Notes under the pieces: generated by a model
What the model saw: only the letters and a program-made list of their open reading frames with translations
What the model was told of the DNA's origin: nothing
Database searches by the model: none
Made by a program: the position numbers and the translations under genes
Assembly: GCF_001758195.1 (NCBI RefSeq)
Contig: NZ_MASR01000001.1
Span: 1,364,001 to 1,428,000 of the forward strand
Length of the DNA stretch: 64,000 bases
Direction: 5' to 3'
From: Pseudohongiella acticola
GTDB lineage: Bacteria > Pseudomonadota > Gammaproteobacteria > Pseudomonadales > Pseudohongiellaceae
Part shown: piece by piece, positions 1 to 64,000 of the stretch
Layout: every line of letters starts with the position of its first letter
Numbering within the stretch: the first letter of the stretch is position 1

Positions 1-270
1 AACGGGATTATTCAGCAATACAATGAAGCAGAAGGGGCCATCACCGGACGTTCACCCAGCCAGGTAATTGGCAAGAATTTTTTCACAGACGTAGCTCCTT
101 GCACCAACACACCAAAATTCAAAGGTGCGTTTGAAAAAGTCGTCGCGGACCGCGGCAGTGTCATGCTGGAGTACACCTTCGATTACCAGATGTCACCCAC
201 TAAGGTTAAGGTACATATGAAACCGGCACTGGTCGGTGGCAGCTTCTGGATTTTTGTAAAAAGACTCTGA
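1..270 (+). CDS. pyp: Photoactive yellow protein, 3' part (5' end outside window)
   Basis: The first 89 codons are open from base 1 to a TGA at 268-270 and match the photoactive yellow protein of Halorhodospira from about residue 36 to the C-terminus. PYP is a small cytosolic PAS-fold blue-light receptor that carries a p-coumaric acid chromophore on one cysteine. In Halorhodospira numbering, the chromophore-site residues visible here are Tyr42 (bases 19-21), Glu46 (31-33), Thr50, Arg52 and Cys69 in VAPC (100-102). The FDYQM segment with Met100 and the ending KVKVHMK...FVKR are also kept. There is one single-residue deletion relative to the Halorhodospira protein in the loop before the EYTFDYQM strand. 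The N-terminal cap (about 35 residues) lies outside the window. The next gene starts three bases later and probably makes the activated chromophore, which supports a working photoreceptor. The identification is by recall of the reference sequence, with high certainty. Confidence 0.93.
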
Positions 271-273
271 CCC

Positions 274-1542
274 ATGTGGTGGCAACAACCCGGGCTGCTG
301 GAAACGTATCTGCATGACTTTCTCAGCGATTCATTGCATCGCCGCGGCCTGGGTGACCTGCTGCTAAACTGCGATACACCGGCATCAGGTCTGCTCGCCG
401 ACCCCCGCTATTTCGGTTACAGCTCGCTGGACATGGTTGAGCTGGCCCGGCGTTTTGCATTGGCATTGGGCCTGGACCGTACCGGGATTTCCGATCTGCT
501 GTTGGCCAGGCGCTCTGCCGAGGGCTGGCTGGGTGTTGCCCGGCGCAGTCTGGAGATTGACGACAGCACGCTGCACTTCTACTCATCCGGATCCACCGGC
601 GAACCCACAGCAAGCGCCCACAGCCTGCACAGACTGAAACGTGAAACGGATTTTTTCCAGACGCTGCTACCGGTCCCAAAGCGCATTGTCAGCACAGTTC
701 CTTGCCATCACATTTACGGATTTATCTGGAGTGTGCTGCTTCCCTCGACACTGGCCTGTGAACAACTGAGAATACACCCGACGCGTTCGCTACCGGAAAA
801 CTGGGCGCAACAACTTCGTGATGAAGACCTGATCGTAGCCACGCCCGAAGTCTGGACCCTGTTGCTCAACCAGCAGATAAAGCTGCCCGACCGCTTCACC
901 GGCATCAGCTCAACAGCGCCACTGCCCGTCGCGACTGCCGCCGCCATTCGCAGGCGATATCCCAACGCTACCCTGACCGAAGTCTACGGCAGCAGTGAAA
1001 CTGCCGGCCTGGCCTGGCGGCAACAAGACAATGTCGCATTCACCCTGTTGCCATTCTGGACGTTACAGAGCCAGAACGGTAGCTGGCTAGTGCAAGACCA
1101 GGACGATGGTCAACAATATCCGCTCAGTGACCGATTGCAGCTGCATGACAGCTCACATTTTTCCATCCTGGGCCGGACCGACACCGTGATACAGATCCAC
1201 GGCAACAATATAAATCTGGCACTGCTGGCAGACACGCTGCAGACCCACATCGGCATCAAGCAAGCCCGCGTGCGCAGCGACAGCAATAGTGGCGACCCCG
1301 GCGGCAGCCCCTCAGGACTGCACTATTTCCTGGTGCTGGATCAGCCCCCAGCTGACATCAGTCAATGGTGCCGGAACTTCAGCGACTGGCTCGCCGATAG
1401 CCTGGGCAACGTGCCACCACCCCGATCTGTGATCATCGCGCCGTCGCTGCCGGTCAATACCTTAGGTAAAACCGTGTCCTGGGATCCATCCCAATACCCA
1501 TTGGTGACCGGTTGTTTCCGCTCCGGCTTCGGGTCGACCTGA
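274..1542 (+). CDS. pcl: AMP-forming acyl-CoA ligase, probable p-coumaroyl-CoA ligase for PYP
   Basis: A 422-residue member of the ANL (adenylate-forming) superfamily. It has the phosphate-binding loop YSSGSTGEPT (about 103-112), the VYGSSET motif (237-243), the hinge GRTDTVIQIHG (300-310) and a C-terminal LGKT with the likely catalytic lysine near 399. In known PYP loci a dedicated ligase activates p-coumarate so that it can be loaded on the PYP cysteine. The three-base spacing to pyp makes that role likely here. It is shorter than plant-type 4-coumarate ligases (about 500-560 residues), with a short N-terminal region. The tyrosine ammonia lyase that makes p-coumarate is not in the window. 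It could instead be another aryl-CoA ligase, but the context argues against that. The start ATG has no strong ribosome site, which suggests translation coupled to pyp. Confidence 0.82.
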   Translation: MWWQQPGLLETYLHDFLSDSLHRRGLGDLLLNCDTPASGLLADPRYFGYSSLDMVELARRFALALGLDRTGISDLLLARRSAEGWLGVARRSLEIDDSTLHFYSSGSTGEPTASAHSLHRLKRETDFFQTLLPVPKRIVSTVPCHHIYGFIWSVLLPSTLACEQLRIHPTRSLPENWAQQLRDEDLIVATPEVWTLLLNQQIKLPDRFTGISSTAPLPVATAAAIRRRYPNATLTEVYGSSETAGLAWRQQDNVAFTLLPFWTLQSQNGSWLVQDQDDGQQYPLSDRLQLHDSSHFSILGRTDTVIQIHGNNINLALLADTLQTHIGIKQARVRSDSNSGDPGGSPSGLHYFLVLDQPPADISQWCRNFSDWLADSLGNVPPPRSVIIAPSLPVNTLGKTVSWDPSQYPLVTGCFRSGFGST

Positions 1543-1597
1543 TACGTAGCAAAGGCTGCTCGACAAAAGATGCCACTTCCGCTAATTTGTGCCGTCT

Positions 1598-1671
1598 GCG
1601 GGTGTAGCTCAATGGTAGAGCAGAAGCTTCCCAAGCTTACGACGAGGGTTCGATTCCCTTCACCCGCTCCA
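1598..1671 (+). tRNA. tRNA-Gly (anticodon CCC)
   Basis: A 74-base cloverleaf with acceptor arm GCGGGTG paired to CACCCGC, D-loop AATGGTAGAG, anticodon loop TTCCCAA (anticodon CCC), T-loop TTCGATT and an encoded CCA end. It resembles E. coli glyU closely. The anticodon stem has one mismatch at its outer pair. The gene stands alone between two protein genes. Confidence 0.95.
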
Positions 1672-1765
1672 GACGCTACCTGCTCGCGATATCGGAACGC
1701 TGACGCACATGCATTTGTGTAGTAAAGTCAGTGTTGACCCCAACAATAATCGCGAGACCAGAACA

Positions 1766-2596
1766 ATGTCTGAACACAAGACTCGCTCCACCGCCCGGCT
1801 GCCTGGACTGGCCGTGGGGCTCGCTGCCCTGTTAGCCTTGTCAACGTCACTTGAGGCCCAGGACACCGATGCCCTCAACACCGTCGTCGCCGGTGATCAC
1901 CGCTCCGCGACCAATCAGGCTCGCGATGAATACCGCAACCCTGTCGACACCCTGACCTTTTTTGGCGTCGAGCCTGATCACACCGTGGTGGAGATTTTCC
2001 CGGGTACCGGCTGGTATACCGAGATACTGGCCCCCTACCTGCGCGACGAAGGCAAGCTCATCGCTGCCGGTTATCCCCGTGACCCTGAGGTAGCGTCCGC
2101 CTTCATGATTCAACTCAACGGCACCTTTGATGCCATGCTTGATGCCCGCCCTGATCTTTACAACCGGGTTGAGGTTGCTGAGTTGCATCCGCGTCAGCGT
2201 TCCGTACTTGCCGAACCAGGCACGGTGGACGCCATTCTGGATTTCCGCAATGCGCACAACTGGTTCAATTGGGGCCCGGCCGAGATGCTGGGCGCCTGGC
2301 ACGAGGCACTCAAGCCGGGCGGCATCGTGGGCATCGTTGATCACCGCATGGACCCTGCCCGCGACGCCGGCAACGGTTACATTCACGAGAAGACCCTGAT
2401 CAACACCATGGAAGAATATGGTTTCCGATATGTTGGCAGCACTGAAATCAATGCCAACGCCAGAGACACCAAGGATCACCCCGGAGGCGTCTGGAATCTG
2501 CCGCCGAACCTGCGCGATGTCGCCGAGGCAGACCGGACAAAATACCTGGAAATAGGCGAAAGTGATCGCCTGACCATGCTGTTCAGAAAGAACTGA
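1766..2596 (+). CDS. Exported SAM-dependent methyltransferase-like protein
   Basis: A 276-residue protein beginning MSEHKTRSTARLPGLA, with a hydrophobic segment and an LEAQ signal-peptidase site near residue 32. The mature part is a class I Rossmann methyltransferase-like fold: motif I is VVEIFPGTGWYTEILAPYL, followed by the acidic strand and a VDAILDFRNAHNW region. It resembles the exported 'predicted methyltransferase' family (COG4798 type). The substrate is unknown. The start at 1766 is preferred over an upstream ATG at 1709 because only it puts a normal signal peptide at the N-terminus. A CocE-type hydrolase follows 51 bases downstream in the same direction and may be co-transcribed. A SAM-type fold outside the cytoplasm is unexpected, so activity is uncertain. 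Confidence 0.72.
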   Translation: MSEHKTRSTARLPGLAVGLAALLALSTSLEAQDTDALNTVVAGDHRSATNQARDEYRNPVDTLTFFGVEPDHTVVEIFPGTGWYTEILAPYLRDEGKLIAAGYPRDPEVASAFMIQLNGTFDAMLDARPDLYNRVEVAELHPRQRSVLAEPGTVDAILDFRNAHNWFNWGPAEMLGAWHEALKPGGIVGIVDHRMDPARDAGNGYIHEKTLINTMEEYGFRYVGSTEINANARDTKDHPGGVWNLPPNLRDVAEADRTKYLEIGESDRLTMLFRKN

Positions 2597-2647
2597 CGCA
2601 GGCCAGCTGTCATCCACCTACAATCAACAATAAAAGGAAAATCAGCC

Positions 2648-4318
2648 ATGTTCAAACTGAACCTGAACCTGAGAACATACCTGACCAGTTGGTGCCTCGC
2701 TGCCACGCTGGCATTAACCCTGGGCAGCACTGTTAGCGTGGCCCAGCCGGCGGCGCCCGACAACAAAACCGTGGTCATGGTGCCCATGCGCGACGGCGTG
2801 CAACTGGCCACCAATGTTTATGTGCCCGAAGGCGAAGGCCCCTGGCCGGTGATCCTCACCCGCACGCCCTACGACAAGGACGGCATTGATCGCAGTGTTG
2901 CCAGCTATCACGAGCGCGGCTACGCGGTAGTGTCGCAGGATGTGCGTGGGCGCAATGACTCTGAGGGTGAAAACCGGCCTTTCGAAAATGATATCGAAGA
3001 CGGCTATGACACCGTGGAGTGGATTGCATCGCAAACCTTCAGCGATGGCAATATCGGTATTTTTGGCACCTCGGCGCCCGGCATTACGTCCAATCTGGCT
3101 GCCGCATCGGCGCCACCAAACCTGACCGCAGCCTATGTCACCGTGGCACCGGACAGCCTGTTTTACCGCTCGCGCTTTGTCGGCGGTGTCTTCAAGGAAA
3201 GTCATTCCGGCGGCTGGCTTCGTGGCCAGGGCGTCAGTGAAGACGCCATCAATGCTTACAAGGCCCGCGCGGTGCTGGATGAACAGTGGCGTGCCACCGA
3301 CTTCCTGTTCCACCGTGATAATGTCGAGATTCCGGTTTACAACGTCGGCGGCTGGCATGACATCTATGCCGAAGGGTCGCTGCACAACTTTGTCTATCTG
3401 CAGAACGAAGGCAATCCACAGGCACGCGGCAAACAGAAGCTTTTTATGGGCGCCTTTGGCCACGGCACATTGCAGGGCGACCTTGAATACCCGGGCGGCG
3501 GCATGATCAATGGCAGCCTGGAAGAGCAGCTGCGCTGGTGGGATTACTGGCTCAAGGACATCGATAACGGCATCATGGACGAACCGCCGGTCAGCATTTA
3601 CATGATGGCCTCGGCCCGCAAGGGCAACGTGTCCGACAAGAACCGCGTCATTCACATGGACAGCTGGCCGCCGGAAAACCTCGAAACCCGATACTACCTG
3701 CAGCCCGACATGAGCCTGGCCACGGATCCCCCCGTCGCGGCCGACGCCAGCGAGACCTACACCTTTGATCCGGCCAATCCGGTACCCACCGTTGGTGGTC
3801 AGAACCTGGGCGCCGATGTCGGCCCTCGCGATCAGCGTGAAATCGGTCCACGGCAGGATTATCTGCGTTTCAGTACACCGGTGCTGGAGGAAGATGTTGT
3901 GGTGGCAGGCCATATCGACATGGAACTGTTTGTTGCCACCGATGCGCTGGATACCGACTTTGTGGTCAAGCTGGTCGACATCTATCCGGATGGTTACGAA
4001 GCCCTGATTCTTGACTATCCGATCCGGGCACGTTTTCGCGACGGACAGAATCCCGGCGATGTAAAAATGATGACGCCGGGCGAGGTTGAACGCCTGGTAG
4101 TCAATATGTGGAGCACGGCGCAGACATTCGAAGCCGGCCACCGCATTGGTGTGCATGTCACCTCCAGCAACTACCCCCGATTCGCCGTCAACCCGAACAA
4201 CGGCGCGGCACTGGATGACAGCAGCACACCGGCGCAGGAAGCCCGCAACACGGTCTATTTTGATGCCAACCGACCCTCGGCGATTATCCTGCCCGTGGTC
4301 ACCGAATCACTGGATTAA
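2648..4318 (+). CDS. Exported CocE/NonD-family alpha/beta hydrolase (X-Pro dipeptidyl-peptidase S15 type)
   Basis: A 556-residue protein with an N-terminal signal (cleavage near VSVAQ, about residue 33) followed by the S15/CocE catalytic domain. The early motif VPMRDGVQLATNVYVP and RTPYDKDG are typical of the family. The nucleophile elbow reads GTSAPG with Ser142; most relatives have GxSYxG. The later GGWHDIYAEG aspartate and GHGTL histidine complete the triad. The C-terminal half (DYLRFSTPVLEEDVVVAGHI onwards) is the jelly-roll domain. Members hydrolyse esters or amides such as acylated amino acids or cocaine-like esters; the substrate here is unknown. The ribosome site AAAAGGAAA lies before the ATG. 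Confidence 0.87.
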   Translation: MFKLNLNLRTYLTSWCLAATLALTLGSTVSVAQPAAPDNKTVVMVPMRDGVQLATNVYVPEGEGPWPVILTRTPYDKDGIDRSVASYHERGYAVVSQDVRGRNDSEGENRPFENDIEDGYDTVEWIASQTFSDGNIGIFGTSAPGITSNLAAASAPPNLTAAYVTVAPDSLFYRSRFVGGVFKESHSGGWLRGQGVSEDAINAYKARAVLDEQWRATDFLFHRDNVEIPVYNVGGWHDIYAEGSLHNFVYLQNEGNPQARGKQKLFMGAFGHGTLQGDLEYPGGGMINGSLEEQLRWWDYWLKDIDNGIMDEPPVSIYMMASARKGNVSDKNRVIHMDSWPPENLETRYYLQPDMSLATDPPVAADASETYTFDPANPVPTVGGQNLGADVGPRDQREIGPRQDYLRFSTPVLEEDVVVAGHIDMELFVATDALDTDFVVKLVDIYPDGYEALILDYPIRARFRDGQNPGDVKMMTPGEVERLVVNMWSTAQTFEAGHRIGVHVTSSNYPRFAVNPNNGAALDDSSTPAQEARNTVYFDANRPSAIILPVVTESLD

Positions 4319-4658
4319 CACTTGCATCAATAGCCCTAAGCTCAGAAGAATAGCCTGCTCCCGCACTGCCAGGCCAGCTGCGGGTGCAGGCGGGTGCTTT
4401 CCCGGATCAGCTCTGCTAGAATACGCGCCCTCTAACGCAGACACCGGATATTACAGCCATCATGGCAGCTCTCAGTTCCCCGGCGCACCGGCCCCTGGCC
4501 ACGCCACCTTAAGTTTCCGTCTACAAACTCCCGTCATTTCTTGATGGCAGACTGCGCAATCAGTCTGTGCATGGCATCGACGGCCAGCAGGCCGCGTCAT
4601 GCGCAGCTATGACTTAACCATAATTGCTACTTTTACACAGTAACCCGGGGCCTCATCC
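4319..4658 (+). other. 340-base gene-less stretch: probable promoter and structured leader of the SulP gene
   Basis: No convincing gene. It contains a -10-like TAGAAT at about 4419-4424, a 17-codon ATG-to-TAA frame at 4462-4512 that might be a leader peptide, and a 7-bp inverted repeat (CTGCGCA at 4552-4558, TGCGCAG at 4600-4606) that could close a stem in the message. If the promoter is real the transporter mRNA has a leader of about 230 bases. Whether this has a regulatory function is speculative. Confidence 0.35.
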
Positions 4659-6143
4659 ATGTTACATGCCTTGAAACAAAGCTGGTTCTCCAACATCCGT
4701 GGCGACGTGCTCGCCGGTATCGTCGTCGCACTGGCATTGATTCCGGAAGCCATTGCGTTTTCGGTGATCGCCGGGGTTGACCCTAAAGTAGGTCTGTACG
4801 CCTCCTTTTCCATCGCCGTGATTACCGCCATTGTCGGTGGCCGGCCCGGCATGATCTCTGCCGCTACCGGCGCCATGGCTCTGGTCATGGTCACGCTGGT
4901 GCGCGATCACGGCCTGGAATACCTGCTCGCCGCGACCGTATTGACCGGCGTGTTGCAGATTCTGGCGGGCGTGTTCCGGCTCGGTCTGCTAATGCGCTTT
5001 GTATCGCGCTCAGTGGTGACCGGCTTTGTTAATGCCCTGGCCATCCTGATTTTTATGGCGCAGTTGCCTGAGATCACCGGTGACAATGCCACCCTGCCGG
5101 TGTTCGCAGTACTGGCGGCCGGACTGGCGATTATCTACGGCCTACCTTATATCACCAAGGCCGTGCCCTCACCGCTGATCTGCATCGTGCTACTGACTGG
5201 TATTGCGATGTACTTCGGTATCGACTTGCGCACGGTTGGCGACATGGGTGAACTGCCAGACAGCCTGCCGGTGTTCCTGATCCCGGACATCCCGCTGACC
5301 TGGGAAACGCTGCAGATCATTTTCCCGTTTTCAGTGACGCTGGCGATCGTCGGTCTGCTGGAATCGATGATGACCGCCACCATTATTGATGATTTGACAG
5401 ACACGCCCAGCAACAAGAACCGTGAGTGTGTGGGCCAGGGCGTGGCCAACATCGGCACCGGCTTTATCGGCGGTATGGCCGGTTGCGCCATGATCGGGCA
5501 GTCGGTGATCAATGTTAAATCCGGCGGCCGCAAACGCCTGTCATCGTTTACCGCTGGCAGCGTGCTGCTGATTCTGGTGGTGTTCCTGGGTGACTGGGTT
5601 GGACAGATTCCCATGGCGGCGCTGGTGGCGGTGATGATCATGGTGTCTATCGGTACCTTCAGTTGGTCGTCAGTCGCTGATCTGCGCAAGAACCCGAAGA
5701 GCTCCAGCATTGTGATGATCTCCACCGTTGCCGTTGTGGTCATGACTCACAATCTGGCGCTCGGGGTGTTGCTGGGGGTGCTGCTCAGCGCTCTGTTCTT
5801 TGCCCGCAAGGTCGGCGACATCCTGTATATTGGTTCAACTCTGTCGCAGGACGGCGATCATCGCGAATATCAGGTTGTGGGTCAGGTATTTTTCACGTCC
5901 GCTGACCAGTTTATCGGTGGCTTTGATTTCAAAGAGGCCGTGGATAAGGTTACTATCGACCTGACCCGCGCGCATTTCTGGGATATCACGGCCATCAGTT
6001 CGCTGGACAAAGTGGTCATCAAATTCCGGCGCGAAGGTGCCGATGTCAATATCGTGGGTCTGAATGAAGCCAGCGCAACATTGGTGGACCGGTTTGCCGT
6101 GCATGACAAACCTGATGCTGTTGAACGCCTGATGGGCCACTAG
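4659..6143 (+). CDS. SulP-family anion transporter with C-terminal STAS domain
   Basis: A 494-residue inner-membrane protein. It starts [21 protein letters not shown] and carries the SulP hallmark [22 protein letters not shown], about a dozen hydrophobic segments to about residue 390, and a cytosolic STAS domain at the end ([20 protein letters not shown]...[10 protein letters not shown]). SulP proteins move sulfate, bicarbonate or other anions, often coupled to sodium or protons. Bicarbonate is plausible because of similarity to BicA-like proteins, but the sequence does not settle this. A tandem universal stress protein follows 64 bases downstream, a pairing often seen for SulP genes, and is likely co-transcribed. 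Confidence 0.9.
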
Positions 6144-6207
6144 CGCCCCGTTAGCTCAGATACACAACCCGGCGCACAACTGACCGCAACAACAAGGAAC
6201 AGCCGAC

Positions 6208-7086
6208 ATGTCAGACATTCAGATTCCGGAAATGACAGGCAAGGTAGTGGCCTGCATCGATGATTCAATCTACGCCGAAGCGGTGTGCGACTATGCCGCG
6301 TGGAGCGCCAGCCGCATGAACACGCAGCTCAGCCTGTTGCATGTGCTGGATAAAACCGAGAACACCACGGCACAGAATCTCAGCGGCAGCCTGGGCCTGG
6401 GCGCCCAGGAAAACCTGATGCAGGAACTGGCGGAACTGGATCAGCAACGCGCCAAGCTGGAACTGGAAAAAGGCAAGCTGATGCTGCAGGCGGCCATGCA
6501 ACGTGTGGAAGAAAAAGGCATCGTCAATGCCGAATCACGCCAGCGTCATGGTGAGCTGGTCGACACACTGATCGAGCTGGAACCGGAGACACGTATTCTG
6601 GTGGTGGGCAAACGCGGCGCTGACACCGAGTCTGCACACGGCCACATTGGCAGCCATCTGGAAAGCATCATTCGCGCCCTGCACAAACCCATTCTTATCG
6701 CTCAGCAATCCTTTGCCCCACCCAAAAAGATCATGGTGGCCTATGATGGCAGCGCCACCATGCGCAAAGGCATTCAGATTGTGGCTGCCAGCCCGCTGGG
6801 ACGCGGTGTACCGCACCACGTGGTCATGGTGGGCGCGGATACCGAAGTGGCGCGCGAGCAACTGCGTGAAGCCACAGACGCCCTGAGCCAGGCTGGTTTT
6901 GACGTCACCGGCACCATCATACCCGGTGATGCCGACACTGCGCTGGCGGAATATCAGGAGCGTGAGAACATTGATCTGCTGGTCATGGGCGCTTACGGAC
7001 ACTCCCGCATTCGTCACCTGATTCTGGGCAGTACCACCACCGCCATGATCAAACGCACCCGGGTGTCGCTGCTGGTGCTGCGCTAA
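6208..7086 (+). CDS. Tandem-domain universal stress protein (UspA family)
   Basis: A 292-residue cytosolic protein with two Usp folds. Domain 1 (about 8-155) begins GKVVACIDDSIYAEAV, contains a charged, probably coiled insertion around residues 70-105, and ends PILIAQQ. Domain 2 (about 170-292) begins KKIMVAYDGSATM and has the ATP-binding pattern GAYGHSRIRHLILGSTT, so it probably binds ATP. Domain 1 has a less perfect version (GKRGADTESAHGHIGSH). A good ribosome site (AAGGAACAG) precedes the ATG. Its position behind the SulP transporter suggests it responds to, or adjusts, the transported anion or energy state. Confidence 0.88.
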   Translation: MSDIQIPEMTGKVVACIDDSIYAEAVCDYAAWSASRMNTQLSLLHVLDKTENTTAQNLSGSLGLGAQENLMQELAELDQQRAKLELEKGKLMLQAAMQRVEEKGIVNAESRQRHGELVDTLIELEPETRILVVGKRGADTESAHGHIGSHLESIIRALHKPILIAQQSFAPPKKIMVAYDGSATMRKGIQIVAASPLGRGVPHHVVMVGADTEVAREQLREATDALSQAGFDVTGTIIPGDADTALAEYQERENIDLLVMGAYGHSRIRHLILGSTTTAMIKRTRVSLLVLR

Positions 7087-7206
7087 CAAGCCAGACGCCG
7101 CACAGAGACATCGGTGCTGGCGGTGCTGCGACACTATGCCACATTGAATGCATCCCGAGCCTGAGTAAACTGACAACATCAAAATACTCAGACTCAGGAA
7201 ACATTC

Positions 7207-9552
7207 ATGCTGACGACACACGCTCAACCAACATTTGCTCAACCAGCTTCTAGTCAACCAACATCTGGCCAGCCAAAATTCAGCAAACGGCTTCTTGGTT
7301 GCGCCATCGCGCTGGTCGCCGTTGCCAGTCATGGCGCAATGGCGCAAGACGGCAGTGCCACTGCTCCCGTCGAAGAGATACTGATCTGGGGCAGTGACGC
7401 CGGTCAGCGTTCCAGCATGAGCCATCCGGCCAGCGTGCTGACGCAGGATGATCTGGCCAGTATCAATATCGCCACCACCGAAGATGTGGTCAAGTACGAA
7501 CCCAGCCTGGTCATTCGCCGTCGCTTTATCGGCGATTCCAACGGCACCATCGGCATTCGCGGCGCCAATATGTTCCAGACCTCCCGTTCCATGGTGTTTG
7601 CCGACGGTGTGCCTTTGCACTACCTGCTGCAATCACGCTGGAACGGCTCGCCACGCTGGTCCATGGTGTCCGCCAGTGAAATAGCACAGGTTGAAGTGCT
7701 TTATGGACCCTTCTCTGCTGAGTACAGCGGCTATTCCATGGGCGGTGTGGTCCTGATCGAATCGGCGATTCCGCAGCAGCGTGAATTCCATTTTGACAGT
7801 TCCTATTACTCGCAGGAATTTGACGCATACGGCTTCGATGATCGCGTCAACGGTTACAAAACCTTCTTTTCATTCGGAGACAAGATTGGCGACACCAGCC
7901 TGTATTTCTCCTATAACCGCCTGGAGAATGATTCGCAGCCACAGACGTTTTACTTCGGCGCCAACAACAGCAGTCCGACAGCCAGCAATGTCACTGGCGG
8001 TGTTATAGGCAACGACCAGTACGGCAACTCCCAGCTCTGGTTTGGTGATACCGGTGTGGTCGATACCGAGACCCAGAACTACAAAGTCAAAATCGGTCAC
8101 GACATTGGCGCCTGGTCCGGACTACTGAACATTGCCTATGAAGATCGCGCTTCCGGCCACCAGCCCAACGCCTATATGCGCGACAGCGGCGGCGACCTGA
8201 TCTGGAGCGGCAATGTTCGTCAGGACGGCGATGGCATCAGCATTCCTGCCGGTCGTCTGGGTGTCGGCGAACAGGAACGTGACAGCCTGTCGCTGGGTCT
8301 GCGTGTGCGTGGCCCATTGACTGACAGCATTGACCTGGAAAGCAATTTCAATCAGTTTGCCATTGTCCGTGATGAAAGCCGGGATTCACTGCGCAATCCG
8401 GCAGACCCGGGATTCACACCGGCGGGTCAGGTTACCGACTTCGGTGATACCGGCTGGCAGAGCGCAGAAGTAAAGCTGACCTTCAATGACCTGGGCGTCG
8501 ACAATCTCGGCCTGGTCACTGGCCTGCGCTACGATGCCTACGAGCTGAACATTGATGTCTACGACTCCAATGATTACCAGTCAGGTGACAAAGACAGTCT
8601 GAACAGCAGCAGTGGCGGCGAAACAGACGTCAGTGCCGCGTTTGCTGAACTGAGCTGGCTGCCCACGCAACAATGGGCGTTGACACTGGGTGGTCGTTAC
8701 GAATCATTCAACAGCGACAGTGGCTACTACACCACATCGGTTGGCGGTGCCGTACAGCCGGTAACAGTGCCGGGTCAATCACGCAGTGCGTTTTCACCCA
8801 AATTCACGGCCGCCTATCAGGCGACCGATAACTGGACCCTGAGCTACGCCGTGGCCGAAGCCTACCGCTTCCCGATTGTGGAAGAGCTGTTCAGCCAGTA
8901 TCAGGCCTACAACACCATCAACCAGGCCAATCCGTCATTGAAACCGGAAGCCGGGCTGCATCACAACATCGGGGTTGAATACGGTTTTGACGGCGGTTAT
9001 ATCCGTGTCAATGCGTTTCAGGAAAGCATTGATGACGTGATTGAAGCGCAGTCAGAAACGCTGGCAGGCGGCGTGTCTGTGCGAACCTTTATCCCGATTG
9101 ACCAGGTCGACACACTGGGCGCTGAATTTATCGTCAACGCCAGTGATCTGTGGCTGGACAATCTGGATGTCCGCTTCAACACAACCTTCACCGATAACGA
9201 AATTGTCCGCAATCGCGTCGATCCCAGCATTGAAGGCAATGTCTATCCAAGACTGCCTGAGTGGCGTGCCAACCTGCTGGCGACCTACCACATCAGTGAT
9301 GACTGGAACGTTGGTCTTAACTACCAGTATGCTGACACCAGCTTCGGCCGTAATGATAACCGTGACACCGAGCAGAACGTGTACGGTGCACAGGATGGTT
9401 ATTCGCGCGTGGGCATCAAGACAGACTACCGCTTCGCAAACGGCTTCTCAGTGGGTGCAGGTGTCGACAATATCGGCAACGATATCGACTTCGTTGCCCA
9501 CCCATGGCCAGGTCGAACTGTTTATCTGAACGTGTCATACGACTGGCAGTAA
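7207..9552 (+). CDS. TonB-dependent outer-membrane receptor
   Basis: A 781-residue protein. The N-terminus is unusual: before a normal signal (LLGCAIALVAVASHGAMAQ, cleavage near residue 48) lie four imperfect five-residue units of the form xQPxx (residues 6-25). After the signal come a PVEEILIWGS stretch that may act as a TonB box, the plug domain (residues about 65-185, with GIRGANMF and VEVLYGPFSAEYSGYSMGGVV) and a 22-strand-type barrel ending in the aromatic NVSYDWQ. The ligand cannot be read from sequence and no Fur-box-like site was seen upstream. The ribosome site AGGAAA lies 6 bases before the ATG, the only usable start in frame. Confidence 0.92.
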   Translation: MLTTHAQPTFAQPASSQPTSGQPKFSKRLLGCAIALVAVASHGAMAQDGSATAPVEEILIWGSDAGQRSSMSHPASVLTQDDLASINIATTEDVVKYEPSLVIRRRFIGDSNGTIGIRGANMFQTSRSMVFADGVPLHYLLQSRWNGSPRWSMVSASEIAQVEVLYGPFSAEYSGYSMGGVVLIESAIPQQREFHFDSSYYSQEFDAYGFDDRVNGYKTFFSFGDKIGDTSLYFSYNRLENDSQPQTFYFGANNSSPTASNVTGGVIGNDQYGNSQLWFGDTGVVDTETQNYKVKIGHDIGAWSGLLNIAYEDRASGHQPNAYMRDSGGDLIWSGNVRQDGDGISIPAGRLGVGEQERDSLSLGLRVRGPLTDSIDLESNFNQFAIVRDESRDSLRNPADPGFTPAGQVTDFGDTGWQSAEVKLTFNDLGVDNLGLVTGLRYDAYELNIDVYDSNDYQSGDKDSLNSSSGGETDVSAAFAELSWLPTQQWALTLGGRYESFNSDSGYYTTSVGGAVQPVTVPGQSRSAFSPKFTAAYQATDNWTLSYAVAEAYRFPIVEELFSQYQAYNTINQANPSLKPEAGLHHNIGVEYGFDGGYIRVNAFQESIDDVIEAQSETLAGGVSVRTFIPIDQVDTLGAEFIVNASDLWLDNLDVRFNTTFTDNEIVRNRVDPSIEGNVYPRLPEWRANLLATYHISDDWNVGLNYQYADTSFGRNDNRDTEQNVYGAQDGYSRVGIKTDYRFANGFSVGAGVDNIGNDIDFVAHPWPGRTVYLNVSYDWQ
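7222..7281 (+). repeat. Four 15-base tandem units at the 5' end of the TonB receptor gene
   Basis: Four imperfect in-frame copies of a 15-base unit built on GCTCAACCAACATTT run head to tail. They encode AQPTF, AQPAS, SQPTS and GQPKF. They precede the hydrophobic core of the signal peptide. Copy-number change would lengthen or shorten the region before the signal without shifting the frame. Confidence 0.8.
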
Positions 9553-9572
9553 TGACAGAAAACCGACCGACT

Positions 9573-9603
9573 GACCGTCTTGCGTTTATCGCGTGAGACG
9601 GTC
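9573..9603. terminator. Possible hairpin between the convergent receptor and aroA genes
   Basis: GACCGTCT (9573-9580) pairs perfectly with AGACGGTC (9596-9603). The hairpin overlaps the last codons of aroA and lies 20 bases past the receptor stop. No long T-run follows on either strand, so it would be a weak intrinsic terminator at best. Confidence 0.35.
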
Positions 9604-10881
9604 AAACAGTTCAAAATAACCAGGGAAGGTTTTTGCCGTGCAGCCCGGATCATTGATGGTGACCGGGCTGTCACCAAACGCAGCCAGAGAAAAACACATC
9701 GCCATGCGATGATCGTCATAGGTATCAATCTCGGCCGACAGGATTCTTGCCGGTGGCGTAATCACGATGTAGTCGTCACCCTCTTCCACCGTGGCACCGA
9801 CCTTGCGCAGCTCTGTGGCCATGGCGCTGAGACGGTCAGTCTCCTTCACCCGCCAGTTATAGATATTGCGAATCGCAGTCGATCCTTCAGCAAACAGTGC
9901 CGTGGTGGCAATGGTCATCGCCGCATCGGGGATGTGATTAAGATCCACGTCGATGCCTTTAAGCTGGCCGCGACTGACTTCGATCCAGGTATCACCCCAG
10001 GCCACTTTTGCGCCCATTTGTTCCAGAACATCGGCAAACCGGGCATCACCCTGCACACTCGCCGCCCCGGTACCATGAACACGCACCGTGCCACCGGCAA
10101 TAGCGGCGGCCGCCAGAAAATACGAGGCTGACGAAGCGTCACCTTCCACCATGATGTCACCCGGTGCACGGTAGTGCTGACCGGCGCGCACCACAAAGCG
10201 CTGATAGTCGTGGTTGTCGACTGTCACGCCAAAGCGTTGCATGACATCCAGGGTAATACGAATATAGGGTTTGGACACCAGCTCACCTTCAACCACAATC
10301 TCCAGATCGCCCTCACACAAAGGCGCGGCCATCAGCATGGCGGTGAGAAACTGGCTGGAAATATTGCCACGAATGCTGACCTGGCCACCACGCAGGCGTG
10401 AACCACGAATCAGCAGGGGCGGGTACGATTCTTCGCCCAGATAAGTGATATCGGCGCCGGTGGCACGCAGGCAATCGACCAAGTCACCAATGGGGCGCTC
10501 ATACATGCGAGGCTCACCGGTCAGGGTAAACTCGCCGTCACTGGCGGCCAGCGCCGCGCACAGGGGGCGCATGGCGGTACCAGCATTGCCCAGGAACAAC
10601 GTCAGTGCGCCGTCGTACGAGAGACGCCCGCCTTTGCCCTGCACCAGGCATTCAGTTTTGTCATCACTTAGCGTCAGTTTGACGCCCAGCGCGGTCAAGG
10701 CCTGCAGCATGTAACGCACATCGTCACTGTTCAGCAGGTTGCTGATGCGGGTTTCCCCCTCAGCCAGGGCCGCCAGCAACAGGATACGGTTGGACAGGCT
10801 TTTGGAGCCCGGCAGGGTAATTTCCCCGTGGGCAGTGCTGACGGGCGCCAGCACCAGGGACTCGTTGGTTTGGGAAGACAT
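9586..10881 (-). CDS. aroA: 3-phosphoshikimate 1-carboxyvinyltransferase (EPSP synthase)
   Basis: A 431-residue cytosolic enzyme of the shikimate pathway that joins shikimate-3-phosphate and PEP to give EPSP for aromatic amino acids. Visible motifs are [20 protein letters not shown] near the N-terminus, [20 protein letters not shown] with the PEP-binding NAGTAMRPL core, [15 protein letters not shown] in the middle, [22 protein letters not shown] and the end [16 protein letters not shown]. The class [10 protein letters not shown] form argues for a glyphosate-sensitive type. The start at 10881 (MSSQTNESL) is chosen over ATGs at 10896 and 10914 because the conserved domain begins shortly after; no start has a strong ribosome site. 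Confidence 0.95.
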
Positions 10882-10970
10882 AATGGAAACACGCATTGGC
10901 AGACGGGAATGCATTGAGTATAGCGGATTACAGCGCTACGCTCAAAAAACGAGCACGGTCAGGGTAATCA

Positions 10971-12044
10971 CTACTTGCCGGTATTACCCGTCGCGCCAGC
11001 ATCCGTTGAAGCCTGACGCTGCGGCTTGCCGCTTTGATACTTCAGGCGGTTCTCCCAGCGTTTGCGCGCGAATCGGCGCATATTGGGAATATCATCGGTC
11101 TCGTCCATGATGGCCTGGCCCAGTATGGTCTCCAGCACGTCCTCCATGGTCACCAGGCCCAGCCAGGTGCCATATTGGTCGTAGACCATGGCCATGTGCT
11201 GGTGTTCAGCCAGAAATGCGCTGAGCAGCGCCTCAGCGCTGATTTCATCGGTGACAATCTTGACTGGCTTGATCAGGTCCGCCACATTGGCATCCGGGTC
11301 AGCGTCCAGCAGTTCGGCGCGAAATACCACTCCGTGCGGGTGTTCTTCCTGATCCACCACCGGGTAGCGTGAGAATGCGGTGTCGCGCATGGCATCAAGA
11401 ATGTCGTCAACCGCTGAGTCTGCCAGCAGGTACTCGCAAACCGTCTTAGGCGTCATGATGTCCTTGATCAGCACTTCATGCAGATCCAGAATATTGGCAA
11501 TCACCCGGCGCTCGTCTTCGTCCAGCTGATCGGTGTCCCGGCCCAGATTGGTTAATGCCTTGATCTCCGAACGCAGATCAACGTCCGATGTGCCCACCCC
11601 CATCCATTCAGTGATTTTGTCCGACATCATGATGAACGGTTTCAGGATCAGAATCAGGAAATTCAGGGTCGGCGGTAACCAGGGCACCAGACTCTGCCAA
11701 TAACGTGCACCCAGGGTTTTGGGGATGATCTCGGACAGGATCAGCACCAGGAAGGTCATCACCGCCGATGCAACCGCCAGATAGCCATCACCAAACACAA
11801 TGCCCACCTGCGCACCAACACCGGCTGCACCGAAGGTGTGGGCAACGGTATTGAGCGTGAGGATGGCAGCCAGAGGCTGGTCAATCCGGTCTTTGAGTTT
11901 GCGCAGCTTGCGATACAAAGACGGATCGGTTTGCCGAAAACGCGTGACGTGACTGGGAGTTAACGAAAGCAGCGCCGCTTCCAGCAAGGAACAGACGAAG
12001 GAAACGCATATGGATAAGAGTGCAAATACCAGAAGTAGGCCCAT
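10971..12044 (-). CDS. CNNM-domain/CBS-pair transmembrane protein (hemolysin C/CorC-like family)
   Basis: A 357-residue inner-membrane protein. Three or four hydrophobic segments of a CNNM (DUF21) domain occupy about residues 1-160 (GLLLVFALLSICVSFVCSLLEAALLSL, then LVLILSEIIPKTLGARYWQ). A CBS pair follows (IMTPKTVCEYL... and VYDQYGTWLGLVTMEDVLETILG). The SEIIPKTLGAR signature is strongly conserved. Family members bind adenine nucleotides through CBS and are implicated in magnesium or other divalent-cation efflux. The C-terminus ends in a basic, low-complexity stretch rather than a full CorC-HlyC domain. The start at 12044 is preferred to an upstream TTG at 12065. Confidence 0.88.
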   Translation of the reverse strand: MGLLLVFALLSICVSFVCSLLEAALLSLTPSHVTRFRQTDPSLYRKLRKLKDRIDQPLAAILTLNTVAHTFGAAGVGAQVGIVFGDGYLAVASAVMTFLVLILSEIIPKTLGARYWQSLVPWLPPTLNFLILILKPFIMMSDKITEWMGVGTSDVDLRSEIKALTNLGRDTDQLDEDERRVIANILDLHEVLIKDIMTPKTVCEYLLADSAVDDILDAMRDTAFSRYPVVDQEEHPHGVVFRAELLDADPDANVADLIKPVKIVTDEISAEALLSAFLAEHQHMAMVYDQYGTWLGLVTMEDVLETILGQAIMDETDDIPNMRRFARKRWENRLKYQSGKPQRQASTDAGATGNTGK

Positions 12045-12136
12045 AGAGGGTCTTTGAATCTCCAAAAAACAGGGGATTTAAATGCTACTACACTAAGCGG
12101 CGCGGTCACAAACATTTACGTCAAAGGCAATCACGC

Positions 12137-12343
12137 TCAGGCGCTCAGCGCCGACGTCATTGCCTCCCCCGAATTGCGTTGCCAGAACTTTTCGTGCGCA
12201 AAGTAGACCACCGTATTGATGGCTGGCTCTACCAGCGCCACAGCGCCACCAATGAGCATGCTGCCAGTCATGGCCCATGCCACAGTGAAGGCAGTGATAA
12301 AGTGCAGCACGGCAAAGCTGGCGGTTTTTTGTACCTGTTTCAT
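12137..12343 (-). CDS. DUF2061 family small membrane protein
   Basis: A 68-residue protein with two hydrophobic helices. It starts MKQVQKTASFAVLHFITAFTV and contains the GSMLIGGAVALVEPAINTVVYFAHEKFW stretch that typifies DUF2061 proteins. Function is unknown. The start is set at 12343 because GAGGACAGG lies a few bases before that ATG. A Fur-box-like sequence lies about 110 bases upstream, so iron control is possible. The gene stands alone on the minus strand. Confidence 0.8.
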   Translation of the reverse strand: MKQVQKTASFAVLHFITAFTVAWAMTGSMLIGGAVALVEPAINTVVYFAHEKFWQRNSGEAMTSALSA

Positions 12344-12454
12344 AGTCCTGTCCTCATTCGGTTGAAGTATGGTCACCAGCGGCGCTGGCGGCTACTTCGA
12401 TGGAGAAAGCATAGGACAGGTGAGGCGCATTGGGAATTTGTTAATTCCTATCTT

Positions 12455-12473
12455 GATGATAATAATTATCAAT
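12455..12473 (-). promoter_or_regulatory. Candidate Fur box upstream of the DUF2061 gene
   Basis: The sequence GATGATAATAATTATCAAT is close to the palindromic Fur consensus GATAATGATAATCATTATC. A -35-like TTGATA overlaps it on the minus strand. It lies about 110 bases before the DUF2061 start and just beyond the 3' end of the amidohydrolase gene. This is a judgement by eye. Confidence 0.45.
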
Positions 12474-12508
12474 AGCATTTTGCGCACACGCTGCAGACTC
12501 TTGTCCTT

Positions 12509-13975
12509 TTAGCCCCCCAGCTTCAGGAAATTAAGAAATTCACGCCGGGTCTTAGGCCCATAGGTTTTAAAGTGCGGTTGCGGATTGTTCATGTAAGCCA
12601 GTTTGCGCTGACTGACACTGTCAGCGGCCAGGAAGCTCTGGATTTCCGTGGCGGAGATGCGGTACGGCACCGCCGCATTCAGACCAAACACTTTGCGGCG
12701 CAGCTCAGGGGTGATCTCGGGATAATCAAAGCGCTCCTGAAACTCCTGTGAAATCTGGAAGGTGCGGAATGCCTGAATCTGGTCCTGCGGCGAGCCGTAC
12801 CAGATGGAGTCGGTGCCCCACAGTACATTGTCGTGACCGACATATTTAAACAGTTTGCCCAGTGAATGCGCTGCATTGTCAGGGTCGCGCATCAACAGAC
12901 GCCAGGTGCTGCCAAGCTCGGCATAAACATTACTGTTGGGCGCGACATCGTTGTCGATCAATGACTGAATCAGGGTATCGATACCCATGCGGTTTTCACC
13001 GGGCGCAAAAGCCTGTTCGGTGATGGAGTTGTCATAACCCGAGTGATAGATCAGGAAGTTCATGTCCGGATACATTTTCGCCACCACGCCAACATCGTCG
13101 CAGCGGCTGTGCTCCAGTGACACCGGGCCAAAGGGCAGGCCTTTGTGAATACAGATATTGCGCACTCCCAGCGAGCGCGCGCGCTCAATCATCGCCAGAC
13201 CGGGGTCATCGCTTAACCAGTAACCAACGCCGCCGGGGCCAAACTGGGTATAGGTTTTAAAGGCACAGATATCCCAGCGCTCAGCCAGCTCGTCCATCGC
13301 TTCCAGGTCGCCATCCTGGTTGGGATTGACGCGGCCGTGGATCATCAGGCGTTTGCTGCCGTCCAGCTGCGCCACGATATTGCGGGTTTCGTTGGCATCT
13401 TCGATGGTCACCGGTTCACGCTCCTGCGTTGAGGGCACAAAACTCAACACCATAATGGAGGTATCGCTGTCCAGGAACACGTCCTTGATAAATTCATCGG
13501 CACTCAGGCAGTTGAGATAGGCACGGTCGCCCGGCATATCGGCCAGCTCACAACTGGCTTTTTCCATACCCGAATATGGGGTTGAGTTTTCCGGCACCAG
13601 GTTCAGCCAGGCGCCATTGGGATTCACATAGTGACCTTGCACATCAAAGATGAACTCGTTGCCATCGACCTCGGCCTGCGCCAGTTGCAGATCCAGCGCA
13701 GCATCATCACTGATCTGGTGAAAACCACCGCGTTTGCCGACGGCCGCATTGGCGGCATTAAACGCCAGCAACGTGCTGGCGGCACCGCAACTGGACACCA
13801 GAAATTTGCGACGGTCCCAACCGCGACGTTTGGCATGCGTGGTCGCATTGTCATGGGCAAGCTTATTGGCTTCGACATTGGTTGCCGACAAGGGCATGGG
13901 CGCGTATTCGCCATTGGAGGTGGTGTCGATCTTGATGGGCAGGCGGGTTCCGTCTTTATCGATATCGTTGTTCAT
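12509..13975 (-). CDS. Tat-exported amidohydrolase-family protein
   Basis: A 488-residue protein with a twin-arginine signal at about residues 50-80 (WDRRKFLVSS followed by a hydrophobic core ending NAANAAVG). It is preceded by an unusually long n-region of about 50 residues. The mature domain resembles the amidohydrolase_2 (metal-dependent TIM-barrel) family: LMIHGRVNP, CIHKGLPFG, NFLIYHSGYDN and GTDSIWYGSPQDQI supply histidines and an aspartate at the expected strand ends. Relatives are decarboxylases or hydrolases; the substrate is not known. The gene lies downstream of the PQQ dehydrogenase on the same strand, but a terminator separates them, so it is probably transcribed on its own. Confidence 0.8.
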   Translation of the reverse strand: MNNDIDKDGTRLPIKIDTTSNGEYAPMPLSATNVEANKLAHDNATTHAKRRGWDRRKFLVSSCGAASTLLAFNAANAAVGKRGGFHQISDDAALDLQLAQAEVDGNEFIFDVQGHYVNPNGAWLNLVPENSTPYSGMEKASCELADMPGDRAYLNCLSADEFIKDVFLDSDTSIMVLSFVPSTQEREPVTIEDANETRNIVAQLDGSKRLMIHGRVNPNQDGDLEAMDELAERWDICAFKTYTQFGPGGVGYWLSDDPGLAMIERARSLGVRNICIHKGLPFGPVSLEHSRCDDVGVVAKMYPDMNFLIYHSGYDNSITEQAFAPGENRMGIDTLIQSLIDNDVAPNSNVYAELGSTWRLLMRDPDNAAHSLGKLFKYVGHDNVLWGTDSIWYGSPQDQIQAFRTFQISQEFQERFDYPEITPELRRKVFGLNAAVPYRISATEIQSFLAADSVSQRKLAYMNNPQPHFKTYGPKTRREFLNFLKLGG

Positions 13976-14133
13976 GGTGCGGCAACCTCTTACATTTGAA
14001 TTATTGGCGGGTCGATCGCTGAACGTTCACCTTCGAATGTAGCAAGAAATCCGTCACCTGAACATCAATTCCCGACGCCACAGACGTTCCTTCCGCCGCA
14101 ACGTCGGGCGCATCAAAGTCAGCCGTCAGCCAT

Positions 14134-14172
14134 AAAAAAACCCGCCGTACCTTGTCGGTGCGACGGGTTTTT
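14134..14172 (-). terminator. Intrinsic terminator after the PQQ dehydrogenase gene
   Basis: On the minus strand a GC-rich stem (AAACCCGTCGCACCGAC paired with GTACGGCGGGTTT) is followed at once by a run of seven T residues. It lies about 45 bases past the stop of the PQQ dehydrogenase and before the amidohydrolase start. Confidence 0.85.
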
Positions 14173-14215
14173 AATGCTCGGGCCCTGACGGATCAGAGCC
14201 CAGGCAGCGTCACCA

Positions 14216-16261
14216 TCAGTCCGGCAGAGCCAGTGCTGTCAGTGTGCCACCGGTTTGCAGCATCACGTACTGCTTGCCTTCGTGCTGGTAGTTCATCATG
14301 CCATAGCGGCTTTGCTCAGGCACGGCAACAACGCCCAGTTGTTCGCCAGTCTCTTTATCGACTGCAAACAGAGCTGGCGTGCCGTCGCTCATGGAGCTGG
14401 CGTACATCAGCATGGTATCGGTGACCGTCATTGGCGCAACAGTACCGCTGCCGGTGTTGCCAACGTCGATGCCTTCCAGCGCCGGATGGTTCTTGACGCG
14501 ATCAGGGGTTTCACCAACAGGGATGAACCATTTGTGATCACCGGTGTTCAGGTCGATCGCAGTGATGCGGCTGAACGGTGGCTTGAACAGTGGCAGACCC
14601 TGTGGACCACGCACCAGTGCTGAACGCAGCGGAGCGTAAGCTGTGAAGGTGGTGCCTGTCGGCAGCTCGAGCATGGCATCACGCTCCTGCGCCGGTGCCA
14701 TGATACGGTTGGTGCAACCCTTACGTGAGGTTACAAACAGCGTACCCGTGGTCGGATCACCAGCAGCCGGACCATCGATGTTGACACCACCGATGTCACC
14801 TGGACACCACAATGCGGCAGTCTTGCCCATTTCATTGTCACGGTGCAGTGGTGGCTGGAACAACGGACCGGTTTCAAACTCGGAAATGGCTTCAATAGCC
14901 TGCTGGCGCAGTTCCGGTGTGAAATCGATCAGGTCGTCGTGGGTCAGACCCTGCATATCGTAAGGCGCTGGTTTGGTCGGGAAAGGCTGTGTTGGAGACA
15001 ACACTTCACCCGGGATCAGACCCGCCGGTACTTCACGCTCTTCGATTGGCCAGATTGGCTCACCGGTTTCGCGGTTGAAGACGTAGGTAAATGCCTGTTT
15101 GCTCACCTGCGCCACCACGGGCACAGTCTGACCGTTTTGCTGGATGTCCAGCAGTACGGGTGCAGTCGGCGTATCGTAATTCCAGATGTCCTTGTGGACC
15201 AGCTGGAAGTGCCATGCACGCTCACCAGTAGAGGCATTCAGCGCGATCAGGCTGGTGCCATACAGGTTATCGCCCTGCAGGTGACCACGATAGAAGTCGA
15301 TGGACGCAGCATTGGTCGGAATGTAGACCATGTCCAGTTCCGGATCGGCGGCCACAGGTGCCCAGGAAGAAATCTCACCAGTGTATGCGCGTGGGTCTTC
15401 GAGCTGGTTGCCATCGCCATCCTGCCAGGTATCCCAGCCGAATTCGCCTTTGTCCGGAATGATGTTGAAGGTCCACTTGTGCTCGCCGGTTTTGCTGTCA
15501 AAACCGAGGATGTCACCGGGAATATTCTCGAAACGGGTCTGGTTGTAGCCCTGCTCTGCCGAGTTAGGTACAACAACCGTGCCGTTCACCACGATGGGTG
15601 GAGACGAGCCAGTGATGTAACCTTCTTCCAGCGGGATGCCGTAGTACGGGTCAAACTCGTAACCATTGGCTTCTGCCAGGATTTTCTGCAGGTCGACAAC
15701 ACCGGTTTCAGGGAAACCTTCAACACCGATCTCGTGACCAAAACCTTCCAGCGGTGCGCCGGTTTTAGCGTCCAGCGCGGTCAGGAAGAAACCCGGGCTG
15801 ATGATGTAGATAACACCTTTACCGTCGACTTCCGCGTAGCCTACGCCTTTACCGTAGTCTTTACGCATGGAGTATTCGTGACGGAAAGTGTGCGGTTCGC
15901 GGTAGGACCAGATGGTCTCGCCGGTTTCCGGGTCCATCGCAACCACATGGCGGCGATCGCCGGCTACTGTGTATAGAACGCCGTCGATATAGCTTGGCGT
16001 TGAGCGACCACTGCTGGCACCAAAGCTGGCGCCGTCCCAGACCCAGGCCGTCTCAAGGGATTCAAAATTGTCTGCGTTGATCTGTGACGCCGGCAAATAT
16101 CGGGTATGCGCAAAATCGGACCCGAGGCTCATCCATTCGATTGACTCTTCCTGGGCAGTCAGCAGCGCGGGAGCGCCCATCGCCACGCCTGCTGCCAGAG
16201 CAGCCAGGCCGGTCAGCACAGGCTTTTTGACAAAGCCGCCTGCCAGTAATTTACTTTTCAT
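14216..16261 (-). CDS. Exported PQQ-dependent dehydrogenase (quinoprotein beta-propeller)
   Basis: A 681-residue protein with a signal peptide (VLTGLAALAAGVAMGAPALLTAQ, cleavage near residue 37). The mature part is an eight-bladed PQQ propeller with repeated tryptophan-docking motifs such as GETIWSYREP, GERAWHFQLVHKDIWNYDTPTAPVLLDI and TGDHKWFIPVGE. It oxidises alcohols, sugars or related substrates in the periplasm and passes electrons to the respiratory chain. There is no C-terminal cytochrome c domain, no N-terminal membrane anchor, and no partner cytochrome or PQQ synthesis gene beside it. The start at 16261 is set by GAGGAGAG 10 bases upstream. The substrate is unknown. Confidence 0.9.
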   Translation of the reverse strand: MKSKLLAGGFVKKPVLTGLAALAAGVAMGAPALLTAQEESIEWMSLGSDFAHTRYLPASQINADNFESLETAWVWDGASFGASSGRSTPSYIDGVLYTVAGDRRHVVAMDPETGETIWSYREPHTFRHEYSMRKDYGKGVGYAEVDGKGVIYIISPGFFLTALDAKTGAPLEGFGHEIGVEGFPETGVVDLQKILAEANGYEFDPYYGIPLEEGYITGSSPPIVVNGTVVVPNSAEQGYNQTRFENIPGDILGFDSKTGEHKWTFNIIPDKGEFGWDTWQDGDGNQLEDPRAYTGEISSWAPVAADPELDMVYIPTNAASIDFYRGHLQGDNLYGTSLIALNASTGERAWHFQLVHKDIWNYDTPTAPVLLDIQQNGQTVPVVAQVSKQAFTYVFNRETGEPIWPIEEREVPAGLIPGEVLSPTQPFPTKPAPYDMQGLTHDDLIDFTPELRQQAIEAISEFETGPLFQPPLHRDNEMGKTAALWCPGDIGGVNIDGPAAGDPTTGTLFVTSRKGCTNRIMAPAQERDAMLELPTGTTFTAYAPLRSALVRGPQGLPLFKPPFSRITAIDLNTGDHKWFIPVGETPDRVKNHPALEGIDVGNTGSGTVAPMTVTDTMLMYASSMSDGTPALFAVDKETGEQLGVVAVPEQSRYGMMNYQHEGKQYVMLQTGGTLTALALPD

Positions 16262-16553
16262 ATTCACGTGCACTCTCCTCATCAAGCCAAAAACAATATT
16301 CGGGCTTTTGTGGTTTTCTTGTTGTCAGCATTCGCCAGGACGTACCCCACCCACACCGGCTAAGCAGTTCTGCAGCCCCCCTTCTACAGGCTTACTGAAC
16401 CGCTGGCTTACTGAGACTCGCTCTCAGAGGGAAGGAGGGTCGAGGATACCGCAACACCTGCGCCAAGTCCATATGAGCGCCTGTCATGGATTTAATGTCG
16501 CCATTTTGCTACTTTAGAAGTCCGATTTGCCGCATTTTACCGGACCCGAATTT

Positions 16554-18158
16554 ATGACAGCCGACACGCCCTCTGATGTTCACCTGAAACTCCGCAACCT
16601 GACCGAGGACGACTACCCGCAACTGGCGCGCCTGATGGAAGCCGTGTACCCGGATATCGGCGGCGCCTGGCCGGAGTCGTCAATACGCCGGCTGATCAAG
16701 GACTTCCCTGAGGGGCAGATCGCCATTGAGGACTATGGCAACCTGGTCGCAGCCGCGCTGACTATCCGTTGCGACTATGATCGCTTCAGCCGCCAGCACA
16801 CCTACGATGACCTTATCGGCCGCCGCGAGCAGATAAAACATGACCCCGATGGTGATGCCATGTACGGCATGGACCTGTTTGTTGACCCCGAGTACCGCGA
16901 TTTGCGCCTGGGCCGACGCCTGTACGATGCCCGTAAGGACATGTGCCGCGATCTGAACCTGCGCGCCATTCTGGCCGGTGGCCGTATCACCAGCTATCAC
17001 AAGTTCGCCGAAGAAATGACGCCAATGCAGTACATCGCCGCGGTCGATCGCAAAGACGCGCACGACCCCATTCTCAGCTTTCAGCTGGCCAATGACTTTG
17101 AGGTCAAACGCCTGCTCAAGGACTACAACCCGCAGGACGAAAAGTCCCAGGGTTACGCCACCCTGCTGGAATGGAACAACATCCTGTACGAACCTGAAAC
17201 CAGCGATCTCAGCCAGCGCCGCAAAGCCGTGGTACGTATCGGCATCCTGCAATGGCAGATGCGCCTGACCAGCTCCTTTGATGCCTGGCTGTCACAGGTG
17301 GAGTATTTCGTTGACACCATGGCCGACTATCAGGCCGACTTTGTCCTGTTCCCGGAATTCTTCAACGCGCCACTGATGGGGCTGGGTGACCAGACCAATC
17401 AGTTCGAGGCCATCCGCTTCCTGTCCACTTTCGCCAACCGTTCCATTGAAGCGCTGTCCGAGTTTGCGATTACTTACAACATCAACATCATCGCCGGCAG
17501 TATACCGGTGATGGAAGGTGACAAGCTGCTCAACAAAGCCTACCTGTGCCGTCGCGACGGTACCGTAGACTCACAGGCAAAACTGCATATCACGCCGCAC
17601 GAACGCCGTGACTGGGTGATTGATGGCGGTGACAGCCTGCAGGTATTCGACACCGACGCCGGTCGCATCGGCATTCTGATCTGTTATGACGTGGAGTTCC
17701 CGGAGCTGTCGCGCATGCTCGCCAAGGGCGGCATGGACATTCTGTTTGTGCCGTTCTGGACAGATACCAAAAACGGTTTCCTGCGGGTGCAACGCTGCGC
17801 CCAGGCGCGGGCCATTGAAAACGAATGCTACGTCGCCATTGGCGGCAGCGTCGGCAACCTGCCACAGGTGCATAACGTGGACATCCAGTATGCACAGTCC
17901 GCCGTGTATTCACCGTCGGATTTTGCCTTCCCGCACGATGCCATCATGGCAGAAAGCACACCCAACACCGAGATGGCGCTGGTGGCCGACCTGGACCTGG
18001 ACAAGCTGGTGCAGGTGCGTCACGAGGGTTCTGTCACCAACGCCAAGGATCAGCGCCACGACCTGTACGAAGTTCGCTGGATAGGACCGGAAAAAACCGA
18101 AGCCGATCCAAGCGATCAGGCCCAACAAATCTCGGAAGGCGATACCACCAAAGGCTAG
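16554..18158 (+). CDS. GNAT acetyltransferase-nitrilase (carbon-nitrogen hydrolase) fusion protein
   Basis: A 534-residue cytosolic protein with two domains. The first (about 1-215) is a GNAT acetyltransferase fold: LRNLTEDDYPQLARLMEAVYP, then MDLFVDPEYRDLRLGRRLYDARKDMCRDLNLRAILAGGRI. The second (about 228-510) is a nitrilase-superfamily hydrolase with the Glu-Lys-Cys triad visible in FPEFFNAPLMG (Glu), KLHITPHERRDW (Lys) and ILICYDVEFPE (Cys). This fused architecture is a known but poorly characterised family. It suggests acetyl transfer coupled to amide hydrolysis on one substrate. The start at 16554 replaces a TTG at 16527. It is divergent from the PQQ gene. Confidence 0.9.
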   Translation: MTADTPSDVHLKLRNLTEDDYPQLARLMEAVYPDIGGAWPESSIRRLIKDFPEGQIAIEDYGNLVAAALTIRCDYDRFSRQHTYDDLIGRREQIKHDPDGDAMYGMDLFVDPEYRDLRLGRRLYDARKDMCRDLNLRAILAGGRITSYHKFAEEMTPMQYIAAVDRKDAHDPILSFQLANDFEVKRLLKDYNPQDEKSQGYATLLEWNNILYEPETSDLSQRRKAVVRIGILQWQMRLTSSFDAWLSQVEYFVDTMADYQADFVLFPEFFNAPLMGLGDQTNQFEAIRFLSTFANRSIEALSEFAITYNINIIAGSIPVMEGDKLLNKAYLCRRDGTVDSQAKLHITPHERRDWVIDGGDSLQVFDTDAGRIGILICYDVEFPELSRMLAKGGMDILFVPFWTDTKNGFLRVQRCAQARAIENECYVAIGGSVGNLPQVHNVDIQYAQSAVYSPSDFAFPHDAIMAESTPNTEMALVADLDLDKLVQVRHEGSVTNAKDQRHDLYEVRWIGPEKTEADPSDQAQQISEGDTTKG

Positions 18159-18168
18159 CCCTGAAGCT

Positions 18169-18696
18169 TTACCCGCCGGCGGGCGCCATCGGTAACAGCC
18201 GGGCTGTTAGCGACAGCGTGTAAGCGCCGGTGGTGCCGGGGTCGTAGGTATTAACGTAGATTGAGTAGTGATCATATTCGGCGGCAAACACCACCTGAGC
18301 ATCAAGACTTTCTTCTTCGAAATCATCATTTTCCAGCTGAATCAATACCTCGTCGCAGCTACCCACGCCGATCAGCAGAAAACTGTCGAAGTCATCCGAG
18401 CGCAGCGTCACGGTATATTCCATGCCCGCCTGCGGGCGTAACTGAAAACAGTCCGCATAGGTACCGTCATTCATCTGCGGATGGGACTCCTGCAATTCAC
18501 CGGCGTGCACCGTCCCGGGCGACAGCTCCAGGCCGCTGTAAACCAACGGGGCGGACGGCGTCTGGGCTGTTTCTTGCGCTGCATCCTGTTCCGTGACAAC
18601 CTCTTGTGCAGCGAGCGGCATGCCGACGAGCAGCGCCGCCCCTGCCAGCGCCAATCGGCCCGCAATCTTCATTGATGCTGTGACTTCAACCTTCAT
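18169..18696 (-). CDS. Small exported protein with pre-peptidase-C-like beta domain
   Basis: A 175-residue protein with a signal peptide (MKIAGRLALAGAALLVGMPLAAQ). The mature part contains a pattern reminiscent of bacterial pre-peptidase C-terminal (PPC) domains: DCFQLRPQAGMEYTVTLRSDDFDSFLLIG, then an acidic loop and YSIYVNTYDPGTTGAYTLSLT. Such domains are usually attached to secreted enzymes; here one is nearly alone. The start at 18696 is chosen because AAGGA lies eight bases before it; a second ATG at 18672 is possible. It begins 11 bases after the rlmJ stop, so the two are probably one transcript. Function is unknown. Confidence 0.68.
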   Translation of the reverse strand: MKVEVTASMKIAGRLALAGAALLVGMPLAAQEVVTEQDAAQETAQTPSAPLVYSGLELSPGTVHAGELQESHPQMNDGTYADCFQLRPQAGMEYTVTLRSDDFDSFLLIGVGSCDEVLIQLENDDFEEESLDAQVVFAAEYDHYSIYVNTYDPGTTGAYTLSLTARLLPMAPAGG

Positions 18697-18707
18697 AAAA
18701 TCGTTCC

Positions 18708-19526
18708 TTAAACCTGTAGCAGCGGCTGAATTTTTTTCAGCGCGGCGTTCACCCGCTCGGCCAGTTGCCAGGGCGGATTGATAATATACATGCCCGAGCC
18801 ATGCATCCCAAATTCATCCGATTGTGTCGCCACACTCAATTCAATGTTGATGCTGTCGGCGACGACGCCCAGCTTCTGTTTAATCAGACCACTCAGATCG
18901 CGGGATTGCCCAAGCAGCGGGTACCACAGTGCAATGATACCGGTCGGCCAGCGACGATGCACTGCCAGCACGGTTTTGATGGCCTGCTGATAATCCGCCT
19001 TGATCTCGTAAGCCGGGTCCATCAGTAACACACCCCGGCGCGGCGTCGGCGGTGTCAGCGCCACGGCACCTTCAAAACCATCGCGGTGATGAACGCTGAT
19101 CCGCGAGTCCCGCTTGAAGTTGTCGCGCACATGGTCAATTTCAGTGCTGTGCAGCTCCATCAGTATCGCCAGATCGTCGGCGCGCAACTGTGCCTGCATG
19201 ATGGCCGGTGACCCCGGGTAATTGCCAATACTGTTGCCGGTATCGGTCGGGTTGATCTCTGCCACCAGGGCCAGGTAGTCACTCACCAGGTCAATATTCT
19301 TCAACTTGTCGCGTTGCTGCCACAGTCGCAGAAAACCCTGTGCCGCTTCACCGGTCTTGCGTGCCGGCTCACTGCTCAGATTATAAAAACCATTGCCACT
19401 GTGGCTGTCGATTGCCACGAAGGGTTTGTCCTTGTTGCGCAATTGCTGCAGCACTGCCAGCAGGGTCAGGTGTTTGAGCACGTCAGCATGATTGCCGGCA
19501 TGATAGGCATGGCGGTAACTCAACAT
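18708..19526 (-). CDS. rlmJ: 23S rRNA (adenine(2030)-N6)-methyltransferase
   Basis: A 272-residue cytosolic enzyme that methylates A2030 of 23S rRNA. The start MLSYRHAYHAGNHADVLKHLTL and the segment KPFVAIDSHSGNGFYNL match the RlmJ family along its whole length. The catalytic motif, DPPYE in E. coli as I recall it, reads DPAYE here (MDPAYEIKADY). The small secreted protein gene follows 11 bases downstream on the same strand. Confidence 0.94.
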   Translation of the reverse strand: MLSYRHAYHAGNHADVLKHLTLLAVLQQLRNKDKPFVAIDSHSGNGFYNLSSEPARKTGEAAQGFLRLWQQRDKLKNIDLVSDYLALVAEINPTDTGNSIGNYPGSPAIMQAQLRADDLAILMELHSTEIDHVRDNFKRDSRISVHHRDGFEGAVALTPPTPRRGVLLMDPAYEIKADYQQAIKTVLAVHRRWPTGIIALWYPLLGQSRDLSGLIKQKLGVVADSINIELSVATQSDEFGMHGSGMYIINPPWQLAERVNAALKKIQPLLQV

Positions 19527-19607
19527 ACGATCGGTCTCGCAAGTTGCGACGGAGAGTCTGGGTGAGTCATGAAAATCCTAAGGCTGCTATGTGTTGGTAC
19601 GGACGCG

Positions 19608-20441
19608 TTAATGTTTGTGCGTCTGCTGCTTGTCCTGACGATACATCAGGTAGCCCGCCACGGATACCGCCACCACCACGACGGCAATGATGATAGTGGC
19701 CAGAGCATTGATCTGCGGACTCACGCCCAACCTGACACTGGAGTACACCACCATGGGCAAGGTGGTCGCACCCGGCCCGGAAACAAAACTGGCCACCACC
19801 AGATCGTCCATCGACAGGGTGAACGCCAGCAACCAGCCGGCAACCAGCGATGGCGCAATGACCGGCAGGGTGATGGTAAAAAACACCTTCAGCGGACGTG
19901 CCCCCAGGTCCATGGCAGCCTCTTCCAGCGATGCATCCATGTACGCCAGCCGACTTTGCACCACCACGGTGACATAGGCCATGCAGAAGGTCACATGCGC
20001 CATGATGATGGTGCTCTGACCACGACTCGCGGGCCAGCCAATCAGATCAGCCATCGACATGAACAACAGCAGCAATGACAAACCCAGAATGATCTCCGGC
20101 ATCACCAGCGGTGCCGCCACCATGATACCCAGCGAGCGCGCGCCCCATTGACGCCGAAAACGCACCAGTGCCATCGCCGCCAGCGTCCCCAGTACCACCG
20201 CAAGCGTCGCCGCCACAGCAGCAACCTTGATACTGAGCCATGCCGCGGACAGCAACTGCTCATTCTGCATCAGCTCGCCGTACCAGCGGGTGCTGAAACC
20301 GGCCCACACCGTCACCAGTCGGCTTTCATTAAACGAATACACAATCAGGCTGAGAATCGGCGCATACAGAAACACATAACCAAATGCCAGCGCTGTCCAC
20401 AGCCATGGGAAACCACGCCTGGGTTTTTGGGCAACCTTCAT
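19608..20441 (-). CDS. potI: Polyamine ABC transporter permease (PotI/PotC type)
   Basis: A 277-residue inner-membrane protein with six hydrophobic segments. It starts with a basic stretch and WLWTALAFGYVFLYAPILSLIVYSFNESR. The binding-protein-dependent permease EAA loop is EEAAMDLGARPLKVFFTITLPVIAPSL. It forms the channel with PotH for putrescine or a related polyamine. The last four bases of potH overlap its start, and AGGAGG lies just before the ATG. It is the last gene of the potFGHI operon. Confidence 0.9.
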   Translation of the reverse strand: MKVAQKPRRGFPWLWTALAFGYVFLYAPILSLIVYSFNESRLVTVWAGFSTRWYGELMQNEQLLSAAWLSIKVAAVAATLAVVLGTLAAMALVRFRRQWGARSLGIMVAAPLVMPEIILGLSLLLLFMSMADLIGWPASRGQSTIIMAHVTFCMAYVTVVVQSRLAYMDASLEEAAMDLGARPLKVFFTITLPVIAPSLVAGWLLAFTLSMDDLVVASFVSGPGATTLPMVVYSSVRLGVSPQINALATIIIAVVVVAVSVAGYLMYRQDKQQTHKH

Positions 20442-21385
20442 GTTGCCTCCTCCAGTTGCGCCCGCATCTCGTACCGCCGCAATAACAGGAACGGCAGTAT
20501 CAGCACCACCAACAACACCGCCGCCAGCGACGATGCCACCGGCCAGTCGCGATTGTTAAAAAACTCGGTCCACATCAACTTGCCCAGCATCAGACTGTCC
20601 GGCCCGCCCAGCAGGTCAGGTATCACAAACTCGCCCATGACCGGAATAAACACCAGCATGGCACCAGCAATGACACCTGGCACTGACTGCGGCCAGGTAA
20701 TGCTAAAGAATTGCCGCACCGGACGCGCGCCCAGGTCGGCAGCTGCCTCCAGCAGCACCGGGTCCAGTCGCGACAACGTGGCATACAGTGGCAACACCAT
20801 AAACGGCAGGTAAGCGTAGGTGACACCGATATAAACCGCCAGCGGTGTGTGCATGATCGCCAGTGGCTGCTCAATGACACCCAGCCACAACAGCAGGTTA
20901 TTGAGAATGCCGTTGGTGTTCAGAATACCCATCCAGGCATACACACGAATCAGAAAGGAGGTCCAGAATGGCAGAATCACCAGCATCAGCAAGGGCATGC
21001 GCAGATGCGTGGGGGCGCGTGCGATGGCATAGGCCATGGGGTATCCAATCAGCAGACACAGTGCGGTGGAAATTGACGCAACTTTTAATGACCCCAGCAG
21101 TGCGCTGGTGTACAGACTGTCATCCCACAACAGGCCGTAGTTACCAAAATTGACCACAATGTTGACCAGGCCGTCAGCGGTTTCACGAATCCAGCCCAGA
21201 TACGGTGGCTGCGCCAGCGCCGGTTCCGACAGACTTATTTTGACAATAAACAGAAACGGCAGGCAGAAAAACACCACCAGCCACAGCCACGGTATTCCGG
21301 TAACCAGCCCGCGTGCGATATTCACCTGGCGCAGTCGTGCGCGCAGGTTTTCCGGCAGGCTGACAGAGCCATCGCGGCCGTTCAC
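20438..21385 (-). CDS. potH: Polyamine ABC transporter permease (PotH/PotB type)
   Basis: A 315-residue inner-membrane protein with six hydrophobic segments beginning GIPWLWLVVFFCLPFLFIVKISLSE. The EAA loop reads LLEAAADLGARPVRQFFSITWPQSVPG. It is the partner permease of PotI. The start is set at the GTG at 21385 because it overlaps the potG stop as GTGA, a common form of coupled translation. A TTG at 21403 is a possible alternative. It sits in the potFGHI operon. Confidence 0.88.
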   Translation of the reverse strand: MNGRDGSVSLPENLRARLRQVNIARGLVTGIPWLWLVVFFCLPFLFIVKISLSEPALAQPPYLGWIRETADGLVNIVVNFGNYGLLWDDSLYTSALLGSLKVASISTALCLLIGYPMAYAIARAPTHLRMPLLMLVILPFWTSFLIRVYAWMGILNTNGILNNLLLWLGVIEQPLAIMHTPLAVYIGVTYAYLPFMVLPLYATLSRLDPVLLEAAADLGARPVRQFFSITWPQSVPGVIAGAMLVFIPVMGEFVIPDLLGGPDSLMLGKLMWTEFFNNRDWPVASSLAAVLLVVLILPFLLLRRYEMRAQLEEAT

Positions 21386-22494
21386 AGTGCGAGCAACCCG
21401 CAACGATCCGCATGCCAGCCCAGCGCGATGGTCTGGCCCCAGGTCAGCGGCAACTCCGCCAGTGCCTGCACGTTGGGCTGGGTATACTTCACACGTTTAC
21501 CCGAGGCGAGTTCAACATGATAGATCGACTCATCACCCAGGTAGGCGATTTCGCGGATCACACCACTCATCGTATTGGGCAGCTCATCACCAGCTTGCGG
21601 TTGCCGGATTTTTTCCGGGCGCACGGCCACTGTCACCGGCATGCCAATGGTCATGGGCTGACTGTGACGCACACATAGCTGACCGCCGGCCTCGTCACTG
21701 TCGACCCAGACCTGATCACCCTGCTGACGACACACAATGCCGTCAAACAGGTTTACATTGCCGATGAAGCTGGCCGCGTAACGACTGAGCGGGAATTCAT
21801 ACATGCGGCGCGGCGAGTCCACCTGTTCAATGCGACCTTCACGCATCAGCGCTATTCGCGACGACATGGTCATGGCTTCTTCCTGATCATGCGTCACTAC
21901 AATAAAGGTAATGCCCAGGCGCTCCTGCAAATTCACCAGCTCGAACTGCGTCTGTTCCCGCAACTTGCGATCCAGTGCACCCAGTGGTTCATCCAGCAAC
22001 AGAATTTTTGGCAGCTTTGCCAGCGCCCGCGCCAACGCCACGCGTTGCCGCTGACCGCCAGAAAGTTGATGCGGTTTGCGATGGCCGAGCTTTTCGATCT
22101 GCACCAGCGCCAGCATTTCACGCACGCGCTCATCACGCTGCGCCTTCGCCATGCGATCCTGTTTCACACCGTAGGCAATGTTGTCTGCCACACTCATGTG
22201 CGGGAACAGTGCGTAGCTCTGGAACATCATGTTGACCTGACGCTCATAGGGCGGAAGATCGGTGACGTCTTTGCCGTCTATAAAAATACGGCCTTCGCTG
22301 GGGGTTTCAAACCCCGCCAGCATTCTCAGCAGCGTGGTCTTGCCGCAACCGGATGATCCCAGCAGGGAGAAAAACTCTTTCTCTTCGATATCCAGACTCA
22401 CGTTGTCCACAGCATAGGTGCTGCCAAAGACCTTGGTGACATTCCGGATGCTGACCAGCGCTTCCTGCTCAGGTTTAGCCACAGTGTTGTTCAT
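21382..22494 (-). CDS. potG: Polyamine ABC transporter ATP-binding subunit
   Basis: A 370-residue ATPase of the spermidine/putrescine importer class. Walker A is GSSGCGKTT, the signature LSGGQRQRVALARAL, Walker B ILLLDEPLGALD, and the H-loop VVTHDQEEAM. The C-terminal third is a TOBE-type regulatory domain (VAVRPEKIRQPQ, then GVIREIAYLGDESIYHVELASGKRV). It powers import through PotH and PotI. It lies 72 bases downstream of the binding-protein gene. Confidence 0.94.
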   Translation of the reverse strand: MNNTVAKPEQEALVSIRNVTKVFGSTYAVDNVSLDIEEKEFFSLLGSSGCGKTTLLRMLAGFETPSEGRIFIDGKDVTDLPPYERQVNMMFQSYALFPHMSVADNIAYGVKQDRMAKAQRDERVREMLALVQIEKLGHRKPHQLSGGQRQRVALARALAKLPKILLLDEPLGALDRKLREQTQFELVNLQERLGITFIVVTHDQEEAMTMSSRIALMREGRIEQVDSPRRMYEFPLSRYAASFIGNVNLFDGIVCRQQGDQVWVDSDEAGGQLCVRHSQPMTIGMPVTVAVRPEKIRQPQAGDELPNTMSGVIREIAYLGDESIYHVELASGKRVKYTQPNVQALAELPLTWGQTIALGWHADRCGLLAL

Positions 22495-22566
22495 CCACCC
22501 GCCTCGAATTTTGCCTGTAACAATTCAGGTTGTGACACTCGGCATTGCGACAATGCCCCTCTGCAA

Positions 22567-23670
22567 TCAGCGCCCGGTTTTTACTCGCGTCCACAATCGG
22601 TTCATGCTGCGGATCTGGGAATCACTGGGTGTCTTCAGCACTATAAAACGTTCCTGCGTAGCAGGCGGCGGATAGATACCCGGGTCATTGCGCACTGCAT
22701 CATCCACCAGGTCCACCGACGCAGTATTGGCATTGGCATAAGCAACATGGTTACTCACGCCGGCAATAACCTCTGGTTCCATAATGTAGTCCAGAAACGC
22801 GTGTGCGTTGGCAACGTTGGGCGCGTCTGCCGGGATGGCAAATACATCGGTCCACACCACGGCGCCTTCCGACGGCGCTGCGTAGGCAATGTTAACGCCA
22901 TTATCAGCTTCGTTGGCACGATCACGGGCCTGCAAAACATCGCCAGAATACCCGTGCGCGACACAGAGATCGCCATTGGCCAGATCACTGATATAGGATG
23001 AGCTGTGGAAATAACGAATGTGCGGGCGCACTGCCGCCACCACGTCAGCCGCTTCCTGCGCCTCGGCACTGCCGTAGGCATCGGTGGGCAGGCCACGGTA
23101 AGCGCGGGCGGCCACAAACACTTCAGTGACATCATCCATCAGCGACACACCACACGCCGACAGACGCGACACGATTTCCGGATCAAACACCAGCCGCCAG
23201 GTATCCAGTGGCATGTCGTCGCCCAGAATGGCCCTGACCTTGTCGACATTGTAACCAATGCCGGTCGTACCCCACATGTAAGGCAGCAAATACTGATTGC
23301 CCGGATCAATGTCGCTCAAAGACTGCAGAATGACCGGGTCAAGATTACCCAGGTTGCTCAACTGGCTTTTGTCCAGTGGCTGATACAGGCCGGCGCGGAT
23401 GTGTCGGTCAGCAAACGGACGTGCCGTCGGCACAATCAGGTCGTAGCCGCTGCGGCCAGCCAGCATGCGGGTCTCAAGTACTTCGTTGGAATCGTAAACA
23501 TCGTAGGAGACGTCGATGCCGGTTCGGTCCTGAAATGCACTGATGGTGTCTTCAGCAATATAGTCCGACCAGTTGTAAACGTTGACGCTGCCCTGAGCCA
23601 TGACATGACAGGTAGTGCCGGTGAAAGCCAGGGCTGTGACAAGAGCAAGACGACGGGCAAGCTTTTTCAT
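22567..23670 (-). CDS. potF: Polyamine-binding periplasmic protein
   Basis: A 367-residue solute-binding protein with a signal peptide (LALVTALAFTGTTCHVMAQ) followed by VNVYNWSDYIAEDT, the start typical of PotD/PotF. WGTTGIGYNVDKV and YAAPSEGAVVWTDVFAIP line the ligand cleft in homologues. It delivers putrescine or a related diamine to PotGHI. It is the first gene of the operon, with GGAG just before the ATG. A pyridoxal-type ornithine/lysine decarboxylase that could make polyamines is encoded elsewhere in the window. Confidence 0.9.
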   Translation of the reverse strand: MKKLARRLALVTALAFTGTTCHVMAQGSVNVYNWSDYIAEDTISAFQDRTGIDVSYDVYDSNEVLETRMLAGRSGYDLIVPTARPFADRHIRAGLYQPLDKSQLSNLGNLDPVILQSLSDIDPGNQYLLPYMWGTTGIGYNVDKVRAILGDDMPLDTWRLVFDPEIVSRLSACGVSLMDDVTEVFVAARAYRGLPTDAYGSAEAQEAADVVAAVRPHIRYFHSSSYISDLANGDLCVAHGYSGDVLQARDRANEADNGVNIAYAAPSEGAVVWTDVFAIPADAPNVANAHAFLDYIMEPEVIAGVSNHVAYANANTASVDLVDDAVRNDPGIYPPPATQERFIVLKTPSDSQIRSMNRLWTRVKTGR

Positions 23671-23968
23671 CAGGGAACTCCTCCGCGGAGACTACGATAT
23701 AGACCACGATATTGACGACAATACAGAAGACAGACCGGCTGTTCCCGGGGGCAGCATTCGGCATCCAGAAGCACCCACCGTAAAACGCGCATAATAGAGC
23801 AATCTGGCAAAAAGAAAAGTGTTTTTTACGCCATTGAAATTGTCGCAAAAGCCTTGCACCATAAGGGTTCGCCGGCTGCTTTGAGGCCAACAACGACAGC
23901 CGCCGCGGGCATTCAAACACGATTCGTATTATCATGACGCCCCAAACTTCCGGATAGACTCTCAGCCC

Positions 23969-26149
23969 ATGTCAGACAGCCCGTTTTCTTTCTTCGCCAG
24001 TTGCGCCAAAAGCCTTGAACCTCTGTTGGCAGAAGAGCTGCAGCAATGCGGCGCCAGCGATGTTCGTCAGACAGTTGCCGGTGTCAGTTTCACTGGCACG
24101 TTGCTGGAAGCCTATCGGGCGGTGATGTTCTCCCGTATGGCCAGTCGTATCATCCTGCTTTTGCACGAACAACTGGTGCCGGATGCCGATGCCCTGTACG
24201 CAGCTGCCGACAGCATCGACTGGACGCAGCACATGAGCAGCCGCGACAGTTTTGCCATCAGCGCCGCCGGGACCACCCATAATCTGCGCCATACCCAGTT
24301 CATTGCCCAGCGCATCAAAGACGCCATTGTCGACCAGTTCCGCAACAGCGGTCAGGACCGGCCCGACGTGTCCAAACAGGACCCGGATCTGCGTATCCAT
24401 GCTGTTATCAAGAAGGGTCGCGTCAGCCTGGGTGTCGACCTGGTCAACGGCAGCCTGCACCGGCGTGGCTATCGCCAGGAACAGGGTGAAGCGCCGATGA
24501 AAGAAACCCTGGCCGCGGCGCTGCTGATTCGCGCCGACTGGCCTGCCCTGATGCATAAGGATAACGCCATCATTGTGGATCCCATGTGCGGGGCTGGCAC
24601 GTTGTTGATTGAAGCCGCATTAATGGCGCTGGACGTCGCCCCGGGACTGTTGCGCGAAAGCCAGCTGTCGGCGTGGCCACATCACGACCAGAGCGCGGCC
24701 GCTGTTGTGCGGCAGGAGGCGGAGCAGCGCAAACAACGCGGCGCCACCTGGACCGGACAGGCATTGGGCAGCGACCACGACCTGCGCTCACTGGGCATGG
24801 CGCGGCGCAATGCGGAACGGGCCGGGGTCTGGGACCACGTCGAATTCAGCTCAACCGCGTTGCAGGACCTCAAACTGGGTCAGGCACCCACGCTGTTGAT
24901 TACCAACCCACCTTACGCCGAACGTCTGGGCGACGAGGCACAGGTGATGGCGCTGTATCAGGCGCTCGGCGATGTCATTCGCCGCGAAGCCATGGGCGCC
25001 GAGGTTGCGGTCTTCACCGCCCGTCCGGAATGGGGCAAACTGATTGGCATCCACAGCCACAAACAATATGCCCTGTTTAATGGCGCGCTGCCGGCCAAAT
25101 TATTATTGTTCCGGGTTGATGACGATTCCGTTTATCAGAACCGAAAAACAGCGGTCGCCGGTTCCCAGCTAGTGACAGAGGATGCGCTCGACAATGGCGG
25201 CCAGATGCTGGCCAATCGCCTGCGCAAGAATCTCAAGAACACCGGCCGCTGGGCGCGCCAGCAAGGCCACGGCTGCTACCGCCTGTACGATGCCGATATG
25301 CCTGAATACGCCTTTGCCATCGATGTCTATACGGACATGGAAGGCCAGATGCACATCCACATGCAGGAGTACAAAGCCCCCGCCTCGGTCAGCGATGCCG
25401 ACGCCGAACAGCGCCGGCGCCAGTGCGTGCTCGCGGTGCAGGTTGTGTTGCAATTGCCCTCGCAGTTTATCAGCATCAAGGTGCGTGAACGTCAACGCGG
25501 CAAACAGCAATACCAGCCCACACGTGAACAGGGCGAAGACATCGTGGTGCAGGAAGGTGATGCCCGGCTGATCGTCAACCTGGAGCGTTATCTGGACACG
25601 GGCCTGTTTCTCGACCACCGCCCGATGCGCCGCTATGTGCATGATCATGCCGCCGGCAAGGACGTGCTGAACCTGTTCTGTTATACCGGCTCGGTCAGCG
25701 TGCAGGCCGCCCTGGGCGGCGCCCGGCGCACGGTCAGTGTGGATCTGTCCAGCACCTACCTGAGCTGGGCGCAGCGCAACCTGGCACTGAATGAGCTGAA
25801 CCTGAGCAGCAATGAGCTGGTGGAAATGGATTGTCTGCGTTACCTGCAGAAATGCCGGCAGGACTTCGACCTGATCTTCCTTGATCCGCCCACGTTCTCC
25901 AATTCAAAAAGCACCGACAACGTGCTGGACATTCAACGCGATCACGGTGAACTGATTGAACTGTGCATGCAGCGACTGCGCCCGCAGGGGCTGTTGATTT
26001 TCTCCACCAACATGCGCAAGTTCAAACTGGACCCGGCACTGGCGGAGCGGTTCGACATTGAGCCGTTTTCCGCTGCCAGTATCGACCGGGACTTTGCCCG
26101 CAACAACCGGATCCATCAGGTCTGGTTATTGCGCGCCCTTGCTGTCTGA
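23969..26149 (+). CDS. rlmL: Bifunctional 23S rRNA (guanine-2445-N2)/(guanine-2069-N7)-methyltransferase
   Basis: A 726-residue cytosolic fusion (RlmKL) that makes m2G2445 and m7G2069 in 23S rRNA. The order is an N-terminal ferredoxin-like/THUMP region (FFASCAKSLEPLLAEEL), the RlmL methylase (DPMCGAGTLLIEAALMALD, TNPPYAERLGDE) and the RlmK methylase (LNLFCYTGSVSVQAALGGA, FLDPPTFSNSK). Length and order match gammaproteobacterial RlmKL. Its last 24 bases overlap, tail to tail, the end of the BCCT transporter gene. Confidence 0.95.
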   Translation: MSDSPFSFFASCAKSLEPLLAEELQQCGASDVRQTVAGVSFTGTLLEAYRAVMFSRMASRIILLLHEQLVPDADALYAAADSIDWTQHMSSRDSFAISAAGTTHNLRHTQFIAQRIKDAIVDQFRNSGQDRPDVSKQDPDLRIHAVIKKGRVSLGVDLVNGSLHRRGYRQEQGEAPMKETLAAALLIRADWPALMHKDNAIIVDPMCGAGTLLIEAALMALDVAPGLLRESQLSAWPHHDQSAAAVVRQEAEQRKQRGATWTGQALGSDHDLRSLGMARRNAERAGVWDHVEFSSTALQDLKLGQAPTLLITNPPYAERLGDEAQVMALYQALGDVIRREAMGAEVAVFTARPEWGKLIGIHSHKQYALFNGALPAKLLLFRVDDDSVYQNRKTAVAGSQLVTEDALDNGGQMLANRLRKNLKNTGRWARQQGHGCYRLYDADMPEYAFAIDVYTDMEGQMHIHMQEYKAPASVSDADAEQRRRQCVLAVQVVLQLPSQFISIKVRERQRGKQQYQPTREQGEDIVVQEGDARLIVNLERYLDTGLFLDHRPMRRYVHDHAAGKDVLNLFCYTGSVSVQAALGGARRTVSVDLSSTYLSWAQRNLALNELNLSSNELVEMDCLRYLQKCRQDFDLIFLDPPTFSNSKSTDNVLDIQRDHGELIELCMQRLRPQGLLIFSTNMRKFKLDPALAERFDIEPFSAASIDRDFARNNRIHQVWLLRALAV

Positions 26150-27724
26150 CGGTTTTGACCCCATCGGATCCATGTGCGGCACTTTACCGGCAGCCGAATC
26201 GGCCAGCGTATAACCAAGGTGGTCGGCATGCAATGAACGCAGCAGTGAGTACGCCATAAACACCAGCAGCACACAGAACGGAAAGCCCATTGTGGTGATG
26301 ACGTTCTGCAAAGCCGGCAATCCGCCGCCGAGTAACAGAGTGGCGGCAATCAGGCCCAGCAGCAAGGTCCAGAAGACCCGTTGCCCGGTTTTGCTCTTCT
26401 GATTGTCGTTACGTGACAGCACATCCACCACCAGCGCCGCCGAATCAGCGGAGGTGGTCAGGAATACCACAATCACTACCAGACTGAGCACCGAAATCAA
26501 TGTCGAGGCCGGGAAGTAACTGAGAAACTCGAACAGCGCCACCGACACATCAGCCTCTACCTGAGTGGTCAGATCCACGCCCTGATTCAGCTCAAGATCC
26601 ATGGCGGCCAGACCAAACACGGTAAACCACACCACCGTGAACAGCAGCGGCGCACCCAGCGCACCGCCAACAAATTGCCGGATGGTACGCCCTTTGGAAA
26701 TGCGCGCAATAAAGATACCGACATACGGTGCCCAGGAGATGGTCCAGGCCCAATAGAACACCGTCCAGCTCTGCTGCCAGCTGGTGCCCTGGTAGGCTTC
26801 AGTCCAGAACGACATCCACGGCAGATTCTGCATGTAGTTGCCAAAATTCTGCACAATGCCGGAGGTGACAAACAGGGTCGGCCCTGCCACCCAGACAAAC
26901 AGCATCACGATCAGGGCCAGAACGATGTTGATTTCCGACAAACGCTTGATGCCACGATCCAGCCCCAGCGCGACAGAAATGGTCGCAACAATGGTAATCA
27001 CCACCACAATCAGTAATTGTGACAGCTGGCCAATAGGCACACCGAGCACTGCATTGAGACCACTGTTTAATTGCAGCGTACCCAGTCCCACTGACACAGC
27101 AACCCCGAACAGCGTCCCCAGCAACGCAATAACATCAATCGTCCACCCCAACGGACCAAAGATTCTTTTGCCCATCACCGGATAAAAAATGCTGCTGATG
27201 CGCATCGGCAAACCCTGACGATAGGTAAAATACGCGATCGCCAGCGCAGGCAAAGTAAAGATGGTCCAGGTGTGCAAACCAAAATGATACAACGCAATGT
27301 TCATGGCATTTTTGGCTGCGTCGACGGTGCCGGCTTCAACATCTTCAAGCGGCGGATTGGCAAAATGCGATAACGGTTCGGCCACCCCCCAGAACATCAG
27401 GATGGTGCCGATACCTGCGGCAAACAGCATGGCAAACCAGGTCACCGTCGGGTATTCCGGCCCTTCGTCGTCCGGCCCCAGCCTTACATGACCATAACGA
27501 CTCAGCGCCAGCCACACCAAAAAGATCAGCAGACCACTGACACTGAGCACATAGAACCAGCCGAAGTACTGAAAGGTAAAGGTACCTACTTCGCCAAAGA
27601 ACGCGGCAAACTCGCTGTTAAAAGGAATCGCCAGACAGACAAACAGTATGGCAATACCGGCGGCGCTAAAAAAAATCTGGGGAATGGCGTTCAGACCCAA
27701 AAACCCGGCTAATCGATCGAACAT
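26126..27724 (-). CDS. BCCT-family transporter (betaine/choline/carnitine type)
   Basis: A 532-residue inner-membrane protein with about 12 hydrophobic segments. The BCCT signature regions are MFWGVAEPLSHFANPP in an early helix and the tryptophan-rich WTVFYWAWTISWAPYVGIFIARISKGRTIRQF. The latter contains the substrate box of glycine-betaine and choline carriers. It probably imports a compatible solute such as glycine betaine using sodium or protons. The start is set at 27724 (MFDRLAGFLG) or the adjacent ATG at 27727, both close to GGAGA. The C-terminal tail is short, so osmosensing like that of BetP is not evident. Its 3' end overlaps rlmKL. Confidence 0.9.
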   Translation of the reverse strand: MFDRLAGFLGLNAIPQIFFSAAGIAILFVCLAIPFNSEFAAFFGEVGTFTFQYFGWFYVLSVSGLLIFLVWLALSRYGHVRLGPDDEGPEYPTVTWFAMLFAAGIGTILMFWGVAEPLSHFANPPLEDVEAGTVDAAKNAMNIALYHFGLHTWTIFTLPALAIAYFTYRQGLPMRISSIFYPVMGKRIFGPLGWTIDVIALLGTLFGVAVSVGLGTLQLNSGLNAVLGVPIGQLSQLLIVVVITIVATISVALGLDRGIKRLSEINIVLALIVMLFVWVAGPTLFVTSGIVQNFGNYMQNLPWMSFWTEAYQGTSWQQSWTVFYWAWTISWAPYVGIFIARISKGRTIRQFVGGALGAPLLFTVVWFTVFGLAAMDLELNQGVDLTTQVEADVSVALFEFLSYFPASTLISVLSLVVIVVFLTTSADSAALVVDVLSRNDNQKSKTGQRVFWTLLLGLIAATLLLGGGLPALQNVITTMGFPFCVLLVFMAYSLLRSLHADHLGYTLADSAAGKVPHMDPMGSKPSDSKGAQ

Positions 27725-27764
27725 CATCGTTCTCCGTTTTTGTTTGCTGATGCCAGCTGTGCTC

Positions 27765-28862
27765 TTATGCGAGCGCAGCCAACAAGGATTTATCATAGGT
27801 CTTCAGGGCAGATACATCACCCTGCTGTACCTGCTTGAGCCAGTCAGGATTGGCGATCAGCGCTCGACCCACAGCGACAAGATCAAACTCGTCCGCTTCC
27901 AGTCTCTGCAACAGTTCGCCAATATCAGCACTGCCTGCTTCGCCGCCCATAAACGTGGTAATGAACTCCTCGTTCAGACTGACACTGCCCACGGTAATCG
28001 TGGGCTTATTGAGCAACTTGCGTGTCCACCCCGCCAGATTCAGCTCGGAACCGTCGAATTCCGGTTCCCAGAATCGACGCTGGCTACAGTGAAAAATATC
28101 AACGCCGGCATCGGAAATCGGCGCCAGCACTTCCATCAGCTCATCCGGCGTGGTCGCCAGACGCGCGTCATAGTTCTGTTGCTTCCACTGCGAAAAGCGG
28201 AAAATGATGGGGAAATCTTCACCCACGTGCTCGCGAATGGCCTGCACGATTTCTACAGCAAACTGGCTTCGCTTCGCACGCGACCCGCCGTATTTATCAT
28301 CACGCGTATTGAGGCCTTCCCACAGGAAGTCATCAATCATGTAGCCGTGCGCGCCATGGATTTCCAGTGCATCAAAACCCAGCATTTTGGCGTTACGCCC
28401 AGCCTCACCAAAGGCTTTAACAATCTCATCGATTTCGGTGGTTGTCAGTGGTTCCCCTACTTTTTTCCCCGGCAGGGCGTAACCCGATGGGGTCGCGCTG
28501 GGATAATCCGGAAATGGCCCGCTACCCGGTTTGCGGGCACAGCCGACATGCCACAACTGGGGCGCAATCTTGCCGCCGGCAGCGTGCACGGCTTTGACCA
28601 CGTCGGCCCAACCGGCCAGCGCTTCATCGGTATAAAAATTGGGGATGGAGGAGTCGAATGATGAGGCTTTATGGCCCACCGTGGTGCCTTCCGTAATGAT
28701 CAGGCCCACATCACCTTCAGCGCGACGCCGGTAGTAATCAACAACATTGGCTCCCGGAACCCCGTCTGGCGAGAACTGTCGTGTCATCGGTGCCATTAAC
28801 AGGCGATTTTTCAGGGACAGTTTTGGTGTGGTGAATGGTCGCAATAAAGCATCAATCGACAT
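27765..28862 (-). CDS. Old Yellow Enzyme-family NADH:flavin oxidoreductase
   Basis: A 365-residue FMN-dependent TIM-barrel enzyme. It starts MSIDALLRPFTTPKLSLKNRLLMAPMTRQFSPDG and holds the OYE signature HGAHGYMIDDFLWEGLNTRDDKYGGS. WHVGCARKPG and a late VAVGRALIANPDWL also fit. Such enzymes reduce activated C=C bonds of enones, nitroesters or related electrophiles with NAD(P)H. The thermophilic-like active-site cysteine pattern is not evident, so the classical type is more likely. It lies on the same strand as the BCCT gene, 40 bases upstream of its start. Substrate is unknown. Confidence 0.92.
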   Translation of the reverse strand: MSIDALLRPFTTPKLSLKNRLLMAPMTRQFSPDGVPGANVVDYYRRRAEGDVGLIITEGTTVGHKASSFDSSIPNFYTDEALAGWADVVKAVHAAGGKIAPQLWHVGCARKPGSGPFPDYPSATPSGYALPGKKVGEPLTTTEIDEIVKAFGEAGRNAKMLGFDALEIHGAHGYMIDDFLWEGLNTRDDKYGGSRAKRSQFAVEIVQAIREHVGEDFPIIFRFSQWKQQNYDARLATTPDELMEVLAPISDAGVDIFHCSQRRFWEPEFDGSELNLAGWTRKLLNKPTITVGSVSLNEEFITTFMGGEAGSADIGELLQRLEADEFDLVAVGRALIANPDWLKQVQQGDVSALKTYDKSLLAALA

Positions 28863-28920
28863 GTCTTGTTACCTGTACTGATATAATGGAAATAGAAACC
28901 TGGAGATAAAACCAGCCATA

Positions 28921-28956
28921 AAAAAAGGCTGCTCCGGTCAGGAAGCAGCCTTCTTT
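28921..28956 (-). terminator. Intrinsic terminator after the first copper-protein gene
   Basis: On the minus strand AAGGCTGCTTCC pairs with GGAGCAGCCTT around a short loop and is followed by six T residues. It lies about 40 bases past the stop of the gene that ends at 28994. Confidence 0.88.
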
Positions 28957-28993
28957 CTACGGTCTGCTTATCGAATCAGCTTACTAACTTACC

Positions 28994-29941
28994 TTATTCG
29001 GGCAGGTCTGTGTAAGAAAAATAGCCGATAAACATCTCTTCCCAGCTTTGCGGGCCGCTAACTGCGGGCACTGTCGGGTCCGGGTTGCCCGGGTTGTATT
29101 CGGAGTTGTCGAACAGGCCCTCCACAACTACCCGTGAACCCGCAGGCAGCACCATGGGTTCGTCCATTCGGTAAGTGGGCTGCCATGCGAAGTTGTAATC
29201 GGCCACATTGATGATGTTTTCCACGGTGTTATCCGGGTAGATCACACGGGCAGACATGGCTTTGCCGCGATAATGCATGTGGGCTCGGAAGCCATGCAAA
29301 ACGATGTCATCTTCAAACACATGGCTGGCGGCCATTTCGTGGTTCATGTCACCCGGTGGAATTGCCAGATCACGGGCGGACACAGAATGCGTGTGGAACT
29401 CGAGGTCTGGCGTTTCGTTTTCATCATAGAACCACATGCCGACTTTGGTGTTGTCGACAGTTTCCTGACCAAACGATGTGTAGTGAACACTCATACGCAG
29501 GGCCGAACCGACCGGCACCTTGATGCCCGTATTGGTGGGGAATTCAGTCGCATATTCTTTGCCCGGCGCATAACCTTCGAGGAATTCACGGCGAGGATCG
29601 TTATCGGCCTCGTCGATGGTGCCTTCGTTGTTCTGGTCATCGGCCACCACATAGGACAACAGATGGTGCAATACCCGCTTGTCGCCGGGGATGAACTGAA
29701 CGGCTTTGACCCATTTTTCTTCGCCGAACTCCAGCGGAATAACCGTGTTGATGTAATCAATGACACCGGTTGCCGGCACTGCAAATGGGGGTACTTCAAC
29801 AATATGATCAGGTGCGGAACCATCATGGGTCCACTCGCTGGCGGGGGGCTGGATCTGGGTCAGTGGATCAACGCCGGCCTGGGCCTGCAAGCCCCAGACC
29901 GCAGTCAGCACGAGTGCTGCGGACAATGTGGTTTTTTTCAT
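28994..29941 (-). CDS. Exported PHM-like type-II copper monooxygenase-fold protein, paralog 1
   Basis: A 315-residue protein with a signal peptide (cleavage near AQAGVDP, residue 22). The mature protein has the spaced ligands expected of the peptidylglycine/dopamine monooxygenase copper fold: His92-His93 in VLHHLLSYVV and His153 in MSVHYTSFG for one copper; His221 and His223 in FRAHMHYRGKAM and Met303 in SWEEMFIGY for the other. Two sister genes lie upstream, and all share the framework DHIVEVP, QFIPGDKR, EGYAPGKEYATEFP and WQPTY. The start at 29941 follows CAGGAGCC; a short in-frame extension to 29959 is less likely. It has its own terminator, and its promoter region closely matches that of paralog 3. 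The family assignment is from motif spacing; substrate is unknown. Confidence 0.8.
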   Translation of the reverse strand: MKKTTLSAALVLTAVWGLQAQAGVDPLTQIQPPASEWTHDGSAPDHIVEVPPFAVPATGVIDYINTVIPLEFGEEKWVKAVQFIPGDKRVLHHLLSYVVADDQNNEGTIDEADNDPRREFLEGYAPGKEYATEFPTNTGIKVPVGSALRMSVHYTSFGQETVDNTKVGMWFYDENETPDLEFHTHSVSARDLAIPPGDMNHEMAASHVFEDDIVLHGFRAHMHYRGKAMSARVIYPDNTVENIINVADYNFAWQPTYRMDEPMVLPAGSRVVVEGLFDNSEYNPGNPDPTVPAVSGPQSWEEMFIGYFSYTDLPE

Positions 29942-30046
29942 TATTACGGCTCCTGTCACAACCTGTGAGGATGCGCGGCCACGTTAAGGCCGCGATGCTG
30001 TTAATTTTTATTATGTTCTGCATACAAACCGCCTTGCATTATTCAT

Positions 30047-30107
30047 GATCGTAAACCAGTCAATCGCCTAAGACAATATGGCACCCACCCTAATTGCAAC
30101 AAAGTGT
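30047..30107 (-). promoter_or_regulatory. Promoter module of paralog 1, shared with paralog 3
   Basis: On the minus strand ACACTTTGTTGCAA (30107-30094) supplies a -35-like TTGCAA. Seventeen bases further is a -10-like TTGTCT (30076-30071), and 12 bases after that the motif TGGTTTACGATC (30058-30047). The 14-base and 12-base blocks recur identically before paralog 3 at nearly the same spacing (35 versus 36 bases between them). The downstream block sits where an operator or the start of the transcript would be. Confidence 0.6.
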
Positions 30108-30160
30108 TACTCCACTATTGACAAGAATATCGCCAGAACCAGACCAGCTAAACCGATGTC

Positions 30161-30195
30161 AAAAAAAAGCGCCCCTATTCAGGGACGCCTTTTTT
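30161..30195 (-). terminator. Intrinsic terminator after paralog 2
   Basis: On the minus strand GGCGTCCCT and AGGGGCGC pair around GAAT with one G-U pair, followed by eight T residues. It is the second of two hairpins after the paralog 2 stop. Confidence 0.85.
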
Positions 30196-30196
30196 G

Positions 30197-30223
30197 ATGC
30201 CTGGACAGCGTCTGTCCAGGCAT
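30197..30223 (-). other. Perfect 12-bp hairpin in the 3' untranslated region of paralog 2
   Basis: ATGCCTGGACAG (30197-30208) pairs perfectly with CTGTCCAGGCAT (30212-30223) around a three-base loop. It lies between the stop codon and the intrinsic terminator and may protect the message 3' end or act with the terminator. Confidence 0.7.
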
Positions 30224-30252
30224 GGGCCAAGACCTTGAGGTCCTGGCTGGAC

Positions 30253-31203
30253 TTACATATCGGTGTAAGAGAAGTAACCGATAAACATCTCTTCCCAGCT
30301 CTGCAGACCACCCAGCGCCGGTACCGTTGGATCGGGTACACCCAGGTTGTACTCAGAGTTATCAAACAGACCCTCCACGACAACGCGTGAACCGGCCGGA
30401 ATCACCATCGGCTCTTCCATCTGGTAAGTTGGCTGCCAGGCAAAGTTATAGTCAGCCACATTGATGATTTCTTCTGACGTATTGTCAGGATAAATCACTC
30501 GTGCGGCCATTGCCTTGCCACGGTAGTGCATGTGAGCACGGAAACCACGCAGCAGGATGTCGTTCTCAAACACATGCGTTGCTGCCATCTCGTGATTCAT
30601 CGCGCCTGGCGGAATCACAATATTTTCTGTGCGGTTGCCTGGTGACACCGAGTGCGTGCGGTATTCCAGTTCAGGCTGGTCATTCTCGTCAGCGAACCAC
30701 AGACCCACACGGGTGTTGTCCACGGTTTCCTGACCGAATGAAGTGTAGTGAATGCTCATGCGCAGCGCGGAGCCTGTTGGCACCTTGATACCAGTGTTCT
30801 CGGGGAACTCAGTGGCATACTCCTTACCGGGCGCATAACCTTCCAGGAACTCACGACGCGGATCGTTCACCGCCTCATCAATCATGCCTTCGTTGTTGGC
30901 CGTATCTTCAACTACGTAGCTCAACAGATGGTGAAGCACGCGCTTGTCGCCAGGGATAAACTGAACGGCCTTGACCCAGCGCTCTTCTTCAAACTCAAGC
31001 GGAATCACGGAGTTGATGTAATCAATCACGCCCGTGGCTGGCACCTGAAAGCTGGGCACCTCAACGATATGGTCGGGCGCTGTGCCGTCGTGCATCCACT
31101 CACTCTGGGGTGGCTGAACTTCAGTCAACGGATCGACACCGGCATGGGCGAGGCCACTTGCGGCAATTGCCACTGCAGCCGTTAGAGTCGTCTTGATTTT
31201 CAT
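30253..31203 (-). CDS. Exported PHM-like type-II copper monooxygenase-fold protein, paralog 2
   Basis: A 316-residue sister of the proteins encoded at 28994-29941 and 32638-33597. The signal peptide ends near GLAHAGVDP (residue 21). Copper ligands by position are His91-His92, His152, His224, His226 and Met307. Between the two copper domains it has an extra four-residue insertion (SPGNRTENIVIPPG), and it lacks the LPE ending (it ends SYTDM). GAGAGG precedes the ATG at 31203; a GTG six bases earlier is unlikely. Its upstream region does not carry the promoter module shared by the other two, so it is probably controlled differently. It lies directly downstream of the redoxin-cytochrome gene, with a terminator between. 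Confidence 0.8.
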   Translation of the reverse strand: MKIKTTLTAAVAIAASGLAHAGVDPLTEVQPPQSEWMHDGTAPDHIVEVPSFQVPATGVIDYINSVIPLEFEEERWVKAVQFIPGDKRVLHHLLSYVVEDTANNEGMIDEAVNDPRREFLEGYAPGKEYATEFPENTGIKVPTGSALRMSIHYTSFGQETVDNTRVGLWFADENDQPELEYRTHSVSPGNRTENIVIPPGAMNHEMAATHVFENDILLRGFRAHMHYRGKAMAARVIYPDNTSEEIINVADYNFAWQPTYQMEEPMVIPAGSRVVVEGLFDNSEYNLGVPDPTVPALGGLQSWEEMFIGYFSYTDM

Positions 31204-31364
31204 AAGCACCTCTCACGGGTTCAAAGCCAATCAGAATGATGGCTTCGTGAACTTTCTTCATGATGGTCGGTATACTGCTTAATTACCGATTTTATAGTTT
31301 GTTGTACCCCGATCCTACTCCAGAAATACGCGGCTTACAAGGATAGAAAGCCCTTTAAAAACGC

Positions 31365-31400
31365 AAAAAGGCCGTCTCGTTTTCACCAGACGGCCTTTTT
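31365..31400 (-). terminator. Intrinsic terminator after the redoxin-cytochrome gene
   Basis: AAAAAGGCCGTCT and AGACGGCCTTTTT form a near-perfect 13-bp inverted repeat with A- and T-tracts on both sides, so it can stop transcription on either strand. It lies 20 bases past the stop of the gene that ends at 31421. Confidence 0.92.
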
Positions 31401-31420
31401 AATCAATCACTTATCATGAT

Positions 31421-32284
31421 TCAGTCGCGCGGCGAACCGGCGTTGATCCAATGGATCAGCTTCTGACGTTCTTCGGTCGGGATATTGCCCGAGTTTTTGA
31501 AGCTTTTCACGGCAGGGTCAACCTGCATTGGCGGCATACGGTTAGTCATGATCACTTCACGAATCATCGGGCTCCAGCCCTGAATCATCATGTGGCTGTT
31601 CATGGCGAACGGTCCGATACCACCTTCAACGTGACAACCCACACAGCGCTCGATCAGAATCGGAGCGATTTCGGTTTCGTAGTCAGGGGCCTCAGCCACG
31701 TACTGATCGGCAACCGGGAAATCCAGCGCGCAACCTTCGGCCTCTTCCATGTCTACCGTGACAGTATCCATCTGACGTGAATCAGCGCCATCGGCAACAA
31801 TGGCTTCCAGCGTCTGACCCAGCGGCGCTCGTGCCCACTGACCTGGCATCGGACCACGGTACAGGATATTCATGCGAACCGGATCCACAACCACAACCTG
31901 ACCGGCCTGAGTCACACCCAGCGCGTTGGCAACCAGCTGCGCATCATCGTCCATGATAGGGAAATCGTAGTTCCAGACTGCTTCTTCAGCACGGATGTCG
32001 GCGCGCTCGTCATCTACCGATGAGTTCAGCATCAGGAAACTGACGCCACGGTGATCCCAGTTAGTGCGCAGCTGCTTGTAGCGCGCAATGTTTTCCTGGT
32101 TCATGGAACAGCCTGACGCCTGCGACACAATAACCACAGCCTTGTTGAACGCGTATTTGCTCAACTGGTGGGCCTTGCCGGTGTCGTCGATCAGGGTGAA
32201 GTCGCCTACGCGCTCTGGCGCAGCGTGTGCGTTAATACTGAGTGCGGCAGCTGCTAACAGTGCCATCCAGCTAATTTTCTTCAT
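31421..32284 (-). CDS. Exported redoxin-cytochrome c two-domain protein
   Basis: A 287-residue protein with a signal peptide (MALLAAAALSINAHA). The first domain (about 23-175) is a thioredoxin/AhpC-like redoxin starting VGDFTLIDDTGKAHQL. It keeps only one active-site cysteine (Cys59 in SQASGCSMNQ) where thioredoxins have CxxC. The second (about 200-287) is a small cytochrome c: CVGCH (Cys214, Cys217, His218) binds haem, and Met250 in NRMPPMQVDP is the likely axial ligand. It ends LIHWINAGSP. In families I recall, the same two domains are fused to a copper type-II monooxygenase domain like the three encoded around this gene, which suggests it feeds electrons to them. The start at 32284 follows GAGGGT. 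Confidence 0.85.
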   Translation of the reverse strand: MKKISWMALLAAAALSINAHAAPERVGDFTLIDDTGKAHQLSKYAFNKAVVIVSQASGCSMNQENIARYKQLRTNWDHRGVSFLMLNSSVDDERADIRAEEAVWNYDFPIMDDDAQLVANALGVTQAGQVVVVDPVRMNILYRGPMPGQWARAPLGQTLEAIVADGADSRQMDTVTVDMEEAEGCALDFPVADQYVAEAPDYETEIAPILIERCVGCHVEGGIGPFAMNSHMMIQGWSPMIREVIMTNRMPPMQVDPAVKSFKNSGNIPTEERQKLIHWINAGSPRD

Positions 32285-32637
32285 GATGAACAAACCCTCA
32301 TACTCTCTCTGGATAATTCTGCGTTACGTCAACCTTAATATGGGTGATGACGAACGACGTTATATTATTGTTCTGTCTTGTAGATTACAGCAATCAGAAT
32401 ACAACAGATTATTTGCAACAAACCACAGACATCTCGTATGAATTGCCTGTGCCTATCACCTGTCACTCACTCTCTGACCGCCAAGTATACTGTATTCGTG
32501 CCGCTATTTCTTAATCTGGCGCAAACTTATGACAGTTTAGGACACTTATCACACACAAACAAAAAGGGCTGCTTCTCAGGGAAGCAGCCCCTTTTTATGT
32601 TGTGCTGCTCAATCAATTACTTACAAACAGCTGACAC
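32285..32637 (-). other. 353-base intergenic region between paralog 3 and the redoxin-cytochrome gene
   Basis: AT-rich and without a gene. It contains the terminator of paralog 3 (32561-32596). About 129 bases before the redoxin start, TTGCAACAAA (32413-32422) repeats the core of the promoter block found before paralogs 1 and 3, but without the second 12-base motif. Confidence 0.6.
32561..32596 (-). terminator. Intrinsic terminator after paralog 3
   Basis: On the minus strand AAAAAGGGGCTGCTTCC pairs with GAAGCAGCCCTTTTT around a short loop, with a T-tract. It lies 42 bases past the paralog 3 stop. Confidence 0.92.
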
Positions 32638-33597
32638 TTATTCAGGCAGGTCAGTGTAGGAGAAGTAACCGATGAACATTTCTTCCCAGCTCTGCAGGCC
32701 GCCCATGGCATCCACGGTTGGATCAGGCACACCCAGGTTGTACTGAGAGTTGTCAAACAGACCTTCTACAACAACGCGTGAACCGGCTGGCAGTACCATT
32801 GGCTCGTCCAGCTGGTACGTTGGCTGCCATGCAAAGTTGTAGTCAGCTACGTTGATGATGTCCTCAGACGAGTTGTCCGGGTACACAACGCGCGCACTCA
32901 TGGCTTTACCACGGTAGTGCATGTGAGCACGGAAACCGTACAGCAGGATATCGTCCTCGAACACGTGTGAAGACGATGCTTCGTGGTTCATGGCGCCCGC
33001 AGGGATTTCGATCTGGTTCATCGGCGTTGCAACTGAGTAAGTGTGGAACTCGTACTCAGGCGTCTCGTTTTCATCAGCAAACCACAGACCAACACGGGTC
33101 GCGTCAGTTGTTTCCTGACCGAAAGACGTGTAGTGAATGCTCATACGCAGAGCTGAACCTTCAGGAACCTTGATGCCTGTGTTTTCGGGGAACTCTGTTG
33201 CGTATTCTTTACCTGGAGCATAACCTTCCAGGAATTCACGACGCGGATCGTTAACTGTTTCGTCGAGCATGCCTTCGCCAGCATCGGGCGTATCAGCAAC
33301 AACGTAGCTCAACAGGTGGTGAAGAACGCGCTTGTCACCCGGGATGAACTGAACCGCTTTCACCCACTTCTCTTCGCCGAATTCCAGAGGAATAACGGAG
33401 TCGATGTAGTCGATAACACCGGTTGCAGGAACATTGAAGCTAGGCACTTCAACAATGTGGTCTGGCGCAGAACCATCGTGGAACCACTCACCGTCCATTG
33501 GCTGAACTTGAGTCAGTGGGTCAACACCGGTAGCCGCGTTAGCCTGAAAGCTTACTGCAGCCGCCATAGCGAGCATAGCAATACTGGTCTTCTTCAT
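32638..33597 (-). CDS. Exported PHM-like type-II copper monooxygenase-fold protein, paralog 3
   Basis: A 319-residue protein with a signal peptide ending near FQANAATGVDP. Copper-ligand candidates are His93-His94, His155, His225, His227 and Met307, in the same motifs as its two sisters. It is most like paralog 1, including the SYTDLPE ending. GGGAGGA precedes the ATG at 33597, so an upstream in-frame extension to 33666 is rejected. Codon choice looks more uniform than in neighbouring genes (many GTT, GCA, CGT), which together with the strong ribosome site and terminator hints at high expression. It shares its promoter module with paralog 1. Substrate and true copper content are unknown. Confidence 0.82.
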   Translation of the reverse strand: MKKTSIAMLAMAAAVSFQANAATGVDPLTQVQPMDGEWFHDGSAPDHIVEVPSFNVPATGVIDYIDSVIPLEFGEEKWVKAVQFIPGDKRVLHHLLSYVVADTPDAGEGMLDETVNDPRREFLEGYAPGKEYATEFPENTGIKVPEGSALRMSIHYTSFGQETTDATRVGLWFADENETPEYEFHTYSVATPMNQIEIPAGAMNHEASSSHVFEDDILLYGFRAHMHYRGKAMSARVVYPDNSSEDIINVADYNFAWQPTYQLDEPMVLPAGSRVVVEGLFDNSQYNLGVPDPTVDAMGGLQSWEEMFIGYFSYTDLPE

Positions 33598-33637
33598 TCT
33601 GGAATTCCTCCCGCAGGGTTTAGCGGCTGAACGCTGA

Positions 33638-33652
33638 CAGGGATTATCCCTG
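33638..33652. repeat. 15-base perfect palindrome in the leader of paralog 3
   Basis: CAGGGATTATCCCTG is a 7+1+7 palindrome about 40 bases before the start codon. It could be an operator or a small hairpin. It is not present before the sister genes. Confidence 0.5.
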
Positions 33653-33711
33653 ACAACAACTACCACCTTAACTGTCTTGTATCTGCATCATTGGTTTTCA
33701 GCATTGGGATA

Positions 33712-33773
33712 GATCGTAAACCAAGTTTTTCAACTAGTACAATGTTTGCCATGCCATTTTTGCAACAAAGTGT
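33712..33773 (-). promoter_or_regulatory. Promoter module of paralog 3, shared with paralog 1
   Basis: On the minus strand ACACTTTGTTGCAA (33773-33760) contains a -35-like TTGCAA. A -10-like TTGTAC (33742-33737) follows after 17 bases, then TGGTTTACGATC (33723-33712) after 13 bases. Both outer blocks are identical to those before paralog 1, while the sequence between them differs. That pattern points to selection rather than recent copying. Confidence 0.6.
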
Positions 33774-33833
33774 GTCGGTTACGGTGCATCCAGAGGATTC
33801 GACTTGCCTCGAACGCGGGCGTATTATGCACGC

Positions 33834-35237
33834 ATGACAAGTATAATGCACCTGACCAGAAAGTCCGCCGGACGCCTGCGCCGGTGGCTTTGCAACCACC
33901 ACCGGGCTTCATCGATCCTGGCGGCTCTGACATTGTTTTTCATCGCTGCAATACTCCCTTTTGACTACCCCCAGCTTCTCTTCAAGAGCGCACAGGCACA
34001 ATCCGGTGCGTCACAGGTCTGGCTAACCGACCTTGACGGCGCCGTTGGCCCGGCCTCATCTGACCATTTCCGGCGCACACTGGAGCAGGCGGCTGAGGCC
34101 AACGTCTCACTGCTGGTGCTGCGCATGAATACACCCGGCGGACTGGACAGCGCCATGCGCGACATGGTCAGCGCCATTCTCGACTCACCGGTACCGGTCG
34201 CCACCTGGGTCACACCTGCAGGTGCCCGAGCCGCCAGCGCCGGCACCTATATCACCGCCGCCAGCCACATAGCTGCAATGTCAGCGGCTACCAATATAGG
34301 CTCCTCGACACCGGTCAGTCTCAGCGATGGCAACAGCGCTGAATCCGCTGCCGGTCAAAAGGCGATAAACGATGCGACTGCCTACCTGCAGGGACTGCAA
34401 CAGTTGCGCGGACGCAACACCGACTGGGCCGCCCAGACAGTGTCGGACGCCGCCAACCTGACCGCCTCGGACGCGCTTGATCAGGACGTGATTGATATCA
34501 TCGCCAACGATCTGGACGCGTTGCTGCAGGCTGCCCACGGCCTCAGTGTTGACACTGCCCGCGGCACGCTCTCCATCAACGTCGATAGCGCCGACATCAC
34601 GATCATTGAAGCAGACTGGCGGCACGACTTCCTCAACGTCATCACCAACCCCAATATCGCCTACATTCTGTTGATGGTCGGCATCTACGGGCTGATCCTG
34701 GAATTCTACAACCCCGGCCTCGGCCTTCCCGGCATCACCGGCATCATCTGCCTGCTGGTCGGCGCTTATGCACTGCAGTTACTGCCTATCAGCTATGCCG
34801 GCCTGGCCCTGATGGTCATCGGCATCGGGCTGATTGTGTTCGAAGTGATCTCACCCAGCTTTGGCGTCTTTGGCCTGGGTGGGCTGGCGGCCTTCGTGCT
34901 AGGCTCAGTCATGTTGATGGACACCCAGTCAGCCGCCTGGCAGATCTCGCTGCCACTGATCGCAGCGGTTACCGTTGCCACCGCCGGCCTCATCATTCTG
35001 GTACTGGGCGCAGCGTTGAAAGCACGACGTCAACCGGTTGTCACCGGCGACCCGGCCATGCTGCAGATGACAGCAGTGGCCGTGGAAGACTTTGAACACG
35101 AAGGCCATGTGCACGCCAGCGGTGAAATATGGACGGCCCGCACCAACTCGCCGGTGCACAAAGGTGACCGCCTGACCATCAATCAGATCAATGGTCTGAT
35201 GCTGCATGTCAGCAGACAGGGCCGGCCTGAGCATTAA
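33834..35237 (+). CDS. NfeD-family membrane-bound serine protease
   Basis: A protein of about 467 residues. An N-terminal hydrophobic stretch (ILAALTLFFIAAILPF) is followed by a periplasmic ClpP-like protease domain: LVLRMNTPGGLDSAMRDMV, the serine in GARAASAGTYITAASH, and the basic residue in GQKAINDATAYL. Four or five membrane helices (about residues 275-395) and a C-terminal OB-fold NfeD domain follow (MTAVAVEDFEHEGHVHASGEIWTARTNSPVHKGDRLTI). It pairs with the slipin gene 26 bases downstream, a classic partnership in which NfeD cleaves or modulates the slipin. The start is uncertain: ATGs at 33834 and 33846 and a TTG at 33804 are all possible. Confidence 0.9.
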   Translation: MTSIMHLTRKSAGRLRRWLCNHHRASSILAALTLFFIAAILPFDYPQLLFKSAQAQSGASQVWLTDLDGAVGPASSDHFRRTLEQAAEANVSLLVLRMNTPGGLDSAMRDMVSAILDSPVPVATWVTPAGARAASAGTYITAASHIAAMSAATNIGSSTPVSLSDGNSAESAAGQKAINDATAYLQGLQQLRGRNTDWAAQTVSDAANLTASDALDQDVIDIIANDLDALLQAAHGLSVDTARGTLSINVDSADITIIEADWRHDFLNVITNPNIAYILLMVGIYGLILEFYNPGLGLPGITGIICLLVGAYALQLLPISYAGLALMVIGIGLIVFEVISPSFGVFGLGGLAAFVLGSVMLMDTQSAAWQISLPLIAAVTVATAGLIILVLGAALKARRQPVVTGDPAMLQMTAVAVEDFEHEGHVHASGEIWTARTNSPVHKGDRLTINQINGLMLHVSRQGRPEH

Positions 35238-35263
35238 CTTAAGCGATCAATGACGGAGATATT

Positions 35264-36121
35264 ATGGAAGTTTTCAGCCTGGTACTGATGGCCATCGCCA
35301 TTGGCCTGTTGTTCAGCACGTTCAACATCCTCAAGGAATACGAACGCGGTGTGATATTTATGCTGGGCCGGTTTCACAAGGTCAAAGGTCCCGGCCTGAT
35401 CATTGTCATCCCCATCATTCAGCAGATGGTCAAAACCAGCTTGCGCACTGCCGTCTGGGACATTCCTTCGCAGGACCTCATCACCAAAGACAATGTATCG
35501 GTCAAAGTGAACGCTGTGCTCTACTTCCGCGTGGTCGACCCGCAAAAAGCAGTGATCAATGTCGAGGACTTCATGGAAGCCACCAGCCAGTTGGCACAAA
35601 CCACATTGCGATCTGTACTGGGCCAGCATGAACTGGACGAACTGCTGTCCGAGCGCGAACGTCTGAATCGCGATGTTCAGGATATTCTGGATGACATGAC
35701 CGATGGCTGGGGCATCAAGGTGTCCAACGTCGAGATCAAACACGTCGATATCGACGAAAGCATGATCCGCGCCATTGCCCAGCAGGCCGAAGCCGAGCGT
35801 TCGCGACGCGCCAAGGTCATTCACGCCCAGGGCGAATTCGAGGCCTCCCAGAAACTGGTGGAAGCCGCCAGCCAACTGGCCACGCAACCAGCCTCCATCC
35901 AACTGCGGTACCTACAAACGCTCACCGAGATTGCCGGCGAGCAAAACTCGACCATAGTTTTCCCGCTGCCCATGAATCTCATGGAAGGCCTGGGCAAACT
36001 TGGCGCCGCGCTGCAGACGCCGGATCAGGGACAACCTGCGCCCGCTAAAACACCGACAGCACCGACAAAAAAACAGCCTGGCAATAAAGCCGACGCCGCG
36101 CCGGCAGACACGGAGCAATAG
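35264..36121 (+). CDS. Slipin (SPFH/stomatin-like membrane scaffold protein)
   Basis: A 285-residue protein with one N-terminal membrane segment ([22 protein letters not shown]), then the SPFH domain: [44 protein letters not shown]-type strands and [22 protein letters not shown] coiled-coil rich in alanine and glutamate follows ([29 protein letters not shown]). The Pro/Lys/Thr-rich tail of about 35 residues is low complexity. It forms membrane rings or lipid microdomains and works with the NfeD protease encoded just upstream. GGAGA precedes the ATG. Confidence 0.93.
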
Positions 36122-36141
36122 CGCTCACAGGGCAACTGACC

Positions 36142-36918
36142 ATGAGCAGATTCGCCGCCATTTGCCGAAAAACGCTGCCGATCCTGTTGGCTGGCAGTCT
36201 GGCATTGCCCGTGGCGGCAAGCGCCGAGGGACCCGAATGCGTAGTTTTGTTACACGGCCTCAGTCGCACTGATTACTCCATGAAAAAGCTGGAGCGAGAA
36301 CTGGCAGAAAGCGGCTATTCAGTTGCCAATACCGACTATGACTCGCGCCATCACAGCATCGAAGAACTGGCCGATGTCGCCGTGGAGTCAGGCATAGCCC
36401 AATGCGAGCAACACCTGGTGCGCAAAATCCACTTCACCACGCATTCATTGGGCGGCATCCTGGTGCGACACTATCTGGCACGCAAACCCATCGCCAAGCT
36501 CGGCCGCGTGGTCATGCTGGCACCACCCAACCAGGGCAGCGAAGTCATCGACGTTTTTGGCAATATGCCCGGTTTTCAGATGTTCAGCGGCGAACCCGCG
36601 CTGCAACTGGGCACAGGCAGTGATAGCGTTCCTCTGACCCTGCCCCCGGCACATGAATACGAACTTGGCATCATCGCCGGCACCCGCTCCATCAGCCCCC
36701 TGTTTTCACTGGCATTGCCGGACCGGGACGATGGCAAAGTCAGCGTGGAAAGCACCAAAATTGACGGCATGAATGATTTTATCGAGGTACCCTACACACA
36801 CACTTTCATCATGCAACGACAGGAAGTTATCGACCAGACGCTGTATTTCCTGCGCAATGGACACTTTATTCACCACAACAGCGACGATAGCGACAGTACC
36901 CTACAGCCAACTTTGTAG
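36142..36918 (+). CDS. Exported lipase-like alpha/beta hydrolase
   Basis: A 258-residue protein with a signal peptide (ILLAGSLALPVAASAEG). CVVLLHGLSRTDYSM gives the oxyanion-hole strand. The nucleophile elbow is THSLGG with Ser102; the first residue is Thr where Gly is usual. The likely acid is the aspartate pair in DRDDGKVSV and the histidine that in YTHTFIMQ. It has no lid domain, and resembles short PGAP1/lipase-class-2-like proteins. It is on the same strand as the slipin gene, 20 bases on, and may be part of the same transcript, suggesting a role in envelope lipids. Substrate is unknown. Confidence 0.8.
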   Translation: MSRFAAICRKTLPILLAGSLALPVAASAEGPECVVLLHGLSRTDYSMKKLERELAESGYSVANTDYDSRHHSIEELADVAVESGIAQCEQHLVRKIHFTTHSLGGILVRHYLARKPIAKLGRVVMLAPPNQGSEVIDVFGNMPGFQMFSGEPALQLGTGSDSVPLTLPPAHEYELGIIAGTRSISPLFSLALPDRDDGKVSVESTKIDGMNDFIEVPYTHTFIMQRQEVIDQTLYFLRNGHFIHHNSDDSDSTLQPTL

Positions 36919-37117
36919 TATTACTACATTATCGCGTAGTTGCTGACTGTTTCCCGCCACTTACCAACAAATGCAGACAAAAGGGCTCAAGCAAAACCGC
37001 CCGCAAGCTGGATTTTAGCAGGCACATGCTTTATCCTTGCGGCCCTCGCCAGACTGCCTATCAGTTGCCAGGACGGCGCAAATCGACATCTTCTGCTGAT
37101 TTAAGAACCCGGGAACC

Positions 37118-39862
37118 ATGAAAAAGATATCTGACTCCAGCACGACCAAAAGCAGCTCGCAGAAAACGAGATACGTTTACAACTTCGGCGAACAGACCGA
37201 TGGCAATGCCAGCATGCGTGAGCTGCTCGGCGGCAAGGGTGCCAACCTGGCAGAGATGGCCGCTATCGGCCTGCCGGTGCCCCCCGGCTTCACCGTCAGC
37301 ACCGACGTTTGTACCTATTTTTACGCGCACGGCCGCAGCTATCCAAAAACACTGGCGAAAGACGTGGAAGTTGCCGTCAAGTCGGTCGCGAAGCAGATGA
37401 AACGCGAATTCGGTGGCCGTGACAATCCGCTGCTGGTGTCAGTCCGCTCCGGTGCGCGTGACTCCATGCCCGGCATGATGGACACCATTCTCAACCTGGG
37501 CCTGAATGACGAAACTGTTGAAGGCCTGGCCAGTATCTCCGACAACCCCCGTTTTGCCTGGGACTGCTACCGGCGCTTTATCCAGATGTACGGTGATGTG
37601 GTGATGGGCGTACAGGCATTGAACGAAGAATCCGAATGCCCGTTCCACGCCCTGCTTGATAACATGAAGACATCTCTGGGCAAGGAGCTGGACAACGAAC
37701 TGACAGCTGAAGAACTGCAGGAACTGGTCCAGCGCTACAAAAAACTGATCGCCGACAAAACCGGCAAAAGCTTTCCGCAGGACGTCTATGAGCAGCTGTG
37801 GGGTGCAGTCGGCGCCGTGTTTGGCTCCTGGAAAAATGATCGCGCCATCCTGTATCGCTCGCAATACGGCATCCCTGCCGAATGGGGCACCGCCGTTAAC
37901 ATCCAGGCCATGGTATTCGGCAATGCCGGCGATGACAGCGGAACCGGCGTCGCCTTTACCCGTGACCCGGCCACTGGCGAAAAGGTGTTTTACGGTGAGT
38001 ACCTGACCAACGCGCAGGGCGAAGACGTGGTTGCCGGTGTACGCACACCCAAGCCCATCGCAGCGATGGCAAAAGAACTGCCAAAGAATTTTACCGATCT
38101 GGAAAAGGTCCGCACCCGCCTGGAGAAACACTTCAAGGACATGCAGGACTTTGAGTTCACCATCGAAAACGGCCGCCTGTTCATTCTGCAGACCCGTAAC
38201 GGCAAACGCACCGGTCTGGCGGCGATCCGTATCGCCGTCGAACTGAACAAGGAAAAGCTGATAGACCAGAAAACCGCATTATTAAAAATCCCGGCAGAGT
38301 CTGTGGACACGCTGCTGGTGCCGGTTTTTGACGCCAAAGCACAGAAAGAGGCGAAGCTGATCTGTACAGGTCTGCCTGCTGGCCCAGGCGCGGCGACGGG
38401 CCGTATCGCATTCACCGCAGCCCAGGCTGAAATTGAAGCGCGCAAAGGCAACAAGGTTATTCTGTGCCGTTCGGAAACCTCGCCTGACGATCTCAAAGGT
38501 ATGCTGCACTCACAGGGCATCCTGACCACACGCGGCGGGGTCTCCTCGCACGCAGCGCTGGTTGCCCGTCAGCTGGGCAAGGTCTGCATCTGCGGCGCCG
38601 CCGATATCACCATCAATTATGAGCGCAAAACGCTGACGGCTAACGGTATCACGCTGAAAGAAGGTGACTACATCTCCATCAACGGCACCACCGGTTCAGT
38701 CTATCAGGGTCTGATCGAAAGCGCGGACTCTGAGGTCAAGCGTGTACTTGAAGGCACGATGAAGGCCAGCGAAAGTTACACCTACGAGCTGTTCAACACG
38801 GTCATGGAATGGTCAGACAAGTATCGCAAGCTGCGCATCCGTACCAATGCCGACACACCGGCCATGGCCCAGACTGCGGTGGCGTATGGCGCGGAAGGCA
38901 TCGGCCTGTGCCGTACCGAGCACATGTTTTTTGAAGGCAGCCGCATCGATGATATGCGCCAGATGATTCTGGCCGTGGACGGTGTTCAACGCCGCGAAGC
39001 GCTGAAGAAACTGTTGCCAATGCAGCGTAAAGACTTTGTTGGTCTGTTCAAGGCAATGGCGGGTCGACCGGTCACCATCCGCCTGCTGGATCCACCGTTG
39101 CACGAATTCCTGCCACAGGATGATGCTGTGCGTCGCCAGCTGGCTGACAAACTGGGCCTGCCGCTTGAGTTTGTCATTGATCGCATCAAGGCCCTGCATG
39201 AAGAAAACCCGATGCTGGGCTGCCGTGGCTGCCGTCTGGGCATTCTGTATCCGGAAATCACGGAGATGCAGGTGCAGGCGATTTTTGAAGCAGCGGCTGA
39301 ACTGCTGACGGCGAAGAAGCCGGTTGAAGTTCATCCGGAGATCATGATCCCGCTGGTGGGCTTTAAGGCGGAGCTGGCGGATCAGTTGGCAATTGTGCAT
39401 CGCATCGCTGAACAAGTGATGACCAGGAAGAAGATCAAGTTCAAGTACATGGTCGGCACCATGGTGGAAGTGCCACGTGCTGCCATTACTGCGGATGAGA
39501 TTGCGGAACATGCTGAGTTCTTCAGCTTTGGTACCAATGACCTGACACAGACCACGCTGGGCCTGAGCCGTGATGACATGGGTCTGTTCTATGATGAGTA
39601 CCAGCAGAAAGAAATCTACAGCAAGAACCCGTTTGCCAGCCTGGATAAAACTGGCGTTGGCAAACTGATGCAGTTCGCGGTGACCAATGGGCAGAAGACC
39701 CGCAAGGATCTGAAGCTGGGTATCTGCGGCGAGCACGCGGGCGATCCTGACTCGATTGATTTCTGCCACAACCTGGGCCTGCAGTACGTGAGCTGTTCAC
39801 CACCCCGCGTACCAATCGCTCGGTTGGCGGCTGCGCAGGCTGCCTTGCGGGCCGCCAAGTAA
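37118..39862 (+). CDS. ppdK: Pyruvate, phosphate dikinase
   Basis: A 914-residue cytosolic enzyme interconverting pyruvate + ATP + phosphate and PEP + AMP + pyrophosphate. The N-terminal nucleotide-binding domain begins [29 protein letters not shown]. The central phosphohistidine domain has [16 protein letters not shown] with the catalytic His. The C-terminal PEP/pyruvate barrel has [26 protein letters not shown] and [19 protein letters not shown]. Length is normal for the bacterial enzyme. It allows gluconeogenic growth or pyrophosphate-linked glycolysis. The upstream 199 bases hold nothing recognisable, and no PEP-synthase-type regulatory gene is beside it. Confidence 0.96.
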
Positions 39863-40231
39863 GCTGCAATTCAAGGGCGACTTAGCCCCGGTCGCGCTGT
39901 CCGGTGGGTGAGGTTCACAAATCAGTGGTAAGGCGTGGATGAGGGGTATATGCCCTCAGGACACGCCCGTGAACCCATCCATGGGGGGCTCGGATGCGAC
40001 CGTCCAAGGGTCGCATACGGTCCTTCAGCCATATACCCCTCATCCCCGCTTCAAGTGTTGTGCCAGCTGTCGGCAAAACACCTACAAAGTCTCCCATTTT
40101 AAATCAGCACTCCCGTCGGAACTGGGCTATACAATTATTAAGCCCGATCGAAACAACGCCAGCTTCACTCTTGGGTGTTTTTCAATTGGACTTAAAAAGC
40201 TAATAAATCTACCAAGGACAGGAAATCTAAA
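39863..40231 (+). other. 369-base intergenic region with nested inverted repeats
   Basis: No gene. It contains the left inverted-repeat element (39937-40045), then an AT-richer stretch with the likely promoter of the small bacteriocin-like gene. The ribosome site for that gene (AGGACAGGAAA) is at the right edge. Confidence 0.6.
39937..40045. repeat. Left palindromic element of the microcin-like cassette
   Basis: GGATGAGGGGTATATG (39937-39952) pairs exactly with CATATACCCCTCATCC (40030-40045), closing a 109-base hairpin-like element. Inside it, GCGACC and GGGTCGC pair around the CCAAGG stretch. A 25-base segment (40004-40028) recurs in exact inverted orientation at 41129-41153 on the other side of the two small genes. 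Confidence 0.75.
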
Positions 40232-40450
40232 ATGCGTGAGTTAACTAATACGGAAGTTGAATGCGTCTCTGCTGCGGGCTTGTCGTCCGGAGAAGCCGGC
40301 GTAGTTTCAAGTGTATTCGCAGCTGGTGCAACGATGACAGGATCGTTTGCGTTGGTCCCAGGACCCCATACACCCGTCGCTGCTGCGATCAGCGGCGTCA
40401 TGGCGTTGGGCGCATCCGTGTTCGGATTGTATTCCGCCAGCACTTCATGA
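40232..40450 (+). CDS. Microcin/class II bacteriocin-like precursor peptide
   Basis: A 72-residue protein. Its first 16 residues, MRELTNTEVECVSAAG, follow the double-glycine leader pattern of colicin V-type microcins and class II bacteriocins (MRELxxxExxxVSGG), with Ala-Ala-Gly at the processing site in place of the usual Gly-Gly. The remaining 56 residues are Gly/Ala/Ser-rich and hydrophobic, with two helix-forming stretches split by PGPHTP and no cysteine, as expected for a pore-forming peptide. AGGA precedes the ATG. A four-helix membrane protein gene follows 92 bases on and may be the immunity factor. No C39-peptidase exporter is in the window. The call rests on leader pattern and context only; a short holin-like membrane peptide is the alternative. 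Confidence 0.58.
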   Translation: MRELTNTEVECVSAAGLSSGEAGVVSSVFAAGATMTGSFALVPGPHTPVAAAISGVMALGASVFGLYSASTS

Positions 40451-40542
40451 AAATGTTTTCGTAAAGGGTGTATGCAGACGCTTTTAGTCCATTGCTATGA
40501 CGTCTGTATGCAGCTTTACGATGAGGAGATAATCTCTCTCAG

Positions 40543-41049
40543 ATGATTATTTATCAGACAACAATCGGCAAAGGGTACAACCCGCTTTTTCCACTAAACA
40601 GCTTACTACCAGCGAAGATTCAGACGGTCTCACTCAACCCCGTTTACAATACGACCAATAGGGTCCTGGCCTGCGCAAATATAATAATTTCCATTTGCTT
40701 GATCATTTTCTTATCCATGATTATTGCATCGGACAGGGTTGTCCCCGCTGCAGGTATTGCGCTGCTAACCATTACCGTTTTTTCGTGGCATCTGGCGTCA
40801 GCGTTGGTACGCAACAAGAACAGCATCAAAGCCCACCAAAACGTGCACAGCAAGGACTTTGTATTTTGCTGGTACACCTTTGAATGGATAGTGGTTTTTT
40901 TGTCGACCACACTGCTTTTTCTCTACCTACGGAGCATTGAACCGCCACTGCTCCCCGATAGTTTGCTCGCGCTCCTCGCCAGTCTCTCCGCAGCAATGCT
41001 CTTCCTACCCCTTGCTCAAGGATCAAGATACTTACTAACGCGCAAATAG
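40543..41049 (+). CDS. Four-helix membrane protein, candidate bacteriocin immunity protein
   Basis: A 168-residue protein of no recognised family. Four hydrophobic segments are clear: about residues 43-65 (VLACANIIISICLIIFLSMI), 67-90, 107-128 (FCWYTFEWIVVFLSTTLLFL) and 138-158. A 40-residue polar N-terminus precedes them and a short basic tail (RYLLTRK) follows. Codon use is more AT-rich than in flanking genes. GAGGAG lies 14 bases before the ATG, a longer spacing than usual. Small polytopic proteins next to bacteriocin genes often give self-immunity, and its place between the same inverted repeats supports that guess. Confidence 0.55.
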   Translation: MIIYQTTIGKGYNPLFPLNSLLPAKIQTVSLNPVYNTTNRVLACANIIISICLIIFLSMIIASDRVVPAAGIALLTITVFSWHLASALVRNKNSIKAHQNVHSKDFVFCWYTFEWIVVFLSTTLLFLYLRSIEPPLLPDSLLALLASLSAAMLFLPLAQGSRYLLTRK

Positions 41050-41465
41050 CGCAGGCCGTCTATGCTTCGACCATCCGATTTAACCTGATCGAGGCCATCC
41101 TGCCGAGCGGGGGTGGTGGGGGGTATGACTGAAGGACCGTATGCGACCCTTGGCATGTTTTTGCTCCTGCAAAACCTGCATTTCCGCCATCCCTGGCGGT
41201 CAGACGGTCGCCCCTTTCGAGGCCGGTGGCAGGGCGTATACGTCGAGGAACAATCAGGGCGCCAAAGGCGACCGTTCCGAGACCTATACACCCTGGCGCC
41301 GACCGCCGATCGAAGTCTTATCGAATGAACTGCTAAAAACTTCGTGTTCCACGCCGGAAGGCTTTGTTACAATGCCAGCAAGCCTGAATCCTCCCGACCC
41401 ATCGGGCCCGGGCCAAGCGACGTTAATCCCATACCCAGCCGATGCTGAAGGAGCAAAAGCCTAGC
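41050..41465 (+). other. 416-base intergenic region with palindromic repeats
   Basis: No convincing gene. It holds the right inverted-repeat element, a second imperfect palindrome (CGGTCGCC near 41204 against GGCGACCG near 41268) and the leader of the decarboxylase gene with AAGGAG at about 41448-41453. Confidence 0.6.
41111..41153. repeat. Right inverted copy of the cassette-flanking repeat
   Basis: Bases 41129-41153 are the exact reverse complement of 40004-40028 (25 of 25). The match continues imperfectly for about 18 more bases into the C/G-rich run (41111-41128 against 40029-40048). The two copies face each other across the two small genes, about 1.1 kb apart. Confidence 0.8.
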
Positions 41466-42638
41466 ATGAGCACAGAAGCCATCAGAATCGAAGATTTTTA
41501 CCCGCTGCCCACCTTTAACCGCATTAAAGCGCTTGCCGATACCCAGGAAACGCCCTTTGTGGTCATTGACCTGAATACCATCAGCGAACACTACGACACG
41601 CTGACCGAGTATTTCCCCTACGCCAATGTCTACTACGCCGTTAAAGCCAACCCGGCACCGGAGATTCTGACGCTGCTGCGCGACAAAGGCTCCAACTTTG
41701 ACGTCGCCTCCATCTACGAGCTCGACAAACTGCTCGGGCTGGATGTCAGCGCCGATCGCTGCAGTTACGGCAATACCATCAAAAAGAGCAAGGATATCCG
41801 CTACTTTTACGACAAAGGTGTGCGCATGTTCGCCACCGACTCGGAAGCAGACCTGCGCAACATTGCACGCGCAGCGCCCGGCTCTCGCGTTTATGTGCGG
41901 ATTCTGACCGAAGGCAGTCACACCGCTGACTGGCCACTGTCGCGCAAATTCGGCTGCCACACCGACATGGCCATCGACCTGTTGATCCTGGCGCGTGAAC
42001 TTGGCCTGGAGCCCTACGGTGTGTCCTTCCACGTAGGTTCGCAGCAACGTGATATCGGTGTCTGGGATGCCGCCATCGCCAAAGTGAAGGTTATTTTTGA
42101 GCGCCTGCGCGACGAAGACGGCATTGAACTGAAAATGATCAATCTCGGCGGCGGTTTTCCAGCCAACTACATTACCCGCGCCAACACGCTGCCTACGTAT
42201 GCAGAAGAGATCACACGTTTTATCCAGGAAGACTTTGGTGAAGATTTTCCACAGATCATTCTGGAGCCGGGTCGCTCACTGATATCCAATTCCGGCATCC
42301 TGGTGTCCGAGGTTGTGCTGATTTCACGTAAATCACACACCGCGCTGCACCGCTGGATCTTCACCGATGTTGGTAAATTCTCCGGCCTGATCGAGACGCT
42401 GGATGAAGCCATCAAGTTCCCCATTCATACTGAAAAAGCCGGGGAAACCGAAGAGGTGATTCTGGCCGGACCTACCTGCGACAGCGCCGACATCATGTAT
42501 GAGCAATACAAATACGAACTGCCACTGAACCTGGCCACCGGCGACCGGCTGTACTGGTTCTCCACCGGCGCCTACACCACCAGCTACAGCTCGGTGGAAT
42601 TCAATGGTTTCCCGCCGCTGAAGTCATACTTCGTCTGA
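41466..42638 (+). CDS. PLP-dependent ornithine/lysine decarboxylase (fold type III)
   Basis: A 390-residue alanine-racemase-fold decarboxylase. The PLP lysine is in YYAVKANPAPEIL, the phosphate-binding glycines in LGGGFPANY and LEPGRSLISNSG, and the dimer-interface active-site motif is GPTCDSADIMYE with Cys and Asp. The DSAD form fits ornithine or lysine/ornithine decarboxylases rather than DAP decarboxylase. The product, putrescine or cadaverine, ties in with the potFGHI importer elsewhere in the window. The start at 41466 is preferred to 41442 because AAGGAG lies 12 bases before it and nothing precedes the other. Confidence 0.88.
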   Translation: MSTEAIRIEDFYPLPTFNRIKALADTQETPFVVIDLNTISEHYDTLTEYFPYANVYYAVKANPAPEILTLLRDKGSNFDVASIYELDKLLGLDVSADRCSYGNTIKKSKDIRYFYDKGVRMFATDSEADLRNIARAAPGSRVYVRILTEGSHTADWPLSRKFGCHTDMAIDLLILARELGLEPYGVSFHVGSQQRDIGVWDAAIAKVKVIFERLRDEDGIELKMINLGGGFPANYITRANTLPTYAEEITRFIQEDFGEDFPQIILEPGRSLISNSGILVSEVVLISRKSHTALHRWIFTDVGKFSGLIETLDEAIKFPIHTEKAGETEEVILAGPTCDSADIMYEQYKYELPLNLATGDRLYWFSTGAYTTSYSSVEFNGFPPLKSYFV

Positions 42639-42681
42639 CAGCCAAGCGTGACCTTCCGGGTCTGGCGAGAGAGCCCCTCAG

Positions 42682-45234
42682 TCAGGCCCTGGAGGTTACG
42701 AAGTCACGGAAATCCTGCTCACTCAGCGGCTTTGAAATGTGATAACCCTGCAGAAAATCGCAGCGGTTAAGGCGCAGGAACTCAGCCTGCTGTTCCGTTT
42801 CCACACCTTCGGCAACCACTTTGATATTGAGTTTGCTGGCCAACAGCAAAATGGTTTCTACCAACGTGGTTTCCGTAGACTTCACGCCCAGATCCTGAAC
42901 AAAAGAACGATCGATTTTGACTGATGATACCGGAAAGCGGGAGAAGTAACTCAGGCCCGAATACCCGGTACCAAAATCATCAATGGCAATCTGAACGCCT
43001 GCCTCGTGCAATTGATCCAGAATCTTATGGGTCTGGTCGCTGTCTTCTACCAGCACCCGCTCAGTAATCTCAATGGTCACCCGCACGGTTGTTTCCCTCT
43101 CCAGCTCCCGCAGCCACTCCTGGGCATCGTCATCACGCAGATGCAGCAAACGCGGCGACACGTTAACCGACAAGGCCAGGGGCCGCTCCAGTGACGTGTT
43201 CAGCTCATTGAGGAATTGCAGTGACGATCGCAACACTAGCAGATCAATGCGGTTGATCAACCCTCGCTCCTCGGCGATGGGAATGAAGGTATCAGGCCCG
43301 ATCCAGCCTTCCTCATGCGGCCAGCGTACCAGCGCTTCACAACTGACCACACGGCCGCTGGCAGCGTCCACAATGGGCTGGTAGAACACCGTCAGCTGGT
43401 TGTTGTCGATCGCCATGACCAGCTCATTGTACAGGTGATGCTTCTGCTCCGACTCCAGCTGCATGGCTGTGGTGTAAAACTGCCAGGAGTTTCGGCCAGA
43501 TTTTTTGACTTCGTACATGGCCTGGTCGGCCTTGATCACCAAGGTATCAACATTGTCGCCATCGTCAGGGTAGAACGCCACGCCGATACTGACACTGCAA
43601 TAGACCTGGCGCCCGGCAATGACAAAGGGTTTGCGCATCGCCGCCACAATGTCATCGGCAATACGCGAGGCCACCGTGGCAGAGAACACGTCGACCAGCA
43701 ACGCCACAAATTCATCACCACTATAGCGCGCCACTGTATCCAGGGACCGAATGCTGTTCTGAATACGTTGTGCCGATTCCACCAGCAGCTCATCCCCGGC
43801 ATCGTGCCCCAGGTTATCGTTGACCGATTTAAAATTATCCAGATCAACAAACAGCACACCTATCCGTGTACTACGGCGCTTGGCCTGGAGCAGCGCGGTA
43901 TGCAGGCGATCCTGGAACAACCCCCGATTGGGCAGACCGGTCAGGCTGTCATAGTTGGCCTGATACTCGATCAATTGATCGACTTTTTTCTGTTGGGTGA
44001 TGTCCTGCAGCGCACCAATCAGTTCCACACGGCCAGCGTCCACGCCTACAACTTCTGCCTTCATGTGCACCCAGATGACACGTCCTTCGCGGCGACGCAG
44101 CTCCAGTTCCTGATCCATACGCTGGCGCAGTTTGACCGCCTGCGTAATATAGTGCTGCAACAATTCAGCGCTGCGCGTATCCAGACTGTAGCAGAAACCT
44201 TCCATATCAACGCTGGCTTCATCCCTCGGCAACATCATGATATCGCGTGTCTGCGTCGACAGTTCAACAAACTGACCACGGGACCAGCGCCAGCCGCCGA
44301 CCTGTGACACGGTCTCAACCGCGCGCAAAAAACGTTCATTGCGAAAAATGATGTTTTTAAGTACCCGGTTGCTTTCAAACTGACGATAGCGCAACGCCAG
44401 CAACACCGACAACAACAGGAAAACTGCGACACTGCCCGCCCTTAGCAGAATGATGGCATTACCGCCCGTCAGCTGAGACGGCGGCAACACCGCTGCGATT
44501 TCCCACTGGCTGCCACCGGCAGACAGCGGCATGATGACCGCCGAATCGGCATCAAAGGTTGCAGGTGCACCAAAAAACGCAGGCGCCTCGACATTGTTGC
44601 CAGCCTTGCGCATGGCAAACGCCAGCTCGCCCGGCAGGTCCAGCAAACCGGCGTTACGATAAATCGTATCGGCGAGAATGGGCGCCGATACAATGCCCCA
44701 TAATTCGGGTTCGGCATCGTCGCTGTTGACGTACACAGGTGCTCGTCCGAGGAAGGCCCGCCCACCCTGCACCAGATCGAGAGGCCCGGCAATTACCATT
44801 TCACCGCTTTCGACTACCTGCAATACTTCATCACGCTGATTGTCCTGAGTCAGATAATTCAGACCAATGGCGGCTTCATTGCCGGCGATCGGATAGATGT
44901 AGCGGACTACCAGGCCAGGTGCTGCAGCAAGATTGACCAGCGCCGGCTCACGTGCCATCACCGTGCTGGCGTATAGCCGGTACTGCTCCTCGGTAAAATC
45001 CGGATAGGACGCAATAAATGCGGCCAGGCCATTGATCAGGGACAGGTTGTTGGTAAGCTCGCTTTCCAGCTGATAACGAATGGCGCCCAGACGTTCACTG
45101 ACGGCCTGGCTTTGCTCGGCCCGCAACTGCGCCAGGTAACGGATTTCAATACTGCTTTGCAGGGCGTACGTTATTGCCGCCAGCACCAACAGGGACAGCA
45201 GAAGAGATTGCTTCTTGACCAGCGTATTGATCAT
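42682..45234 (-). CDS. CHASE-PAS-GGDEF-EAL cyclic-di-GMP signalling protein
   Basis: An 850-residue inner-membrane protein. A first helix (LLLSLLVLAAITYALQSSI) and a second at about 265-287 (IILLRAGSVAVFLLLSVLLAL) enclose a periplasmic CHASE sensor. A PAS region (about 300-425) precedes a GGDEF domain (about 430-590). Its active loop reads SGDEF (ARYSGDEFVALL), a form usually still active. An EAL domain follows (about 600-850) with EALVRW, NVSPRLLHLR, DDFGTGYSGL and KIDRSFVQDL, all consistent with a working phosphodiesterase. It could make or break c-di-GMP depending on its signal. It lies convergent to the decarboxylase gene. Confidence 0.93.
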   Translation of the reverse strand: MINTLVKKQSLLLSLLVLAAITYALQSSIEIRYLAQLRAEQSQAVSERLGAIRYQLESELTNNLSLINGLAAFIASYPDFTEEQYRLYASTVMAREPALVNLAAAPGLVVRYIYPIAGNEAAIGLNYLTQDNQRDEVLQVVESGEMVIAGPLDLVQGGRAFLGRAPVYVNSDDAEPELWGIVSAPILADTIYRNAGLLDLPGELAFAMRKAGNNVEAPAFFGAPATFDADSAVIMPLSAGGSQWEIAAVLPPSQLTGGNAIILLRAGSVAVFLLLSVLLALRYRQFESNRVLKNIIFRNERFLRAVETVSQVGGWRWSRGQFVELSTQTRDIMMLPRDEASVDMEGFCYSLDTRSAELLQHYITQAVKLRQRMDQELELRRREGRVIWVHMKAEVVGVDAGRVELIGALQDITQQKKVDQLIEYQANYDSLTGLPNRGLFQDRLHTALLQAKRRSTRIGVLFVDLDNFKSVNDNLGHDAGDELLVESAQRIQNSIRSLDTVARYSGDEFVALLVDVFSATVASRIADDIVAAMRKPFVIAGRQVYCSVSIGVAFYPDDGDNVDTLVIKADQAMYEVKKSGRNSWQFYTTAMQLESEQKHHLYNELVMAIDNNQLTVFYQPIVDAASGRVVSCEALVRWPHEEGWIGPDTFIPIAEERGLINRIDLLVLRSSLQFLNELNTSLERPLALSVNVSPRLLHLRDDDAQEWLRELERETTVRVTIEITERVLVEDSDQTHKILDQLHEAGVQIAIDDFGTGYSGLSYFSRFPVSSVKIDRSFVQDLGVKSTETTLVETILLLASKLNIKVVAEGVETEQQAEFLRLNRCDFLQGYHISKPLSEQDFRDFVTSRA

Positions 45235-45277
45235 CGAACAGCACCCGTAAGGGACTTGGAGGGCGATGCCTCAGGTT

Positions 45278-45997
45278 TCAGGCATCCGGCAAATCCTCCA
45301 TCATGATACCCAAGGTATCGGACTTGAATTCGCGGCGGTAAAGAACAAAAACAACAAAGGCAGACAGCGCAATAAAGAACCAGGCGTTTACAAACCAGCT
45401 TAGTGCCGCCATGCTGAAATAGTAACTACGCAGGCCGTTATTAAAGTTGCCCGATGCCTTGGAAGACATTTTTGATATCGAGTCGACGTGACGCGCCATT
45501 TCTTCTTCGCTGGGCAGCAGTTTGAGTTCGGGCGCCCCACCAATCATCACCGAAACCAGACCGTATTGGCGCAGGCTCCAGGTGAACTTAAAAAACGCAT
45601 AGACAAACAGGAACATCAGCAACATCACTTTGACTTCCCATTCGCCGCGCGTGCTTTGATCGGAGAACGGAAAATCGGCCAGCATGCCGAGCACCGCATC
45701 TGAAGAATTCAACAGTGTCATCAGGCCTGCGAGCACCAGTAATGACGCCGAAGCAAAAAATGATACGTTTCGCTCCAGATTGGCCACAATATTGGTATCG
45801 GCAATGCGGTTTTCCCGCGTCAGTGCCATCCGGATCCATTGCTTGCGAAAACGGTGCATGGCATAAGCCAGACAGGGTGTATCCACCGCGCGCAGTGACG
45901 TGTAGTAAAGATAACCACGAAAGCAGGCCAGGAAGAATAGCAGGGCCACTACATTGAACTGATTGTCCTGCAGGTAACTTAATATTGTTGGTGCCAT
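45278..45997 (-). CDS. DUF599 family membrane protein
   Basis: A 239-residue inner-membrane protein with about four hydrophobic segments. The DUF599 features are an N-terminal helix followed by RGYLYYTSLRAVDTPCLAYAMHRFRKQWI, then NRIADTNIVANLERNVSFFASASLLVLAGL, and a C-terminal helix pair (YFSMAALSWFVNAWFFIALSAFVVFVLY). Function of the family is unknown. It sits between the GGDEF-EAL and chemoreceptor genes on the same strand, with 43 and 120 bases around it. Confidence 0.85.
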   Translation of the reverse strand: MAPTILSYLQDNQFNVVALLFFLACFRGYLYYTSLRAVDTPCLAYAMHRFRKQWIRMALTRENRIADTNIVANLERNVSFFASASLLVLAGLMTLLNSSDAVLGMLADFPFSDQSTRGEWEVKVMLLMFLFVYAFFKFTWSLRQYGLVSVMIGGAPELKLLPSEEEMARHVDSISKMSSKASGNFNNGLRSYYFSMAALSWFVNAWFFIALSAFVVFVLYRREFKSDTLGIMMEDLPDA

Positions 45998-46117
45998 GAC
46001 GCGATCATCTGATAATCAATAACAGGGTGACAGTAAACCACGCGCGACCGGCTTACAAGCCTTTAAATACGAGGATTGGCCAGTTTCAGTTCACTGCGGA
46101 CCGGTTCGGCCAGTAAG

Positions 46118-48052
46118 TCAAACCTGAAATTGGGTGACCAGCGAACGTAACCGTTCTGCCAGCCCGGCCAGCGACTCACTGGCTTCGGTCGATTGCGCCA
46201 CGCTGCGACCGGTGTGTTCGGCAACATCACTGATACCGTGGATATTCTTGTTGATTTCGCGAGCCGCCGACGTCTGCTGTTCAGCCGCACCGGCGATCTG
46301 TTGCGTCATCTCCTCGATCAGTAACACGCCCTGAGTAATACGCTCCAGCGCCTGATCGGTTTCCTCGATCCGTTCTACCATGGCCGTGGCACCAGTGCGG
46401 CTGCCCTCCATGACCTTCTCGGCTCTGACCGCACCGCCCTGCAGCTTTTCAATGGTTGCCTGAATCTCAGTGGTCGACACTTTGGTTCTGCTGGCCAGCA
46501 AGCGCACCTCATCGGCCACCACAGCGAAACCGCGGCCACTCTCGCCCGCCCGCGCTGATTCGATGGCCGCATTCAGCGCCAGCAGGTTGGTCTGTTCAGC
46601 GATGTTTTCGATAACCTGCAAAACGCTGCCAATCTTATCGCTATCATTTCGCAGTTCGGTGACAACCTTCACCGCATTTTCGATTTCACCCGACAGAGCG
46701 CTGATCGCAGTCACGGTGGCGGCAACCACGTCGCGGCCGCTGGAGGCATCCACGCTCACCTGCCGTGCGCTGTCTGCAGCACGGTGAGTGTTGGACGCCA
46801 CCTCTTCCACGGTTGTTGTCATCTCATTCATGGCGGCGGCAGTACTGTCGATGCGATTGTTCTGGTTAACGATACCGTCACTGGTCACTTCGTTGACCTG
46901 GGCCAGCTCGGTGGCGGCGGCTGCCACCTGTTCAGCGTACTGCATTACCTCATCCATCATCGTGCGCAGGCTGCCCTGCATGACATTGATGGATGCCAAC
47001 AGACTGCCACGGTCGTTGGGGCGCAAATTGATTGATTCAGTAAGATCGCCCTCAGCCACCCGATGCACAACCTGCGCCGCATACTCAGGGTCACCGCCCA
47101 GCGTTTTCACGACACTGCGCACCAGCGTGATACTGACGGTGATGGCGACCAGCAGCACCACTAACGTCACCGCAACAATGGTCCAGAGCATGGTACTGAG
47201 CTCTGCAAACGCGATGTCCTGGCGGGTCTCCTGTACCAGGCCCCAGCCCAGCAGAGGCATGAAGGTATAGCTGCCCACCACGGGCGTGCCCGACGCATTG
47301 GTGTATTGCCCGACGCCGCTGCGACCGGCGGCGATGGCCTCACCGGCCTCGGTGTCCACGGGTTGATCCATTTGACGAATTGAGGAAGCCGGCGTCACCG
47401 GCAAGGCGTCGGCACCCAGCAGATATACTTCTGAGCCTTCACCGCGGCCCAGTTCGCTGACCCGGCTCAGGATGGTATCAACGCGCACTGCGCCGCGCAT
47501 AACGCCAACCACCTGACCATCAACAAAAATCGGTATCGCCACGGTGCTGACCTGATTGCCGGTCGCCCGTGAAATCACCGGCTGCGAGAACGCATCTTCT
47601 CCACTGATGGCCTGACGGAACCAGGCCCGGTCGGAGACAGCAAAGGCCTGCGCCTCGTCGGGCGTCATGATGCGACCGCTATTGCCGGCATACTCCACGC
47701 CGACAACACCGAAGCCGGCAGGGTCGACAAGAAAGATGGTGTCATAGAAACCCTGGGCATTGGCGATCTGCAGCATCAGGTGTTCTATCCGCGTCAGATC
47801 CTGAAAACGAACCGTGTCCAGGCTGGCCAGATAGCGCATTTCATCCTGCCGCGCCAACGCCCAGTCAAGAAATGAGCGTACATTCAATGACCCCGACACT
47901 TCCATCTCACTCATGGTGACTTCCGTGAAGGAGTCCCGGTAGGACACATAGACCAGCGTCGACACCAGTACAACGGAGACCAGCACCACACCGGTTATCC
48001 ATAAGGTCAGGCGAGCACGGAAGCTCATGGAAGATAAAGATTTGACTGACAT
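46118..48052 (-). CDS. Methyl-accepting chemotaxis protein with dCache sensor
   Basis: A 644-residue receptor. One membrane helix near the N-terminus ([24 protein letters not shown]) and another at about 285-310 ([21 protein letters not shown]) flank a periplasmic double-Cache sensor ([34 protein letters not shown], then [20 protein letters not shown]). A HAMP linker and a long cytosolic coiled-coil follow. The tip [20 protein letters not shown] binds CheA and CheW. dCache sensors bind small molecules such as amino acids or organic acids. No C-terminal pentapeptide for CheR is evident. Confidence 0.95.
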
Positions 48053-48259
48053 GCTGACGCTCCGGGCCCTGTCGACACTGGCGCTGCCAGTGATCCACTT
48101 AAAATGATATTATGAGCACCTGCATCGAACGTTGCACAAACACTGAGCCAACCATTCACACACAAGTAGTGCGCCCTTGACTGTCTACATCGGCCAGACA
48201 CAGGTGTTTCTTGAGTTGAGTTGTCCCGATAACAAACCCGACGGAACCGTCAGTCCACC

Positions 48260-49702
48260 ATGTACAGAAGAAAGTTCTTATTCGTCAGCGCCCTGACAGC
48301 GCTCATGGTCATTGGATTCATGGCCACCAGCCTGACCAGCTACTTTGTTGCTCAGGATTCGCTGTCGCGCAATATTTCCGAGCAGATGCTGCCGCTGACC
48401 AGTGACAATATTTACTCGGAGATTCAGCGCGACCTGCTGCGCCCCATCCTGATCTCTTCCGTCATGGCGACCGACACATTCGTGCGCGACTGGGCGCTGA
48501 ATGGTGAAGCAGATGACGAGCGCATTATTGCCTACCTGCGCGAAATACAGCAGCAGTATCAAACCATTACCGCATTCTATGTGTCCGATGAAAGCCGTCG
48601 TTATTACCACCCCAGCGGCGTGCTGAGAACAGTATCGCCGGATGAGCCAGGCGACGAATGGTACTTCCGGGTACGCAATATGCGTGCGCCCTTTGAAGTC
48701 AATGTGGATACCGACACCGCTGATCGCAGCCGGGTCAGCATCTTCATCAATTACCGGGTAGTGGATTACAACAACAACTACATTGGCGCCACCGGGGTCG
48801 GCCTGTCGGTCGAGGCTGTGACGCAACTGATCGAAACCTACCAGGAGCGCTATAACCGCTCCATCTTTTTTGTTGATCGCCAGGGCAACGTCACCCTGAC
48901 CGGACGTGGTTTTGACCAGGCCATGCGCCTGCAGGATCAGGATTCCCTGGGGCCACTCGCCACCCAGATTCTGAGCACACCCAGCGCCGCCATCAACTTT
49001 AGCGATTCACAGGGCAATCGTGTTTATCTGAACAGCCGCCTGGTGCCCGAATTCGACTGGTATCTGATTGTCGAGCAGAACTCATCGACCTCTTCCCAAC
49101 AACTCGACAACACCCTGTTGCTGAATCTGGGACTGTCACTGGCCATCATGGTGCTGGTGCTGATTATTGCCCACTTTACCCTGCGTTCGTATCAGCGCCG
49201 GCTGGAAGACATGGCTACCCGGGATCGCCTGACTGGTGTCGCCAACCGGCACCTGTTCGAGATGATCTTTGACCACGTCACTAAAAACAATCAGCGCTAT
49301 GCACGCCCGATCGCACTGATCGGCATCGATATTGATCACTTCAAACGTATCAATGACACGCACGGCCATCAGGCCGGTGATCTGGTACTGCAGGCGGTGG
49401 CCAATGCCATCCTGCAGCACACCCGTGATAGCGACACGCTTTGCCGCTGGGGTGGCGAGGAATTTGTCCTGCTATTGGACAATTGCACCAGCGAAGCGGC
49501 CATGCAACGGGCCGAGATTATCCGCAACGGCGTCAAAGCCCAGGTGGTTGCCTTCGGGCGCGCCCAGCTGACCGTGACCCTGAGTCTGGGTGTGACCACT
49601 TACCATCAGGGCGAAGCTCTGGACGCCCTGGTTGCCCGTGCTGACACCGCGCTGTATCAGGCCAAGGAAGAGGGCCGGGATCGCAGCGTACTCGCGGGTT
49701 AG
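48260..49702 (+). CDS. Membrane diguanylate cyclase with Cache-type sensor
   Basis: A 480-residue protein with two membrane helices (about 8-28 and 288-312) around a periplasmic Cache-like sensor (FYVSDESRRYYHPSGVL, ATGVGLSVEAV, FFVDRQGNVTLTGRG). The C-terminal GGDEF domain starts MATRDRLTGVANRHLFE and has the active loop GGEEF (CRWGGEEFVLLL). An RxxD inhibition site (RDSD) lies five residues before it, so it should make c-di-GMP and be product-inhibited. It is divergent from the chemoreceptor gene, sharing a 207-base upstream region. Confidence 0.94.
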   Translation: MYRRKFLFVSALTALMVIGFMATSLTSYFVAQDSLSRNISEQMLPLTSDNIYSEIQRDLLRPILISSVMATDTFVRDWALNGEADDERIIAYLREIQQQYQTITAFYVSDESRRYYHPSGVLRTVSPDEPGDEWYFRVRNMRAPFEVNVDTDTADRSRVSIFINYRVVDYNNNYIGATGVGLSVEAVTQLIETYQERYNRSIFFVDRQGNVTLTGRGFDQAMRLQDQDSLGPLATQILSTPSAAINFSDSQGNRVYLNSRLVPEFDWYLIVEQNSSTSSQQLDNTLLLNLGLSLAIMVLVLIIAHFTLRSYQRRLEDMATRDRLTGVANRHLFEMIFDHVTKNNQRYARPIALIGIDIDHFKRINDTHGHQAGDLVLQAVANAILQHTRDSDTLCRWGGEEFVLLLDNCTSEAAMQRAEIIRNGVKAQVVAFGRAQLTVTLSLGVTTYHQGEALDALVARADTALYQAKEEGRDRSVLAG

Positions 49703-49732
49703 TCCTGCCCCTGACTCAGCTCCTGATGTGAC

Positions 49733-49781
49733 AGGGGCTGGTTACGCAGGGGCTGTCTACGCTGGGGGCTGTCTACTCAGG
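49733..49781. repeat. Short imperfect tandem repeat between convergent genes
   Basis: Three imperfect units of about 16 bases built on AGGGGCTGTCTACGCT run head to tail between the cyclase stop and the ABC permease stop. Nothing else is seen here. Confidence 0.5.
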
Positions 49782-49783
49782 CG

Positions 49784-50545
49784 CTAGCTGCGCAGGTGAT
49801 AACCGGTTTTGAATATCCAGGCCACCGCGGCCAGACAGGCAGTCAGGAAAAACACAATAATGCCGATGCTGACCCAGACACTGACATCGGACTGACCGTA
49901 AAAACTCCAGCGCAGCCCGCTCACCAGATAAAACACCGGATTGAACAGAGTCACCATCTGCCAGACCGGTGACAGCATGCTGACCGAATAGAAGGTGCCA
50001 CCCAGAAACACCAGCGGCGTTACCACCAGCAAGGGAATCATCTGCAACTTCTCAAAGTTGTCGGCCCAAATACCAATGATGAAACCAAACAGGCTGAAGC
50101 TGATCGCCGTCAGTATCAGAAACATCAGCATCACCAATGGGTGATCTATCTGCAGATCAACAAAAAACGCGGCCGTGCCCAGAATGATCAACCCCAGCAC
50201 CAGCGCCTTGGTGGCCGCAGCCCCGACATAACCCAACACCACCTCCAGCATGGACACTGGCGCCGACAGCAGTTCATAGATGGTGCCGGTGAACTTGGGA
50301 AAATAAATACCAAAGGCGGCGTTGGAAATACTTTGAGTCAGCAGCGACAACATGATCAGGCCAGGCACAATAAAGGCGCCGTAACTGATGCCATCAACCT
50401 GGTTGATGCGCGAACCAATGGCGGCACCAAACACGACAAAATACAAAGAGGTGGTGATCACCGGCGCCACCACGCTCTGCAACAGAGTGCGACGCGTGCG
50501 CGCCATTTCAAAACGATAGATTGCGTTAACAGCATGCAGATTCAT
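49784..50545 (-). CDS. ABC-2 type transporter permease
   Basis: A 253-residue inner-membrane protein with six hydrophobic segments. It begins [47 protein letters not shown] and includes [24 protein letters not shown] and [23 protein letters not shown], which mark the ABC-2 exporter family (YadH type). The start at 50545 follows GGAG; an upstream in-frame start at 50584 would overlap the ATPase gene. It works with the ATPase encoded 13 bases upstream. Cargo is unknown. Confidence 0.88.
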
Positions 50546-50558
50546 CAGGGTTTCTCCT

Positions 50559-51482
50559 TCAACCTTTTTCCACCAGGCGAACAAAAATGTCTTCCAGCGA
50601 ACTCTGCGTAGTGCTCAGGTCGCGGAAATTGATCTGCGCGTCGCGCAGCGCGTCCAGCACGGTGGTAATGCCGGTGCGTTCAGCCTGGGTATCAAAGGTG
50701 TAAACCAGAGTATGGCCATCGTCCTTCAGTTCAATTTCAAACGTCTTCAACGATGCCGGCAGCTCTGCCAACGGCTGCTTCAGCTCCAGCACCAGCTGTT
50801 TCTTGCCCAGTTTCTGCATCAGGCTCTTTTTGTCTTCCACCAGGATCAGTTCACCATCAGCAATCACACCGATACGATCTGCCATCTCCTCGGCTTCCTC
50901 GATGTAGTGTGTGGTCAGGATGATGGTGACGCCGCTGTCGCGCAGCTTGTGCACCAGCTGCCACATCTCGCGGCGCAGCTCGACGTCAACACCGGCCGAG
51001 GGTTCATCCAGAAACAGGATGCGCGGCTCGTGCGACAGCGCCTTAGCAATCAGCAGGCGACGCTTCATGCCGCCAGAAAGCGTCCGGATCATGTTGTCGC
51101 GTTTTTCCCACAGCGACACGTCCTTTAGCACCTTTTCCACGTAGGCCGGATCCTTGGCCTTGCCAAACAGGCCCCGACTGAAACTCACCGTCACCCAGGG
51201 TGTTTCAAAGGCATCGGTGGTCAGTTCCTGCGGCACCAGGCCAATCAGCGAGCGTGTGTCGCGGAAGTCTTTTGCGATATCCTTGCCGTCAACAGTAATC
51301 GTGCCGCTGGTCGGCTGGGCGATGCCACAGATGGTGGAAATCAGCGTGGTCTTGCCGGCGCCGTTGGGGCCCAGCAGCGCGATGATTTCACCGGGATAGA
51401 TATCCAGATTGATGTTCTTGAGTGCCTGAAAACCACCTTTATAGGTTTTGTTCAGGTTCTTGATCGATACAATAGGTTCCAT
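50559..51482 (-). CDS. ABC exporter ATP-binding protein
   Basis: A 307-residue ATPase of the daunorubicin/YadG group. Walker A is GPNGAGKTT, the signature [15 protein letters not shown], Walker [13 protein letters not shown], and the H-loop [12 protein letters not shown]. The C-terminal 75 residues form a small extra domain typical of this group. It pairs with the permease encoded immediately downstream. Confidence 0.92.
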
Positions 51483-51506
51483 GTGTCATTCCGTTTGACA
51501 GCCGCT

Positions 51507-52892
51507 TTACAGGGCCGCCAGTGCTTCGGAGAGTTTAGTCACGCCGATGATTTCCATCCCGGCGATCGGCGATTTTGGGCAATTGGCCTTGGGCACAATC
51601 GCTTTGCGGAAGCCATGCTTGGCGGCTTCCTGCAGTCGTTCCTGGCCGCTGGGCACCGGACGGATTTCACCCGCCAGCCCCACTTCACCAAACACCACCA
51701 GCTCATGCGGCAGCGCGCGGTCACGGAAGCTGGACACGATGGCCAGCAACAGTGCCAGGTCGGCGCCGGTCTCGGACACCTTGACGCCGCCAACCACGTT
51801 AACAAACACATCCTGGTCAGCCATGTACAGGCCGCCATGACGATGCAGCACGGCCAGCAGCATGCCCAGCCGATTCTGATCCAGCCCCACTGCCAGTCGG
51901 CGTGGATTGCCGCCCTGACCGCCATCCACCAGTGCCTGTATTTCCACCAGCAGGGGTCGGGTGCCTTCCCATAACACCATCACCAGTGAACCGGGGCTTT
52001 CCTCTTCCGTACGCGCCAGGAAGATCGCGGACGGATTCTTGACTTCCTTCAGACCCTTTTCGGTCATGGCAAACACGCCCAGCTCGTTCACTGCGCCAAA
52101 ACGGTTCTTCTGGCCACGCAAGGTGCGATAACGGGTGTCGCTGCCACCTTCCAGCATGATGAAACAGTCAATCATGTGCTCCAGTACTTTGGGGCCGGCC
52201 AACGTGCCGTCTTTGGTCACGTGCCCGACCAGAAACAGCACGGTACCGGTCTGCTTGGCATAACGGATCAGGTAGGCGGCGCATTCACGCACCTGCGATA
52301 CACTGCCCGGCGCCGACGGCACCTCACCGCTGTGCATGACCTGAATAGAGTCAACCACCAATAGTCGGGGCTGCACCTGCGACGCCAGTTCACAGATGGT
52401 TTCGACCTGGGTTTCCGCCAGCATTTTCAGATTCTTTTCCGGCAGGCCCAGACGCTTGGCGCGCATGCCCACCTGCTGCAGGGATTCCTCACCGGTCACG
52501 TACATGGCCGGCATCTGCTGAGCCAGCATACACATCACCTGCAACAACAAAGTACTTTTGCCAGCACCGGGGTTACCGCCAATCAGAATCGCCGATCCGG
52601 GCACCAGGCCACCGCCCAGCACACGATCCAGTTCCAGCATGGTGGACGAGAAGCGCGGCACCGCAGCGACATCAATCTCAGACAGGTCCTGCACCGCCTC
52701 GGACAGCACACCGGCATACCCCTGGCGGCGGAAGTCGGCCTGCACCGACGGCGACTGATTGCTTGCGCCCACACTGATACGCGTCAGCGTATTCCACTCT
52801 TTGCAGGCCACGCACTGGCCCTGCCATTTGCCATGTTCAGTGCCGCAATCACTGCACACATAGGCGGTTTTGGTTTTTGTGGTCTTGGCCAT
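51507..52892 (-). CDS. radA: DNA repair protein RadA
   Basis: A 461-residue RecA-like protein acting in recombination intermediate processing. The N-terminal zinc finger is CSDCGTEHGKWQGQCVAC. Walker A is GGNPGAGKST, the RadA-specific motif KNRFG is in GQKNRFGAVNELGVF, and a Lon-protease-like C-terminal domain follows (ALLLAIVSSFRDRALPHELVVFGEVGLAGEIRPV). Length is normal. It follows alr on the minus strand with an 11-base gap. Confidence 0.96.
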   Translation of the reverse strand: MAKTTKTKTAYVCSDCGTEHGKWQGQCVACKEWNTLTRISVGASNQSPSVQADFRRQGYAGVLSEAVQDLSEIDVAAVPRFSSTMLELDRVLGGGLVPGSAILIGGNPGAGKSTLLLQVMCMLAQQMPAMYVTGEESLQQVGMRAKRLGLPEKNLKMLAETQVETICELASQVQPRLLVVDSIQVMHSGEVPSAPGSVSQVRECAAYLIRYAKQTGTVLFLVGHVTKDGTLAGPKVLEHMIDCFIMLEGGSDTRYRTLRGQKNRFGAVNELGVFAMTEKGLKEVKNPSAIFLARTEEESPGSLVMVLWEGTRPLLVEIQALVDGGQGGNPRRLAVGLDQNRLGMLLAVLHRHGGLYMADQDVFVNVVGGVKVSETGADLALLLAIVSSFRDRALPHELVVFGEVGLAGEIRPVPSGQERLQEAAKHGFRKAIVPKANCPKSPIAGMEIIGVTKLSEALAAL

Positions 52893-52903
52893 AAAAAAAT
52901 CAG

Positions 52904-54067
52904 TTACTGATAAATGAATTTAACGCGCGAGGTGACCTGACAGAACAGCTCGTAGGCAATGGTCTGGCACAGATCGGCGATACGTTCGGCCGGCAACTGA
53001 CTGCCCCAGCCCTGCCCCCACAATAACACCTCATCACCAGGCACGGCGGGTATACCGGTGAGATCAACCGTCAGCATGTCCATGGACACGCGACCGGCCA
53101 GCGGCGCCTCGTACACCTTGCCGGCAGCATGGATCAACACCGGCGTGCCTGACGGTGCATGGCGCGGATAACCATCGCCATAACCGATACCGATAATGCC
53201 AACGCGCATGTCCTGCTGACAGTGATACGTGGCGCCATAACCGATGCTATCACCGGCAGCAACCTCATTGATGGTGACCAGGCGCGATTTCAGGTTCATT
53301 ACCGGCTGCAGGCCAAAAGCCGGACCGTGCTCACCCACCATTGGCGAGGCGCCATATAACATGATGCCCGGACGGCACATGCTGAACTGCGCCGATGGCC
53401 ACGCCAGAATGCCGGCCGAGGCCGACAGGCTCATGCCATCGGTCTGCGGGTCCAGCGTAACGCTGTCTGCCAGCGCATAAAAATTCTGTAACTGTTCAGC
53501 TGCCAGCGGTTTGTCCGGTTCATCGGCGGTGGCAAAGTGCGACATCAGCGTCAACGATTTCTGCTGCGGCAGGTTTTTTAACCACGGCCAGATCTCAGCA
53601 AAAGCCTGTGGCGACATGCCCAGCCGGTTCATACCGGTATTGGTTTTCACCCAGATGCGCAGCGGCTGGAACACCATACCTTTTGCCAATTCTGCTTTTA
53701 ACAACTCCGCCTGCCAGGGCGAGTGCATCACCCACATAAAGCCGGTGGCCAGTATTTCGGTCAGCTCGGCGGCATTGACCGGGCCACGCAGAATCAGGAT
53801 ATCGCGCAGTCCCAGCGCCTGATACACCCGGCGCGCCTCAGCCAGCGTGGCCACAGCAAAACAGTCACCGCCGCGCAGTTCATTGCTCAGCGCGCGGGCA
53901 ATCGGCTCCACACCGTGGCCATACGCATTGGCCTTGATCACCGCGCATAAACGACTGTCAGGCGCATAGTGTCGCGCACGCCGGAAGTTGTGCTGAACGG
54001 CTGCCAGGTCAATCTCGGCCCAGCTGTGTGCATCAACAGGCGGCGTGCTAACCATAGTTGTCGTCAT
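52904..54067 (-). CDS. alr: Alanine racemase
   Basis: A 387-residue PLP enzyme that makes D-alanine for peptidoglycan. The PLP lysine is in AVIKANAYGHG and the catalytic tyrosine region is GIGYGDGYPRHAPSGTPV. HSWAEIDLAAVQHNF starts the domain. Its first 20 bases overlap the end of dnaB, so translation is coupled; an internal ATG at 54055 is an alternative start. Confidence 0.95.
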   Translation of the reverse strand: MTTTMVSTPPVDAHSWAEIDLAAVQHNFRRARHYAPDSRLCAVIKANAYGHGVEPIARALSNELRGGDCFAVATLAEARRVYQALGLRDILILRGPVNAAELTEILATGFMWVMHSPWQAELLKAELAKGMVFQPLRIWVKTNTGMNRLGMSPQAFAEIWPWLKNLPQQKSLTLMSHFATADEPDKPLAAEQLQNFYALADSVTLDPQTDGMSLSASAGILAWPSAQFSMCRPGIMLYGASPMVGEHGPAFGLQPVMNLKSRLVTINEVAAGDSIGYGATYHCQQDMRVGIIGIGYGDGYPRHAPSGTPVLIHAAGKVYEAPLAGRVSMDMLTVDLTGIPAVPGDEVLLWGQGWGSQLPAERIADLCQTIAYELFCQVTSRVKFIYQ

Positions 54068-55460
54068 AGTCAGGCAGCGCCAGATTTTCGAAGCGCAGCA
54101 GATGCCCGATAAAGCCGAGCTTCACGGTACCGATGGGACCATTACGTTGCTTGCCGATAATGATTTCGGCAATACCCTTGTCCTGTGTGTCCTCGTTATA
54201 GACTTCATCACGGTAAACAAAGGCAATAATATCCGCGTCCTGCTCGATGGCGCCTGATTCACGCAGGTCCGACATCACCGGGCGTTTGTTGGGACGTTGT
54301 TCCAGACCCCGGTTCAACTGCGACAGGGCGATGACCGGGCATTCAAATTCGCGCGCCATGGTTTTTAACGAGCGCGAAATTTCCGAGATTTCGCCAACCC
54401 GGTTATCACCAAAGCCTTTGATCTGCATCAGCTGCAGGTAGTCGACCACGATCAGGCCAACGCCGCCGTACTCACGCGCAATACGCCGGGCCCGTGCCCG
54501 CATTTCCGTCGGGCTGAGGCCAACCGCATCATCAATCAGCAGGGGGCGATCTTTTAACTTGGCGATGGCCGAGGTCAGTTTGGGCCAGTCCTCTTCTTCC
54601 AGCTGACCGCTGCGCAGACGGGTCTGGTCAATGCGGCCGATGGAGCTGAGCATACGGAAGATCAGACTTTCTGCCGGCATCTCCAGACTGAAAATCAGCA
54701 CCGGCTTGTCCTGACTCAGGCCAACGTGCTCGGCCAGGTTCATGGCAAAGGTGGTCTTACCCATGGACGGTCGGCCGGCAACAATAATCAGATCGGATTT
54801 CTGCAGACCCGAGGTCTTCTTGTCCAGATCCTTGTAGCCGGTGGAGAGGCCGGTGATGCCGCCCTTGGATTTGATCAGCTCATCAATTTTCTCCACCGCC
54901 TTGGTCAGCAGCGGATTGACCTGCTGCGGGCCACCGTCCTGCGCGCGGTTATCAGCAATCTTGAACACCGCCTGCTCGGCCAGGTCCAGCACCTCGGCAG
55001 CCGGTCTGCCAGCGGGATTAAAGGCATTGTCGGAAATCTCGTTGGAAACACGAATCAGCGTGCGCAAGGTAGCGCGCTCACGAATGATCTGCGAGTAGGC
55101 GCGGATGTTGGCCGTGCCGCGGGCATGACTGACCAGGTCCGCCAGGTATTCGGGGCCGCCGGCGGTTTCCAGTTCATTGAGGCTGTCCAGCGCTTCCACC
55201 AGTGTTACCACGTCAATGGGTTTGCTGGTCTCCACCTGTTTCAGCATGACGTTAAAAATCAGCTGGTGTTCGTGGCGGTAAAAATCTTCCGACTGCAATA
55301 CTTCGGCGACATCATCCCAGGCGGTGTTGTCCTGCATCAGGCCACCCAGTACCGCCTGTTCGGCTTCCACTGAGTTGGGCGGGACTTTTAATGACAGGAC
55401 GCTGTTGCTCGAGGCCCCGCCGGCAGCGCGAGGCGATGATGATTCCTTGGATTCGGACAT
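54048..55460 (-). CDS. dnaB: Replicative DNA helicase
   Basis: A 470-residue hexameric helicase. The N-terminal domain starts VPPNSVEAEQAVLGGLMQDN. Walker A is GRPSMGKTTFAMNLAEHV, and the C-terminal motifs VVDYLQLM and RESGAIEQDADII are present. No intein is evident, since the Walker A and SGAIEQDAD regions are uninterrupted. The start at 55460 (MSESKESS) replaces an upstream extension that would run into the rplI terminator. It heads dnaB-alr-radA. Confidence 0.96.
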   Translation of the reverse strand: MSESKESSSPRAAGGASSNSVLSLKVPPNSVEAEQAVLGGLMQDNTAWDDVAEVLQSEDFYRHEHQLIFNVMLKQVETSKPIDVVTLVEALDSLNELETAGGPEYLADLVSHARGTANIRAYSQIIRERATLRTLIRVSNEISDNAFNPAGRPAAEVLDLAEQAVFKIADNRAQDGGPQQVNPLLTKAVEKIDELIKSKGGITGLSTGYKDLDKKTSGLQKSDLIIVAGRPSMGKTTFAMNLAEHVGLSQDKPVLIFSLEMPAESLIFRMLSSIGRIDQTRLRSGQLEEEDWPKLTSAIAKLKDRPLLIDDAVGLSPTEMRARARRIAREYGGVGLIVVDYLQLMQIKGFGDNRVGEISEISRSLKTMAREFECPVIALSQLNRGLEQRPNKRPVMSDLRESGAIEQDADIIAFVYRDEVYNEDTQDKGIAEIIIGKQRNGPIGTVKLGFIGHLLRFENLALPDYDDNYG

Positions 55461-55487
55461 ATTGCTGAGTTTCCGGCATGAACTGGC

Positions 55488-55522
55488 AAAAAAAAGCACC
55501 GCGACCCGAAGGCGGCGGTGCT
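55488..55522 (-). terminator. Intrinsic terminator after rplI
   Basis: On the minus strand AGCACCGC pairs with GCGGTGCT around a GC-rich loop, followed by eight T residues. It separates the rpsF-rpsR-rplI transcript from dnaB, whose start lies 28 bases further on. Confidence 0.9.
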
Positions 55523-55595
55523 CTATTCTCCCACTACCCGGTTGTCTTCACAACCAGCAGTTGGCGCCCCTCAGGGCGTGCGTTACCGGTATCAA

Positions 55596-56057
55596 TCAGG
55601 CCTGCTGTTTGGCAGGAACAACCGCAACGGTAATGGTTTCTTCAATTTCAGAACCCAGGTCAACGCTGATCTCGTAGTCGCCGATTTCGCGGATCGCACC
55701 GATCGGCAGACGAATTTCTGATTTCACCAGATCACTGCCAGCAGCAGCGTTGGCGGCATCAGCGATGTCCTTGGTGCCAACAGAGCCGAACAGCTTGCCT
55801 TCGTCACCAGCGTTCACTTCGATCTCGACGCGCAGGCCTTTGATCTTGTCAGCACGGGCCTGGGCAGCGGCCACTTTCTCGTTGTGCGCAGCCATCAGCT
55901 CAGCACGACGGGCTTCAAAGTCAGTCAGGTTGGCTTTGGTGGCCGGAATGGCTTTGCCTGTCGGGAACAGGAAGTTACGTGCGTAACCTGCTTTCACCGC
56001 AGCTGTGTCACCAACGCCGCCAAGACGACCTACTTTTTCCAGTAATATTACGTTCAT
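55596..56057 (-). CDS. rplI: 50S ribosomal protein L9
   Basis: A 153-residue L9 with the N-terminal RNA-binding domain [36 protein letters not shown] and a C-terminal domain after the long helix. It binds 23S rRNA near the L1 stalk. GAGGAAAA lies just before the ATG at 56057, so an upstream in-frame extension is rejected. It is the last gene of the rpsF operon. Confidence 0.97.
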
Positions 56058-56088
56058 GTTGTTTTCCTCAATTTTAGCGCTAATTTCG

Positions 56089-56931
56089 TCAAGTCTGCTT
56101 CTGAATCCGGCCCCGGAAGTCGTACCAACTGTCCGCAAGTGCGAACACGGCTACCAACTGGGCCAGCGGCGGATTCAGCATGAGCATATAAAATGCGATC
56201 AGCCAAAGCCGCGATAAATGTTTGATCCCAACCAACCCATGCACCAGCGCGACACCGGCAAAAAACAAGGGCATAACAAAATACATTGTCCAACCGGCCA
56301 GCACTGTCACGCCGAAACTTGCCAGCACAAACAGCGCCATTAACGCCACCGCCACCCTGGGCTGCAGGCGAAACTGGTGAAACTCCTGCTGAAAACCACC
56401 CGGGTTAAACAACAAGGCCTGCCACCAGCGCGCCAATATCACCAGGCATATCGCCAGGAACATGTGCATGACGCCAAACAGACTGATCAGGACACCCTGC
56501 ATCATGCCTGCCGACATCTCAGGCATTTCCGGCATCTCCGCCGCACCACTGGCCAGGAACATTTCAACCTGTTCCGTCAGCAGCGCCAGAAACTCCGGTC
56601 GCAGCCGCAGTGTCAGCTCAGCGCCCACCCCGACCAGAATGCCCGCCAGTATCGTGGGCTGCCAGGACGAGGTCTGCCGCAGCACAGTGGCCAGTGCAAA
56701 CACCCCCAGAAGCAGGATCAGCGGGGTTATATCCCCGGCCATCGCCCACCCCAGCAGCGGAAGCGCTGCCCAGACTGCCACCAGCAACGCCTCGCGCGGC
56801 CCGTGTCGTAAACACACCAGGCCCAGTATCGCGGGACTCAGCATGTTGGCCAGCGGGATCAGACCGCACAAAAACGCAACCGTGATCGCCTGACGGCGGC
56901 CGTTCATTGCGTATTGTGCTAAACCCCGCAT
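56089..56931 (-). CDS. DUF2232-like membrane protein in the rpsF operon
   Basis: A 280-residue protein with about eight hydrophobic segments, starting [44 protein letters not shown]. It sits between rpsR and rplI, where many gammaproteobacteria carry a similar YybS/DUF2232-type membrane protein of unknown function. A loop around residue 145 has the short methionine-rich run [13 protein letters not shown]. The tail [24 protein letters not shown] also fits this group. Confidence 0.75.
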
Positions 56932-56970
56932 ATCACTCTCATTTCAGTAAGAGCCCTGTATAAACAGGAA

Positions 56971-57201
56971 TCAAACGTTGTGGCTGTCCGTGTACGGAAT
57001 CAGGGCCAGGTGACGCGCGCGCTTGACGGCAGTCGCCAGTTGACGCTGATAACGCGCCTTGGTACCGGTAATACGGCTGGGAACAATTTTGCCTGTCTCA
57101 GAGATATAGGCTTTCAGAGTTTCCAGATCTTTGTAATCGATTTGCTTTGTGCCTTCTGCGGTAAATTTGCAGAACTTACGGCGACGGAAAAAACGTGCCA
57201 T
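56971..57201 (-). CDS. rpsR: 30S ribosomal protein S18
   Basis: A 76-residue S18: [17 protein letters not shown], then [34 protein letters not shown]. It binds the 30S platform with S6, which is encoded just upstream. AAAGGA lies nine bases before the ATG at 57201. The cysteine in RRRKFCKF is the usual single one in gammaproteobacteria. Confidence 0.98.
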
Positions 57202-57228
57202 GGTCAATATCCTTTAAAAAAACTGTGA

Positions 57229-57726
57229 TTATTTGTCGTCTTCGTCGCTGTCGTCATCGGAGTCAGCGTCGTCGCCATCGTAATCGTTGTCGTCGCTGTC
57301 ATCGTCTTTGTCGCTTTCCGCTTCTTCGCGGGCAGCCTGACGCTCAGCGGCTTCATCTTCCAGACGACGCTTCTGCTCGGCACGGGCACGACGCTCACGG
57401 CTTTCGCGCTCGCCCTTCAGAATCAGGGATTCTTCAGTCACGGCTTCGTCAGTCTTGATTACGAGGTTACGCAGGATGGCATCGTTGTAACGGAACAGTG
57501 TGACGATTTCGTCGAGCACTTCCTGGTTACATTCTACGTTCATCAGCACGTAGTGAGCCTTGTGAATCTTGTTGATCGGGTAAGCCAGTTGACGACGGCC
57601 CCAGTCTTCTTCACGGTGGATCTTGCCGCCGCTCTCGGTGACCATCTGCTTGTAACGCTCAACCATGGCGGGGACCTGATCGCTTTGATCAGGGTGTACT
57701 ACAAATACAATTTCATAATGTCTCAT
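57229..57726 (-). CDS. rpsF: 30S ribosomal protein S6 with poly-Asp tail
   Basis: A 165-residue S6; E. coli S6 is about 131-135. The core (1-100) is standard: [52 protein letters not shown] charged helix-like stretch ([33 protein letters not shown]) follows, then an extreme C-terminal tail (about 138-165) with 17 Asp in 28 residues. In E. coli RimK adds glutamates to the S6 end after translation; here a long acid tail is encoded in the gene. It heads the operon. Confidence 0.96.
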
Positions 57727-58049
57727 AGAGACTCCTTATGGCAATAAGTCTTCCGCATGCACAGTTAGTGTGACAAATGTCGGTAAGACAAGGAGTGAAC
57801 AATAACCCCGGTTCAATCTGCTGTTCAGCCTTCACTTGGCTGCAGACGTGCCTTCCGGCAGGAATTCAGGGACCGGGCATTTTAGGGAAAGTTGCTAACA
57901 GATGCAATCTAATTTGCCCTCAGGCGACTGAAAAACGTATTCGAGGCAGCCAGTGCGAGGCAAAAACAGGCGCAAAAGCGGAGTTTACGACGTGTAAATG
58001 AGCATTTTAAGCCTGTTTTTAACGAAGCAATGGCAACGCAGATAGTTTT
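57727..58049. other. 323-base intergenic region with a palindromic repeat element
   Basis: No gene. The left part holds the leader and ribosome site of rpsF (AGGAGTCT on the minus strand). The right part is a repeat-like palindromic element that runs into the 3' end of rlmB. Confidence 0.6.
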
Positions 58050-58060
58050 TCAGTTGCCTG
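57921..58060. repeat. 140-base palindromic intergenic element overlapping the rlmB stop
   Basis: The ends CAGGCGACTGAAAAAC (57921-57936) and GTTTTTCAGTTGCCTG (58045-58060) are inverted copies with one mismatch. Inside, AAAAACAGGC pairs with GCCTGTTTTT and GTTTAC with GTAAAT. I recall similar elements from other gammaproteobacterial genomes. The rlmB stop codon (58050-58052) lies inside the right terminal repeat. Confidence 0.7.
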
Positions 58061-58844
58061 AGCGTTGTCTTACGGCTTCAAACAGACAAACACCTGTTGC
58101 TACTGAGACATTGAGGCTGCTGACTGCACCCGCCATGGGGATGGAGATCAGGAAATCGCAGTGTTCACGCGTCAGGCGGCGCAGGCCCTTGCCCTCGGAG
58201 CCCATGACCAGCGCGCGCGGGCCGGTCAGGTCGGCTTCGTACAGGCTCTGCGTGGCTTCACCGGCGGCGCCGCTGATCCAGATGCCGCGTTGCTGCAGCG
58301 CCGCCAGGGTGCGACTGAGGTTGGTGACGGCGACCAGATTGACCTTTTCCGCGGCGCCGCTGGCCACCTTGCGAACGGTCAGGTTCAGCGTCGCCGAGTT
58401 ATCCTTGGGCACAATCACCGCATCCACACCGGCCGCATCGGCCGTGCGCAGACAGGCGCCCAGGTTATGCGGATCGGTGATTTCATCCAGAACCAGTAAT
58501 AAAGGCGGATGTGGCAGTTTATCCAACAGCGCCGTGAGGAAGGCTTCATCCTTGACGGTGTCACGCCACTGGCACAACGCGGCTACACCCTGATGCACCG
58601 GGCCATTTTTACCAGGTCGCGCGCCTTTTGCGGACTTTTTACTGTCGCCGGCAATACGCTTTTCCAGCTCGGCGCGCGGCACCACCTTAAACAGTAGTCC
58701 CAGCTCCTGCGCCAGCGTCCGCACTTCCTCAATGCGCTGGTCGCTGCGCTCCTGCTGCAGCAACAGCTCGTGCACATCTTCCGGGTGCCGTCGCAACAAC
58801 TCGCTGACGGCATGAATGCCCACAATCCACTCGCGTGCGGACAT
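58050..58844 (-). CDS. rlmB: 23S rRNA (guanosine(2251)-2'-O)-methyltransferase
   Basis: A 264-residue SpoU/TrmD-knot enzyme that makes Gm2251. The N-terminal substrate domain starts EWIVGIHAVSELLRRHPEDVHELLLQQ. The three knot motifs are LDEITDPHNLGACLRTADAAGVDAVI, ALVMGSEGKGLRRLT and ISIPMAGAVSSLNVSVATGVCLFEA. The start ATG shares one base with the rnr stop (TAATG), so the two are coupled. Its final codons fall in the palindromic element described separately. Confidence 0.96.
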   Translation of the reverse strand: MSAREWIVGIHAVSELLRRHPEDVHELLLQQERSDQRIEEVRTLAQELGLLFKVVPRAELEKRIAGDSKKSAKGARPGKNGPVHQGVAALCQWRDTVKDEAFLTALLDKLPHPPLLLVLDEITDPHNLGACLRTADAAGVDAVIVPKDNSATLNLTVRKVASGAAEKVNLVAVTNLSRTLAALQQRGIWISGAAGEATQSLYEADLTGPRALVMGSEGKGLRRLTREHCDFLISIPMAGAVSSLNVSVATGVCLFEAVRQRSGN

Positions 58845-61657
58845 TAATCAGACACCCCAAGCTTTCGCATCAGGCGCTTGAACATGCCCGCCGGTTTCTT
58901 GCCGCCCGCGTCTTGCTGTGCGGGCTGTCTGGCCGGCTGTTTAGCCGCTTTTTTAGTAGACGGCTGCGAGTCCTTCACCGGCTGCCGGGCACGACGCTGC
59001 GCGGCGGTCTGGTCCGGTTTGCGCTTACGCCTCTGGGCGGGTTTCTGCTCAGTTTTTGGTGCTGTTTTTGCTCCAGCTTTTGCCCCAGCCTTGGATGCAG
59101 TCTTGGGTGCGCCCTTGGTTGAAGTCTTTTTGGCAGCCCCGGTTTTAGCACCGGCCTTTGTGCCTGTCTTGGCGCCCGCTTTACCAGCGCCGCCCGTTCT
59201 GTCTTTGACCTTGGCATTACGCTTGGCGGGCGCAGATCCGTCGCCGCTTCTGGCGCTCGCGCCTTTCTCTGATGCCTTGCCAGCCCCCCTGCCTGAGCCC
59301 TTGCCTTTGCCGCCACCCTTGGCACCGCTCTTACCGCCCCGGCCCTTGGCTTTGCTGTCAGCCGCGACGTTGCCGCTGGAGTCCAGCAGCTGCAGATCAA
59401 TCTTGCGATCATCCAGGTCTACGCGTGCAACGCGCACCCGCACCGAGTCACCCAGGTGGAAGGTGGTGCCGCTGTGCTCGCCGACCAGCATCTGGTGTAC
59501 CGGATCAAACTTGTAATAGTCGTTGGCCAGCGCGGTGATATGTACCAGGCCTTCCACATAAATATCGTTGAGCATGACAAACAGGCCAAAGCCGGTGACC
59601 GAGGCCACCGTGCCCTCAAAATCATCACCGACGCGATCCTGCACATACTCACATTTCAGCCAGTCCTGCACATCATAACTGGCGGCATCGGCGCGGCGCT
59701 CGTAGGTCGAACAGGTCTCACCAAAATGCTGCATGTCTTTTAACTGGTACGGATAGATTTCCTTGCGCGTCAGTTCGGGCGCACCGTCCACCTGACGGAT
59801 CTGCTGCTTTTTCTTGCCCTCACGAATCAGGAAACGCAGCGCCCGGTGCACCAGCAAGTCCGGGTAACGGCGAATGGGCGAGGTAAAGTGGGTATAGGCA
59901 TCAAAGCCCAGACCAAAGTGGCCAATGTTCTCCGGCGCATAGACCGCCTGCAGCATCGAGCGCACCAGCATGGTCTGGATAAGATGCGCATCCGGGCGAT
60001 CGCCGACGCTTTCCAGAATCCGCTGATAGTCTTTCGGTTCGGGCTTGTCCTTGCGGGTCAGCACCAGGCCCATCTCCCGCAGGAAGGCGCTGAGGTTGTC
60101 CAGCTTCTCCGGGTTGGGGCCTTCATGGATGCGGTAAAGCACCGGCAGGTCGGAGTCTTCCAGGAAGCGCGCGGTGCAGACGTTGGCCGCCAACATGCAT
60201 TCTTCAACCAGGCGGTGGGCATTGTTGCGGATCACCGGCACGATCTCGGCTATTTTGCGGGTCTCGCCAAACACAATGCGGGTCTCGGTGCTGGAGAAAT
60301 CCAGCGCACCGGCCTCCTGCCGGCACTTCGCCAGTCTCAGATAGGTCGCATACAGCGTTTCCAGGTGCGGCAGCACATCGGCGTAACGTTCACGCAGGCG
60401 ATCGCGAGATCTGGCCCGAACATCACTGTCCGACTCTTCCAGCATGTCCGCCACTTCAGTATAGGTCAGGCGGGCGTGCGAGAAAATCACGCCTTCATAA
60501 AAGCGGTAGTGCTCGACCTGGCCACTGGGGCTGAGCTCCATCTCACACACCATGGTCAAACGATTGACCTTGGGCTTGAGTGAACACAGACCGTTGGACA
60601 GCACCTCGGGCAACATCGGCACCACGTGGCCCGGGAAGTACACCGAGTTGCCACGCTTCTGCGCCTCATCGTCCAGCGGCGAATTGGGTTTTACATAATG
60701 CGACACGTCGGCAATGGCCACGTAGAGGCGTGAACCTCCATTGTCCATGGGCTCACAGAACACCGCGTCATCAAAGTCCTTGGCATCCTCACCGTCGATA
60801 GTGACAAAGGGCAGGTGACGCAGATCAATGCGGTTGGCCAGATCAGACTCGGCCACTTCTTCGGTCAGGCCCTCGACGGCACGCTCAACATCCTTGGGCC
60901 ACTCAAAGGGAATGTCATGACCACGCAGGGCCACATCAATCTCCATGCCCGGCGCCATGTGGTCGCCCAGGATTTCCGTGATGGCACCAATGGCCTTACG
61001 GCGGCTATCAGCGTAGCTGCGGATTTCTGCCACCACAAACTGGCCGTCTTTGGCTTTGCCAATGTCTTTTTCCGGAATCAGGATCTCCTGGCTGATGCGC
61101 CGGTTGTCCGGGACCACCAGGCCAAAGCCACTCTCGTGATAGAAACGTCCGACCACCTGCGTGGTGCGGCGCTCCAGCACCTCCACAATCATGCCCTCAC
61201 GGCGGCCACGCCGATCCACGCCCGACACCCGCGCCAGAACGATGTCACCGTCAAATACCTTGACCATCTCGCCCGGACTCAGGAACAGGTCGCCCGAACC
61301 ATCCTGCGGAATAAAGAAGCCCATGCCTTCCTTGTTACCCTGGATGCGGCCCTTGATCAGCTCCATCTTGTCCGCCAGACCGTACACACCCCGGCGGTTG
61401 CTGATGAGCTGGCCATCACGGGCCATAGCGATCAGGCGGCGGCGAAGGGCCTCCAGCTGATCCTCGTCATCAGTCAGTTCCAGGTGCTCACACAGGTGCT
61501 CATAACTCACCGGCTCGCCGACTTTCTCCATGTAGTCCATGATGAATTCGCGGCTGGGGATGGGTTTTTCGTAGTTTTCCGCCTCGCGGTTGGCGAAGGG
61601 GTCTTTGATGGGAGCACTGCCTGTGGGGGTGTTACGATCCTGCTTTCGGTTTGACAT
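58844..61657 (-). CDS. rnr: Ribonuclease R with very long basic tail
   Basis: A 937-residue 3'-5' exoribonuclease that degrades structured RNA. The order is an N-terminal winged-helix part (IPSREFIMDYMEKVGEPVSYEHLCEHL), cold-shock domains, and the RNB catalytic domain (LPFVTIDGEDAKDFDDAVFCE with the metal-binding aspartates; HFTSPIRRYPDLLVHRAL). An S1 domain follows (about 675-755). The last 173 residues (about 765-937) are a low-complexity Ala/Lys/Gly-rich tail ending MFKRLMRKLGVSD. E. coli RNase R has a shorter basic tail. Confidence 0.96.
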   Translation of the reverse strand: MSNRKQDRNTPTGSAPIKDPFANREAENYEKPIPSREFIMDYMEKVGEPVSYEHLCEHLELTDDEDQLEALRRRLIAMARDGQLISNRRGVYGLADKMELIKGRIQGNKEGMGFFIPQDGSGDLFLSPGEMVKVFDGDIVLARVSGVDRRGRREGMIVEVLERRTTQVVGRFYHESGFGLVVPDNRRISQEILIPEKDIGKAKDGQFVVAEIRSYADSRRKAIGAITEILGDHMAPGMEIDVALRGHDIPFEWPKDVERAVEGLTEEVAESDLANRIDLRHLPFVTIDGEDAKDFDDAVFCEPMDNGGSRLYVAIADVSHYVKPNSPLDDEAQKRGNSVYFPGHVVPMLPEVLSNGLCSLKPKVNRLTMVCEMELSPSGQVEHYRFYEGVIFSHARLTYTEVADMLEESDSDVRARSRDRLRERYADVLPHLETLYATYLRLAKCRQEAGALDFSSTETRIVFGETRKIAEIVPVIRNNAHRLVEECMLAANVCTARFLEDSDLPVLYRIHEGPNPEKLDNLSAFLREMGLVLTRKDKPEPKDYQRILESVGDRPDAHLIQTMLVRSMLQAVYAPENIGHFGLGFDAYTHFTSPIRRYPDLLVHRALRFLIREGKKKQQIRQVDGAPELTRKEIYPYQLKDMQHFGETCSTYERRADAASYDVQDWLKCEYVQDRVGDDFEGTVASVTGFGLFVMLNDIYVEGLVHITALANDYYKFDPVHQMLVGEHSGTTFHLGDSVRVRVARVDLDDRKIDLQLLDSSGNVAADSKAKGRGGKSGAKGGGKGKGSGRGAGKASEKGASARSGDGSAPAKRNAKVKDRTGGAGKAGAKTGTKAGAKTGAAKKTSTKGAPKTASKAGAKAGAKTAPKTEQKPAQRRKRKPDQTAAQRRARQPVKDSQPSTKKAAKQPARQPAQQDAGGKKPAGMFKRLMRKLGVSD

Positions 61658-61802
61658 ATTTCTCTATTTTCTCGTTTCGTCGCTATTTTGCGGCAGTATA
61701 CACGCCTGAGCAGCTTAATTCTTGAAGATTTTGTGTCGACCCCATTGACAGCATGGGTGCAGATGGGCAAAATGCGCGCTCTGAAAAGCTTCACCCCGCA
61801 AT

Positions 61803-61889
61803 GCCCAGGTGGTGGAATTGGTAGACACGCTAGCTTCAGGTGCTAGTGATCGAAAGGTCGTGGAGGTTCAAGTCCTCTCCTGGGCACCA
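61803..61889 (+). tRNA. tRNA-Leu (anticodon CAG)
   Basis: An 87-base class II tRNA with acceptor arm GCCCAGG paired to CCTGGGC, D-loop GAATTGGTAGACAC, anticodon loop TTCAGGT (CAG), a long variable arm (GTGATCGAAAGGTCGT region), T-loop TTCAAGT and an encoded CCA. A tyrosine recombinase gene starts 83 bases past its 3' end, so this tRNA is the likely integration target. Confidence 0.96.
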
Positions 61890-61972
61890 CAGATATATCC
61901 CCTTGATTTATAAACAATTATTTTAGCGATTTTCATCGTGATTTGGCCATGGTACCGCAAAGGGTTCCACAA

Positions 61973-63520
61973 ATGGCAAATTTCATTTGGAAAAATCGTC
62001 ACGGGCGCTATTATTTCCGCGTCCGGATTCCAGCACGCTACCTTGCCCACTTTGGCAATAGCTCAGAAGTGCGTAGTCCATTACATACTAGTGACAGGAC
62101 GACTGCCAAGCGATTGGCGAGGGCGTATATGGTCGCTTTCGATAATCAACTGAATGGACTCGATGAGATGAAAAAAACTCGCAACAAACCTCTGAGGACG
62201 GATTACACGGTTAGCTTCAATGTCACAAAGGACGACGAGTGGACACTGGACATCGACATGCCTGACGAAGAGCACACCAAGATGGGCGATGAGGCTGTAG
62301 CGAGAATAATCAAGTCCAACCTTGATGAGTTAGAACAACGAAGGGATGAGTCATACAGTGGTGAGAGATCTAATCCACGTCCGCTGCCCGGCCGCGCTGC
62401 GAGACTTCCACTCCTACGCGACGCAGTCGAGGACTACCTAAGCTGCAAAACCTGGGACAGCCAAACTACCAAAGTGCAACAAACAGCAACTCTCAGACTT
62501 CTGACAGATTTCTTTGGCGACCGCCCTATAGATGATATTAAGCGAAGCGAGGCCAACCTATTCGTTGAAAAGCTGTCTTTGCTGCCCCCTAGAATGCACG
62601 GCGTTAATTCGCCCTACAAAGCCCTCTCGATGCAAGAAGTGATCAAGCAACACAAAGGCGAAACCATATCTCCTAAGACCCAAAAAGACCACTTAACACG
62701 GACGAAGTCGTTCTTTACTTGGCTGTCACTCAGGTACGACGACCTGCCTGACAGCCCATTTAAAGACTTAAAGCTTAAAGACCGGCGTGTTGGCCGACGA
62801 AGGCACGCATTTTCAGACGACGATCTGATGCGGGTTTTCACAAGCTACCTCTACAACCAAGATCCGTGGCCAGCGCAAAAGCAAGGGAAAGAGCCATCCA
62901 AGTTCTGGATACCCCTCATACTTGCTTACACCGGCTGTCGACTAAACGAGGCCTGTCAACTATATGTAGACGACATAATTACAGACGCTCAGGGTAAGAC
63001 TGCTCATTTTTACTTGAACGAAGACCGACCCGATCAAAGCATAAAAGGTAGGCTCCCTCGCAACGTTCCAATTCACAAAGCACTAATCGATGCAGGGTTT
63101 CTAGAATATGTAGCTGCAATGCGCCGGAAAGCAGAGCCGCGCCTATTCCCCGAGCTTATATATACAGATAAAGGTGACGGATACGGCAAAGCTATCGGGG
63201 AATTCTGCCGAAGCTTCTTCAAGTCCTTAGGTGTGAAGGGTACTCCCCACTGCTTTAGGCATAATGTCGTTGAGCGGCTAACCAAAGCAAATGTCACTAA
63301 AGACCTCATCCAGTCCATAGTTGGGCATATTGGCCAAGGCAGCACCGATGTCACGGTGAAAAGTTATGGAGGTGGAGAGTTCGACTTCAAACAAAAGCTC
63401 ACGGCATTGCACAAACTTAGATACCCTTTTGACGACCTAGTGATCACATACGCTGATTTCGAGCAGCGGACCAAACGAGCATACCGCTTGAATTCACAGA
63501 AGCCTGGGAGTAGTCCGTAA
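61973..63520 (+). CDS. Tyrosine recombinase/integrase of a tRNA-Leu-associated island
   Basis: A 515-residue site-specific recombinase. The N-terminus (FIWKNRHGRYYFRVRIPARYL) is the small DNA-binding motif found in many island integrases. A core-binding domain follows (about 140-255, PLLRDAVEDYLSCKTWDSQTTKVQQTATLRLLTDFFGDRPIDDI). The catalytic domain has the first arginine in YTGCRLNEACQL, HCFRHNVVERL (His-x-x-Arg), GHIGQGS and the nucleophile tyrosine in VKSYGGGEF. Its base composition is more AT-rich than that of the neighbouring core genes. The start at 61973 is chosen; an ATG at 61949 is possible. Transcribed away from tRNA-Leu, it marks the left end of an integrated element extending past the window. 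Confidence 0.9.
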   Translation: MANFIWKNRHGRYYFRVRIPARYLAHFGNSSEVRSPLHTSDRTTAKRLARAYMVAFDNQLNGLDEMKKTRNKPLRTDYTVSFNVTKDDEWTLDIDMPDEEHTKMGDEAVARIIKSNLDELEQRRDESYSGERSNPRPLPGRAARLPLLRDAVEDYLSCKTWDSQTTKVQQTATLRLLTDFFGDRPIDDIKRSEANLFVEKLSLLPPRMHGVNSPYKALSMQEVIKQHKGETISPKTQKDHLTRTKSFFTWLSLRYDDLPDSPFKDLKLKDRRVGRRRHAFSDDDLMRVFTSYLYNQDPWPAQKQGKEPSKFWIPLILAYTGCRLNEACQLYVDDIITDAQGKTAHFYLNEDRPDQSIKGRLPRNVPIHKALIDAGFLEYVAAMRRKAEPRLFPELIYTDKGDGYGKAIGEFCRSFFKSLGVKGTPHCFRHNVVERLTKANVTKDLIQSIVGHIGQGSTDVTVKSYGGGEFDFKQKLTALHKLRYPFDDLVITYADFEQRTKRAYRLNSQKPGSSP

Positions 63521-63835
63521 TCATAGAATAATCTGGCCATGCTCCGAAAAACAGTATTCGGGCCGGACGATTTTTTGAGCTTCAAAGAGGCTCAGATCTC
63601 AGTTTTTTGGTTTTTCAGTGGAACGTAAAAGAGAAATTTCGTAGCTATTAATTAAATTAATATTATTGTTGCAATTATATTGTGACAACAGGCGCGCTGC
63701 CTTCAGCTAGAAGCTAGCACTCCATATCTACAACTAAGAAAGGCCGACGTTAAAATCTCGCCTCCCGCCTCTTTTTTCCCGCGATCCGCGCTGCTAGGAT
63801 AAAAGCCATGTTTGTATTTCACTGGTGAATAACCT
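63521..63835. other. 315-base AT-rich region after the integrase
   Basis: No gene seen. Around 63645-63685 is a very AT-rich stretch (TTAATTAAATTAATATTATTG). It may hold a promoter for the partial frame that follows, or recombination-protein sites of the island. No clear inverted repeat. Confidence 0.5.
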
Positions 63836-64000
63836 ATGCAGCTTCGACACGAAATCAGCCCATTTGACATACCTTCCGTACCGCCGATGTCATCTGGCTC
63901 GCCACGAAAAACCCGAAAAAAGGCCGCGGCAAAGAAACGCTACAAGCCAGTAAAATCCGGAACCTCAGCCAAATTCAGAGAAGCCCACGCAGTAGTTAAA
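63836..64000 (+). CDS. Partial open frame of the island, unrecognised (3' end outside window)
   Basis: The frame is open from an ATG at 63836 to the window edge: 55 codons beginning MQLRHEISPFDIPSVPPM. A highly basic run follows (RKTRKKAAAKKRYKPVKSG). No family was recognised. The basic stretch suggests nucleic-acid binding. Neither the ribosome site nor the length can be judged, so it may not be a gene. Confidence 0.35.
   Translation, partial: MQLRHEISPFDIPSVPPMSSGSPRKTRKKAAAKKRYKPVKSGTSAKFREAHAVVK

What the first reader, a model, noticed from the sequence alone, without database searches (positions are those of the whole stretch)
28994..33597. Three-copy PHM-like copper protein locus with a redoxin-cytochrome gene
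Three exported paralogs keep every residue expected to bind the two coppers of peptidylglycine/dopamine-type monooxygenases (HH, H, HxH, M). They sit around one exported redoxin-cytochrome c protein that could supply electrons. Three strong terminators plus good ribosome sites suggest high and separately controlled expression. This is the best candidate for an undescribed system: a periplasmic copper oxygenase set, or a copper-binding or redox-defence set.
Basis: partly seen in the sequence, partly recalled or inferred. Interest (0 to 1): 0.85.

Follow-up and report, generated by a model that had tools for sequence, protein, structure and literature searches.

The report
Split heme-driven copper oxygenase gene set
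Four neighbouring genes of a bacterium close to Pseudohongiella encode three closely similar exported copper proteins that resemble animal enzymes of the noradrenaline and peptide-hormone pathways, plus one exported heme protein that probably feeds them electrons; related genes carry the two parts as one fused protein, which makes the pairing credible although what it oxidises is unknown.

Summary
Three exported paralogs (79-82% identical) keep all six copper ligands of the dopamine beta-hydroxylase (DBH)/PHM class and flank one exported redoxin-cytochrome c gene (RED). New here: the four-gene set is the split form of a wider family of single proteins with domain order redoxin, cytochrome c, PHM-like. 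The same genome holds eight such fusions and two divergent cytochrome c-PHM proteins. The order PHM-RED-PHM-PHM is seen in 13 of 13 related loci, two cut by contig ends and two with a fragmentary last gene; another genus has a two-gene PHM-RED form. Ligands and heme motif are near-invariant, the redoxin cysteines are not. One fused paralog lineage has lost copper ligands, apparently in steps, while keeping the heme.

Best reading: a periplasmic dicopper oxygenase powered by a dedicated c-type cytochrome, as in cytochrome-driven LPMOs, split so that several copper subunits share one donor. Electron transfer, oxygenase activity and substrate are inferred, not shown. Ten paper searches listed no description of the family. 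New variant of a known kind.

The parts
32638..33597 (-). PHM1: exported DBH/PHM-like copper protein, 319 aa from ATG at 33597; ligands H93, H94, H155 (CuH) and H225, H227, M307 (CuM)
31421..32284 (-). RED: exported redoxin-cytochrome c protein, 287 aa from ATG at 32284; proposed electron donor
31631..31645 (-). CxxCH heme c motif of RED
   Evidence: sequence; 60 of 60 RED domains
31535..31537 (-). Met of the MPP motif of RED, probable axial heme ligand
   Evidence: sequence; 60 of 60 RED domains
32108..32110 (-). redoxin cysteine 1 of RED (Cys62, numbered from the TTG at 32293)
   Evidence: 38 of 60 RED domains
31730..31732 (-). redoxin cysteine 2 of RED (Cys188)
   Evidence: 32 of 60 RED domains, never without cysteine 1
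30253..31203 (-). PHM2: second copper protein paralog
   Evidence: 253 of 313 aligned residues identical to PHM1
28994..29941 (-). PHM3: third copper protein paralog
   Evidence: 249 of 314 aligned residues identical to PHM1
32561..32595 (-). terminator-like hairpin after PHM1 (-23.2 kcal/mol)
31364..31401 (-). terminator-like hairpin after RED (-24.8 kcal/mol)
   Evidence: not listed by the stricter scan
30164..30193 (-). terminator-like hairpin after PHM2 (-18.1 kcal/mol)
   Evidence: not listed by the stricter scan
28916..28962 (-). terminator-like hairpin after PHM3 (-26.2 kcal/mol)
   Evidence: not listed by the stricter scan

Best explanation
The locus makes a periplasmic type II dicopper oxygenase of the DBH/PHM class in three closely similar copies, and one shared c-type cytochrome-redoxin protein that reduces them. 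SHOWN by sequence: export signals (by eye), both complete ligand sets, the heme motif with a conserved Met, conserved gene order, and close kinship to a family in which donor and copper domain are one chain. INFERRED: the split form arose from a fusion; the heme passes electrons one at a time to the copper sites in place of ascorbate; the copper domain uses O2 to hydroxylate a C-H bond of an unknown periplasmic substrate; the redoxin thiol pair is an accessory (for example peroxide clean-up or protection of the copper site), since many relatives lack it; splitting freed the 1:1 ratio, so that three copper subunits, each with its own terminator, run on one donor.
For: Six ligands: 87 of 91 intact, three of the four exceptions being cut or broken ORFs. 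DBH is the only PDB hit of the profile, E 7.9e-6, ligands in register over both domains. Fusion: RED and PHM share one ORF in eight other genes of the genome and in records titled Verrucomicrobia, Planctomycetota and Hydrogenedentota. CxxCH and the MPP Met are in 60 of 60 RED domains. Stand-alone PHM sequences of these loci form one clade of 54 rows (SH-aLRT 99) inside the fused ones; split RED is one clade of 24 rows (97); both trees are quick ones. The split point is the domain boundary: RED ends in WINAGSPRD and mature PHM1 begins with GVDPLT, matching WIDAGAPRG...DPLT in fusions. Order PHM-RED-PHM-PHM with the same flanks in 13 related loci, as far as contigs reach. 194 of 196 columns conserved within each paralog class are the same in all three, which points to dosage. 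Terminator-like hairpins of -16 kcal/mol or stronger follow 48 of 52 complete gene ends in the window and L018-L030 (my tally), against 15 of 300 random 120-nt windows and 19 of 400 random 223-nt windows. Precedent: a bacterial c-type cytochrome domain reduces and activates copper LPMOs (PMC8981238, abstract).
Against: No structure, copper content, electron transfer or activity was tested. The N-terminal PHM Pfam model was not hit. The window PHM domains hold no Cys, whereas eukaryotic PHM has disulfides (recalled). A fused paralog lineage keeps the heme without CuH, and in one genus without a full CuM site either, so heme and copper need not serve one purpose in every member. Locus L031 has a stand-alone PHM and no RED found on its 5.6-kb contig. 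Related loci are not independent counts. The stricter scan lists only one of the four hairpins, on a background of 9 sites found against 5.1 expected. Nothing in the flanks names a substrate.
Confidence: 0.58

Rival explanations
1. A periplasmic copper-binding set: the PHM-like proteins scavenge, store or buffer copper, and the redoxin-cytochrome keeps it reduced (Cu(I)) for hand-over; no oxygenase chemistry.
For: Several closely similar copies suit a binding role. Redoxin relatives include thiol-disulfide proteins.
Against: Exactly the two sites of DBH are kept, and no other His of PHM1 is conserved above 59% (54 of 91). Keeping the full HxH plus Met set across phyla is more than storage would seem to need (inference). 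The redoxin cysteines are dispensable. No copper transport or chaperone family was hit among the five flanking genes scanned.
Confidence: 0.15
2. A redox-defence set: RED is a thiol peroxidase coupled to cytochrome c, and the copper domain removes superoxide or peroxide.
For: AhpC-TSA match of RED above cut-off. Cysteine pattern CC 32, first only 6, second only 0, neither 22 of 60, as expected of a working thiol pair where present. All 24 split REDs seen keep both: 16 and 8, three of the 8 being identical to earlier rows.
Against: 22 of 60 RED domains lack both cysteines but keep the heme motif; their PHM domains keep the copper ligands except L010 and the broken L066. Defence alone would not obviously need 2-13 such matches per genome (inference).
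Confidence: 0.12
3. True peptide amidation as in animals: the PHM proteins hydroxylate C-terminal glycines of exported peptides and a PAL-type lyase completes the reaction.
For: Same enzyme class. An exported NHL propeller that matches the PAL domain of PAM (3fvz, E = 5.7e-11) lies 3.6 kb from the fused paralog in L009.
Against: That propeller matches other NHL proteins better (6d69, 2.7e-20). Three places in the genome match it at E <= 1e-10, none inside the window. The only PDB relative found is DBH; PHM did not appear even at E <= 10. Peptide-binding residues were not tested.
Confidence: 0.05
4. The three copies are specialised for different substrates rather than dosage copies.
For: The PHM1 and PHM3 groups are supported clades kept across the genus (98 and 96).
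Against: Only 2 of 196 class-conserved columns differ between the classes, neither a ligand; the PHM2 class is not one clade. Copy number drifts: four PHM genes in L073, a fragmentary last copy in L027 and L028.
Confidence: 0.1

Closest known systems
Dopamine beta-hydroxylase / PHM class (copper type II, ascorbate-dependent monooxygenases)
   Same: Two-domain match by profile alignment, HH plus H for CuH, HxH plus M for CuM, exported or secretory location (signals by eye).
   Different: Bacterial, no Cys in the window PHM domains, fused or paired with a redoxin-cytochrome c, expanded to many paralogs; use of ascorbate not tested.
Cytochrome-driven lytic polysaccharide monooxygenases (Cellvibrio japonicus Cbp2D domain CjX183 with LPMO; PMC8981238, abstract seen)
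   Same: A c-type cytochrome domain as electron source for an extracytoplasmic copper oxygenase.
   Different: Unrelated copper fold (histidine brace, one copper; recalled); here the donor is fused to, or encoded beside, a DBH/PHM-like domain with two copper sites.
ResA/TlpA-type thiol-disulfide proteins and AhpC-TSA redoxins
   Same: Sequence family of the N-terminal half of RED.
   Different: Cysteines Cys62 and Cys188 rather than CxxC, both absent in 22 of 60 relatives, and a heme c domain attached.

Membership tests
Copper type II ascorbate-dependent monooxygenase (DBH/PHM) | CuH site: adjacent His pair plus a third His | tested here: met
   Present in all three window proteins and aligned with DBH. 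PHM ligands H107, H108, H172 from passages of PMC6123673.
Copper type II ascorbate-dependent monooxygenase (DBH/PHM) | CuM site: HxH plus Met | tested here: met
   Present in all three and aligned with DBH. PHM ligands H242, H244, M314 from passages of PMC6123673.
Copper type II ascorbate-dependent monooxygenase (DBH/PHM) | Homology over both domains | tested here: inconclusive
   C-terminal Pfam model above cut-off in 3 of 3, N-terminal model not hit at E <= 1; 49-sequence profile aligns with DBH over profile positions 29-289 of 292.
Copper type II ascorbate-dependent monooxygenase (DBH/PHM) | Two coppers about 11 A apart in a double jelly-roll fold | not testable with these tools
Copper type II ascorbate-dependent monooxygenase (DBH/PHM) | O2- and ascorbate-dependent hydroxylation | not testable with these tools
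   Needs purified protein.
Peptide-amidating monooxygenase (PAM) | PAL lyase fused or encoded beside PHM | tested here: not met
   No match to the PAL-like propeller inside the window; three places elsewhere in the genome, one 3.6 kb from a fused paralog. Flanking genes are of other families.
Class I-type c cytochrome domain (RED) | CxxCH plus a distal Met | tested here: met
   60 of 60 RED domains of more than 200 aa; six shorter RED hits were dropped beforehand. Pfam PF13442 itself is below cut-off.
Thiol peroxidase / redoxin (RED) | AhpC-TSA match with a conserved cysteine pair | tested here: inconclusive
   Model above cut-off in the window protein; pair present there but in only 32 of 60 domains in all; activity untested.
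Fused redoxin-cytochrome c-PHM family (no description in the papers listed) | Same domains, with the split form nested within the fused form | tested here: met
   the RED tree leaves the nesting of split RED open at one fork.

The most novel reading that the evidence does not exclude
A heme-driven, ascorbate-independent branch of the DBH/PHM enzyme class exists across several bacterial phyla. Pseudohongiella has uncoupled donor from enzyme so that several copper subunits run on one cytochrome, and also carries a sister lineage in which the copper sites are dismantled in order (CuH first, then CuM in another genus) while the heme stays, meaning that the heme domain can serve CuM directly, or has a second job.
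Probability: 0.35. Interest if true: 0.72.

Novelty: new variant of a known kind. Interest (0 to 1): 0.52.

Why it matters
DBH/PHM enzymes are known mainly from animals, with ascorbate as donor (recalled; for PHM also in passages of PMC6123673). A bacterial branch with its donor built in would give a self-contained system in which electron delivery to CuH and CuM can be measured one electron at a time, and natural variants without CuH would bear on the debated route of electrons between the two coppers (debate recalled). It would also give a function to a large set of exported redox proteins: 2 to 13 RED matches in each of 37 of 59 genomes sampled from one bacterial family.

Tried and rejected
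Structure prediction and fold comparison: not available; profile alignment with DBH was used instead.

Codon adaptation as a test of high expression: ribosomal protein genes scored a mean of 0.758 on an index built from themselves, lower than many ordinary genes; RED ranked 1, PHM2 9, PHM1 12 and PHM3 15 of 45 window ORFs. The index does not discriminate and is not used.

Peptide amidation: considered because of an NHL propeller near one fused paralog; rejected as main reading.

Fission by a simple break: rejected, because fusions run RED then PHM while split loci run PHM then RED. A tandem fused pair (seen in L075-L077) that lost its first RED and last PHM would give the order, but the RED tree leaves the placing open, so this stays a guess.

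'CuM-only oxygenase' for the L010 lineage: attractive for the own genus, but 11 orthologues of another genus have lost CuM residues too, so a pseudo-enzyme reading is at least as good.

Literature: ten searches of open-licence PubMed Central papers; several listings were capped (for example 25 of 198, 20 of 344, 15 of 473). No title or abstract start listed describes a redoxin-cytochrome c-PHM protein. Four papers were opened: passages of PMC8812541, PMC6123673 and PMC8371827, and the outline with abstract of PMC8981238; the rest were seen as listings only.
Full report
WHAT IS THERE. Four minus-strand genes lie at 28994-33597: PHM1 (32638-33597), RED (31421-32284), PHM2 (30253-31203), PHM3 (28994-29941). 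All begin with a Sec-type signal (read by eye). The PHM ORFs pass the Pfam cut-off for Cu2_monoox_C; RED passes it for AhpC-TSA and carries CxxCH. NCBIfam gave no match above its cut-off for the four window proteins and none at E <= 0.01 for two fused relatives, L035 and L010. The three PHM proteins are 79-82% identical in pairs (253 of 313, 249 of 314, 256 of 311). Each gene is followed by a terminator-like hairpin, four in all; the stricter consensus scan lists only the one after PHM1.

IS THE COPPER-SITE CLAIM RIGHT? In an alignment of 91 PHM-domain sequences (four fragments under 200 aa were dropped; near-copies not removed) the counts are H97 91, H98 90, H159 90, H229 91, H231 90 and M311 88 of 91 (numbers are of the aligned fragment, equal to H93, H94, H155, H225, H227 and M307 from the ATG of PHM1). 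87 of 91 keep all six. Three exceptions are ORFs cut at contig ends or broken (L023, L024, L066) and one, L010, is a true replacement. No other His of PHM1 is conserved above 59%. A profile of 49 of these sequences finds one PDB sequence, dopamine beta-hydroxylase 4zel, E = 7.9e-6, over profile positions 29-289 of 292; in the printed alignment HH, H, HxH and M fall on the matching residues of DBH. A single-sequence search found nothing. Copper geometry could not be tested because structure prediction is off.

THE DONOR. In 60 RED domains (six hits under 200 aa dropped) CxxCH and the Met of MPP are invariant, 60 of 60. The redoxin cysteines are not: both in 32, the first alone in 6, neither in 22, the second alone in 0. 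So heme is core, and the thiol pair is optional and behaves as a unit. All 24 split REDs examined keep both (16, eight more, three of which are identical to earlier rows).

ROSETTA STONE. The window's own genome (3.61 Mb, 8 contigs) holds eight further ORFs in which RED and PHM are one protein (PHM domain 38-41% identical to PHM1, one short piece 44%), plus two divergent cytochrome c-PHM proteins without the full redoxin. Fused relatives occur in records titled Gammaproteobacteria or Pseudomonadales, Verrucomicrobia(les), Planctomycetota and Hydrogenedentota. In a sample of 59 genomes of the family, 37 have RED at E <= 1e-20, 2 to 13 matches each; all 12 of the own genus and 6 of 11 of genus g5 have as best match a RED in a frame of stand-alone length; the 22 without a match are genera g2, g3 and g8. 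In 274 genomes sampled from the class, 3 besides the own genome have a match at E <= 1e-25, in frames of 627-693 aa, a length that fits fusions.

THE SPLIT FORM. Order PHM-RED-PHM-PHM is seen in 13 of 13 related loci, L018-L030; two are cut by the contig end (L023, L024) and two have only fragments of the last PHM (L027, L028). Their record titles are Pseudohongiella or unclassified Gammaproteobacteria, except L027, titled Rhodoferax, a metagenome bin. Flanks match the window (PPDK with NfeD and SPFH or lipase genes before; an NADH:flavin oxidoreductase after), as far as contigs reach. L073 has one more PHM. Genus g5 has a two-gene PHM-RED form with 54-92 nt between the genes. L031 has a stand-alone PHM and no RED found on its contig. 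In quick maximum-likelihood trees the stand-alone PHMs of these loci are one clade of 54 rows (SH-aLRT 99) within fused sequences, nearest to a fused copy of genus g4 (83, weak); split REDs are one clade of 24 (97), beside two fused clades at an unresolved fork. Fused order is RED then PHM, split order is PHM then RED, so more than a break is needed. The ends of the split proteins meet at the domain boundary of the fusions.

WHY THREE COPIES. Of 196 columns conserved at 90% or more within each of the three paralog classes (42 sequences; three rows identical to others left out), 194 are the same in all. This favours dosage. Hairpins at -16 kcal/mol or stronger follow 48 of 52 complete gene ends in the window and L018-L030 (my tally), against 15 of 300 random 120-nt windows, 19 of 400 of 150 nt and 19 of 400 of 223 nt, the longest stretch scanned. 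The loci are kin, so the 52 are not independent. A hairpin also lies between PHM and RED in the seven two-gene loci scanned (-13.7 to -24.1), which could let PHM exceed RED.

A NATURAL CONTROL. The fused paralog L010 has CuH residues H-S-R in place of H-H-H. Its orthologues in 15 of 15 own-genus genomes (own included) are all H-S-R with CuM H, H, M intact. One genome of g7 has H-S-K with CuM intact; 11 of g5 have H-S-R and CuM Q-H-(I, T or V). All 27 keep CxxCH and the axial Met. Six fused sequences outside this group, scored the same way, are all H-H-H-H-H-M. Orthology here rests on best match, not on a tree, and the order of loss is inferred from who has lost what. Still, ligand conservation elsewhere is not inertia: where a lineage was freed from it the copper sites decayed while the heme did not.

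MECHANISM. Best reading (0.58): cytochrome-driven dicopper oxygenase in the periplasm. Shown: anatomy, ligands, heme motif, fused relatives. Inferred: fusion-to-split history, electron flow from heme to copper, O2 chemistry, unknown substrate, dosage purpose of the split. A c-type cytochrome that reduces and activates bacterial LPMOs is a working precedent (PMC8981238, abstract). PHM ligands and the roughly 11 A copper distance come from passages of PMC6123673.

COMPARISON AND NOVELTY. It works like a DBH/PHM enzyme with the donor of a cytochrome-driven LPMO. Membership in DBH/PHM is met on ligands, inconclusive on the N-terminal domain model, and untested on structure and activity. [quoted passage not shown] A paper on North Sea relatives of this bacterial family discusses monooxygenases; the words copper and redoxin do not occur in its main text (PMC8371827, passages and word counts). 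Ten searches of open papers, some with capped listings, showed no description of the family.

Noticed in passing
L010:6595-8382 (-) and orthologues L081-L107: Fused paralog lineage with CuH replaced by H-S-R or H-S-K (16 with CuM intact) and, in 11 orthologues of another genus, CuM residues also lost, heme motif kept in all 27: a probable pseudo-oxygenase in the making.
   Followed up: yes
L009:8754-9947 (+): Exported NHL propeller with a match to the PAL domain of PAM, 3.6 kb from a fused redoxin-cytochrome-PHM gene; it matches other NHL proteins better.
   Followed up: partly
L012:6074-7429 and L013:5844-7502: Two divergent cytochrome c-PHM proteins without the full redoxin, each directly followed by an exported protein of 308 or 316 aa with no Pfam match.
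   Followed up: partly
L016:6480-8531 and L017:6391-8439: Two fused paralogs have an extra C-terminal stretch that reads like EF-hand (calcium) motifs; seen by eye only.
   Followed up: no
L073:5367-10970: Five-gene variant of the locus with four PHM copies around one RED.
   Followed up: partly
window 61943-63520 (+): Integrase (DUF6538 plus Phage_integrase) with the second lowest codon index of 45 window ORFs; could mark a mobile element.
   Followed up: no
window 40543-41049 (+): ORF of 168 aa with no Pfam match and the lowest codon index of 45 window ORFs.
   Followed up: no
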